Made by a program: the position numbers and the translations under genes | The notes under the pieces: model-generated | What the model saw: only the letters and a program-made list of their open reading frames with translations | Databases searched by the model: none | Told to the model about the DNA's origin: nothing | In this document: one piece after another, positions 1 through 64,000 of the stretch | Position numbering within the stretch: the first letter of the stretch is position 1 | Layout: every line of letters starts with the position of its first letter | Assembly: GCF_004569295.1 (NCBI RefSeq) | Contig: NZ_SPQC01000006.1 | Span: 1 to 64,000 of the forward strand | Source: Rothia nasimurium | GTDB lineage: Bacteria; Actinomycetota; Actinomycetes; Actinomycetales; Micrococcaceae | Reading direction: 5' to 3' | Length of the DNA: 64,000 nucleotides

Positions 1-113
1 ACTCTCACTCGTGCGAGTTGGGATTTCTCGGTTCCGGCTTTGGCCTGAATTCGCTATGTGACTAGGTGTTTTGTCGCTTGGTGGGTTTCCCCTGTGCCGT
101 GGCGACTCGTAAT

Positions 114-142
114 ACTCTACGCAGGTTTTTTGGAGCATGCAA
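114..142 (-). promoter_or_regulatory. Strong leftward sigma70-type promoter, possibly for an rRNA operon
   Basis: On the minus strand a -35 box TTGCAT (137-142) is followed by a 17-bp spacer and a -10 box TAGAGT (114-119). Transcription would start near 107 and leave the window on the left. No open frame of note follows. In related actinobacteria tyrS often lies next to a ribosomal RNA operon, so an rrn promoter is a reasonable guess, but no 16S sequence is visible to prove it. Confidence 0.6.
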
Positions 143-571
143 CCCGAATAGGCCCCTTTCCCCCTCAAAACACCACCCAAACCCACTCAGGCAAAGGCGT
201 TTCCCCTAGTAAACAGCGGGTTAAGTTTTCTCAAAAATATTTTGAAAAACTTTTCTAGCCTCGCAGAACCTCACCCTGCCCTACCTCCGATTTCCCCCAT
301 TTTTCCGCTCTGACCAGTGTAAATAGCTAAATAGCTGTTCTTGCTGAGGCATGCATACAAGGTAAAGGAAAAGCAGGCTCGCAGCGAAGCTGCCGGCTCG
401 ATGAAGTGAGCGGGTGCGAGCGCGCGAGCACACAAGAGCGAACGCAATCCGCCGTAAGGCGGGGGGGGTGAGGGCCAGGCTTACGCCTATTTCGCCCGCA
501 GATTTATTTCCTCGCGCGCTCGGAATCTGCTGGGCTCCATCCAGCGCGATCCTGCTTTTCAATAACAGAAC
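143..571. other. Intergenic region left of tyrS
   Basis: No credible gene is seen here. It holds an A+T-rich inverted repeat at 223-252 (arms AAGTTTT/AAAACTT, then TCAAAA/TTTTGA with one bulged base) just upstream of the leftward promoter, which could be an UP-like or protein-binding element. A small hairpin CCGCC-GTAA-GGCGG (449-462) followed by a run of eight G lies nearer tyrS and may be part of its 3' end. Open frames here lack ribosome binding sites and family resemblance. Confidence 0.5.
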
Positions 572-1879
572 TTACTGGGCAACCTCAACGACTGCCATGT
601 TCTTCTTGCCGCGGCGAACTACCGCGTACTTGCCAAGAAGCAGGTCAGACTCGGTGAGGGCGGCGTCCTCGCCCTGTACCTTGACGTTGTTGATGGCAGC
701 GCCGCCTTCCTTGAGGGTACGGCGGGCCTCGGACTTAGAAGCAGAAAGGCCGGTCTCGGTCAGAACAGTCACCATGTCCAGCTGGTCAGCTGAAAGTACT
801 GCATGGGGCAGCTCGGCAGTAGCGGCCTTAAGGGTGGCCTCATCCAGGGCCGCGAAATCGCCCTTGCCGAAGAGAGCCTCAGAAGCAGCGATTACCTTCT
901 CGGTAGCTTCAACACCGTGTACCAGAGAGGTCACCTCGTAGGCCAGGGTCTTCTGGGCTAGGCGCTTGAAGGGCTCTTCTTCAACAGACTTCTGCAGGGC
1001 AGCAATTTCGTCGCGGGTCTTGAAGGTGAAGACCTTGAGACGGTCAGCTACGTCAGCATCAGCGGTGTTCAGCCAGAACTGGTAGAAGGCATAAGGTGAG
1101 CACATCTCGGGGTCAAGCCAAATAGCGTTACCCTCAGACTTACCAAACTTGGTGCCATCAGAGTTAGTAATGAGCGGGGTCCCCAGGGCGTGGACAGACT
1201 TACCGGTGACCTTGCGTACCAGTTCGGTACCGCTGGTCAGGTTGCCCCACTGATCGGAGCCACCACACTGAAGGGTCACGCCGTGGCGGCGGTTGAGTTC
1301 CAGGAAGTCATTGCCCTGCAAAATCTGGTAGGAGAACTCAGTGTAGGAAATACCCTCTTCAGAGTTCAGGCGCTTAGCCACGATTTCCTTTTTAATCATG
1401 GTGCCCACGCGGAAGTTCTTACCGATTTCGCGCAGAAAATCGATGGCAGATAGTTCGCTGGTCCAGTCCAGGTTATTGACCATCTGGGCCCCGTTCTCAC
1501 CCTCAAAGGACAAGAAACGCTCAATCTGGCCGCGCAGACGGCTTACCCAGCCCTCAACTACATCGCGGGAGTTGAGCACGCGCTCAGAGGTCTGGCGGGG
1601 GTCACCGATCAGGCCGGTAGCACCGCCAACCAGGCCGAAGGGGCGGTGTCCAGCCAGCTGCAGGCGACGCATGAGCAGCAGCTGGACCAGGTGCCCCAGG
1701 TGCAGGGAAGCTGCGGTGGGGTCGTAACCGATATAGAAGTTCACGGTCTCTTCAGCCAGCGCCTTCTCAAGGGCTTCTTCATCGGTGCTGACGTGCACAA
1801 AGCCACGCCACTTCAATTCCTGCCAGATATTCTCGAAAGAATCATCGTTGTGCTGAGCTGCAAGAGTCTCTTCAGACAC
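572..1879 (-). CDS. tyrS: Tyrosyl-tRNA synthetase
   Basis: Charges tRNA-Tyr with tyrosine in the cytoplasm. This is a class I synthetase of about 435 residues, the usual bacterial length. The nucleotide-binding HLGH motif is at about residues 60-63 and the KMSKS-type loop appears as KFGKS at 244-248, as in other bacterial TyrRS. A C-terminal S4-like RNA-binding region ends the protein. The GTG at 1877-1879 is chosen as start because GGAG lies five bases upstream; the frame is open to a TTG at 1906 that has no ribosome binding site. No T-box leader is seen upstream. Confidence 0.93.
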   Translation of the reverse strand: MSEETLAAQHNDDSFENIWQELKWRGFVHVSTDEEALEKALAEETVNFYIGYDPTAASLHLGHLVQLLLMRRLQLAGHRPFGLVGGATGLIGDPRQTSERVLNSRDVVEGWVSRLRGQIERFLSFEGENGAQMVNNLDWTSELSAIDFLREIGKNFRVGTMIKKEIVAKRLNSEEGISYTEFSYQILQGNDFLELNRRHGVTLQCGGSDQWGNLTSGTELVRKVTGKSVHALGTPLITNSDGTKFGKSEGNAIWLDPEMCSPYAFYQFWLNTADADVADRLKVFTFKTRDEIAALQKSVEEEPFKRLAQKTLAYEVTSLVHGVEATEKVIAASEALFGKGDFAALDEATLKAATAELPHAVLSADQLDMVTVLTETGLSASKSEARRTLKEGGAAINNVKVQGEDAALTESDLLLGKYAVVRRGKKNMAVVEVAQ

Positions 1880-2000
1880 GGTTACTCCATGGTTAGTAAT
1901 GAACAAAAAGCAGTGGCAAAGCCACCTCTAACAAAGGTACCAGTTCGCCGCCGGGACGGGCAGCGGGCACTTCCGGTGTTCTCTGATTGAGAGAAAGAGA

Positions 2001-2060
2001 AAGGACGCACCTCCCCCGTCTCCCTGCCCGCGGGCAGGAAAAGGGGGTGGGAGCGTCCTT
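2001..2060 (-). terminator. Terminator of the HelD-type helicase gene
   Basis: A long stem closed by AAGGACGC/GCGTCCTT with an inner GCCCGCGGGC-like core lies 22 bases after the helicase stop codon. On the minus strand it is followed by a T/C-rich tract. Its base uses the GGACGC word that recurs in other terminators of this window. Confidence 0.75.
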
Positions 2061-2082
2061 GCGCTACGGAATCTCTTGCAGG

Positions 2083-4398
2083 CTACTCGGTAGGGGCGAT
2101 GCCCGCGGGCAGTTCACGAGAAGCGAGCAGGTGCAAGCGCTGGGTGGGGCGGGTCATGGAGACATACAGGTCGCCCACCGAACCGTTAGCTGCACGCACC
2201 AGGTCGGCAGGCTCAACAATAATCACGGTGTCGAACTCCAGGCCCTTGGCCTCCCAGGGAGTCAGAATCAGTACCTGGTGTTCCAGGGCAGAAGCCGAGG
2301 TGCCCAGCTTACCCTTGTGCTCGGCAGCGATCGCCAGGGCGGTCTCGCGGTAGCGTTCCTCGCTGACAATTACACCAATGAGGCCACCGGCACCCTGCTC
2401 CAGCTCATCGCTGACGGTGCTCACCACAGCCGGGTAGAGGGCGTCCTCACCCACGATACGGGCGGACGGCGCCCACTTGCCCTCGCGCACGGCGCGGGGG
2501 GCAGAGATATCCAGGCCGGCGGCACGGGCAACTTCAACAGCGGCATCCGAAATCTGGGCGGGGGTGCGGTAGTTGACGGTCAGCTCGTCCAGGGTGAAGC
2601 GCTCCCCCACAAAAGGCTCAAGAGCCTGCGCCCAGGACTGCGACGCTGCTGCCGAAGACGCCTGCGCAATATCACCAACAATCGTAAAGGACTTCATGGG
2701 GCAGCGGCGCATGAGCAGGCGCCACTGCATGGGGGAAAGCTCCTGGGCCTCATCAACCACCACATGCCCGTAGGCCCAGGTGCGGTCGGCCTGCGCAGCG
2801 CGGACAGCGGTCATACGCTCACCGCGCTCCTCGTTCAGCTCAGCAATCTGCTCGGCGGTGACCACGCCGTCTACGCCCATATCGGCCAGCTGCTGGTCCA
2901 CGTTCTCCAGGGCCTTACGGGCGTTTTCGAGATTGGCCTGGTGGGCAACCTCAGCGCGGACAGCGGCTCCGGCACCGGCGACCTTGGAAAAATCACCGAG
3001 AAGCTCAGCGGCCTCATCAAGCAGGGGCACATCTGACTCGGTAAAGGGCAGGTTCGCTGCGCGCGCCAGGACCTCACGCTCAGCGTCGGTGAGGACGCCC
3101 GCGGTTGCGCTCTGCAGGTGCTCCGGCTTTGAAAACAGCGAGCGCACCAGGGTCTCGGGTGACAGGGGCATCCAGGCAAGGTTAATGGCCCGGCGGACGT
3201 CCAGGGACCCGCGGACATCATCTTCAAGGTAGGGGCGATCAACCGCGTGGCCGGCTGCGGCGTCCAGCTTTTCGTTGAGCTGGGTAGTGAGCTCTTTCAG
3301 GAGCACCTTCACAAAGGTTTCGCGGGCCTCGTTGTGGGGCTTGCCGGTGGAGCGGGCGGTGGCGCGGGCGTGCTTGACCATGCCGGGGGTCATCTCGATG
3401 GCGGTGGAATCCACATACATCTTCACGGGCTTGGCCGGAACCTTCTGGCGGTCAGCCACAGCCTTTTTAATGACCTCGGCCATGCGCAGGTCGCCCTTAA
3501 TGTGGGCAACCGCGGGGTCGGTCTCGGGCACGGCCTTAATACCGGGGTACAGGGTAGCTAAGGACGACATCACCACGCCTGTCTCGCCCAGGGAGGGCAA
3601 CACACGCTCGATGTACCACATAAAGGAAGCAGAGGGGCCGACCACCAGAACACCAGCGTTGTTGAGACGCTCGCGGAAGGTGTAGAGCAGGTAGGCGGCA
3701 CGGTGCAGGGCAACGGCGGTTTTACCGGTACCGGGGCCGCCCTGCACAACGCGGACGCCTGCCAGATCGGCGCGGATGATGGCGTCCTGCTCTGCCTGAA
3801 TTGTCGCCACAATATCGCCCATGCGGCCGGTGCGCTTGCGGTTCAGGGCCGCCAGCAGGGCGCCCTCACCGTGCAGGTTCTCATCGCCGTCTTCGAGCAG
3901 GGTTGAGTCGAGCACGTCGTCTTCGAAGCCGGTGACTTCGCGGCGCTCCAACATCAGGTGACGGCGGCGCCGCACACCCTGCCGGTTGAAAGCGGTGGCC
4001 TGGTAAAAGGTACCGGCTTCGGGGGCACGCCAGTCAATAAGTAAGCGCTCGTGGTCTTCGGTTGCCAGGCCGATACGGCCAATATAGCGGATAGCCTCGT
4101 CGTCGAGGTCAAGACGGCCAAAAGCCAGGCGGTGGTCAACAGCGTTGTACTGGGCCAGGCGGTCTTCATAGTGCTGGGCGTAGGCGTCACGCTCTGAACG
4201 GTTCTGGTGGCTGCCAACGGCCTGGTTCTTGCGGGTGCTCTTGAGCTTTTTTTCGTTAATCTCTCGGAGCTCGTCAAGGCGGGCGTACAGCCTGCCCACG
4301 TAGGCTCGTTCACCTGCCAGCTGAGCCTCGTAGGCTTTTTCAGCGGCAGTCTGCTCACCGGTTGCGGTTGTGTTCTCGGTCAAGAGGGAACCCTTCAT
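2083..4398 (-). CDS. HelD/HelR-family superfamily 1 helicase (RNA polymerase-associated ATPase)
   Basis: A UvrD-like superfamily 1 ATPase of 771 residues. The first 200 residues are charged and partly coiled-coil. Walker A GGPGTGKT is at 220-227, a DEAQE-type Walker B follows near residue 550, and a C-terminal UvrD-like 2A domain ends the protein. This layout is that of the HelD family, which releases stalled RNA polymerase; actinobacterial HelR members protect against rifamycins. Assignment to HelR rather than another HelD class is inference. A stand-alone gene between tyrS and apt, flanked by terminators. The ATG is weakly placed; a TTG at 4383 with AAGGG seven bases upstream is an alternative start. 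Confidence 0.82.
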   Translation of the reverse strand: MKGSLLTENTTATGEQTAAEKAYEAQLAGERAYVGRLYARLDELREINEKKLKSTRKNQAVGSHQNRSERDAYAQHYEDRLAQYNAVDHRLAFGRLDLDDEAIRYIGRIGLATEDHERLLIDWRAPEAGTFYQATAFNRQGVRRRRHLMLERREVTGFEDDVLDSTLLEDGDENLHGEGALLAALNRKRTGRMGDIVATIQAEQDAIIRADLAGVRVVQGGPGTGKTAVALHRAAYLLYTFRERLNNAGVLVVGPSASFMWYIERVLPSLGETGVVMSSLATLYPGIKAVPETDPAVAHIKGDLRMAEVIKKAVADRQKVPAKPVKMYVDSTAIEMTPGMVKHARATARSTGKPHNEARETFVKVLLKELTTQLNEKLDAAAGHAVDRPYLEDDVRGSLDVRRAINLAWMPLSPETLVRSLFSKPEHLQSATAGVLTDAEREVLARAANLPFTESDVPLLDEAAELLGDFSKVAGAGAAVRAEVAHQANLENARKALENVDQQLADMGVDGVVTAEQIAELNEERGERMTAVRAAQADRTWAYGHVVVDEAQELSPMQWRLLMRRCPMKSFTIVGDIAQASSAAASQSWAQALEPFVGERFTLDELTVNYRTPAQISDAAVEVARAAGLDISAPRAVREGKWAPSARIVGEDALYPAVVSTVSDELEQGAGGLIGVIVSEERYRETALAIAAEHKGKLGTSASALEHQVLILTPWEAKGLEFDTVIIVEPADLVRAANGSVGDLYVSMTRPTQRLHLLASRELPAGIAPTE

Positions 4399-4449
4399 CG
4401 CGGAAAATTCAAGCCCTCCATTCTACCCGTACACCCGAGCAAAAAGAAA

Positions 4450-4484
4450 GGACGCCCGCGGCAGCTCGGCGGGGCAGGGCGCCC
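4450..4484 (-). terminator. Probable terminator upstream of the helicase gene
   Basis: On the minus strand GGGCGCCC pairs with GGGCGTCC (one G-U) and is followed by TTTCTTTTTG. It sits between apt and the helicase gene and would insulate the helicase from read-through. Confidence 0.55.
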
Positions 4485-4559
4485 AGGCTTTCAGTCGCTG
4501 CCTATCAGTAGTGATACCTGCAGGCGGTAATCAGCTAGAAAGCCCAGCAGAAGCAAAAG

Positions 4560-4620
4560 ACCCCGGTTTTTGTGCATCTACCCCAGGTAAAAACCGGGGT
4601 AGATGCACAAAAACCGGGGT
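4560..4620. repeat. Perfect 25-bp inverted repeat after apt
   Basis: Arms 4560-4584 and 4596-4620 are perfectly complementary over 25 bp, with an 11-base loop that itself carries a further copy of AAAAACC. It lies 19 bases after the apt stop codon. On the minus strand the hairpin is followed by TCTTTTGC, so it probably acts as the apt terminator, but a perfect 25-bp stem is longer than a terminator needs. Confidence 0.85.
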
Positions 4621-4639
4621 GCTATGAGCGGGGCAGTCT

Positions 4640-5191
4640 CTACTCAGCGACCAGAGACAGAGCCTCCAGGCGGTGGCCAGCCAGAATCTCGCGTCCGCCC
4701 AGGCCCTCAAGCTCCAGGAGCACGCCGATACCGGCGACCTTCAGGTCAGCCATCTCCATCAGGTGGGTAGCTGCCTCAAGGGTGCCACCGGTAGCCAGAA
4801 GGTCATCCACAATCAGCACACGGGAACCTGCCGGGATGTCGTCCTTGTGAATCTCAATCGCGGCCTGGCCGTATTCGAGGGAGTATTCCTTCATGTAGGT
4901 GTCGCGAGGTAGCTTACCGGCCTTACGCACGGTCATGACGCCGGTACCGGCGATGTAGGCGATAGCCGAAGCCATCAGAAAGCCGCGCGCTTCAACACCA
5001 GCTACGATATCGAACTGGCCCTCAAAACGCTGGGCGAGCTCTTCCATAGACGCCCGGAAGACCTGCGGGTTAGCGAACAGGGTGGTGACGTCGTAGAAGA
5101 GGATGCCTTCCTTGGGGTAGTCCTGAATCTGCGCGCAGGCAGCGGGAATCTGCTCCTCAAGGGGCAGGGAAGAATCAACGGGCTTAATCAT
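4640..5191 (-). CDS. apt: Adenine phosphoribosyltransferase
   Basis: Converts adenine and PRPP to AMP and pyrophosphate in purine salvage. The 183-residue protein has the PRPP-binding loop VLIVDDLLATGGT at 125-137 and the short hood typical of the type I phosphoribosyltransferase fold. It begins nine bases after the argH stop and probably shares its transcript. A long hairpin (4560-4620) follows. No unusual features were seen in the protein. Confidence 0.93.
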   Translation of the reverse strand: MIKPVDSSLPLEEQIPAACAQIQDYPKEGILFYDVTTLFANPQVFRASMEELAQRFEGQFDIVAGVEARGFLMASAIAYIAGTGVMTVRKAGKLPRDTYMKEYSLEYGQAAIEIHKDDIPAGSRVLIVDDLLATGGTLEAATHLMEMADLKVAGIGVLLELEGLGGREILAGHRLEALSLVAE

Positions 5192-5200
5192 GCTTTTAGC

Positions 5201-6757
<1,557 letters not shown>

Positions 6758-6763
6758 CTAGTT

Positions 6764-7966
6764 TTAGAGGCCCAGGCGCTGGTCGCGGGCGGAAGCGACC
6801 TTGGAGGACATACCGAACAGCTCAATGAAGCCGCGGGCCATGGACTGGTCGAAGGTATCGCCCTCATCGTAGGTAGCCAGGTTGAAGTCGTAGAGGGAGG
6901 TCTCTGACTTACGGCCGGTAACAACGGCGCGACCACCGTGCAGATCCATGCGGATATCGCCGTTGACCATCTTCTGGGTGTCATTGATGAAGGCGTCCAG
7001 GGACTTCTTCAGCGGTGAGAACCACTGGCCATCGTAGACCAGTTCGGTCCAGCGCTGGCCAACGATCTTCTTGAAGCGGGCCTGCTCGCGCTCGATGGTA
7101 ACGTTTTCGAGTTCCTTGTGGGCAGCCATGAGGGCCATAGCACCGGGGGCCTCGTAGATTTCGCGGGACTTGATGCCGACCAGGCGGTCTTCGACGATGT
7201 CGATGCGGCCGATGCCCTGGGCACCTGCGCGGCGGTTCATAATCTCGATAGCTTCAAGCGGGGTAACTGCTTGGCCGTCGATAGCAACGGGGATGCCTTC
7301 CTTGAAGGAGATGACGACGGTGTCGGGGGTGGGAGCGAAAGTGGGGTCGTCGGTGTAGTCGTAGACGTCCTTGGTGGGGCCGTTCCAGATGTCTTCGAGG
7401 AAGCCGGTCTCAACGGCGCGGCCCCAGACGTTCTGGTCGATGGAGAAGGGGTTCTTCTTGGTGGTGACGATCGGCAGGTTGTTCTTCTCTGCGTAGTCGA
7501 TGGCCTTCTCGCGGGTCAGGGCCAGGTCACGCACGGGGGCGATGCATTTGAGCTCGGGGCCCAGGGTCTGGATACCAACCTCAAAGCGGACCTGGTCGTT
7601 ACCCTTGCCGGTGCAGCCGTGGGCAACAGTGGTGGCGCCGAACTGCTTGGCTGCTGCTACCAGGTGCTTGGTAATGACGGGGCGGGAAACAGCCGATACC
7701 AGGGGGTAGGCGTCCATGTAGAGGGCGTTGGCCTTGAGGGCGGGCATGCAGTACTCGTTGGCGAATTCATCGCGGGCATCTGCTACGTAGGCTTCAACGG
7801 CACCGCAGTCGAGGGCGCGCTGGCGGATGGTCTCGAGGTCCTCGCCGCCCTGCCCTACGTCAACAGCAACGGCAATAACTTCTGCGCCGGTTGCTTCGCC
7901 AATCCAGCCGATGGCAACTGAGGTATCTAGACCGCCTGAGTAGGCCAGGACGATGCGCTCTTTCAT
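6764..7966 (-). CDS. argG: Argininosuccinate synthase
   Basis: Joins citrulline and aspartate using ATP to give argininosuccinate. The 400-residue length is standard for the type found in actinobacteria. The N-type ATP pyrophosphatase P-loop SGGLDTS is at residues 10-16, and a [13 protein letters not shown] stretch near 115 is the second conserved block. The gene stands first in an argG-(hairpin)-argH-apt series, with two ArgR boxes over its promoter (8017-8055). It is separated from the rest of the arg cluster by an acyl-CoA ligase, an ankyrin gene and a decayed locus. Confidence 0.95.
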
Positions 7967-8013
7967 GGTGCTCCTTGATATACGACGTTGTGGGGCAAGG
8001 TAGCCCCGCAGGT

Positions 8014-8055
8014 TCTATAAATAATTATGCACATTCAGACATAATTATGCAAAAC
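8014..8055 (-). promoter_or_regulatory. argG promoter with two ArgR boxes
   Basis: Two copies of TGCATAATTAT occur in tandem (minus strand, about 8020-8031 and 8040-8051), one helical turn pair apart. They overlap a -10 box TATAGA at 8014-8019. The words resemble the ARG box half sites seen upstream of argF and argC here, so repression by ArgR with arginine is likely. Confidence 0.7.
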
Positions 8056-8142
8056 GTATCGGTCAGTGATACGCGCTACTATCATCGCGCGCCGCCCCCG
8101 AACCAGCAAGAGAAACGCGCGCCCAAAAATGAAAAAACCTTA

Positions 8143-8440
8143 ATGGAATACTCACAGAACCTTATCCTGCTCCTGGCAGCCGCCGCCATCGTCGCGGCCC
8201 TTGCCCTGGTCATGACCTTTCGCGGCCAGCTCGGCGATGAAGTTGGCCCCATCGTGCTCGACCGCACCAGCTCACCGAGCGCAACGGCGTCCGCCTCCCC
8301 TAGCACTGCCAGCGCAACACCCACCGCGGCAGAAAGCTCCGAAGCGACCACTGAGCCCGAACAGACCCGCAGCAGAAGAAGCGGCTGCTGCCCAGGCTCC
8401 TGTTGAACAAGCACCAGCCGAGCAAGCTCCCCCGGAGCAG
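8143..8440 (+). pseudogene. Frameshifted small membrane protein with Ala/Pro/Glu-rich tail
   Basis: An ATG at 8143 opens a frame with one N-terminal membrane segment (about residues 6-25) and a Ser/Thr/Ala-rich stretch, ending at 8406. From about 8365 the neighbouring frame instead encodes a clean Ala/Glu/Pro repeat (units like EQAPAEQAP), so a one-base shift in the CCC near 8361 probably broke an originally longer stalk. The intact tail runs directly into a glycerate kinase remnant. The gene is divergent from argG. Function is not recognised; it may be a short secreted or membrane-anchored stalk protein. Confidence 0.5.
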
Positions 8441-8448
8441 GCACCGGC

Positions 8449-8775
8449 GCCTCCGGGGGCCTGGGGGCAGGGCTGGCTTTCATCGGTGCCGAGCTCACCC
8501 CGCGCTTTGAGGCCCTTATCGATTCCGGTCTGGCCGGCGGGTGCCCCGGTACTCGCGCTGGCTGGCTCGATCGGTAAGAAGGCCTACCGCGTACACGATG
8601 CCGGTATCGACGCCTTCGCCTCGATTATCCCCTGCCCATGGATCTCGAAGATGCCCTGGTCAACGGTGAAGAACTGCTGACCGACTCGGCAGAGCGCACC
8701 TTCCGCATGATTCTGCTGGATGCTTCGCTCTCGGCGTCCATGCAGTCCCGCCGGGCGCAGCTGGCCGCAGCCTAA
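8449..8775 (+). pseudogene. Glycerate kinase C-terminal remnant
   Basis: Translation in three successive frames gives pieces of the C-terminal half of a GarK/GlxK-type glycerate kinase. The first is ASGGLGAGLAF with a following GAELTPRFEALI; the second is PVLALAGSIG with GIDAFASIIPCP; the third, from 8638, is MDLEDALVNGEELL and runs to TAA at 8773. The segment that normally joins the first two pieces, with the GEGR-type active-site region, is missing. So the N-terminal half is gone, there is an internal deletion, and there are at least two frame changes. It cannot make an enzyme. It is probably left from a deletion that joined it to the stalk gene upstream. Confidence 0.75.
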
Positions 8776-8804
8776 GGTAACCAGCAAACGGTAGAGGCTC
8801 TCCC

Positions 8805-10379
8805 CTAGGCTTCCTGGGTGAGGGCCTCTGCCAGTACCCGCTTCAAGATTTTGCCGGTGGGCCCCAGAGGTAGCTCCTCTTTGAAAACATAGCGACGCGG
8901 GTACTTGTAGGCGGCAAGTTCGCGGCGGGCCAGCTGATCGAGGGACGCGGTCAGCTCAGCCCGCTGCGAAGCGTCCAGGGGTTCGCGCGGCATCACTACC
9001 GCCACAATTTCTTCACCCACGGTCTCCGAGGGCTGCCCCACTACGGCTGCCAGCTGGACAGCGGGGTGGGTGTAGAGGACGTCCTCAATTTCCCGCGGGT
9101 AGACGCTGTTGCCGTTGCGCAAAATCATATCTTTGAGGCGGTCAACGATAAAGATATTTCCGGCCTCATCAAGCCGGGCTACATCGCCGGTGGCAAACCA
9201 GCGGCCCTTGAGCGCCTCGGCGCTCGCTTCGGGGCGGCCCCAGTACCCGGCCATAACGTTGGGCCCGGCAACCCACAGCTCACCCGCTTCACCGGTAGCC
9301 AGCGGCTGGCCCTGCCTATCGACCACTTTCACCTCTACCCCGGGTAGGGCCCTGCCGACAGAACCAATCACAAGGCCGTACTCAGCCCGGTTAAAGCAGA
9401 CAACGGGTGCAGTTTCGCTCAGGCCGTACCCCTCGTAGATGGGGAAGGCTACCAGACGCTCAATATCGGCGTGGACAGAGGCGGGCAGGGCAGCCCCGCC
9501 CGATATGCCGAAGCGGACGCGCCCCCGCAGCCGGTGCGCCAGGGCAGGGTCAGTACCCAGGTAGCTGGCTAAGGCACTGTACATGGTGGGAACCGCAGCA
9601 AACACCGTAACTCCAACAGTAGCGCACAGCTGGGCAGCCCCACCCGGAGTGAAACGCGGAAGCAGGGCGATAGCGGCACCCGCTGCAAGTACCGCGTTCA
9701 TCGATACGGTCTGCCCAAAGGCATGGAAGAGGGGAAGGCCCCCGAAAATAACGTCGTCTGATGTGAAACCAAAGACATCCACACAGGTCAGGGCATTGGA
9801 GAGCATATTGGCGTGGGTGAGAGTCGCCCCCTTCGGGGCACCGGTGGTTCCCGAAGTATAGAGAATAACGGCCGGGTCCTGAGCGGCAACCGGGTGAGCC
9901 TCCCAGGGCTGCGGGTCGGGAGCATCCGCACCAAACATCGCGTCGGGCGATAGCACCTCAAGGGTAAGCTGGCCTTCCACCTCACCAAGAATCTGCTCAC
10001 TCTCCTGCCCAACCCGAGTCCCAGCTGCTGCCACCAGAAGCCGCGCACCGGCGTCCTGCACCTGATAGGCAGCCTCACGAGCCGACAGCAGGGGGTGCAT
10101 AGGCACCACTACCGCCCCGAGCGATAAAGCTCCGTAGTAGAGGCCCACCATGGCCGGTACGTTCGGCAGGGCCAGGGCCACCCTGTCGCCGGGAACCAAG
10201 CCCCGCTCCCCCAGCCAAGTGCGAGCAGCACCGACCAGCTGAGCCAGCTGCTGGTAGGTCAAAGACCCACCTGCCCAGGTCAGAGCCGGGCGCTCAGAGC
10301 TAGCGCGGGCAGCAAGCAGGGCAGCCAGGTTATTCTGGGAAGAGGGAGCTACGGTCTGCTGGTCGTGCTTGATATTCAC
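8805..10379 (-). CDS. AMP-binding fatty-acid/acyl-CoA ligase
   Basis: An ANL-superfamily enzyme of about 524 residues, likely activating a fatty or other carboxylic acid with ATP and joining it to coenzyme A. The phosphate-binding loop YTSGTTGAPKG is at about 174-184, the GYGLSE block near 315, the ATGD motif near 400, and the C-terminal catalytic lysine lies in GPTGKILK. The GTG at 10379 is chosen for its AAGGAAAGG upstream. It sits alone between the decayed glycerate kinase and a divergent ankyrin gene. Chain-length preference cannot be read from the sequence. Confidence 0.85.
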   Translation of the reverse strand: MNIKHDQQTVAPSSQNNLAALLAARASSERPALTWAGGSLTYQQLAQLVGAARTWLGERGLVPGDRVALALPNVPAMVGLYYGALSLGAVVVPMHPLLSAREAAYQVQDAGARLLVAAAGTRVGQESEQILGEVEGQLTLEVLSPDAMFGADAPDPQPWEAHPVAAQDPAVILYTSGTTGAPKGATLTHANMLSNALTCVDVFGFTSDDVIFGGLPLFHAFGQTVSMNAVLAAGAAIALLPRFTPGGAAQLCATVGVTVFAAVPTMYSALASYLGTDPALAHRLRGRVRFGISGGAALPASVHADIERLVAFPIYEGYGLSETAPVVCFNRAEYGLVIGSVGRALPGVEVKVVDRQGQPLATGEAGELWVAGPNVMAGYWGRPEASAEALKGRWFATGDVARLDEAGNIFIVDRLKDMILRNGNSVYPREIEDVLYTHPAVQLAAVVGQPSETVGEEIVAVVMPREPLDASQRAELTASLDQLARRELAAYKYPRRYVFKEELPLGPTGKILKRVLAEALTQEA

Positions 10380-10539
10380 TAATGGAACCTTTCCTTGCGG
10401 GGCATAACTGGCCCTGTCTATTCTTTCACACCCACCCGGCCAACACTTCTGAACGAAAGTTCTAAATAAGGTGGTCACAAGCTGTAGGGTGGTCTAGACA
10501 GGGTTGCTAAAGAGGCTAGCTTTCTGAGAAAGTGAAAGT

Positions 10540-10935
10540 ATGACAGATGCGAACCATAGCCTGACCGAGCAGGACATCGACTTCCTCAACTCGGTCTTCG
10601 ACCTGGCAAGGGACAACAAGCCGGTAGCCCTCAAATCCCTGTTTGACCAGGGCATACCCGTTGACCTGACCAACGCAAAAGGCGACACCCTGCTCATTTT
10701 GGCCGCCTACCACGAACACTCGGAGCTGGTTCAGCTGCTGATCAACGAGGGCGCTGATCTTGACCGACTCAACGAGCGGGGCCAGACCGCCCTGGTCTGC
10801 GCGACCTTCCGTAACAATCTGCCGATTGCCCGCATGCTCCTGGACGCCGGAGCCGACGAGACCCTGGGGAGCCAGACTCCGGCCGATGTCGCCGAATTCT
10901 TCAACCTTGAAGAGATGAAGAAGCTCTTCGCCTAA
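10540..10935 (+). CDS. Ankyrin-repeat protein
   Basis: A 131-residue protein made almost wholly of ankyrin repeats: about three units, with the hallmark pieces KGDTLLILAAYHEHSELVQ and RGQTALVCATFRNNLPIAR. No signal peptide or membrane segment is seen, so it is probably cytoplasmic and binds another protein. Similar small ankyrin proteins are widespread in actinobacteria and their partners are mostly unknown. It is divergent from the acyl-CoA ligase and converges on argR, with a clear terminator after it. Confidence 0.85.
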   Translation: MTDANHSLTEQDIDFLNSVFDLARDNKPVALKSLFDQGIPVDLTNAKGDTLLILAAYHEHSELVQLLINEGADLDRLNERGQTALVCATFRNNLPIARMLLDAGADETLGSQTPADVAEFFNLEEMKKLFA

Positions 10936-10940
10936 AGAGT

Positions 10941-10970
10941 AGGGGCGGGCTACCGAGGTGGCCCGCCCCT
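10941..10970 (+). terminator. Terminator between the ankyrin gene and argR
   Basis: The stem AGGGGCGGGC/GCCCGCCCCT encloses a ten-base region and is followed on the plus strand by GTTCTTTAGTTTTTC. It ends the ankyrin transcript and may also serve the opposite direction. Confidence 0.85.
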
Positions 10971-10990
10971 GTTCTTTAGTTTTTCTTTGC

Positions 10991-11470
10991 CTAAGCCGCC
11001 CACTCCAGGAAGAGGGAAGCGACCTTTTCGCCGCCGTTGGGGTCGCGGGTAATGACCATGACGGTGTCGTCGCCCGCGATGGACCCCAGCAGGGGCTCTA
11101 GCCCGGCCTGGTCAATAGCTGAGGCCAGGAACTGGGCTGCGCCCGGCGGGGTACGCAGGATAACTAGGTTGGCTGAGGCCTCGGCAGTCACGAGCAGTTC
11201 TTTAAAGAGGGAAACGAGGCGGGCATCGGGGCCTTCCTGGGTACTCCGACGGACGGGGTGGTTAGGTACGGCGTAAATCAGCCCCGATTTTTCGTCGCGC
11301 ACGCGCTCGGCGCCTATTTCCACCAGGTCGCGGGAGAGGGTCGCCTGGGTGACTTTGAGCCCGTCGTCGGTGAGTAGCTGGGCTAGTTCGGCTTGCGAGC
11401 GCACGCGGTGGGTTTGAAGCACCTCGATGATGCGGGCTTGCCGCGCGGTCTTGGTGGAGGGAATCGCCAT
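10991..11470 (-). CDS. argR: Arginine repressor
   Basis: Hexameric transcription factor that represses arginine genes when arginine is bound. At 159 residues it has normal length: a winged-helix N-terminus with the SRDL DNA-contact motif at 46-49, and a C-terminal arginine-binding domain with GSIAGDDT at 129-136. It lies 25 bases after argF and is the last gene of the argCJBDFR series. Boxes at argG, argF and argC are its probable targets. Confidence 0.95.
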   Translation of the reverse strand: MAIPSTKTARQARIIEVLQTHRVRSQAELAQLLTDDGLKVTQATLSRDLVEIGAERVRDEKSGLIYAVPNHPVRRSTQEGPDARLVSLFKELLVTAEASANLVILRTPPGAAQFLASAIDQAGLEPLLGSIAGDDTVMVITRDPNGGEKVASLFLEWAA

Positions 11471-11495
11471 TGTTTCTTCTCTTTTTCTGGTCGGT

Positions 11496-12461
<966 letters not shown>

Positions 12462-12495
12462 CTAGGGGTAGGGGCAGCGTTTCAGCTGACCTTTT

Positions 12496-12524
12496 ATTAT
12501 ATGCATAGTTACTGATAGTTATGC
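12496..12524 (-). promoter_or_regulatory. argF promoter with ArgR box
   Basis: A perfect -10 box TATAAT (minus strand, 12496-12501) directly abuts a palindrome-like stretch that starts TGCATA and ends TATGCA (about 12501-12524). The arrangement, a box covering the spacer and -35 region, is what an ArgR operator would look like. It would let argF and argR respond to arginine even if transcription from argC fails. Confidence 0.7.
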
Positions 12525-12559
12525 AGTATGTGAATAAGAGTAGACATCACCGACGTTAT

Positions 12560-13778
12560 TTACTGTTGTCGCGCCTCAGCCAGAATCGCGGGGAAGGCGG
12601 CGGTGAATTCTGCTAGTTCTGCATCGGTGATGGTGAGGGCGGGGGCGATGCGGACGGTGCGGGCGTCCGGCGCGTTGACGATGAAGCCGGATGACCGGGC
12701 GGCGGTCACGAAGGCTGGTGCCAGGGGCGCACCGGAGTTAGTGGTCTCGTCAGTGAGGACGATGCCGATGAGTAGACCCGCTCCCCTGGTTTCTGCCACA
12801 CCGTCTACTTCTTCGACAGCGGCCCTGAAGGTTGAGCCGCGTTGGGCAGCGGAGTCGAGTAGGTGCTCAGCTTCGATAGTTTCGAGGGTTGCGGTAGCTG
12901 CTGCGGTGGCGAGGGGATTGCCGCCAAAGGTGGTGCCGTGCATGCCTGCTTCGAGGGTGCGGGCGTTGTCGTCGCCGACCACGATCATGGCGCCGATGGG
13001 GAAGCCTCCGCCCAGGCCCTTGGCGAGGGTGATGGCATCGGGAAGGTTGTCGCCGGTTAGTTCACGGGAGTGTTCGAACCAGCGGCCGGTGCGGCCCATG
13101 CCGGTTTGGACTTCGTCCACGATGAGCAGGGAGCCGCGAGCGCGGGTGAGTTCGCGGGCGCGGGTAAGGTAGCCTGCGGGCAGGGGCAGGACGCCTGCTT
13201 CCCCCTGGATGGGTTCAACGATAAGGGCCGCAACGTCGTCGGTGAGATTTTCTTCCAGGGCTTCGAGGGTGGCCGGAATGTGTTTGATGCCGGCGGGGGA
13301 GGGGCTCGAAGGGCTGGCGGTAGGCGGGTTTCCAGGTGAGGGATAGGGCGCCGATGGTGCGCCCGTGGAAGCCGTGGTCCAGGGCTAGGATGGTGCCTTT
13401 GCCGTGGAGATTGCCGTGGCGGCGGGCGAGTTTGTAGGCGGCTTCGTTGGCTTCGGTGCCGGAGTTGCAGAAGAAGACGCGGCCCGATTCGGTGCCCAGG
13501 TAGCCCAGCAGGCGGTGGGCCAGGGAGATCTGTTGGGGGCTGGTGAAGAAGTTGGAGACGTGGGCCAGGGTTGCGGCCTGCTCGCTGACGGCTTTTACCC
13601 AGGCGGGATGGGCATGGCCGAGAGTATTGACGGCGATACCACCGAGTAGGTCAAGGTAGGTGATCCCGTCGGCGTCCGTCACGCGTGAGCCCTGCCCCGA
13701 GACCAGCACCAGGGAGGGGTCACCAAAGACCCCTAGGAGGTCGTTCCGGTAGTCAGCTAGGAAGTTTTCTTGTGTCAT
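12560..13778 (-). pseudogene. argD: Acetylornithine aminotransferase, interrupted by a frameshift
   Basis: Encodes the PLP enzyme that makes N-acetylornithine. The N-terminal part (13778 down to about 13299) and the C-terminal part (about 13299 down to 12560) lie in different frames. N-terminal marks include GIAVNTLGHAHP and FFCNSGTEANEAA; C-terminal marks include LIVDEVQTGMGRTG and the lysine-bearing TLAKGLGGGFPIG. Both halves are otherwise complete and well conserved. The break is at a run of five G (plus strand 13295-13299): four would restore the expected PFEPLPAGIKHIP. It is either a real one-base insertion, a variable tract, or a sequence error. Lies between argB (gap of 8 bases) and argF. 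Confidence 0.88.
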
Positions 13779-13786
13779 GGGTAGTC

Positions 13787-14797
13787 CTAATAAGTCACCG
13801 GCTTGACCTGGAAGTCAGGGGCCGGGTGGTGCCAGGGAGTGTCGTCGACGTTGTCAGGGGTGAGCTGGGTGCCGATACCGCGGTCGGTAAAGATTTCGAG
13901 CAGGGGCGAGTGGGCGAGGCGCCCGTCGACGATGGAGGCTCTGGGCACACCCTGTTCTACGGCCTGCAGGCAGGCGCTCATTTTGGGGATCATGCCGGAG
14001 ACCAGACTGGGGATCATCTCGCGTAGTTCGCTGACGGTGAGGGATGAGATGAGGGAGTCTTTGTCGGGCCAGTTGGCGTAGAGGCCTTCGACGTCGGTGA
14101 GGACGACGAGTTTTTCGGCTCCGAGGGCGGCGGCGACGGCTGCAGCGGCGGTGTCTGCGTTGACGTTGAGGATTTCTCCGGTGAGCCCGGCAAGCCCGTG
14201 GTTGTGTTCGGGGTACTTTTCGGGGTCGTGCATTTCGGGGGCGACGGAAGAGATGACGGGGATTTTGCCTGCCTGGATCATGGACATGATGGCGGTGGTG
14301 TTCACACCGACCACTTCACCGACGAGGCCGAGGTCGACTTCTTGGCCGTCCACCACGGTGCCGATGCGGCGGGCGCGTAGGAGCCCGCCGTCCTCGCCGC
14401 TCATGGCGACGGCGAAGGGGCCATGGGCGTTGATGAGGGAGACAAGTTCGCGGGCTACTTGGCCGGTGAGTACCATGCGAACGACGTCCATGGCTTCGGG
14501 GGTGGTGTAGCGCAGGCCGCCGCGGAACTCGCTTTCGATACCGAGTTTGGTTAGCATGGCGGTGATTTGGGGTCCGCCGCCGTGGACGACGACGGGGCAG
14601 ATGCCGATGGTTCGCAAGAAGACCATGTCTTCGGCGAAAGCGGCGCGCAGCTCCTCGGAAATCATGGCGTTGCCCCCGTATTTGAAGACCATGATTTTAC
14701 CCCGGAACTGTTGGATCCAGGGTAGGGCTTCCATGAGGGTTTTGGCTTTTTGTTGGGCGGTGTCGAAGCGGGCGTGGGCGTTTTTTTGCTCTGCCAT
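13787..14797 (-). CDS. argB: N-acetylglutamate kinase
   Basis: Phosphorylates N-acetylglutamate, the regulated second step of arginine synthesis. It belongs to the amino-acid kinase family; the ATP-site KYGGNAM is at about 39-45 and [10 protein letters not shown] follows near 70. The ATG at 14797 matches the family start. At 336 residues it is somewhat longer than usual because of a C-terminal tail that begins after the conserved GIGTQLT. It follows argJ by 13 bases and precedes argD. Confidence 0.94.
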
Positions 14798-14810
14798 GGG
14801 GATCTTTCGG

Positions 14811-16028
14811 TTAGCTGGAGTAGGCCGAGTTTTCGTGGACGTAGTCGTGGGTGAGGTCGTTGGTCCAGATGGTGGCTTCGTGCTGGCCTGCACCCAGGTC
14901 GATGTCGACGGTTACTTTGCGGTCTGCGGTGAGGTCAACAAGGGAGCGGTCTTGGCCGATGCCGCCGCCGGTGCAGACCTGCACTCCGTTGATGGTGACG
15001 TTGACCTTATCGGGGTCGAAGGTGGCTGAGGTGGTGCCGACTTCGGAGAGGATACGGCCCCAGTTGGGGTCGTTGCCGAAGATGGCGGTTTTGAAGAGGT
15101 TGGAGCGGGATACTGCCCGGGAGACTTCTTCGGCGTCCGCTTCGTTGGCGGCGCCCAGGGTGCGCACGTGGATGTCGTGGCTGGCTCCCTCGGCGTCCCC
15201 AATGAGTTGCAGGGCGAGGTCCTGGCAGACTTTGGTGAGGGCTTCGGTGAAGACGCCCAGGTCGGGTTCGATATCGGAGGCGCCGGAGCTCATGAGAATA
15301 ACGGTGTCGTTGGTCGACATGCAGCCGTCAGAGTCGGCCCGGTTGAAGCTCAGACGCACGGCCTCGCGCAGGGCGGTGTCGAGGTTATCGGGTGAGACCA
15401 GGGCGTCGGTAGTGATGACCACCAGCATGGTAGCCAGCCCCGGGGCCAGCATACCTGCCCCCTTGGCCATACCGCCGATGAGGTAGGTGCCGCCCTCTTC
15501 AATTTCCACGCCGATAGCGGCCTGCTTTGAGACGGTATCGGTGGTCATGATAGCTTCAGCCGCCGCCAGCGAAGAGCCGGAGCTCACGCCCAGGGAGGCT
15601 GCGGCGTCCTTTGCACCCGCGGTGAGCTTGTGCATGGGCAGGCGCTCGCCGATGAGACCGGTGGAGCACACCAGCACGTCGCCGGCTGAGACGCCGAGCA
15701 GGTCGGCAACGAGTTCAGCGGACGCGTGCGTGTCTTGGAAGCCGGGGGCACCGGTGCAGGCGTTGGCGCCGCCGGAGTTGAGCAGGACGGCGTCGGCCCG
15801 GCCGTCGCTAATGACCTGCTGGCTCCACAGCACGGGGGCGGCGGCGAAGCGGTTGCTGGTGAAGACGGCGGCAGCGTGCTTGACGGGCCCGTCGTTGACG
15901 ACCAGGGCGACGTCCTTTTTACCCTCAACAGCGCTGATTCCGGCGCGGACGCCCGCGGCGCGGAAGCCCCGGGGGAAGGTAACTCCCTGGGTGGTGATGC
16001 CTTCGATCTGGTGGATAGTGTCGGTCAC
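14811..16028 (-). CDS. argJ: Glutamate N-acetyltransferase / amino-acid N-acetyltransferase
   Basis: Transfers the acetyl group from N-acetylornithine to glutamate, closing the acetyl cycle; many members also use acetyl-CoA. The 405-residue precursor self-cleaves before a threonine. The motif [14 protein letters not shown] is at 189-202 with Thr200 as the expected nucleophile. The GTG start overlaps the argC stop by four bases (GTGA), so translation is likely coupled. AAGGA lies upstream. Confidence 0.94.
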
Positions 16029-17068
16029 GGTGCGAGTCCTTCCTGGAGCAGACCTGCGTTTTCGGGGAGCCCGAGGGCAATGTTCATGGATTGGATGGCA
16101 CCGCCGGCGGTGCCCTTGGCTAGGTTGTCGATGACGCTGGTGACAATCACGCGCCCGGCGTGTGCGTCGAAGGCCAGCTGCATTTCGGCGTGGTTGGAGC
16201 CCTGCACGCTCTTGGTGGTGGGCCACTGTCCTTCGGGAAGCAGGTGCACGAACTTTTCGTCGGCGTAGGCCTGCTGCCAGGCTTCACGCAGCTGAGCTTC
16301 GGTCACGCCGGGGCGGACGCGCGCGGTCGCGGTAGCGAGGATGCCGCGGGGCATAGGAGCCAGGGTTGGTGTAAAGGAAATCTGCACCTGCTCCCCCGCG
16401 ATGTGGGTGAGCTTTTCTTCGATTTCGGGGGTGTGCCGGTGGGAGCCGCCGACCCCGTAGGGGCTCATGCTGCCCATGACCTCTGCAGAGAGCAGATGGG
16501 GCTTGAGGCTCTTCCCGGCCCCTGATGTACCTGAAGCGGCAACGATAACCACGTCGGTGGGTTCGAGCAGGCCGGCGGCAAAACCGGGAGCCAGAGCCAG
16601 GATGGACGCCGTGGGGTAGCACCCGGGCACCGCAACCCGCGTGGTGCCCACGAGTTTATCGCGCTGTTTGCCGGTGGCGGTGGGCAGTTCGGGCAGGCCG
16701 TAGGGCCAGGTACCGGAGTGTGCAGAACCGTAGAACTTTTCCCAGGCGTCCGCGCTGTCAAGGCGGTGGTCTGCCCCGGCGTCGATGACCAGGGTGTTCT
16801 CGGGTAGCTGGGCCGCGATCTCGGCGCTGGCGCCGTGGGGCAGCGCCATGAAGACAACATCGTGCCCGCTCAGGGCCTCGGCGGTGGTGTCGGCGACAAC
16901 CAGGTCAGCGTAGGCGCGAAGGTGGGGGGCGAAGTCGCCCAGGCGGGAACCAGCGGACGAGTGCGCGGCCACGGTTTTTACCTCAACGTGAGGGTGGGTG
17001 GCCAATAGGCGCAAAATCTCACCACCGGCGTACCCGGTGGCTCCTGTGACAGCTACGGTAATAGTCAT
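16025..17068 (-). CDS. argC: N-acetyl-gamma-glutamyl-phosphate reductase
   Basis: NADPH-dependent reductase, third step of arginine synthesis. The 347-residue protein has the nucleotide loop GATGYAG near residue 9 and the catalytic cysteine in GCYPTA (Cys150). The ATG at 17068 starts directly at the Rossmann strand, as in the family. It is the first gene of argCJBDFR, with an ArgR-box-like palindrome 20 bases upstream. Confidence 0.95.
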   Translation of the reverse strand: MTITVAVTGATGYAGGEILRLLATHPHVEVKTVAAHSSAGSRLGDFAPHLRAYADLVVADTTAEALSGHDVVFMALPHGASAEIAAQLPENTLVIDAGADHRLDSADAWEKFYGSAHSGTWPYGLPELPTATGKQRDKLVGTTRVAVPGCYPTASILALAPGFAAGLLEPTDVVIVAASGTSGAGKSLKPHLLSAEVMGSMSPYGVGGSHRHTPEIEEKLTHIAGEQVQISFTPTLAPMPRGILATATARVRPGVTEAQLREAWQQAYADEKFVHLLPEGQWPTTKSVQGSNHAEMQLAFDAHAGRVIVTSVIDNLAKGTAGGAIQSMNIALGLPENAGLLQEGLAP

Positions 17069-17089
17069 AGCACTATCTTTGCATGTTTT

Positions 17090-17113
17090 TGCATAGTAGT
17101 AAATATTTATGCA
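17090..17113 (-). promoter_or_regulatory. ArgR box in front of argC
   Basis: The 24-base stretch begins TGCATA and ends TATGCA on either strand with an A+T-rich centre. It closely resembles the boxes at argF and argG. It lies 22 bases upstream of the argC ATG. The exact -10 was not assigned. Confidence 0.7.
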
Positions 17114-17181
17114 CTGCGTTTCGCAATGTGAACCGGTGGGCACCAAGCCGCCCACGCGCGTCCGCCCGCTCCCATCTCCCA

Positions 17182-17250
17182 CAAGGGGACCTGAAAACCA
17201 AAAAGGGACCGCATAATTTGCGGTCCCTTTTTGAAAATGCGGTCCCCTTG
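17182..17250. terminator. Nested bidirectional terminator upstream of argC
   Basis: An inner hairpin (arms 17200-17213 and 17219-17232, AAAAAGGGACCGCA and its complement) has T runs on both strands. It is enclosed by an outer perfect repeat CAAGGGGACC (17182-17191) and GGTCCCCTTG (17241-17250). It lies 30 bases after the stop of the membrane protein gene and ends that leftward transcript. Confidence 0.85.
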
Positions 17251-17279
17251 GTCTTGAGGGTGAGGGGAAACGGCTCAAC

Positions 17280-17948
17280 CTAGTCGAGCACCTCGGCGCT
17301 CTTGCGCTTGCGGATCATCATGAAGGTACCGGCAACACCGGCACCAAAGACCAGAATCGCACCGGCAAGACGCAGCATGGCGCTTCGCTTCTGCAATGCA
17401 ACGGTATCTTCGGTCACCGGCACCAGGCTCCCCTTTTCACCGGTGCGGGCCACAGTCAGGTGGCTATCGTCAGTCTGCACCAGCAGGGCATCAACGGTCT
17501 CGGGGAAGTCAGCGCTGACGGTGCCGGTCTGGGAGCCACGGAACTCCACGGTAGAGCCCGGGTTAACCTGTGCTGAGTCGGCGATGTCAGAGATGAAGGT
17601 CTTACCGGTCATAGCGGTGTTATCGGGCAGAATGCCGGTGTAGATGGCAACGTTGTTATCGCCCTGCAGATCGCTAGTGACCTTCTCAAAGGTGCCGGTC
17701 ATCACCCAGGAGCGCCCCTCGTAGCCCTCGTTAGCGCGGGCCTCATTGAAGGTGCGAACACCGCCAATCAGCAGAATAATCGCGAAAATTGACGCGAGAA
17801 TCATGATGCCGGCAGCTGCCAGCTTGGGGCCAAGCGGGCCGCGGGGTTCCTCGTAGTCTTCTTCCTCTTCTGCAAAGGTGAAGAAGTCGTCGGTGCGGTC
17901 ATCTTCGTCGAAGTTGTCGTGGTCTTCGAGGTAGCGCTGATCGCTCAC
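17280..17948 (-). CDS. Two-pass membrane protein of unknown function
   Basis: A 222-residue protein not recognised by name. The first 40 residues are very acidic (runs of Asp and Glu) and probably cytoplasmic. A membrane segment spans about 42-64, an outside domain of some 125 residues follows, and a second membrane segment at about 190-211 is followed by a basic tail RKRKS. It lies downstream of pheT but is separated from it by a terminator, and upstream of argC by another, so it appears to be a single-gene unit. Confidence 0.7.
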   Translation of the reverse strand: MSDQRYLEDHDNFDEDDRTDDFFTFAEEEEDYEEPRGPLGPKLAAAGIMILASIFAIILLIGGVRTFNEARANEGYEGRSWVMTGTFEKVTSDLQGDNNVAIYTGILPDNTAMTGKTFISDIADSAQVNPGSTVEFRGSQTGTVSADFPETVDALLVQTDDSHLTVARTGEKGSLVPVTEDTVALQKRSAMLRLAGAILVFGAGVAGTFMMIRKRKSAEVLD

Positions 17949-18125
17949 GGTGCATCTCCAGAGGTTGTGGGTGATTGCCTATACAAAGGCGGAAGTCCAT
18001 TCTACCGCGTCAGCTCCCAAAAGGCTTATCTGTCTCACCGACCACCCAGCCTTTTCAGCGCCGCCGCCCAGAAAAGTGGCTCTCTTCGCTCGAGCACCTG
18101 CCCGGCTTGCCAGCTGCGCAGACAA

Positions 18126-18157
18126 AGAGCTCGGCGGACGCGCGTCCGCCGGGCTCT
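18126..18157 (-). terminator. pheT terminator
   Basis: A 16-bp stem AGAGC...GGACGC/GCGTCC...GCTCT with one G-U pair, followed on the minus strand by TTTGTC. It lies 30 bases after the pheT stop. The apex consists of GCGGACGC and GCGTCCGC back to back, the octamer that recurs in the window. Confidence 0.75.
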
Positions 18158-18187
18158 ACCCGGATCTGGGGTTTGTTTGTACGGGCT

Positions 18188-20740
18188 TTAGGCTCGCTGA
18201 ACCGCGCCGAAGCGTTCGGCAGCCAGGGCTACACCGGCCTCACGGGCCTCGGAGGCCTCATCTGCGGTCAGGGTACGGTCGGTGGCGCGGAAGCGCAGGG
18301 CGAAGGCCAGGGACTTCTTGCCCTCTTCGATACCGGTGCCGCGGTAATCGTCAAAGACGCGGACGTCCTCGAGCAGCTCCCCTGCGCCCTCGGCCAGGGC
18401 AGCGGCAACGTCAGCGGCAGGAACCGCGGCATCGACGACCAGGGCGACGTCCTGGTTGGCAGCCGGGTAGCCGGAGATACCGGTGGCCTGCACTGCCTCG
18501 CCTGCCTCAGCAATCAGGGCGGTGAAGTTGAGCTCGAAGGCGCTGGTGCGCTCGGGCAGGTTGAGCTTAGCCAGCAGCTTGGGGTGCAGTTCACCGGCGT
18601 AGGCGATCACGTCACCGGCAGCGTTCTTGAGCACGGCGGTACGGCCGGGGTGGAAGGCCTGGTGCTCACCGTTGGCAACGGTGAGCTTCACACCTGCAGC
18701 ATCGGCCACCAGGAGCACGGAGTCGAGGGCATCGCGCCAGTCAAAGCCACGGGCGGTTGCACCCGGGGTTTCATCGTGCTCAGCACCGGAGAAGAGGCCG
18801 GCGATGTGGCGGGGCTGGTCGGGAATACCGGCATTCAGGTCGGCCAGAACCTCGTCGGCGGGCTTGACGCCCAGGCCGGGGATTGAGGCTGACCCCAGCT
18901 GGGTGCCGGGAATAAAGACGGAACCGGTCTCGTAGATGGCCAGGTTCTTGAAACCGCGGGAGAGGTTGCGTGAGAGCACCTCGGTCAAGCCCGGCATCAG
19001 GGAGCGGCGCATCCAGCCCTGGGCGGACGAGATGGGGTTAGCCAGGCGGATAGAATCCACCGGGTTACCGGCGACAGAGGTTGCCCAGAGATTGTTATCT
19101 TCGTCGGAGACAAAGGGGTAGGCAAAGACCTCAGTCAGGCCCGATGCTGCCAGGGCGTTCAGGGCCCGGCGGCGCAGGGTCTGTTCGACGGTGTAGCCGC
19201 GACCGGGAGGGGCCACGGGCAGGGTCGAGGGAATCTTATCGTAGCCCACCAGGCGGGCAACTTCCTCGGTCAAATCTTCCTTGGCACCCAGGTCGGTGCG
19301 CCATGAGGGTACGGTGACCTCGTAGGAACCCTCGGCTACCTCAACGCTGGCGCCAATCTGCTCCAGAGAGCCAACAATCTGCTCTTCGGTGTAGTCGATG
19401 CCAATGCGGCCTGCGGTGTAGTCGGCGGGCAGGGAGATGACGGTGGGCTCGAAGCTGCCACCGGCGTCCGTCACACCCTCATCAACGGCTGCACCTGCCA
19501 GCTCAACCAGCAGGTCAACGGCGCGCTGGGCGGCAGCGGCCTGAATCTGAGGGTCAACGCCGCGCTCAAAACGCTTGGACGCCTCAGATGAAAGCTTGTG
19601 GCGGCGGGCGGTGCGGGCGATGGAGACCTCGTCGAAACGGGCTGCCTCAATGACGATGCGGGTAGTTGAGTCAGAGACCTCGGTGGAAGCCCCGCCCATC
19701 ACACCTGCCAGGCCGATAGGGCCGGATTCGTCGGTAATCAGCAGGTCTTCGACGTTGAGCTCGCGCTCCTTCTCATCCAGGGTAGTGAGCTTCTCGCCAG
19801 CTTCGGCACGACGCACGGTGATGCCGCCTGCCAGCTTGTCTGCATCGTAGAAGTGCAGGGGCTGGCCGGTTTCGAGCATGACGTAGTTGGAGATATCAAC
19901 CGGCAGGGAGACAGAGCGGACGCCCGCCAGGCGCAGGCGGGAGGACATCCAGGTGGGGACGGGGGCAGTTGCATCGACGCCGCTAACCGAGCGGGCAACG
20001 AAGCGGGTGACGCCGTCCTTACCGTGAATGGGAGCTGAGTCGGTCAGGGTGACGGGCAGGCCCGCGCCGTTGACAGCGGGCGCCTTGGCGGCCAAGTCGA
20101 GGACGAAGTCATCAAAGTCGTTGCCGGTGGCGTGGCAGTATTCGCGGGCGATACCGCGAATAGAGAAGCCGTACCCGCGATCGGGGGTCACGTTGACTTC
20201 AGCAGCTTCGTCGTAGAGGCCCAGCAGCTCCATGGCGTCGGTGCCGACCTCGGGGTCAAGCCCCAGAGTGGACAGCACCAGAATGCCGCCGTGGTCCTCA
20301 CCGATGCCGAGCTCCTTGACAGAGGCGATCATACCGGCTGACTTGTGGCCGTAGGTCTTGCGGGCGGTAATAGCGAAGCCGCCAGGCAGTACAGCGCCGG
20401 GCAGGGTGACAACGACCTTGTCACCGGGCTTGAAGTTGTGGGCGCCGCAGATAATGCCCTGCACGCCGGACTCTTCAATGCCCTTACCGGTCAGAGTCTG
20501 CTTCTGCCCCTCGGGCACAACGCGCACCTGGCACCAGTTAACGGTCTTACCGTTGGAGTGGGTTTCAGGTTCCATCGAGAGCACCTGACCCACCACGATG
20601 GGGCCGGTCAGCTCGTCGGTCGGGCGGTGAACGTCTTCTTCTTCAAGGCCAACCTTGACCAGGGTAGCCATAACGTCTTCGGCGCTTGCGTCGGCCGGAA
20701 CGGGTGCGTATTCACGCAGCCAGGAAAGGGGTACGCGCAT
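18188..20740 (-). CDS. pheT: Phenylalanyl-tRNA synthetase beta chain
   Basis: Large subunit of the alpha2-beta2 enzyme that charges tRNA-Phe. The 850 residues match the family. The order is an N-terminal EMAP/tRNA-binding domain (about 40-150), a B3/B4 editing domain, B5, the catalytic-like core, and a C-terminal ferredoxin-like anticodon-binding domain (about 755-848). It starts three bases after the pheS stop, so the two are one operon. A strong hairpin follows. Confidence 0.96.
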   Translation of the reverse strand: MRVPLSWLREYAPVPADASAEDVMATLVKVGLEEEDVHRPTDELTGPIVVGQVLSMEPETHSNGKTVNWCQVRVVPEGQKQTLTGKGIEESGVQGIICGAHNFKPGDKVVVTLPGAVLPGGFAITARKTYGHKSAGMIASVKELGIGEDHGGILVLSTLGLDPEVGTDAMELLGLYDEAAEVNVTPDRGYGFSIRGIAREYCHATGNDFDDFVLDLAAKAPAVNGAGLPVTLTDSAPIHGKDGVTRFVARSVSGVDATAPVPTWMSSRLRLAGVRSVSLPVDISNYVMLETGQPLHFYDADKLAGGITVRRAEAGEKLTTLDEKERELNVEDLLITDESGPIGLAGVMGGASTEVSDSTTRIVIEAARFDEVSIARTARRHKLSSEASKRFERGVDPQIQAAAAQRAVDLLVELAGAAVDEGVTDAGGSFEPTVISLPADYTAGRIGIDYTEEQIVGSLEQIGASVEVAEGSYEVTVPSWRTDLGAKEDLTEEVARLVGYDKIPSTLPVAPPGRGYTVEQTLRRRALNALAASGLTEVFAYPFVSDEDNNLWATSVAGNPVDSIRLANPISSAQGWMRRSLMPGLTEVLSRNLSRGFKNLAIYETGSVFIPGTQLGSASIPGLGVKPADEVLADLNAGIPDQPRHIAGLFSGAEHDETPGATARGFDWRDALDSVLLVADAAGVKLTVANGEHQAFHPGRTAVLKNAAGDVIAYAGELHPKLLAKLNLPERTSAFELNFTALIAEAGEAVQATGISGYPAANQDVALVVDAAVPAADVAAALAEGAGELLEDVRVFDDYRGTGIEEGKKSLAFALRFRATDRTLTADEASEAREAGVALAAERFGAVQRA

Positions 20741-20743
20741 GGG

Positions 20744-21871
20744 TTAGATCTCCATCTTGAACTGCTGTGAGAAACGGACGTCGCCTTCAATCATGTCGCG
20801 CATATCCTGTACGCCGTTGCGGAACATGAGGGTACGTTCGATGCCCATACCAAAAGCGAAACCTGAGTAAACTTCGGGGTCAACACCGGCTGCTCGCAGC
20901 ACGTTGGGGTTAACCATGCCGCAGCCGCCCCACTCAATCCAGCGGGGGCCACCCTTGGCGTCCGGGTGCCAGACATCCAGCTCAGCCGAGGGCTCAGTGA
21001 AGGGGAAGTAGTTGGGGCGCAGACGAATCTTTGCCTCTTCACCGAACATGGCACGGGCCATGTGCTCCAGGGTGCCCTTAAGGTCAGCCATGGTCAGGCC
21101 CTTATCGACGGCCAGGCCCTCAATCTGGTGGAAGACCGGGGTGTGGGTGGCATCGAGCTCGTCGGTGCGGTAGACCTGGCCGGGGCAGACCACATACAGG
21201 GGCAGGTCACGAGACAGCAGGGAACGCATCTGCACCGGTGAGGTGTGAGTACGCAGCATCAGGTGGGCGCTAGTGGGCTCCACGAAGAAGGTATCCTGCA
21301 GCTCACGAGCCGGGTGGTCAGGCTTGAAGTTCAGCGAATCAAAGTTGTACCACTCTGACTCGAGTTCGGGGCCGTCGGCAATCTCCCAGCCCATGCCCAC
21401 GAAGATATCGCACATCTGCTCCTGCAGGACGCTGATGGGGTGGCGACCACCGATACGACGGCGAGGAGTGTGGGCAGTGACGTCCACAGCCTCTTCAATC
21501 AGGATGCGAGCGTCGCGCTCTTCTTCCAGCTCAGCGTTACGGGCCTCAAGAGCCTTAGTCAGGCGTCCGCGCGCCTGACCCATGAGCTTACCCACCTCAG
21601 CCTTGTGCTCCTTACGCAGATCACGCATCTGCTTATTAGCCAGGGTGAAGCCAGCCTTATCGCCGGTGAAATCCAGGCGCACGCGCTTAAGTTCTTCGAA
21701 GTCAGCGGTTTTTTCAGCGATTTCCTTCTGCGCACGCTCAAACTCGGCGGTGAAGGCTTCGCGGACGGCCGCCAGACCGTTCTCGGGGTCTTTTTCTAGA
21801 ATGGCGCGAATGTTAGCCAGCACCTGGAAGGGTGTGGGGTTCTCAGGCACCTCGGGCAAAGAATCAGTCAT
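20744..21871 (-). CDS. pheS: Phenylalanyl-tRNA synthetase alpha chain
   Basis: Catalytic subunit of phenylalanyl-tRNA synthetase, class II. About 375 residues: an N-terminal coiled-coil (about 15-110) that binds tRNA, then the class II core with RRRIGGRHP near 140, the HTSP block ([10 protein letters not shown]) near 208, and the C-terminal motif 3 region GMGIERTLM. The ATG at 21871 has GAGAAG five bases upstream; a GTG six bases earlier is possible. No T-box leader was seen. Confidence 0.95.
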
Positions 21872-21948
21872 CTGCACTTCTCTTCACATTGTGGGCGAAA
21901 CGGGCGCTTACCGCGCCCAGGGCATCAAGACAATAGTTTAGTGCAAAA

Positions 21949-21990
21949 AGGTGAAGCAGGCTCGCGCTCGCTGCAAGCCTACTTCACCTT
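21949..21990 (-). terminator. Hairpin at the end of the small membrane protein gene
   Basis: Arms AAGGTGAAGCAGGCT and AGCCTACTTCACCTT pair with one mismatch around a 12-base loop; on the minus strand TTTTTGCAC follows. It overlaps the stop codon of the membrane protein gene at 21984. A similar AGCAGGCTCGC word also occurs near 373. Confidence 0.8.
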
Positions 21991-22259
21991 ACCCTCGCGA
22001 AGAAAACCCGGGCACTAGGAGTGAAGGTCAGGGCAAGCCAGGTCAGGTTGGCTAGAGACCATACCAGAAACCCAGTCATAGCCATTAGACCGACAGCAGG
22101 AGGTGCAACCCAGATAAGTGAAAGAAGCGAAACAGTGCTGATGACGGTACAGACAAACCCGAATAGGTTAGCAGCACCGGCTTTTTGACAGGTGCCGGTG
22201 CGGCGGATAACCCAGATATATAACAAGGAGGTGAGTGCAATTGAAATAACAGCACTCAC
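21984..22259 (-). CDS. Small three-pass membrane protein, unknown
   Basis: A frame of up to 133 residues (open to 22385) whose last 90 residues form three membrane segments with little else. The part upstream of 22259 overlaps a probable terminator of the preceding gene, so a GTG at 22259, after GGGGAG, is taken as start; a strong AAAGGAGG slightly further up does not fit any in-frame start well. The start is therefore uncertain. The base composition is richer in A+T than the neighbours. No family is recognised. Confidence 0.5.
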   Translation of the reverse strand: MSAVISIALTSLLYIWVIRRTGTCQKAGAANLFGFVCTVISTVSLLSLIWVAPPAVGLMAMTGFLVWSLANLTWLALTFTPSARVFFARVR

Positions 22260-22353
22260 AACTCCCCGTGAGCCACTGATATCATCAGCCTCCTTTCTTT
22301 TAGGGTAACGACCAGCCGGCCACGGTTCAAGATTATGAAGCTCGCACAGAAAT

Positions 22354-22380
22354 GGGCCCTCCGGTAGAACCAAAGGGCCC
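22354..22380 (-). terminator. Terminator-like hairpin after the four-pass membrane protein gene
   Basis: GGGCCCTTTGGT pairs with ACCGGAGGGCCC on the minus strand using G-U pairs, and is followed by ATTTCTG. The T run is weak, so termination may be partial. Confidence 0.55.
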
Positions 22381-22401
22381 ATCACAGCTAGAAATTAAGG
22401 T

Positions 22402-22911
22402 CTAGCGCAGGATTGAAGAAACGGACTTGTTCGATACCACAACAATCCAGACGATGGCCAGGACCAACCACAGAACGCAGAGTGCGACAACAATAATCGA
22501 AATATAGATTGCACCCAGCGCCGAGAAGGCTGCACCAAGAATTCCCAGACCCGCGAAAACATAGCCGGTGATACGACCAGCTTTTTTGCGCTTGCTCATC
22601 AGACTGTATACCAATGCAAAGAGCGCCAGCCCAATGAGAACACCAACCACCGTATAGACGGGATTCTGGTCAGTTGGAACAGTTTCCCCCAGCACATCAA
22701 TAGTTGCAGGTGTAAGTACGTAACTCAGTGTCTGCATCAACAGGTAGACAACAGCAGTAGCCAGCAGAATCATCTGCGAGAGCTTAAGCTTCTGCTCGGC
22801 ATCAGGAGCGACCTGCGACTCAGGGCTAAAACCGGGCTGACCGCCCATATACATGGCTTGGGTGTCGTTCGGTGCGGAGTAATCATTAGTTCCGTAGGGT
22901 GTCTGCGACAT
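22402..22911 (-). CDS. Four-pass membrane protein, unknown
   Basis: A 169-residue protein with a 40-residue hydrophilic, Gln/Pro/Tyr-rich N-terminus and four membrane segments (about 45-67, 85-105, 112-131 and 135-158). This layout resembles small tetraspan proteins with a disordered tail, but no named family is clear. GGAGG lies seven bases before the ATG, and a TATAAT box at 22951-22956 lies upstream. Together with the next small membrane gene it forms an A+T-richer islet between pheS and the mutT-like gene. Confidence 0.7.
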   Translation of the reverse strand: MSQTPYGTNDYSAPNDTQAMYMGGQPGFSPESQVAPDAEQKLKLSQMILLATAVVYLLMQTLSYVLTPATIDVLGETVPTDQNPVYTVVGVLIGLALFALVYSLMSKRKKAGRITGYVFAGLGILGAAFSALGAIYISIIVVALCVLWLVLAIVWIVVVSNKSVSSILR

Positions 22912-23021
22912 GTCTAAACCTCCATGTAAAAGATATGTTGCGCACTACATATTATACCGGAGATAAAAGTCAGACACCTTATATTCGCGCTGAGGCAGGC
23001 TCTATTACGCTTCGCTACAGG

Positions 23022-23465
23022 TTAAGCGGCGCGGACGCTCGCCAGCAGCTCCTCGACAATAGGAAAGTCAGCGGGAATCCAGGGTAGCTCCAGCACCGTA
23101 GCATCAAGCTGAACCCAGCGTAACTCAGCGTGGTCTTGCAGGGCGGTGGCGCGTCCGTCCGCAATTTCTGCAAACCAGACCCGCATAGCGGCCTTCTCAT
23201 TCAGCACCCAGCCCTGGGGGTGGGGACCAACGATTTCGATGCCGAGTCGGGCGGTGATGCCGAGCTCTTCGCGGAGTTCGCGCAGCAGGGCGTCCTCGCA
23301 GGTCTCTCCGGGTTCAACCTTGCCGCCGGGGAACTCCCACAGGCCCGCGAGCGCGGGCGGGGCAGAGCGTTGACCGACCAGCAGGCGGGTGGGGGTAGCC
23401 AGAGAATCGACGATGGCAGCCCCAACCACCTGCACCGGGTAGACGGTGTTGATGCGCTCCACCAC
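23022..23465 (-). CDS. MutT-like Nudix hydrolase
   Basis: A 147-residue Nudix protein with a perfect Nudix box GGKVEPGETCEDALLRELRE at about 47-66. By length and context it is a (deoxy)nucleoside triphosphate pyrophosphohydrolase, probably cleaning oxidised dGTP, but substrate is not certain. The GTG start at 23465 overlaps the stop codon of the methyltransferase gene by one base, so translation is coupled. AAGGGCGAC supplies the ribosome binding site. Confidence 0.88.
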   Translation of the reverse strand: MVERINTVYPVQVVGAAIVDSLATPTRLLVGQRSAPPALAGLWEFPGGKVEPGETCEDALLRELREELGITARLGIEIVGPHPQGWVLNEKAAMRVWFAEIADGRATALQDHAELRWVQLDATVLELPWIPADFPIVEELLASVRAA

Positions 23466-24400
23466 TAGTCGCCCTTGCGGTTCTGTGCCAGGGACGAGGC
23501 GAAGAGGCAGACGCCAGCTGCCATGCCGACGTTCAGCGACTCGGCAGCCCCGTGCAGGGGCACGGCCACGCGAAGAGAGGCGGCGGCTTTTTCTTCGTCG
23601 CTCAGGCCAGCCGCCTCGTTGCCGAAAAGCCACATGGTGGGCTTGGCCAGGTCGTACTTAACCTTCTTGCGCGGTTCGACGCCGTTGCGCAGGGCGAAGG
23701 CGGCGTCCTGTAGGTCGTCAAGGGAAACCCGGCCGTAGCCGTCCGCTGCGAGCACGCCGATGCCCTGGGCCTTGGCGTCTTCGGCGAAGTCTTCGAGGTC
23801 GATGCCCTGGATAACGGGCACATGGAAGAGGGAGCCTGCGGTGGAGCGCACTGCCTTGGGGTTGTAGAGGTCAACTGCACCCTTGGTGGTGACGATGAGG
23901 TCAGCCCCGGCGGCGTCGGCGGCGCGCAGGATGGTGCCGGCATTGCCGGGGTCTTGAACGCGGGCCAGGACGGCAATGAGCTTGGGGTTGATGGCTCCCT
24001 CGCCCCAGATGTCGGAGGGGGCGATGTCGGTCTGGAAGGCGACGGCGATGATGCCCTGGGGACTGACGGATTCTGCCATGGCGGCGAGGACGGGCTCAGT
24101 CACCATGCGCATGAAGACCTTGCGGCCGGGCTCGGGGGTGGGGGTGCCGTGGACGTCTTCGAGCAGGTCAACGATGTCGGGGTGACGGTCGAAGGCGCGC
24201 TCTGTGATGTAGACGGCGTCGAGCAGGGGCTTGACCTGGTGGGCCTTGAGGGCTTCGCGGACGGCCTGCGGCCCCTCAACCAGGAAGTGCCCGGTCTTGG
24301 TGCGGGCTGCCCGGGTGGCAAGCTTGGCGATGTCTTTGACACGGTCTGCCTGGGGGTTTTCCATGACAACGGGGGTGCTGAGGCGTTCTTTGAAGTCCAT
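23465..24400 (-). CDS. TrmH/SpoU-family RNA 2'-O-methyltransferase
   Basis: A SPOUT methyltransferase of 311 residues that probably methylates a ribose of 23S rRNA or tRNA. The three SpoU motifs are clear: VQDPGNAGTILRA (148-160), LFGNEAAGLS (258-267) and VPLHGAAESLNV (280-291), with the catalytic arginine in motif 1. An N-terminal substrate-binding domain (about 20-110) precedes them. Neighbours pheS and rplT agree with the usual actinobacterial order rplT-trmH-pheS. The exact target nucleotide cannot be told. Confidence 0.9.
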   Translation of the reverse strand: MDFKERLSTPVVMENPQADRVKDIAKLATRAARTKTGHFLVEGPQAVREALKAHQVKPLLDAVYITERAFDRHPDIVDLLEDVHGTPTPEPGRKVFMRMVTEPVLAAMAESVSPQGIIAVAFQTDIAPSDIWGEGAINPKLIAVLARVQDPGNAGTILRAADAAGADLIVTTKGAVDLYNPKAVRSTAGSLFHVPVIQGIDLEDFAEDAKAQGIGVLAADGYGRVSLDDLQDAAFALRNGVEPRKKVKYDLAKPTMWLFGNEAAGLSDEEKAAASLRVAVPLHGAAESLNVGMAAGVCLFASSLAQNRKGD

Positions 24401-24530
24401 AGAATCTATTGTCTCACGGCTAGTTTGCTGGCCAGTCAGATTGTGGGGAAGGACGCTGTCAGCTGGAATAAACTCAATACCCCAGGTGTTAAGTAGTAGG
24501 CACTATAAACCAAACCGTAAGGAATGCCCC

Positions 24531-25196
24531 GTGCAGAACCAAGACATCAAGCAGCTCGTCTTCGACGCCGCCCACCGCCGCCGCGCCATCAAGTTCTTCG
24601 ACCCCGAGAAGAAAATCAGCGATGACGACATCAACTACATCCTCGAAATTGCTCGCCTCTCCCCCAGCTCCGTCGGCGCTCAGGGCTGGCGTTTCGTCGT
24701 CCTTCAGAACCCCGAAATCCGTGAAGCGCTCAAGCCCTTCAGCTGGGGTGCAGCCCGCCAGCTAGACGGCGCAAGCCACTTCGTGCTACTTCTGGCTAAC
24801 CGCGATATGCACCACGACGGCCCCCACCTGCAGGCCTCACTCGGTTTCCGCAATCTCTCCCCCGAAGAGCACGCTAAGGCCCTCGAAATTTACAAGAATT
24901 TCCAGGTCAACGACATGCAGCTGGACACCGACCGAGCCATCTTCGACTGGTCAGCCAAGCAAACCTACATCGCCCTGGGTAATATGATGACCGCAGCAGC
25001 CCTCATCGGTGTCGATTCCTGCCCCATTGAAGGTTTCAACGTCGATCAGGTTAATGCCCTGCTGACTGAACACGGCATCATCAACCCCGCGACCGAAAGC
25101 ATCGCCAGCATGCTCGCTCTGGGCTACCGCGCAGAAGAACTCTCCTGGCCCCAGACCCGCAAGCCCGCCGAAGAGGTCATTACCTGGGTCAACTAA
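24531..25196 (+). CDS. Nitroreductase-family FMN oxidoreductase
   Basis: A 221-residue flavoprotein of the NfsB/nitroreductase type, likely an NAD(P)H-dependent reductase with a broad range of quinone or nitro substrates. The N-terminal RRRAIKFFD, the central SPSSVGAQGW and the GIDSCPIEGF-like block (here GVDSCPIEGF) carry FMN-contact residues. The GTG at 24531 has AAGGA seven bases upstream. Divergent from the methyltransferase. The natural substrate is unknown. Confidence 0.87.
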   Translation: MQNQDIKQLVFDAAHRRRAIKFFDPEKKISDDDINYILEIARLSPSSVGAQGWRFVVLQNPEIREALKPFSWGAARQLDGASHFVLLLANRDMHHDGPHLQASLGFRNLSPEEHAKALEIYKNFQVNDMQLDTDRAIFDWSAKQTYIALGNMMTAAALIGVDSCPIEGFNVDQVNALLTEHGIINPATESIASMLALGYRAEELSWPQTRKPAEEVITWVN

Positions 25197-25482
25197 CTAG
25201 ACCCCAGCCCGTTTTCAACTTCAGGTAGCGCAGAAGCCCACACCACCGCCGTCCGCCCATGGACGAAAAGCGGGGTGGGCTTACCTGCACCAGTTTCAGC
25301 CGACCCTAGGAACCATGAACTGGTGTGGGCCGCGTTTCACGCTCACGGACGTCCGCACTCAAAATCTGACTGTCCACCAGACTCTCGATGCGCCCATCAT
25401 AGGCGTAGACACTGCGAGAATCTGGTGGGCATTCGCTGCGCACCCGACGCTCCAGCCCCAACAGATACCGCAATAAATACAA
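25197..25482. other. Intergenic region with three successive stem-loops
   Basis: No gene is seen. Three inverted repeats follow each other: 25234-25282 (AAGCCCAC/GTGGGCTT), 25288-25325 (CACCAGTT/AACTGGTG) and 25374-25428 (CCACCAGACTCTCG/CGAGAATCTGGTGG, one mismatch). The first may end the nitroreductase transcript. The others lack T runs. The words CACCAG and CTGGTG are shared by the second and third loops, which hints at a structured RNA or a recombination-type site. Confidence 0.6.
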
Positions 25483-25533
25483 GGACGCCGCCCCTCACTC
25501 CCCTGCCCAGGGGCAGGAAAGCGGGAGGCGGCG
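25483..25533 (-). terminator. rplT terminator
   Basis: A long stem closed by GGACGCCGCC/GGCGGCGTCC with CCTGCC/GGCAGG inside. On the minus strand TTGTATTTATTG follows. A second small hairpin CCCCACCT/AGGTGGGG at 25540-25558 precedes it. Together they end the infC-rpmI-rplT operon. Confidence 0.8.
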
Positions 25534-25578
25534 TCCGCACCCCACCTACTAGGTGGGGAAAGACAAACCTAAAAAGAC

Positions 25579-25962
25579 TTAGGCAGCCTTGGGAGCTGAA
25601 GTGTCCTCAGGCAGGTTGTTCTTAGCGATTTCAACCAGAGCTGAGAAAGCAGCAGGCTCGTTAACAGCCAGCTCAGCGAGCATACGACGGTCAACCTCAA
25701 CCTCAGCAGCCTTCAGGCCCTGGATGAAGCGGTTGTAGGTCAGGCCCTCAGCGCGTGCAGCTGCGTTGATACGCTGGATCCACAGACGACGGAAGTCGCC
25801 CTTCTTCTTACGACGGTGGTCGTAGCTGTATACCAGTGAGTGAGTGACCTGTTCCTTAGCCTTACGGTAAAGGCGTGAACGCTGGCCACGGTAGCCTGAT
25901 GCACGATCAAGGATTACTCGGCGCTTCTTGTGCGCGTTAACCGCGCGCTTCACACGTGCCAC
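25579..25962 (-). CDS. rplT: 50S ribosomal protein L20
   Basis: Primary 23S-rRNA-binding protein needed early in large-subunit assembly. The 127-residue protein has the very basic N-terminal arm ([14 protein letters not shown]) and the globular C-terminal domain, as expected. It is last in infC-rpmI-rplT. In other bacteria L20 also represses this operon by binding its mRNA. Confidence 0.97.
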
Positions 25963-26076
25963 GTGTGTCTCCTAACGTCTATGTCCTACCCAGCTAAAAA
26001 CTCTAGCGCTGGTGCAGGAGAGAAAATATCTACTTTTGGTGCGCCCTTTCAGGGCGAAGCTTCAAAAAGAAGGAGC

Positions 26077-26271
26077 TTACTTGCCCAGCATCTTCTTGAT
26101 GACCTTAGCCTGACCGCCGGTTACGATCTGGTCAGAAGCCAGACGACGGGTCAGACGGGAGGACTTGTGCTCGAGGTAGTGGCGGCGGTTGGCCTGCTGG
26201 CGCTTAACCTTGCCAGTACCGGTGAGCTTGAAGCGCTTCTTAGCACCAGAGTGGGTCTTCTGCTTCGGCAT
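26077..26271 (-). CDS. rpmI: 50S ribosomal protein L35
   Basis: Small basic large-subunit protein of 64 residues, starting [14 protein letters not shown], the family start. Further in-frame sequence upstream of 26271 is the untranslated gap after infC. A 114-base gap to rplT holds a short hairpin CGCCCT-TTC-AGGGCG near 26041-26055. Confidence 0.96.
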
Positions 26272-26475
26272 GAGCCGATTCTCCTTACGTTCTACCCTCG
26301 CCCCGGTTACGGGGTGAGGAACTGAAAAACTCAACGTCCCCGGCGGGCGGGGAAGTTTTAAGGGTGTTCTGCCCGCCCACCGGTGCCCTTATCTTTCAAT
26401 AAAAACAGCGGCAGAGCGAACGACGACCAAGCACGAAACCCTACACGAGCCCGCGCCTGGTTGTCTAAACAGCTC

Positions 26476-27126
26476 CTATTCGGCTGACGCCTGTGCCTTG
26501 AGCTCCTCGGGCATTGCATCTGCCAGGGAGTTAGTTACAGGGGTTGCCTCAGTGGTGTTGACGCGTTCGCGACCCTTGCGGCCACCTGACTTCTGGCTTT
26601 CACGGCGGGCTTCCTGCTTGCCGCGTAGCGGAGCAAGAACCATTACCATGTTGCGACCGTCGACGCGGGGGTTGGACTCTACGGTACCAACCTCGGTGAG
26701 GTCGTTTGCCATGCGTTCAAGCAGACGCACACCCATCTCGGGGCGCTGCTGTTCACGACCACGGAACTGAATCATAGCCTTGACCTTGTCACCGCCGGCG
26801 AGGAAACGACGTGCGTGCCCTACCTTGGTTTCGTAGTCATGGGTGTCAATTTTGAGGCGGAAACGGATTTCCTTCAAAGAAGCGTTGACCTGCTTCTTTC
26901 GAGATTCACGTGCCTTGACTGCGGCTTCGTACTTGTACTTGCCGAAGTCCATAAGCTTGCACACAGGCGGCTTAGCGTTGGGAGCAACCTCAACCAGGTC
27001 GAGGTCAGATTCCTGAGCAAGACGCAGTGCATCTTCTACGCGGACAATACCGACCTGTTCACCGCCGGGGCCGACGAGTCGAACTTCCGGAACGCGAATG
27101 CGGTCGTTGATGCGTGGATCGCTAAT
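26476..27126 (-). CDS. infC: Translation initiation factor IF-3 (ATT start)
   Basis: Binds the 30S subunit, checks the start codon and prevents early 50S joining. The full 216-residue protein begins at an ATT codon (27124-27126), preceded by AGGAG at seven bases. The N-terminal [17 protein letters not shown] matches the family exactly, and there is no ATG, GTG or TTG at a suitable place before it. A C-terminal tail of 40 residues follows the usual end near residue 175, as in many actinobacteria. ATT or another poor start codon is the known basis of IF-3 self-control. First gene of the L20/L35 operon. Confidence 0.95.
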
Positions 27127-27185
27127 GACAAAGCTCCTGTTGCTTGTGGTGGGGGTGTCCCCGTGAATTTCTGTGGGGGGTGAAA

Positions 27186-27219
27186 AAGCCCCCGGTTGCG
27201 GCTTGGCAAGCGGAGGCTT
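27186..27219 (-). terminator. Intrinsic terminator inside the infC leader (putative attenuator)
   Basis: On the minus strand AAGCCTCCG pairs with CGGGGGCTT (one G-U) and is followed by TTTTTC. It lies about 60 bases before the infC ATT and about 145 bases after the predicted start of transcription, where nothing is left to terminate except the leader. It is thus a candidate attenuator for the ribosomal operon. Confidence 0.65.
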
Positions 27220-27368
27220 AGGTTACCTACCCAGGGTAAAGGCGCGGACGCCGGTAGTCGGCGCTGTGAGCCTTCGAAGGTTTCCCTCGCGGGAGCCTGG
27301 GGCTGACCCGGTCGCCAGAGTTGGCGGCAGCGGGTGGGAACTTAAGTTCCACTTGCAAACAGCTCTTA

Positions 27369-27397
27369 ACATTACTGGGTTAGGGGCTGTTTTTCAA
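27369..27397 (-). promoter_or_regulatory. infC operon promoter
   Basis: Minus-strand -35 TTGAAA (27392-27397), 17-bp spacer and -10 TAATGT (27369-27374). The leader to infC would be about 235 bases and contains a palindrome GGAACTTAAGTTCC and the terminator hairpin at 27186-27219. Confidence 0.65.
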
Positions 27398-27494
27398 GGG
27401 TTTGGGCTGTTTTTCTTGGGGCGGACGCCGGTGGTCGGGTTGAGTGTGACGGGCGATTCACGCTCGGTGGGGTTGGTGTGAGATTCTAGTAACC

Positions 27495-27914
27495 ATGAGC
27501 AACGAAACTAGCTACCGTTTTGAAGATTCCGCTGAGCAGGGCAAGGCGCTGCCCGAGGGCCTGACTGCCGAGCAGGTTGAAGAAGTTAACGCCCAGATGC
27601 GCGATATCGCTGAGGTTCCCGCGGTTGAGGTCATTACCACCGCTGCTGTTCACCTCATGAGCGCCGCTGCCGTCAAATGCGGCCTGGCTGCTGAAGAGAA
27701 CGCCGAAGACCTCAAAGATCTTGATGAGGCCCGCAAGCTGATTACCGCCCTGGCAGGTTTCGTCACCGCTGCGGCGCCCGAGATTGGTTCCCAGCACGCC
27801 GCTCCCCTGCGCGACGGCCTGCGTTCCCTCCAGCTGGCCTTCCGTGAGGCTTCCCCCTACCCGGATGCCCCCGGCAAGGGGCCCGGCGAAAAGTTCACCG
27901 GGCCGGTTTTCTAA
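27495..27914 (+). CDS. DUF1844-family protein
   Basis: A 139-residue soluble protein with the DUF1844 core (about residues 28-125), a domain found mostly in actinobacteria right next to infC, as here. It is rich in Glu and Ala helices; no catalytic motif is seen and function is not known. Divergent from infC and converging on the SseB-like gene, with overlapping stop codons. Confidence 0.85.
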   Translation: MSNETSYRFEDSAEQGKALPEGLTAEQVEEVNAQMRDIAEVPAVEVITTAAVHLMSAAAVKCGLAAEENAEDLKDLDEARKLITALAGFVTAAAPEIGSQHAAPLRDGLRSLQLAFREASPYPDAPGKGPGEKFTGPVF

Positions 27915-28831
27915 GCTGAAGCCAAGGCAATCTGCACTGAGTCAGCCTGCTCAGCAATGACCTGGTTGAGGGCGAGCCCCTGCTGGAAGGTCTGCACGGT
28001 CTGGTTGACCTGTTCCTGGGTGAGGCCGGGGCGGAGTTTGAGCATGATTTTCAGCTCTGGCCCGTGCCCACCACCTGCCAGTACGCGTCCGCTCGCGGTC
28101 TGCGAGTACACGCCGGTGCCGGGGCCTGCTTCAACCGCAACCACGGCAGACAGGGGCGCTGCAATGTTGCTGAGTTCTTCGGAGACCCGGGGGCTGCGGT
28201 AGGAGGGCACCCATTCTTCTCCCTTGGCGATTGCCCAGAAAGCGGGGCGGCGCACGACGAAGGTGAGGTCGGCACCGGGATTTACCACAATCAGCTGGTT
28301 CTCGTCTTCAACGGCTGATAGGGCGGTTTTCCGCATATCTGCGGCAACCGGGCGGGCTAGGTCGTGCCAGGCGGTGAGGGCGTCTACGTTGGTGAAGACG
28401 GGGAGGGCGCGGCGTCCGTCCGGAGCTTGGATACTCACCAGCGCCATATCCGATTCTTTGTCTGATACCAGGCCGTGCTCGGTGATTTCTGCTTGAGATA
28501 GCTGGGCTACGACCGGGGCAAAGATACGCACGGAGCGCAGGGCGTCGACCACGGCGACCTCATCGACCTCGCCCGCGGCAAAAGCATCGAGAACTTTTTG
28601 CAGGGCGGGGTCGGTTCTGCCGTCATCGCCGGGGAACTGGTGGGTGTGGCTGGTGCCCTCCCCCAGGTTACGTCCTTCCCAGGGCTGCCCGCCGGTATCG
28701 GTTTTTTGGCCGGCGGACGCCAGCTGGGCAGCAATATGTGCGGGGAGTTCCCGGCGGGGTGCGCTAGGGTCTCCGGGATTGCCGTGCCCGTGGGTGTGGG
28801 CGCGGTGCACGCGATCTGAAAAGTCTGTCAC
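27911..28831 (-). CDS. SseB-like protein
   Basis: A 306-residue protein with an SseB N-terminal domain at about 85-200 (VVDALRSVRIFAPVVA and DGRRALPVFTNVDAL are typical pieces) and a C-terminal domain of about 100 residues as in other actinobacterial homologues. The first 80 residues are low complexity, rich in Gly and His. No enzymatic motif is seen. The GTG start overlaps the hisA stop by one base, so the two are co-translated. Confidence 0.8.
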   Translation of the reverse strand: MTDFSDRVHRAHTHGHGNPGDPSAPRRELPAHIAAQLASAGQKTDTGGQPWEGRNLGEGTSHTHQFPGDDGRTDPALQKVLDAFAAGEVDEVAVVDALRSVRIFAPVVAQLSQAEITEHGLVSDKESDMALVSIQAPDGRRALPVFTNVDALTAWHDLARPVAADMRKTALSAVEDENQLIVVNPGADLTFVVRRPAFWAIAKGEEWVPSYRSPRVSEELSNIAAPLSAVVAVEAGPGTGVYSQTASGRVLAGGGHGPELKIMLKLRPGLTQEQVNQTVQTFQQGLALNQVIAEQADSVQIALASA

Positions 28832-29562
28832 TAGGGGCGACCTGCGACGTCGAGTGCCTGGGCGAGGGTGAATTTGCCGGCATAGAGGGCCTTGCCGGTG
28901 ATAGCGCCCTCAACTCCGTGGGGCACCATAGTGCGCAGGGCTGCGATGTCGTCCAGCGTGGCGATACCGCCGGATGCGACCACCGGCTTATCGGTGCGCT
29001 CAGCGACCTTGCACAGAAGTTCTAGGTTGGGGCCCTGCAGAGTGCCGTCTTTGGTGACGTCGGTGACCACGTAGCGGGCGCAGCCGTCGTCGTTCAGGCG
29101 GTCGAGAACCTCCCAGAGGTTGCCGCCTTCTTTGGTCCAGCCGCGGGCGGCCAGTACGTCCCCGCGGACGTCCAGCCCAACAGCGATAACATCGCCGTGC
29201 TCGGCGATGACCTTACGGGTCCACTCGGGGTTTTCGAGGGCAGCGGTGCCCAGGTTGATGCGGGCGGGGCTGAGAGACAGGGCTCGTTCCAGGGATTCGT
29301 CGTCGCGGATGCCGCCCGACATCTCAATCTTGATGGAAAGTTCCTGAGCTACCTCGGTCAGAATCTCGATGTTATCGCCGCGGCCAAAGGCAGCGTCGAG
29401 ATCGACCAGGTGCAGCCATTCAGCACCGGCGTTCTGCCACTCTAGGGCAGCTTCGACGGGGGAACCGTAGTTGGTTTCCGATCCGGCTTCGCCCTGCACC
29501 AGGCGCACGGCCTGGCCGTTGGCTACGTCGACCGCGGGCAGCAGTTCGAGACGATCAGTCAT
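28831..29562 (-). CDS. hisA: HisA/PriA-type phosphoribosyl isomerase
   Basis: TIM-barrel isomerase of histidine synthesis (ProFAR to PRFAR). 243 residues. The active-site aspartates lie in PAVDVANG (Asp11) and in [11 protein letters not shown] (about 170); GGIRDD and GGIATLDD are the phosphate loops. In many actinobacteria this protein is PriA and also does the TrpF step; whether that holds here cannot be told without knowing if a trpF gene exists. Downstream it overlaps the SseB-like gene. Confidence 0.9.
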
Positions 29563-29615
29563 TGTTATCTCCTTGGGAGTAGGACAGTAAAAATCTAGGT
29601 CTAGGGGGCGGCGGG

Positions 29616-29786
29616 CTAGCTGTAGTTCATCACGACGTACAGGCCGTACCCGGCAAAGGCTAGGCCCACCAGCAGCAGTACGAGCTGGGCCACCCAGGTA
29701 ATTTTTTGCTTGTAGAAGGAGTAGGCTCCGCCGATGAACATCATGCCTACGGTCATGAGCAGTAGCCCGGAGGTTGTAGCTGACAT
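29616..29786 (-). CDS. Small two-pass membrane protein between hisH and hisA
   Basis: A 56-residue protein starting at ATG 29786, three bases after the hisH stop, and ending in YSFYK...VMNYS. It has two hydrophobic segments, about 6-22 and 32-52, joined by a short polar turn KQKIT. Gene-like placement inside the his operon, near-coupled start and clean membrane pattern support it, although it is short. No family is recognised; it may be a conserved micropeptide of this family of bacteria. Confidence 0.65.
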
Positions 29787-29789
29787 ACC

Positions 29790-30470
29790 CTACTTCGCCC
29801 CGTCTAGACGCCCGGTTACGGGCAGGGAATTAATCCAGTTCTTAAGCAGGCGGATGCCGGCTTCACCCGACTTTTCGGGGTGGAACTGGGTGGCAGCTAA
29901 GGGCCCGTTTTCGACTGCCGCGATGAAGTCACCGCCGTGGTTAGCCCAGGTAACTTGCGGCGGCAGCATGGCTTCGTTGTTCTGGTCGAAGGTCCATTCT
30001 TGCACCCCGTAAGAGTGCACAAAGTAGAAGCGTTCGTTCTCAATACCGGCAAAGAGCGTGGACCCTTCAGGTGCGCGGACGGTATTCCACCCCATATGGG
30101 GCACGACCTCGGCTTTGAGCTTTTCAACGGCGCCGGGCCACTCGCCCAGGCCGTCGGCTTCAACTCCGTGCTCAACGCCCTTTTCGAACATGACCTGTAG
30201 GCCCACGCAGATGCCGAGTACGGGGCGTCCGCCCGCAACGCGCCTGCCAATCATGCGGATAGCGTCCGCCTCTTTGATCCCGTCCATCACGGCCTTGAAA
30301 GCACCGACACCGGGCACGACCAGGCCGTCTGCTCCCAGCACGTCTGACTCCTTGCGGGACAGCACCACGTGGGCGCCGGCTTCTTCAAGGGCGCGGACGG
30401 CTGAGCGCACGTTCCCTGCCCCGTAGTCAAGGACGGTCACGGTGGGCTTCTGCTGTAGAGTCTCGCTCAT
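29790..30470 (-). CDS. hisH: Imidazole glycerol phosphate synthase, glutaminase subunit
   Basis: Class I glutamine amidotransferase that feeds ammonia to HisF. 226 residues; catalytic Cys88 in GICVGLQ and the His197/Glu199 pair in QFHPEKSG. It overlaps the hisB stop by one base. hisF is not adjacent; the next gene is the small membrane protein and then hisA. Confidence 0.94.
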
Positions 30471-31102
30471 TAGAGAGCTCCCTTGGTGGAGGGGATACCG
30501 GCGTGGCGGGGGTCGGGCTCTACTGCCTGACGCAGAGCGCGGGCGAGAGCCTTGAACTGGGCTTCAGCGATATGGTGGGGGTCGCGCCCGCCCAGCAGGG
30601 TGATATGCAGGCAGATACCGGCATGATAGGCAAAAGCCTCAAAGACGTGGCGCACCATTGAACCGGTGAAGTGCCCACCGATGAGGTGGTATTCGAACCC
30701 TTCGGGCTCGCCGGTGTGGACCAGGTAGGGGCGGCCAGAAATATCGACCACGGCAGAGGCCAGAGCTTCATCAAGGGGCACGGTGGCAGTACCGAAGCGG
30801 CGGATGCCCGCCTTATCGCCCAGTGCCTGACGGAGTACCTCGCCCAGCACGATGCCGGTATCTTCAACGGTGTGGTGCACATCGATGTGGGTATCGCCAG
30901 AGCACTTGATGGTCATGTCAATCAGGGAGTGCTTGGACAGAGCGGTGAGCATGTGGTCGTAGAAGGGCACACCGGTGTCGATGTCTGATACGCCGGCGCC
31001 GTCGAGGTTAATTTCGACGCTGACGGACGACTCGCTGGTTGCCCGCTCCATCTTTGCAATACGAGGGCCAATGCCGGTGGATGATTCAGTAGGTACTGCC
31101 AT
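30470..31102 (-). CDS. hisB: Imidazoleglycerol-phosphate dehydratase
   Basis: Manganese enzyme that removes water from imidazole glycerol phosphate. 210 residues with the two metal-binding repeats: HHTVED near 75 and DPHHIAEA near 175. Monofunctional, without the phosphatase domain of enterobacterial HisB. Its stop overlaps hisH and it follows hisC by 54 bases. Confidence 0.94.
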
Positions 31103-31156
31103 GTCTGTCTCTTTTTCTAAGGTGTCTGCCGGTGTGGATATGACTGTGCGTTGCGT

Positions 31157-32266
31157 TTAGCGCTCGAAAGTCTGCACGTAGTCGGTGAGGTGGTCTAAGA
31201 AGACGCTGGTCTCGGCTTCGGTACCGGCGGTGACGCGCAGGTAGCCGGGAATCCCGTTATCGCGCACCAGGACGCCGCGTTCTAGCAGGTAGTTCCAGGC
31301 AGCTTTTTCGTCCTTGAGTCCGCCGAAGAACACAAAGTTAGAATCCGATACAGCCGGTTCTAGCCCCAGGCCGGTGAGGTGCTCCACGATGCGGTCGCGC
31401 TGGGCGCGGATGTCGTCGACGTTAGCCAGTAGCTGGGTGCGGTGACGCAGGGCTGCAATCGCAGTTGCCTGGGTAACGGCTGAGAGGTGGTAGGGCAGGC
31501 GAACCAGGCGGACGGCGTCGGCAACAGCGGGATCTGCTGCAAAGTAGCCCAGACGAGCACCTGCCAGGGCGAAGGCCTTGCTCATGGTTCGGGAGACAAC
31601 CAGATTAGGGCGGCCGGGAAGTAGGGTGAGAGCGTTCTGGGTGCGGTCTTGGGCAAACTCTGCGTAGGCCTCATCGACCACGACGATACCGTTGTAGGCT
31701 GCCACCGCATCGTAGACCGCTTCGATAACGTCTAGCCCCAGGCCGGTACCGGTGGGGTTATTGGGTGAGCAGAGAATAACAATAGAGGGCTTGTGCTCTT
31801 CAATTTGTTCAACTGCTGAATCCGCAGTGAGGGAGTAGTCGGCTGCGCGGGTACCCGCGATAAAAGCGGTATTGGTGCCGTCTGCCAGCAGGGGGTACAT
31901 AGAGTAGGTGGGTACGAAGCTCATGACCGAGCGCCCGGGGCCGCCAAAGACCTGCATGAGTTGCTGGAGAATCTCGTTGGAGCCGTTAGCTGCCCAGATG
32001 TTTTCGGGGGTCAAACCGTGCCCCAGGTAGTCTGCCAGTTCTGCCCTGAGGGTATCGAACTCGCGGTCGGGGTAGCGGTTCAGGGTTACGGCGGCCTCTG
32101 CTACATCGCGCGTGATGGCATCGATGACTTCTTGCGGCATGGGGTGAGTGTTCTCGTTAACGTTGAGGGTTACCGGAACATCAATCATGGGTGCGCCGTA
32201 GGGTGAACGGCCCCGCAAATCTTCGCGCAGGGGCAGGGCTTCGAGTGCTGTGGTAGTTTCGGTCAC
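31157..32266 (-). CDS. hisC: Histidinol-phosphate aminotransferase
   Basis: PLP enzyme of fold type I. 369 residues from the GTG at 32266. The PLP lysine is in SRTMSKAFALAGARLG (about Lys230); NNPTG near 170 and DEAY near 198 are other conserved sites. The GTG lies only six bases after a TACACT -10 box, and no ribosome binding site fits, so the message is probably leaderless. First gene of the hisC-hisB-hisH-hisA series. Confidence 0.93.
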   Translation of the reverse strand: MTETTTALEALPLREDLRGRSPYGAPMIDVPVTLNVNENTHPMPQEVIDAITRDVAEAAVTLNRYPDREFDTLRAELADYLGHGLTPENIWAANGSNEILQQLMQVFGGPGRSVMSFVPTYSMYPLLADGTNTAFIAGTRAADYSLTADSAVEQIEEHKPSIVILCSPNNPTGTGLGLDVIEAVYDAVAAYNGIVVVDEAYAEFAQDRTQNALTLLPGRPNLVVSRTMSKAFALAGARLGYFAADPAVADAVRLVRLPYHLSAVTQATAIAALRHRTQLLANVDDIRAQRDRIVEHLTGLGLEPAVSDSNFVFFGGLKDEKAAWNYLLERGVLVRDNGIPGYLRVTAGTEAETSVFLDHLTDYVQTFER

Positions 32267-32341
32267 TCCCCTAGTGTAGCGACCTAGCCCCGTATGCTGC
32301 ATTCTTGTTTCGCAGTCTGGCATAGGGCACCGCTCTTTTTC

Positions 32342-32944
32342 TTACTGTGACTGGGTGTAGACAGGCACCTCAAGAACCTGGCCGGGAACCAGCTGAGCAC
32401 TGGTAAGGTCGTTAATCTGCATGATCCGATTGATGACGTCTCGATTATCTTCACCGGGCGCCGCATCTGCTGCGATAGTCCAGAGAGTATCGCCGTGCAC
32501 AACGGTGACCGTTTGGCTGACCGGAACAACAGGTTCGACAGTGGCGCTCTTGGCTTCGCCGGGTGCAAGGAAAGTCAGGGCACCGAGAACCACAAGAGCC
32601 ACAAGGGTGAGTAGAGGCAGGCCCCTAAAAACCAGACGACCCCGGCGGGTCAGACGGATTTTCTGGCGCTCCGTCTTCGCTTTCTGAGACGGTTCTACTA
32701 CCGCGCTAGGCTGCTGAGCTGGGGCAGAAGCAGCAGGGCGGGAAGGCAGATTCCGCAAGGGAGCTACAGGTGCAGGGCGAACAGGCACAGGTGCCGCAAA
32801 ACGAATACGGTACTGGGGTTGCCGCAGTGCCCCGGCCGATGCGGGCACCTGCGGGTGCTGACGGGCGGTAAAAGTAGCAGCCTGATCAAGGGGCTTCTTC
32901 AAAGAAGTACGAGCCATAAACTCGGGCAAGGCGATGGTGCTCAT
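32342..32944 (-). CDS. LysM-domain membrane protein, SOS-linked candidate cell division inhibitor
   Basis: A 200-residue protein with a basic, Pro/Ala-rich cytoplasmic N-terminus (1-100), one membrane segment (about 107-126) and a C-terminal LysM domain (about 146-195) outside the cell. It is divergent from lexA with an SOS box between. Proteins of this form and place (YneA of Bacillus, DivS and Rv2719c-like proteins of actinobacteria) suppress division during DNA damage. The role is inferred from context and layout. The ATG at 32944 has AGGAG upstream. Confidence 0.8.
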   Translation of the reverse strand: MSTIALPEFMARTSLKKPLDQAATFTARQHPQVPASAGALRQPQYRIRFAAPVPVRPAPVAPLRNLPSRPAASAPAQQPSAVVEPSQKAKTERQKIRLTRRGRLVFRGLPLLTLVALVVLGALTFLAPGEAKSATVEPVVPVSQTVTVVHGDTLWTIAADAAPGEDNRDVINRIMQINDLTSAQLVPGQVLEVPVYTQSQ

Positions 32945-33055
32945 AAGTCTTTCTCCTGATTCACGCTCAAACATTCAACCAAAAGTCGAATCTTTGTTTT
33001 AAAAATTCTTCGTATCTATGTTCTATCAGAAAAATCGAACATAGTCGAGAAAAAT

Positions 33056-33071
33056 TAGAACAAATGTTTGA
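33056..33071. promoter_or_regulatory. LexA box between the LysM gene and lexA
   Basis: TAGAACAAATGTTTGA fits the actinobacterial SOS box TCGAAC-N4-GTTCGA with two mismatches. Just left of it (33018-33046) CTATGTTC and GAACATAG form a second inverted pair, with a TCGAACATAG half site. These sites can serve both divergent genes. Confidence 0.75.
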
Positions 33072-33084
33072 ATAACCTGTTTGC

Positions 33085-33120
33085 TTGACATAGTCTTAGA
33101 AGACCACTTGATAGTGAACA
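33085..33120 (+). promoter_or_regulatory. lexA promoter
   Basis: A consensus -35 TTGACA (33085-33090) is followed by TGATAG or TTGATA at 17-18 bases spacing. The SOS box lies just upstream of -35. Confidence 0.6.
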
Positions 33121-33162
33121 CCGGGTGGCTGACATTTTAAGAACCAACAGAGACGAGATACC

Positions 33163-33879
33163 GTGAGCGAACGAACTCCGCAGACTCCGGCAAGCCCGCC
33201 CCACAAGGGCTCTCGCCCCCTCACTGCCCGCCAGAAAAAAATTTTGAGCGCCATTTCCAGCGCTATTGATGAGCACGGCTACCCGCCGTCTATGCGTGAA
33301 ATCGGTGACCTTGTTGGTCTCGCTTCACTCTCATCTGTTACCCATCAGCTCTCTCGCCTCGAAGAGATGGGGTACATTAGGCGCGACCCCAAGCGCCCTC
33401 GCGCCATTGAGGTTCTCACCGGCGAGACCTCCCCCGACGAAGCTAAGCCTGAAACGAGCGTCATCACGCTGCCGATTGTGCCTACCTTCGCGCAGACCGA
33501 TGATAACCTCGCTACCGTTCCCCTGGTCGGCCGTATTGCTGCGGGTTCGCCCATTGCCGCTGAGCAGGCAATTGAAGACGTCATGACGCTCCCCCGCCAG
33601 CTCGTAGGTCAGGGCGACCTCTTTATGCTGCGCGTCAAGGGGGACTCCATGGTCGATGCTGCGATTTGCGATGGTGACTGGGTCGTAGTGCGTGCCCAGA
33701 ACACTGCCCAGAACGGTGACATCGTCGCGGCCCTGCTCGACGACGAGGCCACCGTTAAGACCTTCCGCCAGCGCGATGGTCACACCTGGTTGCTGCCCCA
33801 GAACACCCAGTACGAGCCCATCCTGGGCGATAAAGCCACCATTATGGGTAAGGTCGTCTCCGTACTGCGCAGTCTCTAA
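33163..33879 (+). CDS. lexA: LexA repressor
   Basis: Master repressor of the SOS response. 238 residues: winged helix (about 20-85) and S24 peptidase domain (about 115-235). The self-cleavage site is Ala127-Gly128 in GRIAAGSP, with Ser162 in GDSM and Lys199 in EATVKTF as the catalytic dyad. It starts with GTG. Divergent from the LysM gene, convergent with dinG. Confidence 0.97.
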
Positions 33880-33893
33880 GACCTAGCCTCTAA

Positions 33894-35930
33894 CTAGTCG
33901 ATTGACTGTTTGAGGCGCTCGAGCGCTCCTAATACGACATCCTTGCGGGTAGTTGTCCAGAAGGGCGGAAGAGACTTCACCAGGTAGGAGCCGTAGCGCT
34001 GAGTAGCGATGCGGGAATCAAGGACAGCCACAACTCCCCTGTCACCGACCGACCGTACCAGGCGGCCGGCGCCCTGGGCCATGCGTACCGCCGCGTGGTA
34101 GGCAGACACAGCCATAAAGCCATTACCGCCAGCAGCTGCTACCGCCCGAGTGCGCGCCTGCGACAGCGGATCGTCGGGGCGAGGGAAGGGAATACGGTCC
34201 ATCATGACCAGGCGGCAGGAGTCGCCAGGAACGTCCACGCCCTGCCAGAGACTCATGGTGCCAAAAAGGCAGGAATCGGTGTCCTCGGTGAACTCCTTCA
34301 CCAGGGCACGCAGAGACGACTCCCCCTGCAGAAGAATGTTCAGGTCGGTGCGTTCCCGCACATACTCGGCAGCCAGCTCAGCACCGCGCTTAGAGGAAAA
34401 GAGCCCCAGCGCGCCGCCACCCGAGGAAGTCACAAGCTCAACGATACGGTCCAGCTGCTCTACCGAAACTCCCCGCCCAGGTTTAGGCAGGTCAGAGGCT
34501 AGATACAGCACGCCCTGCTTGGGGTAGTTAAAGGGTGAGCCCACGTTGATACCGTCCCAGCGCGGAGCGTCCTTACCCATCAGCCCCAGGGCACCAGCGG
34601 CGGCATCAAAACTTTCTCCCACCGTCAGCGTCGCAGATGTCAGCACCACGGTGCGGTTTTCGAAAAGCCCCTCTCGCAGGTAACCGGCAACCGAAATAGG
34701 GGCAATGTTCAGGGTAGCGGGGTCATCGTCGGCTGCCGCCACGTACCCCCTACCGGGCTCCCAAGAGCCGGTACGAGAAACCCAAATAACCTGGTAGAGC
34801 GGGTCAGCGGTCAACATCTTATCTGAGGTTTCGTGCACCTCTGTCAGGGCGGCACGCGCCATCTGGCGGCCGGCGTCGCCGTCCTTGTCCCCGCTCTTCG
34901 TATCGGTGAGAGCCTGACGCGCTGCATCACGCACGCGTTCCATGGCAGCGGCAACCCGGTCAGGCAAGCCCTTAGGCATCATCTCGGCGGGTACCCCATT
35001 GAGCGAGTCGTCAAGAGCGAGCGCTGCCTGTTCTAGTGCCTTGTGGTCAGCATCCGTGTGCCGTTTGAGGCTGCGGGCAACCTTGGTAATAGCGGCCGGC
35101 GAGAGTGCCCCGGTGACAGCGCCCGTGACACGGTCAGCCAGTTCGTGAGCCTCATCGATGATGGCGACGTCGTGGTCGGGTAGCACCGCAGCACCCTCAA
35201 AGGCGTTGATAGCGAGAAGGGCGTGGTTGGTAATGACGATATCTGATTCAGCTGCCCTGGTTCGGGCCATCTCGCTGAAACATTCTTCGACCAGGGGGCA
35301 TTTTTTGCCCAGGCATTCTGAGGCGGTGACGGCTACCTGCCGCCATGCCTTATCGCTCACGCCTGGCAACAGCTCGTCGCGGTCGCCGGTGTCGGTGGTC
35401 TGTGCCCATTCGCGAAGGCGCACAACTTCTTCCCCCAGTTTTCCGGAGGGGCCGGTGGCGCCGGTAGTGGCGTCCATATCGAAGAGGGCATCTCCGTCGT
35501 CCTCGGGATAGCCGCCTTCGAGCTTGTGCAGGCAGACGTAGTTGTTGCGGCCCTTGAGGATAGCGACGTCGGTTTCGTGCTCGGGTTCATCGCCCAGGGA
35601 TTCCAGCAGGCGCGGAATATCGCGATTAACGATCTGGGATTGCAGGGCTAGGGTTGCAGTAGCCACCACGATAGGTTTTTCTGCTGTTTGGGCAGCATGA
35701 ATGGCGGGCACCAGGTAGCCCAGGGACTTACCGGTGCCAGTGCCAGCCTGCACCAGCAGGTGTTTTTCGGTGTCGAGGGCACGGGCTACGTGGGCTGCCA
35801 TGGTGCGCTGGCCGTCGCGCTTCTGGCCGCCAGAGCGCTCCACGACGGTATCGAGGAGCTGTAGGACGGGCTTGGCTCCGGGCAGGGTCTCTAGCTCCTG
35901 CCCGGTGGGTGCGGTGACGTGGTCGTTCAT
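33894..35930 (-). CDS. dinG: DinG/XPD-like ATP-dependent DNA helicase
   Basis: Superfamily 2 helicase of 678 residues. Walker A GTGTGKS is at 63-69, DEAH at 259-262, and four cysteines (133, 206, 211, 217) are spaced to hold an iron-sulphur cluster as in XPD and DinG. It starts within hflX by the overlap ATGA, so the two are co-translated. The symbol follows the family; SOS control of this gene is not visible here. Confidence 0.9.
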   Translation of the reverse strand: MNDHVTAPTGQELETLPGAKPVLQLLDTVVERSGGQKRDGQRTMAAHVARALDTEKHLLVQAGTGTGKSLGYLVPAIHAAQTAEKPIVVATATLALQSQIVNRDIPRLLESLGDEPEHETDVAILKGRNNYVCLHKLEGGYPEDDGDALFDMDATTGATGPSGKLGEEVVRLREWAQTTDTGDRDELLPGVSDKAWRQVAVTASECLGKKCPLVEECFSEMARTRAAESDIVITNHALLAINAFEGAAVLPDHDVAIIDEAHELADRVTGAVTGALSPAAITKVARSLKRHTDADHKALEQAALALDDSLNGVPAEMMPKGLPDRVAAAMERVRDAARQALTDTKSGDKDGDAGRQMARAALTEVHETSDKMLTADPLYQVIWVSRTGSWEPGRGYVAAADDDPATLNIAPISVAGYLREGLFENRTVVLTSATLTVGESFDAAAGALGLMGKDAPRWDGINVGSPFNYPKQGVLYLASDLPKPGRGVSVEQLDRIVELVTSSGGGALGLFSSKRGAELAAEYVRERTDLNILLQGESSLRALVKEFTEDTDSCLFGTMSLWQGVDVPGDSCRLVMMDRIPFPRPDDPLSQARTRAVAAAGGNGFMAVSAYHAAVRMAQGAGRLVRSVGDRGVVAVLDSRIATQRYGSYLVKSLPPFWTTTRKDVVLGALERLKQSID

Positions 35931-37531
35931 GCGCGCTGGGTCTCTACCGCCCCTGAGGCGATAGCTTCGTCGATTTCAGGTTGCAGTACCTCAAGAAGGT
36001 CTTCTTCGAGCACGTACTCAGCAAGGTCAGAGGCTACCTCTTCGCGGACCAGGGCCTGCACATAGGTACCGTCTTGCACAAAGGCAGTGCGCAGGATCTC
36101 GGCGTCCCACTCGTGCAGACGGGACACCACGCCACCTGCGGAGAAGGGTACCAGCAGGTTGAGCTCAATCGAGGGGCGGGGAATGGTGTCCGCAATCTTC
36201 TGCTGTAGCTCCTCGATACCCTCACCGGTGCGGGCTGAGACCACAACGTGGTTGGGTTCCTTCTGCCGCAGGCGCTCAATGACGAAGGGGTCGGCCGCAT
36301 CTGCCTTGTTGAGCACGATGATTTCGGGGATATTTTGGGCGTCGACCTCGGTAATCACCTGCCGGACGGAGTGGATCTGCCCCTCGGGGTCGGGGTGGGA
36401 GACGTCCACAACGTGTACGATGACGTCAGCGTCCGCTACCTCTTCAAGGGTAGAGCGGAAGGCCTCCACCAGCTGGGTGGGCAGGGCGCGCACGAAGCCG
36501 ACGGTGTCAGACAAGGTGTAGCCCACGCCGTCCGGAGTCTGGGCCTTACGCACGGTGGGGTCAAGGGTCGCAAAGAGGGCGTTCTCGACCAGCACGCCGG
36601 CGTCGGTGAGGCGGTTGAGCAGGGAGGACTTACCGGCATTGGTGTAACCGGCAATAGCTACGGACGGCACCCGGTTACGCTTGCGGTTCAGGCGCTTGGT
36701 TTCGCGGGCAGGAGCCATGGCTGCAATCTCTCGCTTGAGCTTAGCCATGCGGGCGCGCAGGCGGCGGCGGTCCATTTCGATTTTGGTTTCACCGGGGCCA
36801 CGGGAACCGATGCCTTCACCACCGGCGGCACGGCCACCAGCCTGACGGGACAGAGAGGCACCCCAACCGCGCAGACGCGGCAGCATGTATTCGAGCTGGG
36901 CCAGCTCAACCTGGGCCTTACCTTCACGCGACTTAGCGTGCTGGGCGAAGATATCAAGAATCAAGGCGGTTCGGTCAATGACCTTGACCTTGACAATATC
37001 TTCAATAGCTCGACGCTGGGAGGGGGCTAGCTCGGCGTCCACAATCACGGTATCGGCGCCGGACGCCTCAACGATATCTTTGAGTTCCAGCACCTTGCCG
37101 GAGCCCAGGTAGGTGCCCGGGTCGGGCTTCAGACGACGCTGCACCAGACCGTCCAGAACCTCAGAACCGGCAGTCTCAGCCAGCGCCGCTAGCTCACGCA
37201 GGGAATTCTCGGCTTCTTCCAGAGTGCCCTCTGACCAGACGCCTGCCAGCACAACGCGCTCTAGGCGCAACTGGCGGTATTCGACCTCGGTAACGTCATC
37301 AAGCTCGGTTGATAGACCCGCTACACGGCGCAGCGCTCGACGCTCTTCGAGATCTACCTGATCGCCGTCGTATTCGGAATGTTCACGCTGGTTATCTGAG
37401 AGTTCGCGGGCCCTCTCATCGAGCACACTACCGTTGCCCTGTGCCCGCCCCAGCACGCGGTCTACTGTACGTCTCAGCTGTTCATCTGAGGGAAGTTTGG
37501 GGTCATTGCTGGGGGTTGAAGTCTCGGTCAT
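35927..37531 (-). CDS. hflX: GTPase HflX
   Basis: Ribosome-associated GTPase thought to split stalled ribosomes. 534 residues: N-terminal HflX domain with GSRGPGETKIE (242-252), then the G domain with G1 GYTNAGKSS (295-303), DTVGF and NKAD. The N-terminal 85 residues are an acidic extension found in actinobacteria. The ATG has GAAAGG upstream. Followed directly by dinG. Confidence 0.93.
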   Translation of the reverse strand: MTETSTPSNDPKLPSDEQLRRTVDRVLGRAQGNGSVLDERARELSDNQREHSEYDGDQVDLEERRALRRVAGLSTELDDVTEVEYRQLRLERVVLAGVWSEGTLEEAENSLRELAALAETAGSEVLDGLVQRRLKPDPGTYLGSGKVLELKDIVEASGADTVIVDAELAPSQRRAIEDIVKVKVIDRTALILDIFAQHAKSREGKAQVELAQLEYMLPRLRGWGASLSRQAGGRAAGGEGIGSRGPGETKIEMDRRRLRARMAKLKREIAAMAPARETKRLNRKRNRVPSVAIAGYTNAGKSSLLNRLTDAGVLVENALFATLDPTVRKAQTPDGVGYTLSDTVGFVRALPTQLVEAFRSTLEEVADADVIVHVVDVSHPDPEGQIHSVRQVITEVDAQNIPEIIVLNKADAADPFVIERLRQKEPNHVVVSARTGEGIEELQQKIADTIPRPSIELNLLVPFSAGGVVSRLHEWDAEILRTAFVQDGTYVQALVREEVASDLAEYVLEEDLLEVLQPEIDEAIASGAVETQRA

Positions 37532-37618
37532 AGTACCTTTCGAGGTGGGTTGAGGCGTCCTTCCATTCTAGCTTTTCCGGGGCGGTAAGGGCAGGGGCTT
37601 AGCGTAGAATGAACGTCT

Positions 37619-38224
37619 ATGAGTAGCGCGCACTATTTTTCTGAAAACCCCACCGGCGATTTTTTACCCCAGCCTGTGACTGTTGAGCTGGGCGGACGCC
37701 GGGTGCAGGTTCTGACCGCTTCCGGAATCTTTAGCCCGGGTGGAGTTGATAAGGGAACCCGTATTCTCCTGGATAAGGCCCCCGCCCCGCAGGGGGCGCG
37801 CATGCTCGATATCGGGTGCGGGTGGGGCCCAATTATCTTGACCCTGGCGATGGCAGCGCCTGATGCTGAGGTCTACGGGGTCGAGGTGAACTCCCGCTCC
37901 GCCCAGCTCACCGAGATGAACGCTGAGCGCCTGGGTCTCACCAACGTGACGGTAGCTGCCCCCGACGCGCTCGATGAGTCGCTGACCTTCGATACCATCT
38001 GGTCGAACCCGCCCATTCGGGTGGGTAAGGACGTACTACACGGCATCATGCACACCTGGCTCCCCCGTCTGGCTCCCGGCGGTACCGCCTACCTGGTCGT
38101 GCAGAAAAACCTGGGCTCAGACTCCCTACAGAAGTGGCTGGCTGAGACTTTTCCCGACCTTGAGGTAGCCCGCTACGCTACCTCGAAGGGTTTCCGCATT
38201 CTAGAGGTGCACCGCCCGGCGTAG
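37619..38224 (+). CDS. RsmC-like class I methyltransferase
   Basis: A 201-residue SAM-dependent methyltransferase. Motif I is DIGCGWG at 64-70 and motif IV is NPPIR at 130-134, which points to N-methylation of a base, as in RsmC-type 16S rRNA guanine methyltransferases, here without the second N-terminal domain. A TAGAAT -10 box lies eight bases before the ATG, so the mRNA may be leaderless. Its 3' end overlaps the next, convergent gene by 24 bases. Confidence 0.85.
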   Translation: MSSAHYFSENPTGDFLPQPVTVELGGRRVQVLTASGIFSPGGVDKGTRILLDKAPAPQGARMLDIGCGWGPIILTLAMAAPDAEVYGVEVNSRSAQLTEMNAERLGLTNVTVAAPDALDESLTFDTIWSNPPIRVGKDVLHGIMHTWLPRLAPGGTAYLVVQKNLGSDSLQKWLAETFPDLEVARYATSKGFRILEVHRPA

Positions 38225-38842
38225 CACCATCACCGCATCTGGAATGGTTGCGGGCTCACCCTCGGGTGAGGTGATATCCCGAATCCAGTCATCGGCCAGC
38301 ACGATTTCAATATCGTCCCGGCCCTGGGTAAGAGCCTGGGCCTCTTCTGCTGCCTTGACCATGCGGGCCTTGTGTTTGCGGGCGTCCTCGGGGTCAGCGT
38401 AAGAGGGGGCACCTGCGTGCGCTACCGAAATAAGCTCTCCACCGGGCTTCATCAGGTCCAGGGCCGCTGCAAGCAGAGGCAGGCGGTCAAAGTCAGCGTA
38501 GGACTGCAAGAAGCTAGTGACAATCAGATCAAAACGCTGGTCGGTAGACCAGTCGGTGAGATCAGCGTCGATAAAGCTGGCATCCAGCCCCTCGGCTGCC
38601 GCGCGGGTGCGAGCGCGCCCTACCGCGACGTCCGAAATATCGATGCCGGTAGCCTGCCAGCCGCGGGCTGCCAGCCAGAGCACGTCCCCGCCTACGCCGC
38701 AGCCAAGGTCAAGGACGGAGCCGGGAGCGCGGTCTCCAATCAGGGTAACGAGCGAGGCGTTGGGCTTGCCCGACCACATCTGTTCCCGCTCTGAGTAAAT
38801 CTCGTTCCATAGTTCCCGGTTGTTTTCTACGTTTTCAGTCAT
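38201..38842 (-). CDS. Class I SAM-dependent methyltransferase (TehB-like)
   Basis: A 213-residue methyltransferase with motif I DLGCGVGGD at 45-53 and a short N-terminal helix (ELWNEIYSE). The form resembles TehB and thiopurine-type small-molecule methyltransferases; the acceptor is unknown. It starts directly after the dapF stop (TAAATG), so it is probably in one operon with dapF. Confidence 0.8.
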   Translation of the reverse strand: MTENVENNRELWNEIYSEREQMWSGKPNASLVTLIGDRAPGSVLDLGCGVGGDVLWLAARGWQATGIDISDVAVGRARTRAAAEGLDASFIDADLTDWSTDQRFDLIVTSFLQSYADFDRLPLLAAALDLMKPGGELISVAHAGAPSYADPEDARKHKARMVKAAEEAQALTQGRDDIEIVLADDWIRDITSPEGEPATIPDAVMVLRRAVHL

Positions 38843-39799
38843 TTAGCCCAGCAGCACCTTACTGGTCATAGCGGCGGACCCTGCCAGGACGACGTGTTCG
38901 AGGTTGTCGGGGCCCAGCACGAAGGTGACGGCGAGGGTTCCACCGGGTACGCGGACCAGCCACTCGTCAGGGGCGTCCTCGCCACCCCAGAAACGGGTAG
39001 CGGCAGCGGCGGCGCAAGCGCCGGTACCGCAGGAGAGGGTTTCGCCGACGCCGCGTTCGTGCACGCGCATGCGAATTGAGCCGATGTTTTCGGTGGCGGG
39101 GTCACCGTCCTCTGCTGAAATTTCTTCCGGGACGACGAACTCTACGTTGGTGCCTTCAGGCGGGTTGGGTGAAACCTTGGGGGCCTCGTGCAGGTTCAGC
39201 CCGTCAAGTTTGCCGTCGGTGCCCAGCATGACGACAGTATGGGGGTTACCCATGGTGATGGACAGAGCCCCACGGGGAGTGCGTAGCCCCTTGGCAGTTA
39301 CCTGGGCGTCAGTACCGTTATCGCGGGCCATATCGCCGTTGATGAAGCCCCAGGGGCCCATGTCGATGGCGTAGCCGTCTTCGGTGCGGCCCACGGCCTT
39401 GATACCGGCGCGGGTGGCGATGAGCAGGCGTCCGCCCTCTTCGAGCTCAACCAGTTTCTCGGTCAGCAGGTAGTCAACAAAGGCGCGCACCCCGTTACCG
39501 CACATCTCGGCGATCGAGCCGTCGCCGTTGCGGTAGTCCATGAACCAGATAGCTTCAGGAGCCTCTTCCAGCAGGTGGGACGCAAAATCCAGGTGCTCGG
39601 TCTTGACCGCGCGAATAAAGCCGTCGGCGCCGATGCCGAAGTGGCGGTCGGTAACCTTGGCAATAAGCTCAGCCGGCAGGTCGAGCCTAGCTTCGGGGTC
39701 GGTGACAAAGATGAAGTCGTTGCCGGTTGCCTGCCCCTTGGTGAGGGTCTTGCCGGTCAAATCGCCCCAGACGGGGGTTTCTACGGTGTGGATTGCCAC
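38843..39799 (-). CDS. dapF: Diaminopimelate epimerase
   Basis: Interconverts LL- and meso-diaminopimelate for lysine and peptidoglycan. 318 residues. The two catalytic cysteines are in EMCGNGVRAF (Cys100) and SCGTGAC (Cys257). It starts with GTG after GGAAAGG and follows miaA by 36 bases. Downstream is the TehB-like methyltransferase. Confidence 0.95.
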   Translation of the reverse strand: MAIHTVETPVWGDLTGKTLTKGQATGNDFIFVTDPEARLDLPAELIAKVTDRHFGIGADGFIRAVKTEHLDFASHLLEEAPEAIWFMDYRNGDGSIAEMCGNGVRAFVDYLLTEKLVELEEGGRLLIATRAGIKAVGRTEDGYAIDMGPWGFINGDMARDNGTDAQVTAKGLRTPRGALSITMGNPHTVVMLGTDGKLDGLNLHEAPKVSPNPPEGTNVEFVVPEEISAEDGDPATENIGSIRMRVHERGVGETLSCGTGACAAAAATRFWGGEDAPDEWLVRVPGGTLAVTFVLGPDNLEHVVLAGSAAMTSKVLLG

Positions 39800-39835
39800 G
39801 GGTTTTGCCTTTCCGTTGTGGGGCGCTTTTTCTTC

Positions 39836-40798
39836 TTAGTCTAGTGCCTGGTGGCCCTTGATGATGGCCAGGGCCTCGGTGAGCAGATCGGGGCTGGACC
39901 AGTCAAGCCAGTGCACCCGCTCATCTGCCCTGAACCAGGTGAGCTGGCGGCGGGCGAACTGGCGGGTGGCGGTGACGGTATCTTCAACTGCCTGGGCGAC
40001 AGAATATTCCTCACCGGCTGGCAGCAAGCCGCGGGCGGCGTCCAGAACCTTGAGAAATTCCCGGTAGCCGATAGCTGCCGGGGCGGTTTTGCCCAGGCGC
40101 AGGCCCTTGGCTTCGAGGGCTTCTACCTCGGCCAGCAGCCCGGCTTCTTCCATGGCAACTACCCGGTTGTGTAGCCGCTGGTGTAGCTGGGCGCGGTCAC
40201 CGTTGAGACCAATTTGCAGGGCAGGCTGGTGGTAGGTGCGGGTGGGCATGAAGGACGAGAAGGGGCGGCCGGTCACCTCAAAGACCTCAAGGGCGCGCAC
40301 CAGGCGGCGGCCGTCCTTCACCCGCTCAGCTGATTCGGGGTCAACCGCGCGCAGACGCTCGAGCAGGGGGCCGGGGCCGGACGCCGCCAGCTCAGCTTCC
40401 AGCCGAGCCCGCACCGTCGGGTCGGTTTCGGGAAATTCCAGAACATCCAGGGCAGCGCGCACATACAGGCCAGACCCACCGACCAGAATCGGGTAGTTCC
40501 CGCGAGCGCGAATCTCGTCAAAGATAGCCCTAGCCTGGGCTTGGAAGGTAGCGACTGAGGCTTCCTCCATGACATCGAGGGTGTCGAGCAGGTGGTGGAG
40601 AACCCCCTGCATTTCTTCGGCAGTGACCTTGGCGGTGCCGATATCCATACCCCGGTAGAACTGCATGGAATCGGCGTTGACGCACTCCCCTCCCAAAGCC
40701 CGTGCCAGCTCGATAGCGAGAGCGCTTTTACCTGAGCCGGTGGGGCCCACCACCGCGATGATGGGCAGGGAGCTGCTGGCGGCGTCCTTCTCTGCCAT
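39836..40798 (-). CDS. miaA: tRNA dimethylallyltransferase
   Basis: Adds a dimethylallyl group to A37 of tRNAs reading UNN codons. 320 residues. P-loop GPTGSGKS is at 18-25, the [10 protein letters not shown] block follows at 41-50, and [11 protein letters not shown] is near 115. It starts three bases after the miaB stop; the two enzymes act in order on the same base. Confidence 0.95.
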
Positions 40799-40801
40799 GG
40801 G

Positions 40802-42316
40802 TTAGAGGGCGGGCTTGAAGGTGGGGAAACCCAGGGAAACCGGGGTGCCGGGCACCTGGGTGGTACCGGTGCCGCAGGAGTCGGCCTGGGCGCGGTCCCA
40901 GGCATCGCCTGCGCGGGAGCGGCGCACCGAGTACTGGTCGGCGGTGGGGTCAGAAATCAGGTGGAAGGAGCCGGCCTCGGTGATAGGCAGGGTCACCAGG
41001 TCGCCGGGTCGGGGCACCTCGCAGCCTTCGGGCACTGTGAAGTGAACCAGGCGCTGGTCGCGGGCTCGGCCCGACAGACGGCCGGTTTCTTCGGCCTTAC
41101 GCCCTGACTCTGCGGTAACCATCAGCTCAACGGTCTTACCCAGCTGCTTACGGTTTTCTTCACCGGCAATGCGGTCCTGTAGGGCAATCAGACGCTCGTA
41201 GCGTTCCTGCACCACAGCCTTGGGCACCTGGTTGGGCATGGTCGCTGCCGGAGTGCCGGGGCGAATCGAATACTGGAAGGTAAAAGCGGACGAGAAACGG
41301 GACTCCTCAACCACGCGCAAGGTCTCCTGGAAGTCCTCTTCGGTTTCGCCGGGGAAGCCGACAATAATGTCGGTGGTGATGACGGCATCGGGGATGCGCT
41401 CGCGCACCTTCTCCAGGATGCCAAGGAACTTCTTGGAGCGGTAGGAGCGCCTCATGTCTTTGAGCACCTTGTCAGAGCCAGACTGCAAGGGCATGTGCAG
41501 CACGGGCATGACGTTGGGGGTTTCAGCCATAGCGTCGATGACGTCGTCGGTGAACATGGCCGGGTGGGGGGAGGTAAAGCGGACGCGCTCCAAGCCCTCG
41601 ATCTCACCGCAGGCTCGCAGCAGCTTCGAAAACGCCTGGCGGTCGCCAAAGCCCACACCGTAGGAGTTGACGTTCTGGCCCAGCAGGGTCACTTCGATAG
41701 CGCCGTCATCGACCAAGGCCTGCACTTCTGCCAGGATTTCGCCCGGGCGGCGGTCTTCTTCCTTACCGCGTAGAGAGGGCACGATGCAGAAGGTGCAGGT
41801 GTTGTTGCAGCCCACCGAGATAGAGACCCAGCCGGAGTACACGTGGTCGCGCTTAGTCGGCAAGGTGGAGGGGAAAACCTCCAAGGCCTCCAGCAACTCA
41901 GCCTGGGCCTCGTTGTTATGACGGGCGCGCTCGAGTAGGGTGGGCAGGGAACCAATGTTGTGGGTACCGAACACCACGTCGACCCAGGGGGCCTTCTTCA
42001 GAATGACGTCCTGGTCCTTCTGCGCTAGGCAGCCACCCACGGCAATCTGCATGCCCTCGTTCTCACGCTTGACCGGGGCGAGCTGACCCAGGTTACCGTA
42101 GAGCTTATTATCGGCGTTTTCGCGCACGGCACAGGTGTTGAAAACGACCAGGTCGGGGGTGGTTCCCTCTTCTGCGGGCACGTAGCCTGATGCCTCAAGC
42201 AGGCCGCTCATACGCTCTGAATCGTGTACGTTCATCTGGCAGCCGAAGGTACGCACCTCGTAGGTGCGGGTCTTGGGTGCTGCCACGGGCTTGTCGGTGT
42301 TCACGTCAATACTCAC
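40802..42316 (-). CDS. miaB: tRNA-2-methylthio-N6-dimethylallyladenosine synthase
   Basis: Radical-SAM methylthiotransferase that completes ms2i6A37. 504 residues: N-terminal MTTase domain with cluster cysteines 26, 62 and 96, radical-SAM triad Cys170, Cys174 and Cys177 in CNNTCTFC, and a C-terminal TRAM domain (about 380-450). The GTG start lies six bases after a TAGACT -10 box with no ribosome binding site in between, so the transcript is probably leaderless. Confidence 0.94.
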
Positions 42317-42350
42317 CCGTACAGTCTACTAGGTTGCTATTCTGGGCTCT
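42317..42350. promoter_or_regulatory. Compact divergent leaderless promoter pair
   Basis: Only 34 bases separate the start codons of miaB and the kinase gene. Minus-strand -10 TAGACT (42323-42328) sits six bases before miaB GTG; plus-strand -10 TATTCT (42338-42343) sits seven bases before the kinase ATG. Neither has a clear -35 box. Confidence 0.6.
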
Positions 42351-43439
42351 ATGCCGGTTCGCCATTCTCCCTCATTCTTTGCATCACGTGCCGCCCAGGC
42401 TGCGAGTGCCTACTCCCCTAGCGCGGCGGTGGAGCAGCCCGTAGATTCCCCCGCTTTTTTGCGTCTGCTGGCCGGGCTTTTAGAGCGGTCTGTGGAACTG
42501 ACCGACGTTCAGGTTGCTGATGCCCAGATTCTGTCGAGCGGGATGCGGTCGGTGGTGGTTCGGGTACGGGATTATCGCGGGGCGAGCTGTGTGCTCAAGT
42601 ATTTTCGCCGCAAGGACTCAGCCCGCAACTCTGGCGGTTTTGGCTACCTGCGCGAAAAACACGGCCTTGCTGCCCTGAAGCAGGTCGCGCCGGGGCTCTA
42701 CCCCCGCCTGTTGGCTGCTGACGACGCTGATCGTCTGCTGATTCTTGAGGACGTCACCGGCGGCTTCTCGTCTACTATAAGCCTGGGTGAGCTTCTGCTG
42801 TCGTCCGGGGCGGACGCCACACCCCGGCAGGCCCTGGACGCTTGGGTAGATACCTGGGCTAGTATTCTGGGCTCCCCCGCTCAGGCTGCCGCCCAGGCAT
42901 CTTTTGTCGCTGAGCTTGCGAGCGCTGATGCGCAGGCGTCCGCACCGGGGTCCTTGCCCTCGCCCCGGCTTGCCTTCAAGGGCCTGCGCCTGCTGGCCGA
43001 TAGGGAGGGTGTGCCGGTGGGCTCGACTGAATTCACGCAGATGGAGCAGGCCGTGGAGGGCATTATCTACCCGGCGCCGAGTGAGAGGGTGCTGTCGTCC
43101 GGCGATTTTTCTCCGGCTAACCTGCTGCAGCAGGCAGCTCCTGCGTCGAGAGTTCGCGGTATCGACGCTGAGGGAACTTGCTGGCACCACTGGGCGCTAC
43201 CGGTGGCTGAGCTCCTGCTGGGCTTCCCGTCCTGGCCAGAGGGGCCGATTTCAGCGGACCTTGTGGAGAGTACTCTATGGCAGGGGGCGGTACAGCGTTT
43301 CTATAAGCAGGTGGCTCCGAGCCCCAGCGAGAGCGTACACGATGACACCCAGATAGCTGCAGCAATGGTAGCGGTTCAGGCGATTATGGCAGAACAAGGC
43401 AGATTAGAGGTAGCATCTCTTTCCAAAACCCCTTTTTAA
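42351..43439 (+). CDS. APH-fold phosphotransferase of unknown substrate
   Basis: A 362-residue protein with the outline of the aminoglycoside/choline kinase fold. Lys83 in VLKYFRR is the likely ATP-contact lysine, LLILEDV (129-135) the hinge, GDFSPAN (251-257) the catalytic loop in place of HGDxxxxN, and IDAE (271-274) the metal site. The catalytic Asp252 and Asn257 are kept, the loop histidine is replaced by Ser. It may act on a small molecule or be a modest drug kinase; no evidence decides. Accessory position between miaB and recX. Confidence 0.72.
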   Translation: MPVRHSPSFFASRAAQAASAYSPSAAVEQPVDSPAFLRLLAGLLERSVELTDVQVADAQILSSGMRSVVVRVRDYRGASCVLKYFRRKDSARNSGGFGYLREKHGLAALKQVAPGLYPRLLAADDADRLLILEDVTGGFSSTISLGELLLSSGADATPRQALDAWVDTWASILGSPAQAAAQASFVAELASADAQASAPGSLPSPRLAFKGLRLLADREGVPVGSTEFTQMEQAVEGIIYPAPSERVLSSGDFSPANLLQQAAPASRVRGIDAEGTCWHHWALPVAELLLGFPSWPEGPISADLVESTLWQGAVQRFYKQVAPSPSESVHDDTQIAAAMVAVQAIMAEQGRLEVASLSKTPF

Positions 43440-43447
43440 GGGTACAT

Positions 43448-43466
43448 TGTATATACCTTATATACA
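43448..43466. promoter_or_regulatory. Putative operator of the antitoxin gene
   Basis: TGTATATA and TATATACA form a perfect 8-bp inverted repeat with a three-base spacer, overlapping the likely -10 region just upstream of the ribosome binding site. RelB/DinJ antitoxins repress their own operons through such sites. Confidence 0.6.
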
Positions 43467-43478
43467 CAAGGAGGGGTC

Positions 43479-43733
43479 ATGGCCACCACAGTTGTTAACG
43501 TTCGACTCGATGAAGAGACTAAACAAGAACTTGATATCCTCTGCCAGCAATTAGGAATTACTGTCTCAGCAGCTTTTTCGATGTTTGCCAAGAAGATGAC
43601 CAGAGAACAGCGAATTCCTTTTGAAGTGTCTATCGACCCTTTCTACTCTGAGAACAATCTCAAACATCTACGACGCTCTATTCACCAGGTCAAAGGAGGC
43701 CAGCTAACAGAGCATGGGCTGATTGATGAATAA
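43479..43733 (+). CDS. RelB/DinJ-family antitoxin
   Basis: An 84-residue antitoxin. The ribbon-helix-helix N-terminus (VVNVRLDEETKQELDILC) binds DNA; the C-terminal half, starting near PFEVSID, would wrap the toxin. A strong AAGGAGGGG ribosome binding site and a palindromic operator lie upstream. The downstream toxin frame is a short internally deleted remnant, so this is an orphan antitoxin. Codon use and A+T content differ from neighbours, suggesting acquisition. Confidence 0.88.
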   Translation: MATTVVNVRLDEETKQELDILCQQLGITVSAAFSMFAKKMTREQRIPFEVSIDPFYSENNLKHLRRSIHQVKGGQLTEHGLIDE

Positions 43734-43812
43734 GCTATGGTCCGATGAAGCCTGGGCACAGTATGTAAGCTGGCAAAGCGAAGACCGCAAAACTCACTAC
43801 GGCGACCACTAG
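43726..43812 (+). pseudogene. YoeB/Txe-type toxin remnant with internal deletion
   Basis: The ATG at 43726 overlaps the antitoxin stop by eight bases (ATGAATAA), as in an intact toxin-antitoxin pair. It encodes 28 residues: MNKLWSDEAWAQYVSWQ matches the YoeB/Txe N-terminus, and after KT the frame jumps to HYGDH, resembling the end of such toxins. About 55-60 residues, including the catalytic part, are missing, and the frame is kept across the deletion. It cannot be an active mRNA interferase. Confidence 0.75.
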
Positions 43813-43840
43813 TCCTTAGATTCATTTGCACCACGTTCAG

Positions 43841-44842
43841 TTAGTCGTAGTAGCTGTACCCGTCCTCACTGCTCATACCCATCTCTTGAGCGTAGCTCTC
43901 GACCTCTTCACGCACCACGCTAAAAGCTAGACCCGCCGGGTAGCCCTTACGCCCCAACATAGCCACCAGGCGACGCATAACCTTCTCTTTCTCGCCCCTG
44001 TCCCCCAGGTCCATTGAGGGACGCAATTTTTTGCGCACCAACTCGTGGGCATCGGCGCGCTCGTCCTCCTCGGTGCGCTGCTCCAGAGCTATTTCGGCAA
44101 GCTCACCTTCAACGCCCTTGGTTTTCAGCTCCCGCCGGATAGCCGACCGCGACAGCTTCTTCACGTTCATTCGGGTACGCACATACATGTCGGCGAACTC
44201 AGCGTCGTTAATCAGGTTGACCGCCTCAAAACGGTTCAGGATATCCTCAATAACCTCCGCCGAAATTTCTTTGTCGACCAGCTTTTTCTCCAGCATGGCC
44301 CGGGACTTAGGCGAGGCAGCAAGCTGATTCAGCACAATATTTTTAGCCCGCGTAAATTCGCTCTCCGGTTCCTTACCAGCGCGGCTTCTCTTCTCAGGCA
44401 TGGGAGTGACCCCCTGCACCAGCATTTCTTCGTCGGTGACCGACTCATTCAGGGCCGAGCCTTCACGGAAGAGAGGCTGCGAGCGCTTGCGCTGGAGAGT
44501 TTCGTTCTCTGGAGCGGACGCCGCCCCGATAGCGGGTGCGAAGGGCGAGCGGGCAGCATATTTGGCGGGCGGCTTGCGGAACCCTTTTTTGAGGTTGGGG
44601 TTGCGACGGCGGGTGTATTTGCCCTGACGGGCTGGTTCCGCAGCCTCGGCTACTTCCCCACCGTCCCGGCTACTACCCGTTGCAGCTGATGCTTTACCGG
44701 TGTAGGGGGTAGCGGTTTGTGTGCTGGCGTAAGCGCCAGACTCCCCCGGTAGATCCTGGGCCAGGCCCTGTGCCGCCGGGTGCCAGGCCGGGTACTCCTC
44801 AGGGGCAAGAAAATCTTCGACTCGTGGGTTTTCTGCGCTCAC
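43841..44842 (-). CDS. recX: Regulatory protein RecX
   Basis: Modulates RecA filaments. 333 residues; only the last 170 (about 163-325) form the three-helix RecX repeats, with FEAVNLINDAEFADMYV and KLSRSAIRREL. The first 160 residues are an Ala/Ser/Arg-rich, low-complexity extension that is longer than usual. It follows recA across a hairpin that may lower its expression. Confidence 0.9.
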   Translation of the reverse strand: MSAENPRVEDFLAPEEYPAWHPAAQGLAQDLPGESGAYASTQTATPYTGKASAATGSSRDGGEVAEAAEPARQGKYTRRRNPNLKKGFRKPPAKYAARSPFAPAIGAASAPENETLQRKRSQPLFREGSALNESVTDEEMLVQGVTPMPEKRSRAGKEPESEFTRAKNIVLNQLAASPKSRAMLEKKLVDKEISAEVIEDILNRFEAVNLINDAEFADMYVRTRMNVKKLSRSAIRRELKTKGVEGELAEIALEQRTEEDERADAHELVRKKLRPSMDLGDRGEKEKVMRRLVAMLGRKGYPAGLAFSVVREEVESYAQEMGMSSEDGYSYYD

Positions 44843-44879
44843 GTTCCCCTCCTGCTACCTACATCGTGTCATGTCGAAA

Positions 44880-44914
44880 GCCGCCACTACCGGGGCTTTT
44901 CCCGTAGTGGCGGC
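44880..44914 (-). terminator. Hairpin between recA and recX
   Basis: Perfect 11-bp arms GCCGCCACTAC/GTAGTGGCGGC with a 13-base loop; on the minus strand only TTTCG follows. This is a weak terminator, suited to letting part of the recA transcription through to recX. Confidence 0.7.
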
Positions 44915-44935
44915 TACTAGCTCGCTGTTATGAGT

Positions 44936-46042
44936 TTAGAAGTTCTCAGAGATATCATCGAGCGGGTCAACAGAGGTACTGGGCTCTACCTCGTCCAGCT
45001 CTTCCTCTTCACCCTCAATGATGCCGAGCTTAACCATGGTCTTGTACTTAATCTCTTCGGTTAGTTCGGGGTTGTCCTTGAGGAAACGGCGCACGTTTTC
45101 CTTACCCTGACCTAGCTGATCGCCCTCGTAGGTGAACCAGGCGCCGGACTTCTTGACCACGTTGTGCTCAACGGCAAGGTCGAGAATGCCACCTTCAACT
45201 GAGATACCCTCACCGTAGAGAATATCGAATTCAGCCTGCTTGAAGGGCGGAGCCATCTTGTTCTTGACGACCTTGGCGCGGGTACGGTTGCCGATGGGGT
45301 TAGCGCCGTCCTTGAGGGTCTCAATACGGCGAATATCGATACGTACCGAGGCGTAGAACTTCAGAGCCTTACCACCGGTGGTGGTTTCGGGTGAGCCGAA
45401 GAAAACGCCAATCTTTTCGCGCAACTGGTTGATAAAGATAGCGGTGGTGTTGGTTGCTGACAGGCGGCCGGTAATCTTACGCAGAGCCTGGGACATCAGA
45501 CGGGCCTGCAGACCCACGTGGGAGTCACCCATCTCGCCCTCAATTTCGGCGCGGGGCACCAGAGCGGCAACGGAGTCAACCACGATGATGTCGATGGAGC
45601 CAGAGCCCACCAGCATATCCATGATTTCCAGGGCCTGTTCACCGGTATCGGGCTGGGAGACCAGCAGGGCGTCGGTGTCTACACCCAGCTTGGCTGCGTA
45701 GACCGGGTCAAGGGCGTGTTCAGCATCGATGAAGGCTGCGATACCGCCGGCCTTCTGCACATTAGCCACAGCGTGGAGGGCGACGGTGGTCTTACCGGAA
45801 GATTCTGGGCCGTAGATTTCTACCACGCGACCGCGGGGCAGGCCGCCAATGCCGAGGGCGGCGTCCAGGGCCAGAGCGCTGGTTGAAATAGTTTCGACCT
45901 TGCTGGCCTCGCGGTCACCCAGGCGCATGACGGAGCCCTTGCCGTAGTTCTTATCAATCTGGGCAAGGACGGCCTCAAGTGCCTTTTCGCGCCCTTCGGC
46001 GGGTACCTGACCTACTGACTGCATGCGAGTTTTCGCTGCCAT
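44936..46042 (-). CDS. recA: RecA recombinase
   Basis: DNA strand exchange and co-protease for LexA. 368 residues. Walker A GPESSGKT at 78-85, the DNA-binding loops and the acidic C-terminal tail ([11 protein letters not shown]) are all typical. A LexA box lies about 165 bases upstream. First of recA-recX; DUF3046 and clgR-like genes lie upstream, the usual actinobacterial order. Confidence 0.98.
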
Positions 46043-46207
46043 GTATGTTCCTCATTTCTTATCGCGGTACGAGAGTTCTTCTCTGGCTACCACGGTAATA
46101 CCTAGGGCTGACACTTTAAGGGTTCAGCGCGAAGATTTTGAAAATCTGTGGATAACCCGGTTATGTGTCGCGAGCTGCCGGTCGTTCGTTCACAATCCTA
46201 CAGGAAT

Positions 46208-46223
46208 TCGAACACATTTTCTA
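46208..46223 (-). promoter_or_regulatory. LexA box upstream of recA
   Basis: On the minus strand TAGAAAATGTGTTCGA has a perfect GTTCGA half and a partial first half relative to TCGAAC-N4-GTTCGA (two mismatches). It is about 165 bases from recA and 24 bases from the end of the DUF3046 gene. Confidence 0.65.
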
Positions 46224-46246
46224 TTAAGTACGAACGATTTTCTAGC

Positions 46247-46468
46247 CTAGGGCCGCGGCTCGATATCGGGCCCCAGCTGCCGTTCTACAGGAACATCCTG
46301 TACCCGGCAAATAGCCAGCCATACCTCGCGCACGTTGGCGCCGGCGTCCAGAGCCTGCTGGGCCGTCAAATCGCCAAAGTCCCCGGGTACCAGATCACGG
46401 GCTAGGTGGCGGGCATAGACCGATCCAAACTCATGGTCCATCGCCGCCCAAAATTCACTGAGCTTCAT
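46247..46468 (-). CDS. DUF3046-family protein
   Basis: A 73-residue protein starting MKLSEFWAAMDHEFG. DUF3046 is an actinobacterial family found just upstream of recA; its function is unknown. GGAAGGAAGAAG precedes the ATG at 46468. The pattern of Trp, Asp and Glu suggests a small soluble helical protein. Confidence 0.85.
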   Translation of the reverse strand: MKLSEFWAAMDHEFGSVYARHLARDLVPGDFGDLTAQQALDAGANVREVWLAICRVQDVPVERQLGPDIEPRP

Positions 46469-46512
46469 CTTCTTCCTTCCTCCACAGTACACAGACACCA
46501 CAGAACACAAAC

Positions 46513-46541
46513 AGAGCCGAGCCCTTGCGGGGCCCGGCTCC
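46513..46541 (-). terminator. Terminator after the clgR-like gene
   Basis: Stem GAGCCGGGCCC/GGGCTCGGCTC with a short loop; TGTTTGTG follows on the minus strand. It separates the clgR-like gene from the DUF3046 gene. Confidence 0.7.
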
Positions 46542-46570
46542 ATCTCTTAGTTACCTAGAGAGCGAATTGT

Positions 46571-47020
46571 CTAGCGAGCTGCCAGGGGGCGCTCGACGGC
46601 GGGAATATCGCGGCTTGAGGTTGCTGCGATACCGTATTCACGCTTGAACTGTTCTGAGAACTCAGCGGGTACGGTATCGGGTACCGAGAAGCCTTCTTCA
46701 ACAGCCATGCGGGCTGAGACTTCGGCCAGCATAGCTGAGAGGGAGATGTTCAGTGCCTGGCAGATGGAAGCCAGCAGCTCTGATGAGGCTTCCTTCTGTC
46801 CGCGCTCGACCTCGCTGAGGTAGCCCAGTGATACTCGGGCTGAGTGGGAAACTTCGCGGAGGGTGCGGCCCTGGCGCTGGCGAACATCGCGCAGAACTTC
46901 GCCGATAGCGTGGCGGAGCAGGATTACTTTACCGGTGTCGTGGGCAGGGGCAGCGTTCTCAGTCTGACCCACATCCTTCCAACGGACGACACCGTTCACG
47001 GATACGGGCTGCTTAGTCAT
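46571..47020 (-). CDS. ClgR-like XRE-family transcription factor
   Basis: A 149-residue regulator with a helix-turn-helix of the Cro/C1 type at about 40-97 ([20 protein letters not shown]). Place (between cinA and recA) and sequence match ClgR, activator of clp protease genes in actinobacteria. The C-terminus ends in LAAR, not the bare AA seen in some ClgR proteins that are Clp substrates. A palindrome overlaps its likely promoter. Confidence 0.85.
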
Positions 47021-47046
47021 TTTTATACCAATCTCCTGGTTGTCGT

Positions 47047-47066
47047 GCTCCTGTTATATCAGGAGC
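47047..47066. promoter_or_regulatory. Palindrome at the clgR-like promoter
   Basis: GCTCCTG-TTATAT-CAGGAGC, a perfect 7-bp inverted repeat whose centre carries the minus-strand TATAAC that may be the -10 box. It lies 27 bases before the clgR-like ATG and may be an operator. Confidence 0.5.
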
Positions 47067-47223
47067 GTGTGTTTTCAGCCTAGCGCATGTTGGCGCTTTC
47101 GTCAGCTGACCGGAAAATATTTCGTTTACTTACGACTTCTTTTCCTTACATCTATCTAAACCCATAGGGCTGTGTTTTCATTCCCTGTTAGCTGAAAAAT
47201 TCATCTGAAAATTTTCTGGGAGC

Positions 47224-47766
47224 TCACTTGGCCGTGTCAGCAAGAAACTCTGCAAGCAGGTTCAAGGCATCATGGGCGGCTTGGGCACGAATTTCTGCCC
47301 GGTTGCCCGCATAGTTTTTTTCAAGCACGCGGATGCCCCCGCTGGCCGGGTGCGCTACGGCCAGGTAGACGCGCCCTACCGGTTTGCCATCGCAGGGCTC
47401 TGGCCCGGCAGCTCCGGTGGTGGCTACGCCGAAATCAGCTTCGCAGACCCGGGCGGTTCCCTGAGCCATAGCGATCGCAACGTCTGGGTCTACCGCTCCC
47501 CGCTCAGCGAGCAAACCGGCAGGTACCCCCAGGACAGAGGCTTTGACCTCAGTAGCGTAGGAGATAATGCCACCCCGGTACACCGCAGACGCCCCAGGAA
47601 CGGTGCAGATGAGCTGGCCTACCATACCCCCGGTCAGGGACTCTGCCGTTGCCAGTTGAGCACCGGCGTCCGCCCCCTTCTGTGCCCCATCGACTGCGCG
47701 AGCTACCGCAGCGGCAACCAGACGGGCAGCAGCGCGCTCAAGGTCCTGGGCCCTTATCTCTACCAT
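47224..47766 (-). CDS. CinA C-terminal domain protein (nicotinamide-nucleotide amidase)
   Basis: A 180-residue stand-alone CinA C-terminal domain (PncC type). AESLTGG at 41-47 holds the catalytic serine, and GVATTGAAGPE near 113 is the second conserved block. It likely deamidates NMN to nicotinate mononucleotide in pyridine salvage. Starts four bases after the pgsA stop (GTG/ATG region), so it is in one operon with pgsA. Confidence 0.9.
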   Translation of the reverse strand: MVEIRAQDLERAAARLVAAAVARAVDGAQKGADAGAQLATAESLTGGMVGQLICTVPGASAVYRGGIISYATEVKASVLGVPAGLLAERGAVDPDVAIAMAQGTARVCEADFGVATTGAAGPEPCDGKPVGRVYLAVAHPASGGIRVLEKNYAGNRAEIRAQAAHDALNLLAEFLADTAK

Positions 47767-47772
47767 GCCGGG

Positions 47773-48375
47773 CTACTTCCCCTGAGCCGCGAAATAGTTG
47801 CGGCGCAGCTGCATGGCCTTGATGACGTAGTCAATACCGGTCACCACGGTCACGACCACCACGGCGGCCATCACCAGGTAGCCGGGCCACAAAGCCCAGG
47901 AACCCAGCTGCCCCAGCGGGAGAATCATCAGCACCAGTGCCACCGTCTGCAGCACGGTCTTGAGCTTACCGCCCTTAGAGGCCGCCATGACCCCGTACTT
48001 GATGATGAACAGGCGCATCACCGTGATACCCCACTCGCGCACCAAAATGACGATGGTGACCCACCACCACAGCTCCCCCAGCATGGACAGCACCACGAAG
48101 GCCGCCCCGGTGAGCAGCTTATCAGCGATGGGGTCAGCGATCTTGCCGAAGCTGGTAATCAGGTTGTTTTTGCGGGCTAGGTAGCCATCGAGCCAGTCGG
48201 TAATCATGGCTAGTACGAACACGGCGGCTGCCCACCAGCGCAGGCTCAGGTTGGCCTCGCCGTGGGGCCCGCCGGCCCAGAGGGTCCAGACGAACAGGGG
48301 AACCATCACAATGCGCAGGGCGGTCAGCGCATTCGGGATGTTCCAGTTAGAAGCGGTTGCGGTCTGGTCGGCCAC
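47773..48375 (-). CDS. pgsA: CDP-diacylglycerol-glycerol-3-phosphate 3-phosphatidyltransferase
   Basis: Integral membrane enzyme making phosphatidylglycerol phosphate. 200 residues with about five membrane segments. The CDP-alcohol phosphotransferase motif has Asp60, Asp63-Gly64, Ala67-Arg68, Gly77, Asp81 and Asp85, all in register. Lies between ftsK and the CinA-like gene, as in related genomes. Confidence 0.92.
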   Translation of the reverse strand: MADQTATASNWNIPNALTALRIVMVPLFVWTLWAGGPHGEANLSLRWWAAAVFVLAMITDWLDGYLARKNNLITSFGKIADPIADKLLTGAAFVVLSMLGELWWWVTIVILVREWGITVMRLFIIKYGVMAASKGGKLKTVLQTVALVLMILPLGQLGSWALWPGYLVMAAVVVVTVVTGIDYVIKAMQLRRNYFAAQGK

Positions 48376-48456
48376 GGTGTTCTCCTTAGGGTGGTTCCGC
48401 CCCTCTCTCGATAAGCGGGGCGGACGCCGTCGGTTGGGTCTGGCAGGGAAGGCCGG

Positions 48457-51400
48457 CTAGCGGCCGGTCAGGTTCCAGGCGTCTTCGCTGTCGGGGTCGT
48501 CCGCCTCGTCGTAGTAGTCAACGGCCTGCGGCACCCCGTCGTTCATGTGGGCTACGGGATCCCCTCCGTAGGGGTCGCTGTCTACAGGGGCCGGGGGCTC
48601 TTCACCCCGAATCTTAGCGAGGACGGCGGGCAGGTCATCGGGCTGGACCAGCACATCGCGAGCCTTCGAGCCTTCGGAGGGGCCAACGACTTCGCGGGAT
48701 TCGAGCAGGTCCATGAGGCGCCCTGCCTTAGCAAAGCCCACGCGCAGCTTGCGCTGCAGCATGGAGGTCGAACCGAACTGGGTGTTGACCACCAGTTCGG
48801 CTGCCCGCAGCAGATCGTCTAGGTCATCCCCGATGTCGTCGTCAATCTTCTTGGAGGGGGCAGCGGCGATCACGTCGTCGCGGTAGACCGCAGGGGCCTG
48901 CTTCTTCACGTGTTCCACGACCTCGTGAATCTCAGATTCGCCCACCCAGGCACCCTGCACACGCATGGGCTTCGACGCGCCCATGGGCAGGAAGAGGGCG
49001 TCACCCTGACCGATTAGTTTCTCGGCACCGGGCTGGTCGAGCACCACGCGGGAGTCAGTCACTGACGAGGTCGCAAAGGCCATGCGGGAGGGCACGTTGG
49101 CCTTAATCAGGCCGGTGACCACGTCAACGGACGGACGCTGGGTCGCCAGCACCAGGTGAATACCGGCGGCGCGGGCCAGCTGGGTGATACGGACGATGGA
49201 CTCTTCCACATCGCGCGGGGCAACCATCATCAGGTCGGCAAGCTCGTCCACGATCACCAGCAGGTAGGGGTAGGCCTTGATTTGGCGCTTGGAGCCGGGT
49301 TCCGGCTGAATCTTGCCAGCCTTGACGGCCTTGTTGAAGTCGTCCACGTGCTTGTAGCCGTAGTGGGCAAGGTCGTCGTAGCGGGCGTCCATCTCTCGCA
49401 CAACCCATTGCAGGGCCTCGGCGGCCTTCTTGGGGTTGGTAATGATGGGGGTAATCAGGTGAGGAATCCCCTCGTAGGCGGTGAGCTCCACGCGCTTGGG
49501 GTCAACCATAATCAGGCGCACCTGATCGGGGGTTGAGCGCATCAGGATCGAGGTAATCATGGAGTTCACGAACGAGGATTTACCGGCGCCGGTAGCACCT
49601 GCCACCAGCATGTGGGGCATCTTAGCAAGGTTAGCAATGACGAAGCCGCCCTCGACGTCCTTACCCACACCCATGACCATGGGGTGGTCGGTAGCGTGAG
49701 CCTTGGCGGAGCGCAGCACATCGCCTAGCACCACGATTTCGCGGTCGGTGTTGGGGATTTCGATACCGATAGCGCTCTTACCCGGGATGGGCGAAAGGAT
49801 GCGTACGTCGGCAGACGCCACAGCGTAGGCAATGTTCTTGGACAGGGCTGTGACGCGCTCCACCTTGGTGCCGGGGCCCAGCTCAATCTCATAGCGGGTG
49901 ACGGTGGGGCCGCGGGAGAAGCCGGTGACTTCGGCATCGACGTTGAACTGCTGGAGCACGTTGGTCAGGGCATCGACCACCTGCTCGTTGGCTTCGGAGC
50001 TTTCCTTGGCGGGCGGGCCGGCCTCGAGCATGGACTCGGTGGGCAGGGTGTAGGAGCCGGTCGAATACTCCACGACCAGCTCGCCACGGGGCTGTTCGGT
50101 TCGTTCTGCCACGGTGTTGTTTTGCAGGCGGGCGGACGCGCGTTCAGCGGCAGGGCGCTCTGCGGCAGGACGTGCCGCCGCGGTTGCACTAGCAGCACCG
50201 GCAGCAGCCGCGCCGGTCAGGGCAGCACCCAGTGAAGCGGCAGAAGCGCTCCCCTTGCCGGGGCGGGGCACAGCAGGAGCTGATGCGGGGGCGGGTGCCG
50301 ATGCAGAAGCAGCAGCCGGTCGGCTAACAGGCTGAGCCGCAACAATCTCGGGCTCAAAGTCGTCACGGTCTGCTTCTACCGGTTCAGGGCTATATCCGTG
50401 ATCCGCGGCAGCCTGACGGGCCTGGTCGAGGCGCTGGGCGGGGGCGTCCGAACGCTCCTGCTCGGCGTAGCTGGCCGCAAGCTCGTCCTCGCTCTCCCAC
50501 AGACCCTGGTCAAAGAGCTCGCCCTGTTTCTTGGCGGCCTTAGCCGCTGCTTTCTTCTCTTTACGGGTTTGTTTGCGGGGGGCCTCAACGTCGAAGGCTT
50601 CTACGGGGCGGGCCGCGTTCTGGGCAGCGCGGCGGGGAGCAGCAGGAACCTGCTCAACGCGGGCAGTTTCGGGTTCGGCATCGTAGCCACCCTCAATAAC
50701 AGCAGTCTGGTAGGCCTCGTCTGCCTCGTAGCGGTCAAGCCTCCGGTCCTTCTCTTCGCAAGGTCCAAAGCCCAGCCAGCTCAGCAGGCCGCCGCGGCGG
50801 CGGGGAGCTGGGGCGGGGGCGTCCTCGTAGAGATAGGAGCGGTCGTGCTCGCCGTCCAGCACGCGGGTTTCGGTATCGTCCTGGGTGCGGGAGACGCGGG
50901 AAGGACGTCCGGCGTCGGCAACAGAGCCGTGGGGCTTTTCGCCCAGCAGCAGGCCGAAAATATGCACGACCTTGGGCCAGATTTGGCGCAGGGGCGTATC
51001 GGTTGCCACCAGCAAACCGGCAAGGAAGACCAGGGCAATCACAAGCCATTCGAGCACATTCACGCCGCCCACGATACGGCTTGCAGGGGTACCGATCAGG
51101 ACGCCCACGGTACCGCCACCGCCCCAGAATTCATCAAAGCTCGATGAGAATGAGGGGTAGCCGGCGACCTTGGCGCCCATCATGGAAGCCGAAACCATCA
51201 TGATGGTAAAACCGATGGCGATACGGTTGTTGGCGCGTACCTCCAGCGGGTGGCGGAAGATTCTGATAGCGAAAATCAGGCAGAGAATGGGAATCAGCAG
51301 GGAGCCCTGACCGAAGAGGCCGCCCACGGCGATATGCCACAGGTGCAGCGGCCACTCGTACCAGGCAAGGTTAGCGGGGTCAGCTCGCCAGCCCCACCAC

Positions 51401-51702
51401 TCCACGCCCGCGGTGAGCAGGCCAATAGCCAGCACCAGCAAGGCACCGCCGTCACGGCGTTCGTGCAGTTCGATATCGGTGCGGAGCTCGCCCATACGGC
51501 GCACGGCACCGCCCACGGTAAAGGCTAGAGACTGCCAGGCTCCCACCAGGGCACGCACAAAGGCGTTGCTCTCCTGAGGGGGCGCTGACGTGGTCTTACG
51601 GCTTCGACCTTGAGCGGAGGTTGAGCGACGTGAGGACGTCTTGGAGCGGCTCCCTGTAGAGCGGGGAGCTGATTTACTCGATGCAGACTTTCGCGGAGCC
51701 AT
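48457..51702 (-). CDS. ftsK: DNA translocase FtsK
   Basis: Septum-bound motor that clears chromosome ends and activates dimer resolution. About 1081 residues: basic N-terminal tail, four membrane segments (about 88-108, 123-150, 162-185, 218-236), a long low-complexity linker (about 260-545), motor domain with Walker [10 protein letters not shown] (702-710), and a C-terminal winged-helix gamma domain. The ATG at 51702 is preceded by GGGAAG. All functional parts appear intact. Confidence 0.96.
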
Positions 51703-51744
51703 TCTTCCCAATACTGGTTGACGTTGGTATGCGTTTAAATAGCT

Positions 51745-51776
51745 TACCCGGCAGCAGGTAAAACTGCCGCCGGGTA
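51745..51776 (-). terminator. Terminator after rnj
   Basis: Arms TACCCGGCAGCAG and CTGCCGCCGGGTA pair with one mismatch around GTAAAA. On the minus strand the stem is followed by AGCTATTTAAAC, a weak T stretch. Separates rnj from ftsK. Confidence 0.6.
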
Positions 51777-51789
51777 TGCGCAGAGGTTG

Positions 51790-53505
51790 CTAGTTGCCTT
51801 CAGCCTCAGGGGTGTGGGTCTCGATGACCACGGGCACGATCATGGGCTTGCGGCGCAGGCGGCGGGCCACCCAGGCACCCATGGTGCGGCGGACGATCTG
51901 CTGCAGCTGGTGGGTGGTGTGCACCTTTTCGGGGGCCCGGTGCAGGGCGTCCTCGAGGGCTGCGGTGATCTTGGGGGTGATGTCGTCGAAGACGGAGTCG
52001 TCTTCGGCGATGCCGCGGGCGTGGATATCGGGGCCGGTGACCACGCGCTTGGTGGCGCGGTCGACCACGGTCACGATGGAAACGAAGCCTTCTTCGCCCA
52101 GAACGCGGCGATCCTTGAGGTCGTCCTCGGTCACGTGGCCCACGGACTTACCATCGACGTAGACGTATTCGCAGGGTACCTGGCCGACGATATCGGCGCG
52201 GCCATCGCGCAGGTCTACCACGGTACCGGAGTCACAGATCAGCACACGGTCGCTCTTGATACCGGTTTCGATAGCGAGCTTGCCGGAGGCCAGCAGGTGA
52301 CGGACTTCGCCGTGTACGGGCATGACGTTCTTGGGCTGCAGGATGTTGTAGCAGTAGAGCAGCTCGCCGGCGGCGGCGTGGCCGGAGACGTGAACCTTGG
52401 CGTTACCCTTGTGTACCACGTTGGCACCCAGCTTCATCAGGCCGTTAATCACGCGGTAGACGGAGGTTTCGTTACCGGGAATCAGGGATGAGGCGAGGAT
52501 GATGGTATCGCCCTTTTCGACCTGAATCTTGTGGTCGCCGTTAGCCATACGGGAGAGGGCAGCCATGGGCTCACCCTGGGAACCGGTGCACATCATCACG
52601 ATTTGCTCGGGGCGGTAGTCGTCGACCTTCTTGAGGTCGACCAGAATACCTTCGGGTACGTTTAGGTAGCCCAGCTTCTCGGCGATGGTCATGTTGCGCA
52701 CCATGGAGCGGCCTACCAACACGACCTTGCGGCCGCGCTCGGCGGCGGCGTCGAGCACCTGCTGCACGCGGTGGACGTGGGATGAAAAGGAGGCAACGAT
52801 AACGCGGCGCTTGGCGTCACGCATGACGTTAGAGATAACCGGGCCGATGTTCTTTTCGGTCGGGGTGAAGCCGGGAACCTCAGCGTTGGTTGAGTCGGGC
52901 AGGAAGAGGTCAATACCTTCTTCACCCAGGCGGGAGAAGTGGCGTAGGTCGGTGATGCGGCCGTCGAGGGGCAGCTGGTCCATCTTGAAGTCGCCGGTGT
53001 GCAGGCACTTACCCGCCTTGGTGCGGATGAAGACTGCCAGGGCATCGGGAATGGAGTGGTTAACGGCTACGAATTCGCATTCGAAGGGGCCGAAACGCTC
53101 AACCTGGCCTTCAACGACGTCCATGGTGTAGGGCTTGATGCGGTGTTCCTGCAGCTTTGCCTCGACCAGGGCCAGGGTTAGCTGGGAGCCAACCAGGGGG
53201 ATGTCGGGGCGCAGACGCAGCAGGTAGGGTACAGCGCCGATGTGGTCTTCGTGGCCGTGGGTCAGCACGATGGCCACGATGTCCTGCAGACGGTCCTTGA
53301 TGTAGTTGAGGTCGGGCAGAATGAGGTCAACGCCGGGCTGGGACTCTTCGGGGAAGAGCACGCCACAGTCGACAACGAGCAGTTTGCCGTTGATCTCGTA
53401 GACGGTCATGTTACGGCCGACTTCGCCCAGGCCGCCCAGGGGCACAACGCGCAGGGTGTCTTTTTTCAGTTTGGGAGGTAGGTGCGGACTTTCAACTGTT
53501 TGCAT
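51790..53505 (-). CDS. rnj: Ribonuclease J
   Basis: Metallo-beta-lactamase/beta-CASP ribonuclease with both endo- and 5' exonuclease activity, for RNA decay and rRNA trimming. 571 residues. The HGHEDH metal motif is at 83-88; the beta-CASP region and C-terminal domain follow. The ATG at 53505 starts at the family position. The upstream in-frame stretch is part of the leader. Confidence 0.94.
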   Translation of the reverse strand: MQTVESPHLPPKLKKDTLRVVPLGGLGEVGRNMTVYEINGKLLVVDCGVLFPEESQPGVDLILPDLNYIKDRLQDIVAIVLTHGHEDHIGAVPYLLRLRPDIPLVGSQLTLALVEAKLQEHRIKPYTMDVVEGQVERFGPFECEFVAVNHSIPDALAVFIRTKAGKCLHTGDFKMDQLPLDGRITDLRHFSRLGEEGIDLFLPDSTNAEVPGFTPTEKNIGPVISNVMRDAKRRVIVASFSSHVHRVQQVLDAAAERGRKVVLVGRSMVRNMTIAEKLGYLNVPEGILVDLKKVDDYRPEQIVMMCTGSQGEPMAALSRMANGDHKIQVEKGDTIILASSLIPGNETSVYRVINGLMKLGANVVHKGNAKVHVSGHAAAGELLYCYNILQPKNVMPVHGEVRHLLASGKLAIETGIKSDRVLICDSGTVVDLRDGRADIVGQVPCEYVYVDGKSVGHVTEDDLKDRRVLGEEGFVSIVTVVDRATKRVVTGPDIHARGIAEDDSVFDDITPKITAALEDALHRAPEKVHTTHQLQQIVRRTMGAWVARRLRRKPMIVPVVIETHTPEAEGN

Positions 53506-53548
53506 AGTTTCTCTTTCGTTCGTTTTTCTTTTTCTGAATACGGGCAAA

Positions 53549-53588
53549 GCGGGCCACCCAAAATCGCCGTGATTTTGGGTGGGCCCGC
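53549..53588 (-). terminator. Terminator between dapA and rnj
   Basis: GCGGGC, one bulge and CACCCAAAATC pair with GATTTTGGGTG and GCCCGC around GCCGT. TTTGCCCG follows on the minus strand. Confidence 0.8.
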
Positions 53589-53608
53589 CGGGTACCCGCA
53601 GTACGTTT

Positions 53609-54541
53609 TTACTTGACCAGGGTTGAGGCGATGATGGAGCCTTCGAGGTCGGAGCGCATGAGGGCGGCTTCTTCGTCGGTAGCGAGCACGTGCGGCAGGC
53701 GCACGGTGGCTGAGTCGAGGATGCCCTGCCAGGTAAGAATCTGCTTGGCGGCGACGCAGCCGGGTACGCGGCTCATAGCGGCGCGGACGACGGGGGCCAG
53801 GTCGAGGTGCAGTTTCTGGGCGGTTGCCAGGTCACCGGCAACGGTTGCGTCGATGAGCTGGCGGAAGTGTTCGGGGGCTACGTGGGAGGTGACGCCTACA
53901 AGACCGACTGCGCCCATGGCGAGCCAGGGCAGGGTGAGGCCGTCATCGCCTGAGTAGTAGTCGAGGTCGGTGGTTTCCATGACCTCGGTGGCGGCGGTGA
54001 AGTCTGCTTTGGCGTCCTTGACTGCCACGATGTTCTCGTGGTCTGCCAGGGCGCGGTAGACGGCGGGGGTGATGGGGATGCCTGCGCGACCGGGGATGTC
54101 GTAGATCATGACGGGGGTCTTGACGGCGTCAGCTACGGTGCGGAAGTGGGCTTCCAGGCCGGTCTGGGTGGGCTTGTTGTAGTAGGGAGTGACCACGAGC
54201 AGGCCGTCTACACCTACTGCTTCGGCGCGGGAGGCCAGGTGCAGGGTGTGGGCGGTGTCGTTGGAGCCAACGCCAGCTACGATTTTTGCGCGGCCGCCGA
54301 CAGTCTCTTTGACGATGCGGAAGACGTTTTCGTTTTCCTCATCGGTCATGGTGGAGTATTCGCCGGTGGTGCCGCAGACGATGAGACCGTCGTGGCCTCG
54401 GTCCACCAGGTTGGTCGCGAGCGCTGCGGTTGCTTGTTCGTCCACTTCGCCGTTGGCGGCGAAGGGGGTGACCATGGCGGTGAGCAGGCGCCCGAAGACG
54501 GGTTCTGCTGCGGTTGAGGTGTTCTGTGCGGTCTCAGACAT
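53609..54541 (-). CDS. dapA: 4-hydroxy-tetrahydrodipicolinate synthase
   Basis: Condenses pyruvate and aspartate semialdehyde, first step of the diaminopimelate branch. 310 residues. GTTGEY at 57-62, Tyr147 in YDIPGR and the Schiff-base Lys175 in VAVKDAKAD are present. Downstream of the TPR-like membrane gene and dapB. Confidence 0.95.
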   Translation of the reverse strand: MSETAQNTSTAAEPVFGRLLTAMVTPFAANGEVDEQATAALATNLVDRGHDGLIVCGTTGEYSTMTDEENENVFRIVKETVGGRAKIVAGVGSNDTAHTLHLASRAEAVGVDGLLVVTPYYNKPTQTGLEAHFRTVADAVKTPVMIYDIPGRAGIPITPAVYRALADHENIVAVKDAKADFTAATEVMETTDLDYYSGDDGLTLPWLAMGAVGLVGVTSHVAPEHFRQLIDATVAGDLATAQKLHLDLAPVVRAAMSRVPGCVAAKQILTWQGILDSATVRLPHVLATDEEAALMRSDLEGSIIASTLVK

Positions 54542-54634
54542 ATCTACTACGTTACCTTATCTGGCTGGGTGGGGTGAGGTGAGTTTGCTTAAAGCTAGGT
54601 GGCTGGGCGGGGCGGGGACGTCTGCGGGCAGCTT

Positions 54635-55240
54635 CTAGACGGAGAGTTGGGCCGGGGTTTTGCCGCGGTAAAGAGCGATGGCGGTGCGCATGGCTTTGCG
54701 GGCGCGTTTTCGGTCGCCGGAGGCGTCGTAGGCCAGGGAGAGGTGGAACCAGTTTTTCCAGTTGGCCGGTTCGGTCTCGGTTGCTGCTGCAACCCGAGTG
54801 AACTGGGCGTCGGCGGCGGTGCGGTCGATGCGGCCGGATTCTGTGCAGGGCAGGGTGTCTTCGGACAGTTCCCCGGTTGCAGCAAGTTCTTGGCCAAGTG
54901 CCTGGGTGCGGGAGCCGAAGATAATTTCGCGAACCATGGCCCAGGCTCCTAGGACGGGCAGCACGATGAGAGCTCCGCCTAAGAGGGCGCCCAGGGTTCC
55001 GGCGTTCTGCAGGAAAATGAAGCCCCTCTGAACGGTCAGTACCAGGTAGAGGCTCAGGGCTACCGTAACGAGGGCGGCGAAGGCACGCCCCCGCCCACCG
55101 GCGTCCACCGCGATAAACACCGCACAGAAAACACCGACCGCGAGCAAGAAGAGGCGGGTTCCTAGCGGCAGGGGCAGGATGAGCACGGTGAGGACGGCCA
55201 GGGTGATTGCCCCGGCGGTGAAGGCGCGCAGCGAGGTCAC
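54635..55240 (-). CDS. Membrane protein with TPR-like tail
   Basis: A 201-residue protein: four membrane segments in the first 105 residues, then a soluble tail whose last 60 residues (ANWKNWFHLSLAYDASGDRKRARK) look like one tetratricopeptide-type helix pair. It starts with GTG three bases after the dapB stop and precedes dapA, so it is a conserved member of the dapB-dapA unit. Function unknown. Confidence 0.72.
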   Translation of the reverse strand: MTSLRAFTAGAITLAVLTVLILPLPLGTRLFLLAVGVFCAVFIAVDAGGRGRAFAALVTVALSLYLVLTVQRGFIFLQNAGTLGALLGGALIVLPVLGAWAMVREIIFGSRTQALGQELAATGELSEDTLPCTESGRIDRTAADAQFTRVAAATETEPANWKNWFHLSLAYDASGDRKRARKAMRTAIALYRGKTPAQLSV

Positions 55241-55243
55241 GGG

Positions 55244-55999
55244 CTAGTCCAGGTTGAGGTAGCGGTCAAGGCCTACGGTGAGGCCGGGGTGCTGTTCGAC
55301 CTGGCGGACGCCGAGCAGGAGGCCGGGCATGAAGCTGGTGCGGTCAAAGGAGTCGTGGCGGATGACCAGCTGCTGACCGGCATCGCCCAGCAGGATTTCC
55401 TGGTGGGCGGTCAGGCCGCGCAGGCGGACGGCGTGCACGTTAACGCCGGCGACCTTGGCGCCGCGGGAGCCACCTTCGTCGGTTTCGGTAGCATCGGGTG
55501 AGGCGGGCACACCGGCTTCGGCGCGGGCTGCTGCAATTTTGTGGGCGGTGTGGACGGCGGTACCCGAGGGGGCGTCCACCTTGTTGGGGTGGTGCATCTC
55601 GATCACTTCGACTGACTCGAAGAACTTAGCTGCCTTAGCTGCAAACTCGGTGGCCAGGATAGAACCGATGGCGAAGTTGGGGGCAATCAGCACACCCACC
55701 CGAGGGTGCTCGGCGAGCAGGGCTTCAAGGGAGGCCAGGCGCTCTTCATTCCAGCCGGTGGTGCCGACCACCGCGTGGATGCCGTGCTCAACGGCGAAGC
55801 GTACGTTCGCTTCGGTGGCGGAGGGAACGGTCAGGTCGATCATGACGTCGGCGCCGTATTCAACGAGCAGGTCCAGGGAGTCCCCGTTGCCCAGGGCGGC
55901 TACCAGATCCATATCTTCTGCGGTGTTAACCGCTTTCACTGCCTCTGACCCCATACGACCGGCAGCGCCTACAACAGCGACCTTCCAAATCTTGCTCAT
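55244..55999 (-). CDS. dapB: 4-hydroxy-tetrahydrodipicolinate reductase
   Basis: NAD(P)H-dependent reductase, second step of the diaminopimelate branch. 251 residues. The nucleotide loop GAAGRMG is at 11-17 and the active-site stretch EMHHPNKVDAPSGT at 134-147. All key residues are present. The M16 peptidase usually lies directly upstream in relatives; here an acyltransferase and a putative nuclease gene intervene. Confidence 0.95.
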   Translation of the reverse strand: MSKIWKVAVVGAAGRMGSEAVKAVNTAEDMDLVAALGNGDSLDLLVEYGADVMIDLTVPSATEANVRFAVEHGIHAVVGTTGWNEERLASLEALLAEHPRVGVLIAPNFAIGSILATEFAAKAAKFFESVEVIEMHHPNKVDAPSGTAVHTAHKIAAARAEAGVPASPDATETDEGGSRGAKVAGVNVHAVRLRGLTAHQEILLGDAGQQLVIRHDSFDRTSFMPGLLLGVRQVEQHPGLTVGLDRYLNLD

Positions 56000-56336
56000 G
56001 CCTCTATATATCCCTTAGATAGTCGTTAGCTTGGGTGCCGGGCGGCACCTGGCGGTACTCGCTCACACGCACAGCACCGGCTGGCGCAGGTATCGCATCA
56101 ACAAGCCACATCACACTACTCTAGCGAACGGGGTAGCCCCACTGCACGCCCTGCCGCACCCAAGCGTCCTTTCACCTGTGCTAATACCCGAAAGTAGGCG
56201 GGGGTATTTCAGCATCCGAAACCGGTTTCGGCCCGCTGAGTGCTAAAAGACCCGGCGGGTTCGACACAAGAAAACCCGCCCAGCTCTTACACTAGAAAGG
56301 TGCGTCTGCACCCCAGCTCACCGACCCAAGGGAACT
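56000..56336. other. Intergenic region between dapB and the acyltransferase
   Basis: No gene seen. It holds a hairpin GGTGCC-GGGC-GGCACC near 56034-56049, a perfect 16-bp palindrome at 56216-56231 (CCGAAACCGGTTTCGG), a hairpin GGCGGGTT/AACCCGCC (about 56254-56280) and a TACACT -10 box at 56287-56292 that should drive the acyltransferase. Confidence 0.6.
56216..56231. promoter_or_regulatory. 16-bp perfect palindrome, LacI-type operator candidate
   Basis: CCGAAACCGGTTTCGG has the central CG and the GAAAC/GTTTC arms of LacI/PurR-type operators. It lies 55 bases upstream of the acyltransferase -10 box. The regulator is not in the window. Confidence 0.5.
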
Positions 56337-58289
56337 ATGAAAGACGATCACGTTTTTTACTCTGCCGTGCACCCCCACGAGGGGCAGCGACGCTTTGTCC
56401 TGCGCGGTCTCGACGGCGTACGTGCTATCGCGGTGCTGCTGGTGCTGGTGTACCACTTTTGGCCCCAGTACCTGCCCGGGGGCATGATTGGCGTTGATAT
56501 TTTCTTCGTTATCTCGGGTTATCTGATTACTGCCCTGTTACTGCGCGAGGGTGCCTACACCGGCAAGATGGATATCGTTTCTTTCTGGGTGCGGCGTCTG
56601 CGCCGTCTGGTGCCGGCTTTTGCCCTGCTGACCCTGGTGGTAGGTTCTTTGGCCCTGCTGGTAGGCGGTGATGCCCAGGTCGGTCTGGGCCGCCAGATTC
56701 TCGGCGCTTTTACCTATTCGTCGAACTGGCTGCTGATTTGGGCCGGTAACGACTATTTCACCCAGACCTCTCCTGAGCTCATGACCAATTTCTGGTCGCT
56801 GGCGGTTGAAGAACAGTTCTACCTGTTCTGGCCTGTCGTGATGGTCTTTGTCTTTATGTTTACCGCTAAGTGGTGGCAGCGGGCTCTTGTCCCTGGAGTT
56901 TTGGGTGCCCTGTCGCTGCTGACTGCGGTCGTGCTGGGGCTACTGGGTGCTTCCACCACCCGCCTCTACTACGGAACCGATACCCACCTCTACGGCCTGA
57001 TGCTGGGCGTCCTGCTGGCCATGATGATTCCCTGGTCCATGTACCCGCCTGTTGATGACCGTCTCTACCCCCTGGTCGGCTACGGCAACGGTATCTGGGG
57101 CTGGATGCGCCAGCTGGTCGGCTGGGTGAGCTTGGCTGCCGTCATTCCCTTTGCACTCACCCTTTCAGACCACAGCTCCTGGCTCATGCCCTGGGGCCTG
57201 CTGGTGGGTTCTCTTTTGGGTATGGGCATTATTCAGGCCCTGCTTCCGGACGTCCGCGGCGGCACATCCGAGCTCTTTCGGGGCTTGCTGTCCCTAGCTC
57301 CCCTGCGCTGGATCGGCCAGCGCTCCTACGGCATATACCTCTGGCACTGGCCGCTGATGGTGCTGGCCCACTACACCTTTGGCGCGGCACGCTCCCCCTG
57401 GGTGAACGTCGGCGTGCTGTTCTTAACCCTGATTGTTGCGGGTCTGTCCTACATGTATGTGGAGCAACCCGTGCGTCAGCTGGGCTTCCGAGGGACGCTT
57501 TCAGCCTGGTTCTCAGCCATGGTAGCACCGGCAGGCCGGGCCCTGCCGGTGGGCGTAGCCGTCCTTGCCGGTGTAACCCTAATTGCCACCGTTTTTGCGG
57601 TGCGTACCGCACCTGCCATGACCCAGGCTGAAGCTGTGGTAGCGGCCGGTGCCAACTACATGCAGGCGTCCGCACCGGCGCCCCAGCCGACCACTGCCTC
57701 AGCTGCTCCCAGCTCTTCTGCCAGCCATAGCGCCTCGGCTGCACCGACGGAAAGCGCCAGCCCCTCCCCTACCACCGCACCGTCTGCCGCTGTTGATGGT
57801 TCCCAGGTGACGGTTGTGGGTGACTCGGTCACGCTGGCCTCCTCGATTGCCCTGGGTGAGGCCATGCCCCAGGCCCTGGTCAATGCAGAAGTTTCCCGCA
57901 CCAGCGCAGCTGCCCTGCCCGTTGTGGAGCAGCTAATAGATTCGGGGCAGATGCGTGAGGTACTTGTACTATCGGTAACCGCCAACTCTACTTTCACCGT
58001 TGCCCAGCTAGAACAGCTCAAGGCCTCGGTGTCACCCAACGGGGAGCGCAAGATTGTGCTGGTCACCGGCGTTGGCCCGGCAAACCTGACCTGGATTGAG
58101 CCCTCTAACCAGGTAATTCGCGAGTTCGCAGCGCAGAACCCCGATACGGTCTTTATTGCCGACTGGCAGGCAGCAGCCAAGGGCCACCCCGAGTACCTGG
58201 TCTCCGACGGCGTGCACCCGCAAAACGAGGGCCTGACCATCTACGCCCAGACCGTCAAGGACGCGGTGGCAAAGGCACTGGCGGGATAA
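56337..58289 (+). CDS. Membrane O-acyltransferase fused to an SGNH domain
   Basis: A 650-residue enzyme of the OafA type. The first 420 residues form an acyltransferase-3 domain with about ten membrane segments; the invariant histidine is His40 in VYHFWP. A Ser/Ala/Pro-rich linker (about 440-485) follows, then an extracellular SGNH hydrolase-like domain with GDSV at 495-498 and DGVH at 624-627. Such proteins acetylate peptidoglycan or surface polysaccharides. The linker is encoded by repetitive DNA. It is divergent from dapB. Confidence 0.9.
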   Translation: MKDDHVFYSAVHPHEGQRRFVLRGLDGVRAIAVLLVLVYHFWPQYLPGGMIGVDIFFVISGYLITALLLREGAYTGKMDIVSFWVRRLRRLVPAFALLTLVVGSLALLVGGDAQVGLGRQILGAFTYSSNWLLIWAGNDYFTQTSPELMTNFWSLAVEEQFYLFWPVVMVFVFMFTAKWWQRALVPGVLGALSLLTAVVLGLLGASTTRLYYGTDTHLYGLMLGVLLAMMIPWSMYPPVDDRLYPLVGYGNGIWGWMRQLVGWVSLAAVIPFALTLSDHSSWLMPWGLLVGSLLGMGIIQALLPDVRGGTSELFRGLLSLAPLRWIGQRSYGIYLWHWPLMVLAHYTFGAARSPWVNVGVLFLTLIVAGLSYMYVEQPVRQLGFRGTLSAWFSAMVAPAGRALPVGVAVLAGVTLIATVFAVRTAPAMTQAEAVVAAGANYMQASAPAPQPTTASAAPSSSASHSASAAPTESASPSPTTAPSAAVDGSQVTVVGDSVTLASSIALGEAMPQALVNAEVSRTSAAALPVVEQLIDSGQMREVLVLSVTANSTFTVAQLEQLKASVSPNGERKIVLVTGVGPANLTWIEPSNQVIREFAAQNPDTVFIADWQAAAKGHPEYLVSDGVHPQNEGLTIYAQTVKDAVAKALAG

Positions 58290-58391
58290 GGTCGCCGCGA
58301 GGCCGGACTGTCACATCTGTACCGTGTCACGGGCTGCCCCGGCTCCCGGCGTCCTTCCCGCGCTTGCCCGCTTTTCCCCTTCCCCCCCCAT

Positions 58392-58447
58392 TTTGTACCA
58401 CCTGCTGCCCAGTTTTACCCCCCAAAGTGGGCAGGGCGCGGTACAAA
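58392..58447. repeat. 56-bp nested inverted repeat, copy 1
   Basis: Outer arms TTTGTACC/GGTACAAA, 5-7 base spacers, inner arms CTGCCCA/TGGGCAG, 16-base centre. Identical in length and about 91 percent identical (5 differences) to the copy at 59573-59628. It lies between the acyltransferase and the end of the AbiEi/DUF559 gene. Confidence 0.9.
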
Positions 58448-58451
58448 GTAG

Positions 58452-59387
58452 CTAGAGCGGCACCCCTCTGTGCAGTTCGAGCATTGCAGCAATTTCACGG
58501 GCTATCTGCTCCGGATGGTTTCTCACCTGCGCCCAGCTATACCGAAGAACAATCCAGCCCTGATTCTGCAGCTGCTTCTCACGTCTGCGCTCTGATATAA
58601 CAGCCCGATCAGTAGGCCCATAGTCCGTGTATTTAATGTGGCCGTCAAACTCAACAATGACCTTCTCATTCTCATACAGAAAATCAGGTCTATAGACCCT
58701 ACCACCAACCACTACATTTACTTGTTGTGCAGGTCTCGGTAGACCACCGTCAATAATTGCAATCAATAGAAGAGTTTCACCGGGGCTTTCACACAGGCTA
58801 CTGAGGTACGGAAGTGTAGCCCGCGCTCGGCGTGCACCTCGCCCTTGAAGTTTCTTCAAACGCTCTTCTACAGCTTCACTCGTTGTAAGTTGCCGGTTCA
58901 AAGCCGAGTTGATAATGCACACCGATTCGCTCAGCTCCAGGTATCTCGCACAGTCATCGAGTGTCTGTAGCAGGCTAGTTGCTCGCACTGTTCCTGATAT
59001 GTATGCGATAGGCACAGAAGGTTTTACAGTGTAATGCTTGATGATTCCTTGAGCGCGGCCTCGGGTATTCGGGCCAGCCAGAATATCGACCAGGTTCTCT
59101 GAAGCAATGACGCTAAGGCCATGGAGCCAGGCAGCGCTCCTGTGGCTGAAGATAGCATCAGGGTTCTGTTTTGCATAGGCAACTATGGCGTAGGGGTATC
59201 GCTCGGCTGGTCGCAGAGAGTTATAGATAGAGCTTGGGCAGAATATGCCGGGACGTAATTGCACGAGCTCGCCGCGGTGCATTTTGCGTGTGATGGTGGA
59301 GTTGCATAGGCCGGCGGCTACAAGTTCGGCACGGGTGGAAACGAAGGTTAGAGGTTCAGCGATCCGCATAGGGTGAGTTTGGCTCAC
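58452..59387 (-). CDS. AbiEi-like N-terminal plus DUF559 (PD-D/ExK-fold) protein
   Basis: A 311-residue protein. The first 60 residues resemble the winged-helix domain of AbiEi-type antitoxins. The C-terminal 110 residues have a restriction-like nuclease core: PDF (Asp235), VEFDG (Glu246, Asp248) and Lys253, as in DUF559 and Vsr-like proteins. It stands alone without a partner AbiEii toxin. Role as a defence nuclease is inference. A GGGTGAG/CTCACCC palindrome covers the start codon region. The DNA is richer in A+T and the gene is bracketed by two 56-bp repeats. A GTG at 59387 or the ATG at 59369 could be the start. Confidence 0.75.
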   Translation of the reverse strand: MSQTHPMRIAEPLTFVSTRAELVAAGLCNSTITRKMHRGELVQLRPGIFCPSSIYNSLRPAERYPYAIVAYAKQNPDAIFSHRSAAWLHGLSVIASENLVDILAGPNTRGRAQGIIKHYTVKPSVPIAYISGTVRATSLLQTLDDCARYLELSESVCIINSALNRQLTTSEAVEERLKKLQGRGARRARATLPYLSSLCESPGETLLLIAIIDGGLPRPAQQVNVVVGGRVYRPDFLYENEKVIVEFDGHIKYTDYGPTDRAVISERRREKQLQNQGWIVLRYSWAQVRNHPEQIAREIAAMLELHRGVPL

Positions 59388-59572
59388 CCAGTCTGAGATT
59401 TTCTACTACTCGGTGTTCTGTGGATAGCAGATAAGAACCTTGTGCCTAGCCAGGGGTCTTTAGGTCGTTCTGTTGGTGCAGCGAAGACACTTTGTTTCGC
59501 CTTCCATCCACAGGAGTTGACAGGCTGTCGTTTACCCGCTTCGAGGGGCCGCCCGCCCTGCTTTCCCCTCAC

Positions 59573-59628
59573 TTTGTACCACGTGCTGCCCAGATTTAGC
59601 CCCAAAAGTGGGCAGGACGCGGTACAAA
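59573..59628. repeat. 56-bp nested inverted repeat, copy 2
   Basis: Same design as the copy at 58392-58447, in the same orientation 1181 bases away. Five substitutions separate them. The outer and inner arms are fully conserved in both copies, the differences lie in spacers and loop. Confidence 0.9.
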
Positions 59629-59662
59629 GCGGCAAGCTTCCCGTAGAGAGCACAAAAAAGAA

Positions 59663-59688
59663 GGACGCCTGCAGTTTTGCAGGCGCCC
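59663..59688 (-). terminator. Terminator of the M16 peptidase gene
   Basis: GGGCGCCTGCA pairs with TGCAGGCGTCC on the minus strand and is followed by TTCTTTTTTG. The stem base again uses the GGACGC word. Confidence 0.9.
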
Positions 59689-59698
59689 TCCCTAAAGT

Positions 59699-61030
59699 TT
59701 ATTTGACGATGGTGGTGACCCACTCCTGGTCTGCCAGGTAGCGGGCCAGGTCGTTGACCTGGTCAGCGGTTACTGATCGAACACCATCGAGCAGCTCATC
59801 AATCGAGAGGAACTTACCCGAGTCCAGTTCTGCCCGGCCCAGGCGGCTCATGCGGGAGCCTGCGTCCTCACTGCCCAGTACGGTGGAGCCGCCCAGCTGC
59901 CCTACGACCTTCTCAAGTTCTTCCTGTGTGATACCATCGCGTACAAACTCGTCGAAGGTAGAGCGCATGAGTTCGGTGACCTGCCCTGCTTTGGCAGGCA
60001 GGCAGCCAGCGTACATGCCGAAGTAGCCGGCGTCTGAATAGGATCCGGTAAAGGAGAAGGTCGAGTAGGCCAGGCCCCGCTTCTCACGGATTTCCTGGAA
60101 GAGGCGGGACGACATTCCCCCGCCCAGGGCGGAGTTGAGCACGCTCATGGCGTAGCGGCGCTCGTCGCCGGCGATGAGGCCGGGGCAGCCCATGACGATG
60201 TTGGTCTGTTCAAAGCCTTTTTCGAGGATTTTTTCGCGAGCACCGGGCACGATATCGCTCTGGTGGCGGACGCGGCGCAGGGCTGGCAGGGCCCCTTCGG
60301 TGAGGTCCCAGCCACGATTGGCTAGGGACTCAAGCACCAGGTTGACGATTTCGGAGTGGTTGAGGCTGCCCGCTGCTGAGATAACCAGGCGGTCGGGGGT
60401 GTAGAACTTTTTGTAGTGTTCCCACACCTTGTCGCGGGCAACGTCGGTGATTTCTTGCGGGGTGCCGCCGATGGGGCGGCCCAGCGGGTTGTTGCCCATG
60501 AGCTGTTCGATGAAGGATTCGAAGGCGACGTCGGTGGGGTCGTCCTGATCCATGGCGATTTCTTCGAGGATGACTCCGCGTTCCTGTTCCAGCAGGGCGG
60601 GGTCGAGCTTGGCACCGGTGACCATGTCGGCGATGACGTCGATAGCCATGGGGGTGTCTTCGTCGAGTACGCGGGCATAGTAGCAGGTGTGTTCTTTGGC
60701 GGTAAGGGCGTTGGATTCGCCGCCTACCCGGTCAAAAGCGTGGGCAATGTCGAGGGCGGTGCGGCTTTCGGTGCCTTTGAAGAGCAGGTGTTCGAGGAAG
60801 TGGGTGGAGCCCAGCATGCCGGGCTGTTCGTCGCGGGAGCCTACCCCTACCCAGAAACCGATGGAGACGCTGCGTTGGGAGGGCATGCATTCGGTGATGA
60901 CGCGGACGCCGCCGGGTAGCACGGAACGGCGCACTTCGTTGCCTCCCCCGCCGGCGTAGATGAGACGGCCGGTGCGGTAGTTGAGCTCGTCGGTGAGGTC
61001 AGCGATTTCAAGGGGTAGAAGGACGGGCAT
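59699..61030 (-). CDS. M16-family (pitrilysin-like) zinc peptidase
   Basis: A 443-residue processing-peptidase homologue. The inverted zinc motif HFLEH is at 77-81 with the third ligand glutamate in ILEEIAMD near 156; RxY-type substrate residues lie in the C-terminal half near GLAYSTFSF. In actinobacteria this gene is a neighbour of dapB and pnp. It is cytoplasmic, without a signal peptide. Its substrate is not known. Confidence 0.9.
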   Translation of the reverse strand: MPVLLPLEIADLTDELNYRTGRLIYAGGGGNEVRRSVLPGGVRVITECMPSQRSVSIGFWVGVGSRDEQPGMLGSTHFLEHLLFKGTESRTALDIAHAFDRVGGESNALTAKEHTCYYARVLDEDTPMAIDVIADMVTGAKLDPALLEQERGVILEEIAMDQDDPTDVAFESFIEQLMGNNPLGRPIGGTPQEITDVARDKVWEHYKKFYTPDRLVISAAGSLNHSEIVNLVLESLANRGWDLTEGALPALRRVRHQSDIVPGAREKILEKGFEQTNIVMGCPGLIAGDERRYAMSVLNSALGGGMSSRLFQEIREKRGLAYSTFSFTGSYSDAGYFGMYAGCLPAKAGQVTELMRSTFDEFVRDGITQEELEKVVGQLGGSTVLGSEDAGSRMSRLGRAELDSGKFLSIDELLDGVRSVTADQVNDLARYLADQEWVTTIVK

Positions 61031-61235
61031 GGGCCTGCTTTCTGCTGTTCTGGAATACCTGTTTAGTATGCCAGATTTTTCAGTTTAGAATCTGGGGAAA
61101 CGCTTCACCCTCTAAAAATATGACTATGTTTTTTAGACAAAAAATAATTGAGGGGTTAAGGGTAAATTTTATTTTTTATCTTTTTGATTAGATAACTAAG
61201 GAAACATATTCTTATCAGAAGGCCCTTTAGTTTTT
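61031..61235. other. A+T-rich divergent promoter region
   Basis: Between the M16 peptidase and the surface-protein gene. The stretch from 61110 to 61235 is very rich in A and T with no hairpin, unlike the rest of the window. It holds likely promoters, but none could be assigned with confidence. Confidence 0.5.
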
Positions 61236-62766
61236 ATGAAACAACACACTCGCATCGCGGCCGCTCTGCTATCGTGCGGAGCCGCGACGCTCCCTATTGT
61301 TGCTCTCCCCCAAGCTGTCGCAGAGACCACCGCACAACAGGTTACTCCTGCAACGCAGACCCAGGCGTCGCTTTATTCGCCCCAGTATGATCAGAGCGAT
61401 TCTTACTTAGTTGTGGTTCCTGACGAGCGAACTTTTTACCCGCCCATAGATTATTCTGGGGAACTGCCTGAGGGAACTAGCTTTTCAGCCGCCCCTGACA
61501 CCCCAAGCTGGATTTTTGCTGGCCCTTTTGGGGACATATCTGCCTCACCTACCTATGATGTAGAACCGGGCACCTACACGGTAAACGTTCTTGTAACCTA
61601 CCCCGATGGGTCGGTTGATACCCTATCTCAGCCTATAACAGTCATCAACGATTACTACAGCTCGCACATTACAGGTAATTATTTCCCCGTCACCCAGCTC
61701 TCTTGGGGGCAGGGGTTCCCTTCGTTTGATCTTCAGGTTCCGTGGGAGCCGGGGACAGCTTTCTACATGGGTGATAGCATAAACCCCGTCGTGGGTTTCT
61801 GTAGCTAGCGATGGTTCTGTAGTACTGGACCCCGACGTTGGGGCGCCTAGCGGCGAGCATAAGATTCCTCTGACCTTCGTGGACGAGGACGGGGTAGAGC
61901 GTGCAGTTCATCTTACTGTGAATCTTTTAAAGTACAGTGACTTTATTTCTGTTTCTCGTGAACAAGTTTCAGTTGCAGAAGTCGTTCCGGGTTGGGCTTT
62001 TAGTTATAACTTAGTAATCGCAGGTAATGGTGGCTCTTTGCCGGCTGGTACCGGCCTATCGTTGCAGTACTCTGACAGTGATATTTCGTCTGTTAGTTTG
62101 AGCGAGGACGGGCAGCAGATTCATCTGGTTGCTTCTACGGATGCTCGTATTTCAACCGGACCTTGGGCAAGTTATGCGTATCTACTACTCACCTACCTGG
62201 ACGGGTCACAAGATAGTCTAGTAGCTCCTTATCGGGTTGTTGCCCCGCCCGTTCCAGAGGCAACTCCGGAGCCTTCCTCCGAGCTCGTAGCCCCTGCCCC
62301 TGAGGAGACCTCAGCAGTAGCTGTTCCTACAGCTTCAGCTGAGCCTACCGCTACTCCCGTCGCTACTGACGCTGCGGCTGCTCTTCCGAAAGTCACCGAG
62401 TCAGTGGTGGCTCCTGTTGCGCCCACTGCAGTTGCGGCGTCACCCACCTATGTACCGTTTGTAGAGCCTACCTTGCTAGCAGCTAGTCAGTTGTCTGTAG
62501 GGCCGTTGCCTACCCGTGGCCTGCCTCTACTGGGCCCTCGAGTGGAGCATGCAAACGCTGCATCGCAGACTGCTCAGTTGAGCGAAGCAAGCTCATCACA
62601 GGCTGCAGCTTCGTCATCGAGTTCTGCTCAGCAGTCAGCCCAGCCTGTTTTGGCCCGTACCGGAGCTGGGGATAGTTTGACCATTCTGTCTATGGTGGGG
62701 GCAAGTTTGTTCTTTGTAGGTGGTGCGGCATTGGTTGCAGTACGCCGCCAGGCTAAATCAAAGTAA
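61236..62766 (+). pseudogene. Frameshifted LARTG surface protein with Rib-like repeats
   Basis: Two frames, 61236-61808 and a second running to 62766, together encode one surface protein of about 510 residues. It has a signal peptide (1-29, cut after AVA), three Rib-like immunoglobulin-type repeats (a clear piece is YPDGSVDTLSQPITV), a long Ala/Pro/Ser/Thr stalk, and a sorting signal LARTG followed by a membrane segment and RRQAKSK. LAxTG is the signal for class E sortases. The frames would join if the GGG at 61793-61795 had one G fewer (NPVVVSVASDGS). It is a real mutation, a variable tract or a sequence error. Confidence 0.8.
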
Positions 62767-62786
62767 AGTTCAGAGAGTAAAGGCAA

Positions 62787-62813
62787 GGGGCAGGAACTCA
62801 AAGTTCCTGCCCC
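62787..62813. terminator. Bidirectional terminator between two convergent genes
   Basis: GGGGCAGGAACT-CAA-AGTTCCTGCCCC followed by TCTTCTTTT on the plus strand. It separates the surface-protein gene and the acyltransferase gene. Confidence 0.9.
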
Positions 62814-62820
62814 TCTTCTT

Positions 62821-64000
62821 TTATGGCTGGAGTACCGGTTTGATAAGTGGTGCCAGGCTTTCAGCAAATGCCTGTGTGATATGGGTAGGGTCTGTATGTG
62901 TAAGGTATTCTCCAATGACTACAGGGCACGTACCGTTGACGCAGGTTACTGCAAGTGCGTCAAAACGAGTTACCGTAGTTGCTCCTAGTCCAGTGGATTC
63001 TACTGCACGTTGTTCAGCTGTTTCCTTTTCTTGTTGGTAGCTTTGTAGCTCTGCAGAGCAATCTGCTGTTGTCCCAGTCTTAGTCATACAGCTTCGTGGA
63101 TCGCCAGTAAGCGCAGGGGAACCAAGCACGCTGATATGGCTGGTGTAGTTTGCAAGTTGCTTGAGCGTCTGAGCCGTTGCTTGCTCCCAGTTCTCTGACT
63201 TTTGAGTTGCATCGGTAATAATCTGGCCAGCTTCGTTGAGCTGATACTCATAGCCACCTGTTGCGCTCGCAATAACAATGAGATCTGGCTGCATCTTTTC
63301 AGCAAGATTAAACATAGCTTCACGTGTAGTTGCACATTTTTCAGCGAATCCGCTTGCTTCAAAATCGGCTTCCTGGCGAATCGACATAATTGAGCAAGAG
63401 CCTACACCAGCAGCGACAACTCGGTCTGTTGCCTCGCTCGCTGCAACAACTGCTGGAGTCCAGGCCATTGCGACTGAGTCGCCAATAACAAGTATTGTGC
63501 GTTGAGCAGATTCTTCGCTTGCGCCCCATTCACAGAGCTTTAAGTCTGTGGCTCCAAATCCTACAGCGCAGGAAGTCGATGGGGCCATTGCTTCGCCCAT
63601 CTGCTCCTGGGTGAGTTGGTTGGGTGAAGGGATAAGCTGGTTACTCCACTCTGATTGAGATGAGCTTGCAATGGCGTTCTCGACTTCTTCCAGTGTGTTG
63701 TAAGTAGTTGTTGCTGACGCTCGTTCTACATTCATGGTCTGAGGCGCAAGCACAGCATATTTTGAGGGCATAAACTGCCACACTGTCATAGCTGCAATCG
63801 CAATTAGAACAGTGGCAGATATCAGGTTGCCGGCCTTGATCCATAGTGAGGGCAATTGGTTTCGCTCTTGCTTTTCCCAGCTACGAAGTAGGTCCGAATG
63901 GCGGATGGGGTTCTCTACAAGGTAGTAAGAGAGCGCTGAAAGTCCAAATGTCAGCACCAGGCACCCCAGCAGAACCAGGTTGGAGTTACTGAACCAGGTT
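62821..64000 (-). CDS. O-acyltransferase with SGNH domain, 5' part outside the window
   Basis: The frame is open to the right edge of the window, so the N-terminal acyltransferase part is cut off. What remains is the last membrane segments (LTFGLSALSYYLVENPIR is the usual end of acyltransferase-3), one more segment near WIKAGNLISATVLIAI, and a full SGNH domain with GDSVAMAW and the DPTH active-site pair. It resembles the enzyme at 56337 in layout only. The DNA is poorer in G+C than average. Confidence 0.88.
   Translation of the reverse strand, partial: TWFSNSNLVLLGCLVLTFGLSALSYYLVENPIRHSDLLRSWEKQERNQLPSLWIKAGNLISATVLIAIAAMTVWQFMPSKYAVLAPQTMNVERASATTTYNTLEEVENAIASSSQSEWSNQLIPSPNQLTQEQMGEAMAPSTSCAVGFGATDLKLCEWGASEESAQRTILVIGDSVAMAWTPAVVAASEATDRVVAAGVGSCSIMSIRQEADFEASGFAEKCATTREAMFNLAEKMQPDLIVIASATGGYEYQLNEAGQIITDATQKSENWEQATAQTLKQLANYTSHISVLGSPALTGDPRSCMTKTGTTADCSAELQSYQQEKETAEQRAVESTGLGATTVTRFDALAVTCVNGTCPVVIGEYLTHTDPTHITQAFAESLAPLIKPVLQP

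Follow-up and report, generated by a model that had tools for sequence, protein, structure and literature searches.

A predicted AbiEi-Vsr-type nuclease gene bracketed by a palindrome of its own in Rothia, as a candidate selfish element with REPtron-like logic

The window analysed here is a 64,000-nucleotide stretch of DNA from Rothia nasimurium (assembly GCF_004569295.1, contig NZ_SPQC01000006.1, positions 1 to 64,000), and its host genome, of the genus Rothia, measures 2.69 Mb. Within it, a 56-bp palindromic element occurs as two direct repeats, at 58392–58447 on the 3' side of a nuclease gene and at 59573–59628 on the 5' side. The first-pass annotation had described two copies of equal length, in one direction and with five differences, enclosing an AbiEi/DUF559 gene. 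Both statements hold at these coordinates, and the enclosed gene is a minus-strand open reading frame (58452–59387) for a 311-residue protein with a DUF559 domain. The similarity of the two copies runs on to 72 bp at 86% identity. A scan of the window with the arm consensus recovered both copies, where 0.05 chance matches are expected, and each copy folds better than 200 of 200 shuffles. From the start codon to the 5' palindrome lies the nuclease upstream region (59388–59572, minus strand), presumed from position only to contain the promoter. The 5' palindrome is followed by the terminator of an M16 peptidase gene, a hairpin with a T-run at 59653–59689 (minus strand) that is distinct from the element. 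The M16 peptidase gene itself (59699–61030, minus strand) is the right neighbour of the cassette, and an acyltransferase gene (56337–58289, plus strand) is its left neighbour. Upstream of argC, at 17182–17250, the window also contains a solitary palindrome of another nuclease-linked type, AAGGGGACC, which gives a long hairpin when folded and shares 91% identity with the left-hand palindrome at locus L163.

The nuclease was modelled with a pLDDT of 87.6 and a pTM of 0.86. Residues 13–196 of the model match the AbiEi antitoxin 6y8q (Z 10.5) and also 1zel (Z 7.5), while residues 201–308 match the catalytic domain of I-Bth0305I, 3r3p (Z 12.0, rmsd 2.4); the match to Vsr, 1cw0, has a Z of 10.0. Four residues of the nuclease half, D235, E246, D248 and K252, are invariant across 16 paralogues. 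Taken together, Pfam, PADLOC and the fold matches indicate AbiEi plus DUF559/Vsr type, and the protein is predicted to consist of an AbiEi-type winged-helix DNA-binding half and a Vsr/I-Bth0305I-type nuclease half. Vsr-type nucleases nick or cut DNA. Proteins of the AbiEi family bind to inverted repeats within the promoters of their own genes (PMC7319586).

The gene is under purifying selection, with a dN/dS of ~0.05–0.15. In most species pairs (the window against L139, L155 and L156), its synonymous divergence is below that of its neighbours, and the clearest case is the pair G013 and G020, with 0.054 for the nuclease versus 0.31–0.67 for the neighbours. Identity between species peaks inside the gene, in its 5' half, and a search for divergence breakpoints at the palindromes found none. 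The low divergence is a hint, and only a hint, that the gene may have been exchanged between species.

At the same locus, the identical arrangement of pair and gene is present in G013, G020 and G047, and in G040, where it is split over contigs. The pair thus brackets the nuclease in five species in all, the R. nasimurium-group genome of the window and four related species. In seven other relatives (G011, G045, G005, G017, G015, G041 and G042), the M16 peptidase gene and the convergent acyltransferase gene adjoin, and gene and element are both absent, so that repeats and gene are present or missing together. It is therefore this acyltransferase gene, and not dapB as the annotation had it, that lies beside M16 where there is no cassette. 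The annotation had also named an outcome that would speak against a cassette, namely the same arrangement conserved in all relatives as ordinary terminators; the pair is absent in those seven relatives, and M16 has its own terminator. Its proposal of a small mobile cassette has gained support, since the repeats track the presence of the gene, bracket it in five species and, at sister loci, occur singly in certain relatives. At the window's own locus, a relative with a single palindrome was sought among the genomes compared and none was found.

Across the genus, the pattern TTTGTACC(N40)GGTACAAA is found 7–11 times per genome in the five genomes with the window nuclease and 1–7 times in five relatives without it; two further genomes, G015 and G039, contain variants of the TTTGTACC element. 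In the genome of the window, about nine sites of this type lie outside the pair. This type is nearly restricted to Rothia and has a length of 56 bp, occasionally 66 bp. About nine of its solitary intergenic sites recur in several species (serB/SDR, uvrA, pheA, rplJ, a DUF808 gene, rpsO, flavohemoprotein/phosphomannomutase, thymidine kinase and M13 peptidase, these gene names being read from the sequence), and its solitary sites lie between convergent, tandem or divergent genes. The outer motif TTTGTACC is nearly invariant, in part since the search pattern required it, and the flanks are unconserved and have no common tag. With respect to the criteria for a transposon or MITE, inverted repeats are present at the window-type element, and no target-site duplication is common to the flanks of its copies, among which there was no recent insertion matched by an exact empty site.

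The annotation had further suggested selection on pairing of the arms, and a folded RNA as one possible identity of the element. For the TTTGTACC type, we reject selection on pairing because the arms of a copy pair with each other at 10.5 of 16 positions, no better than the 10.2 obtained when arms are swapped between copies. A folded RNA is likewise unsupported for this type, and the missing compensatory pairing points to a symmetrical protein site instead. Rfam gave no match at the element; its only matches, a TPP riboswitch and an Actino-pnp element, were elsewhere.

Two variations on the element may be recorded here. G015 has symmetrical, intergenic TTTGTACC arrays of up to six copies, in which the 8-bp motif recurs at intervals of 20–21 bp and the spacers are not complementary (L147 2295–2403, L148 57–165, L149 2364–2451 and L150 2442–2550). 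At the M13 peptidase site (G000:C73:7318-7373 versus G045:C4:2209318-2209373), the two species seem to have the loop of the element in opposite orientations, and an arm shows one paired double change.

AbiEi-like/DUF559 genes are common in actinobacteria, and to our knowledge they have no known function there. The genus Rothia contains many paralogues of the window nuclease, the closest of which occur in Rothia nasimurium, R. nasisuis and Candidatus Rothia avicola; a narrower profile was used to search genome contigs for them, the all-paralogue profile being too divergent. The flanks of the gene share a repeat in 67 of 74 paralogue loci (E <= 1e-3), a set that includes one gene twice (L070 = L161) and a few short matches, and in which L172 counts through a tRNA repeat that lies next to clear palindromes. 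At the same threshold, the flanks match in 15 of 599 random G045 genes (2.5%); at E 1e-5, eight of these genes remain, four of which are themselves members of this nuclease family. In most paralogue loci, the repeat is a palindrome of ~55–70 bp, with one copy 100–260 bp before the start codon and the other at or just past the stop codon, while a few loci have one copy or none. Two-sided palindromes at paralogue loci score far above random genes (p ~1e-32).

Orthologues with more than 70% protein identity have similar palindromes, whereas below this value the palindromes are mostly dissimilar. Over all pairs, the rank correlation between protein and element similarity is weak, because elements cannot be aligned below ~70% identity. 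Since sister nucleases come with their own matching palindromes, the nuclease is, on these comparisons, the likely partner of its flanking palindrome. We conclude that the placing of each nuclease of the family between two copies of a private palindrome is a widespread actinobacterial arrangement and apparently an undescribed one: in the open literature searched, itself only part of the whole, we found no earlier description of DUF559/AbiEi genes with palindromes, inverted repeats or REPs.

Palindromes of the known nuclease-linked types are also dispersed, with 70 sites in the 83% of G045 that was covered, and nearly all of those checked are intergenic. Solitary copies exist for every type tested. 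In G045, there are 2–9 dispersed copies per type; the AAGGGGACC type reaches ~24 sites in G047, and the CCCTATTC type has ~8–12 copies where its nuclease is present and fewer where it is absent. Such numbers, whether the nuclease is present or not, track descent and are no more than suggestive as to cause. Many scattered copies with no link to cargo had been foreseen as an argument against a cassette. The copies are indeed scattered, yet every type is tied to a single nuclease lineage. Further copies flanking other cargo genes, which had been foreseen as support, were not found: in G045, all six of the same-type pairs at the usual cassette distance (~0.8–1.1 kb) enclose a nuclease. A different layout was seen at G045:C4:1045200-1046562, where a truncated DUF559 gene lies between 274-bp direct repeats that are 99.6% identical.

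Gene-less relatives with exactly one repeat, as the annotation had anticipated for a cassette, exist at two sister loci. At the better of the two, a ctaB-linked locus, the gene and two 67-bp palindromes are present in G011, G013 and G047, and G045 (C4:1312480) has no gene and one palindrome. This single palindrome is chimeric, with a left half that resembles the left copy and a right half that resembles the right one, and the flanks on both sides are ~92–94% identical. G000, G002 and G017 carry a different nuclease with a different palindrome at this locus; over the sites compared (L161, L162, L163, L164 and G045:C4:1312480), it holds one of two nucleases, ~50% identical, or a bare palindrome. 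At the second, the 29-kb locus of G045, G020 has the gene with two copies, G045 has one copy and no gene, and G005 has a diverged nuclease with diverged palindromes. These one-palindrome sites imply that the palindrome is the boundary of the cassette, and they are explained equally well by recombination between copies with loss of the gene and by arrival of the gene at a palindrome already in place. Each nuclease family occurs at a single locus among the species compared, and mobility of the gene is therefore low or old.

The layout extends to other genera. On the chromosome of Nocardioides limicola (L332), a nuclease gene is bracketed by a 90-bp palindrome with ~20 copies in the genome; on that of Arthrobacter wenxiniae (L330), the bracketing palindrome has ~8 sites in the genome. 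In both genera, the layout is thus accompanied by dispersed copies, and two Arthrobacter plasmids (L336 and L337) also carry a nuclease gene bracketed by palindromes. The bracketing layout is absent at L331 and L338. In L331 (Arthrobacter psychrochitiniphilus), the flanks of a DUF559 gene failed the paired-repeat test; upstream of this gene, at 1900–2500, are motifs that resemble the GGGGCCAAC palindrome found in L330. One query of viral contigs, for a phage origin, returned no relative.

We propose, with a probability of roughly 0.6, that the window pair and its gene belong to a family of selfish elements, REPtron-like or homing-like, each made up of a nuclease and its cognate palindrome. With AbiEi-family binding of inverted repeats and Vsr-type nicking or cutting as background, we read the data most simply as binding of each protein to its own palindrome, with loss, spread or homogenisation driven by breaks at the palindromes. 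Each AbiEi-Vsr-type protein would recognise the palindrome on either side of its own gene, and these palindromes would serve both as cassette ends and as substrate of the nuclease. The two ends could recombine, perhaps as a result of nuclease action, which would remove the gene and leave one palindrome. Where the nuclease makes a break, repair templated by a copy with the palindrome could lead to the spread or homogenisation of palindromes and gene alike, and solitary palindromes would persist as scattered, slowly evolving intergenic elements. Binding and cutting of the palindromes by the nuclease, and a role of cutting in loss, spread or mobilisation, are what we infer here from genomic arrangement and fold.

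The palindromes could instead be operators, with the AbiEi-like half controlling its own gene, the scattered copies forming a small regulon or decoys, and the nuclease moving nothing. This is unlikely, yet deserves to be weighed. It would be in keeping with the binding of AbiEi-family proteins to inverted repeats in their own promoters (PMC7319586) and with the copy upstream of the nuclease gene, and the window-type motif is what an operator might look like, being conserved, symmetrical and helically spaced (56 or 66 bp) without compensatory pairing; its sites are kept between species, and the dispersed ones are mostly common to several. But operators leave odd the second copy at the stop codon and the solitary copies between convergent genes, one-palindrome and empty sites indicate a cassette boundary, and the nuclease half is conserved.

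We consider it distinctly improbable that the protein is a stand-alone defence nuclease that does not act on the palindromes, the repeats merely permitting loss or exchange by host recombination. PADLOC AbiEi models do match the N-terminal half, plain recombination between repeats fits the chimeric single palindromes, and one locus can hold different nucleases in different species. However, it is hard to explain without mutual contact why palindrome type matches nuclease lineage, other genera have the layout too, with unrelated palindromes, and the window copy has no adjacent defence partner gene. More doubtful still are bidirectional terminators or insulators that isolate or protect an acquired gene and work as RNA hairpins, for although strong hairpins can form, many copies lie at gene ends and, in other paralogues, comparison of left with right copies gives 53 paired double changes versus 23.7 expected, the element has no T-run, the M16 peptidase gene's own terminator adjoins it and some copies lie between divergent genes (which led us to reject ordinary intrinsic terminators), and a terminator has no need for a lineage-specific sequence common to both flanks and distant copies. 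Terminator and folded-RNA readings fit less well than that of a selfish nuclease with its palindrome.

The pairing of nuclease and palindrome accounts for the scattered palindrome set of G045. The linkage also supplies a candidate substrate for AbiEi-like/DUF559 nucleases, accessible to binding and cleavage assays. A broader claim seems to us evenly balanced: that these elements would constitute a new selfish or mobile class in Actinomycetota, in which an AbiEi-Vsr nuclease co-evolves with a private palindrome that it spreads or homogenises and that is left solitary after gene loss, a counterpart of RAYT/REPIN with an unrelated enzyme.

Among known systems, solo LTRs resemble the one-palindrome sites in that a single chimeric repeat remains where the internal gene is missing; here, in contrast, there is no reverse transcription and the repeat is a short palindrome. 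The type IV toxin-antitoxin AbiE shares the AbiEi fold of residues 13–196, in a family that binds inverted repeats (PMC7319586), but the AbiEi-like half is here fused to a nuclease, and the window gene has an acyltransferase and an M16 peptidase as neighbours and no AbiEii (DUF1814) toxin beside it. EDxHD/Vsr-like homing endonucleases such as I-Bth0305I share the catalytic fold, with active-site residues conserved here, and the presence or absence of the gene at a fixed site among relatives. They differ in that the present nuclease has an AbiEi-type first half and that its gene lies in chromosomal intergenic sites rather than in an intron or intein, bracketed by full palindromes with solitary palindromes dispersed. 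In REPtrons, a single-copy enzyme gene is flanked by palindromes whose relatives are scattered between genes, and the palindrome type is specific to the enzyme and co-evolves with it (PMC3733652, PMC8266576). Here too an enzyme gene is flanked by its palindromes and further copies are intergenic. However, the RAYT (TnpA-REP) is a HUH Y1 tyrosine transposase and not an AbiEi-Vsr-type nuclease, REP palindromes carry a GTAG or CGTC tag that the window-type element lacks, and the present palindromes are longer (~55–70 bp, up to 90) and fewer (at most ~24 sites per genome). The nuclease-palindrome element belongs to none of the REPtron, homing endonuclease and AbiE families, and its logic is, by analogy, that of the REPtron. 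If the mechanism holds true, the element would deserve a class of its own, and the comparison suggests that a nuclease-palindrome partnership of the RAYT-REP kind may have arisen again with an unrelated enzyme.
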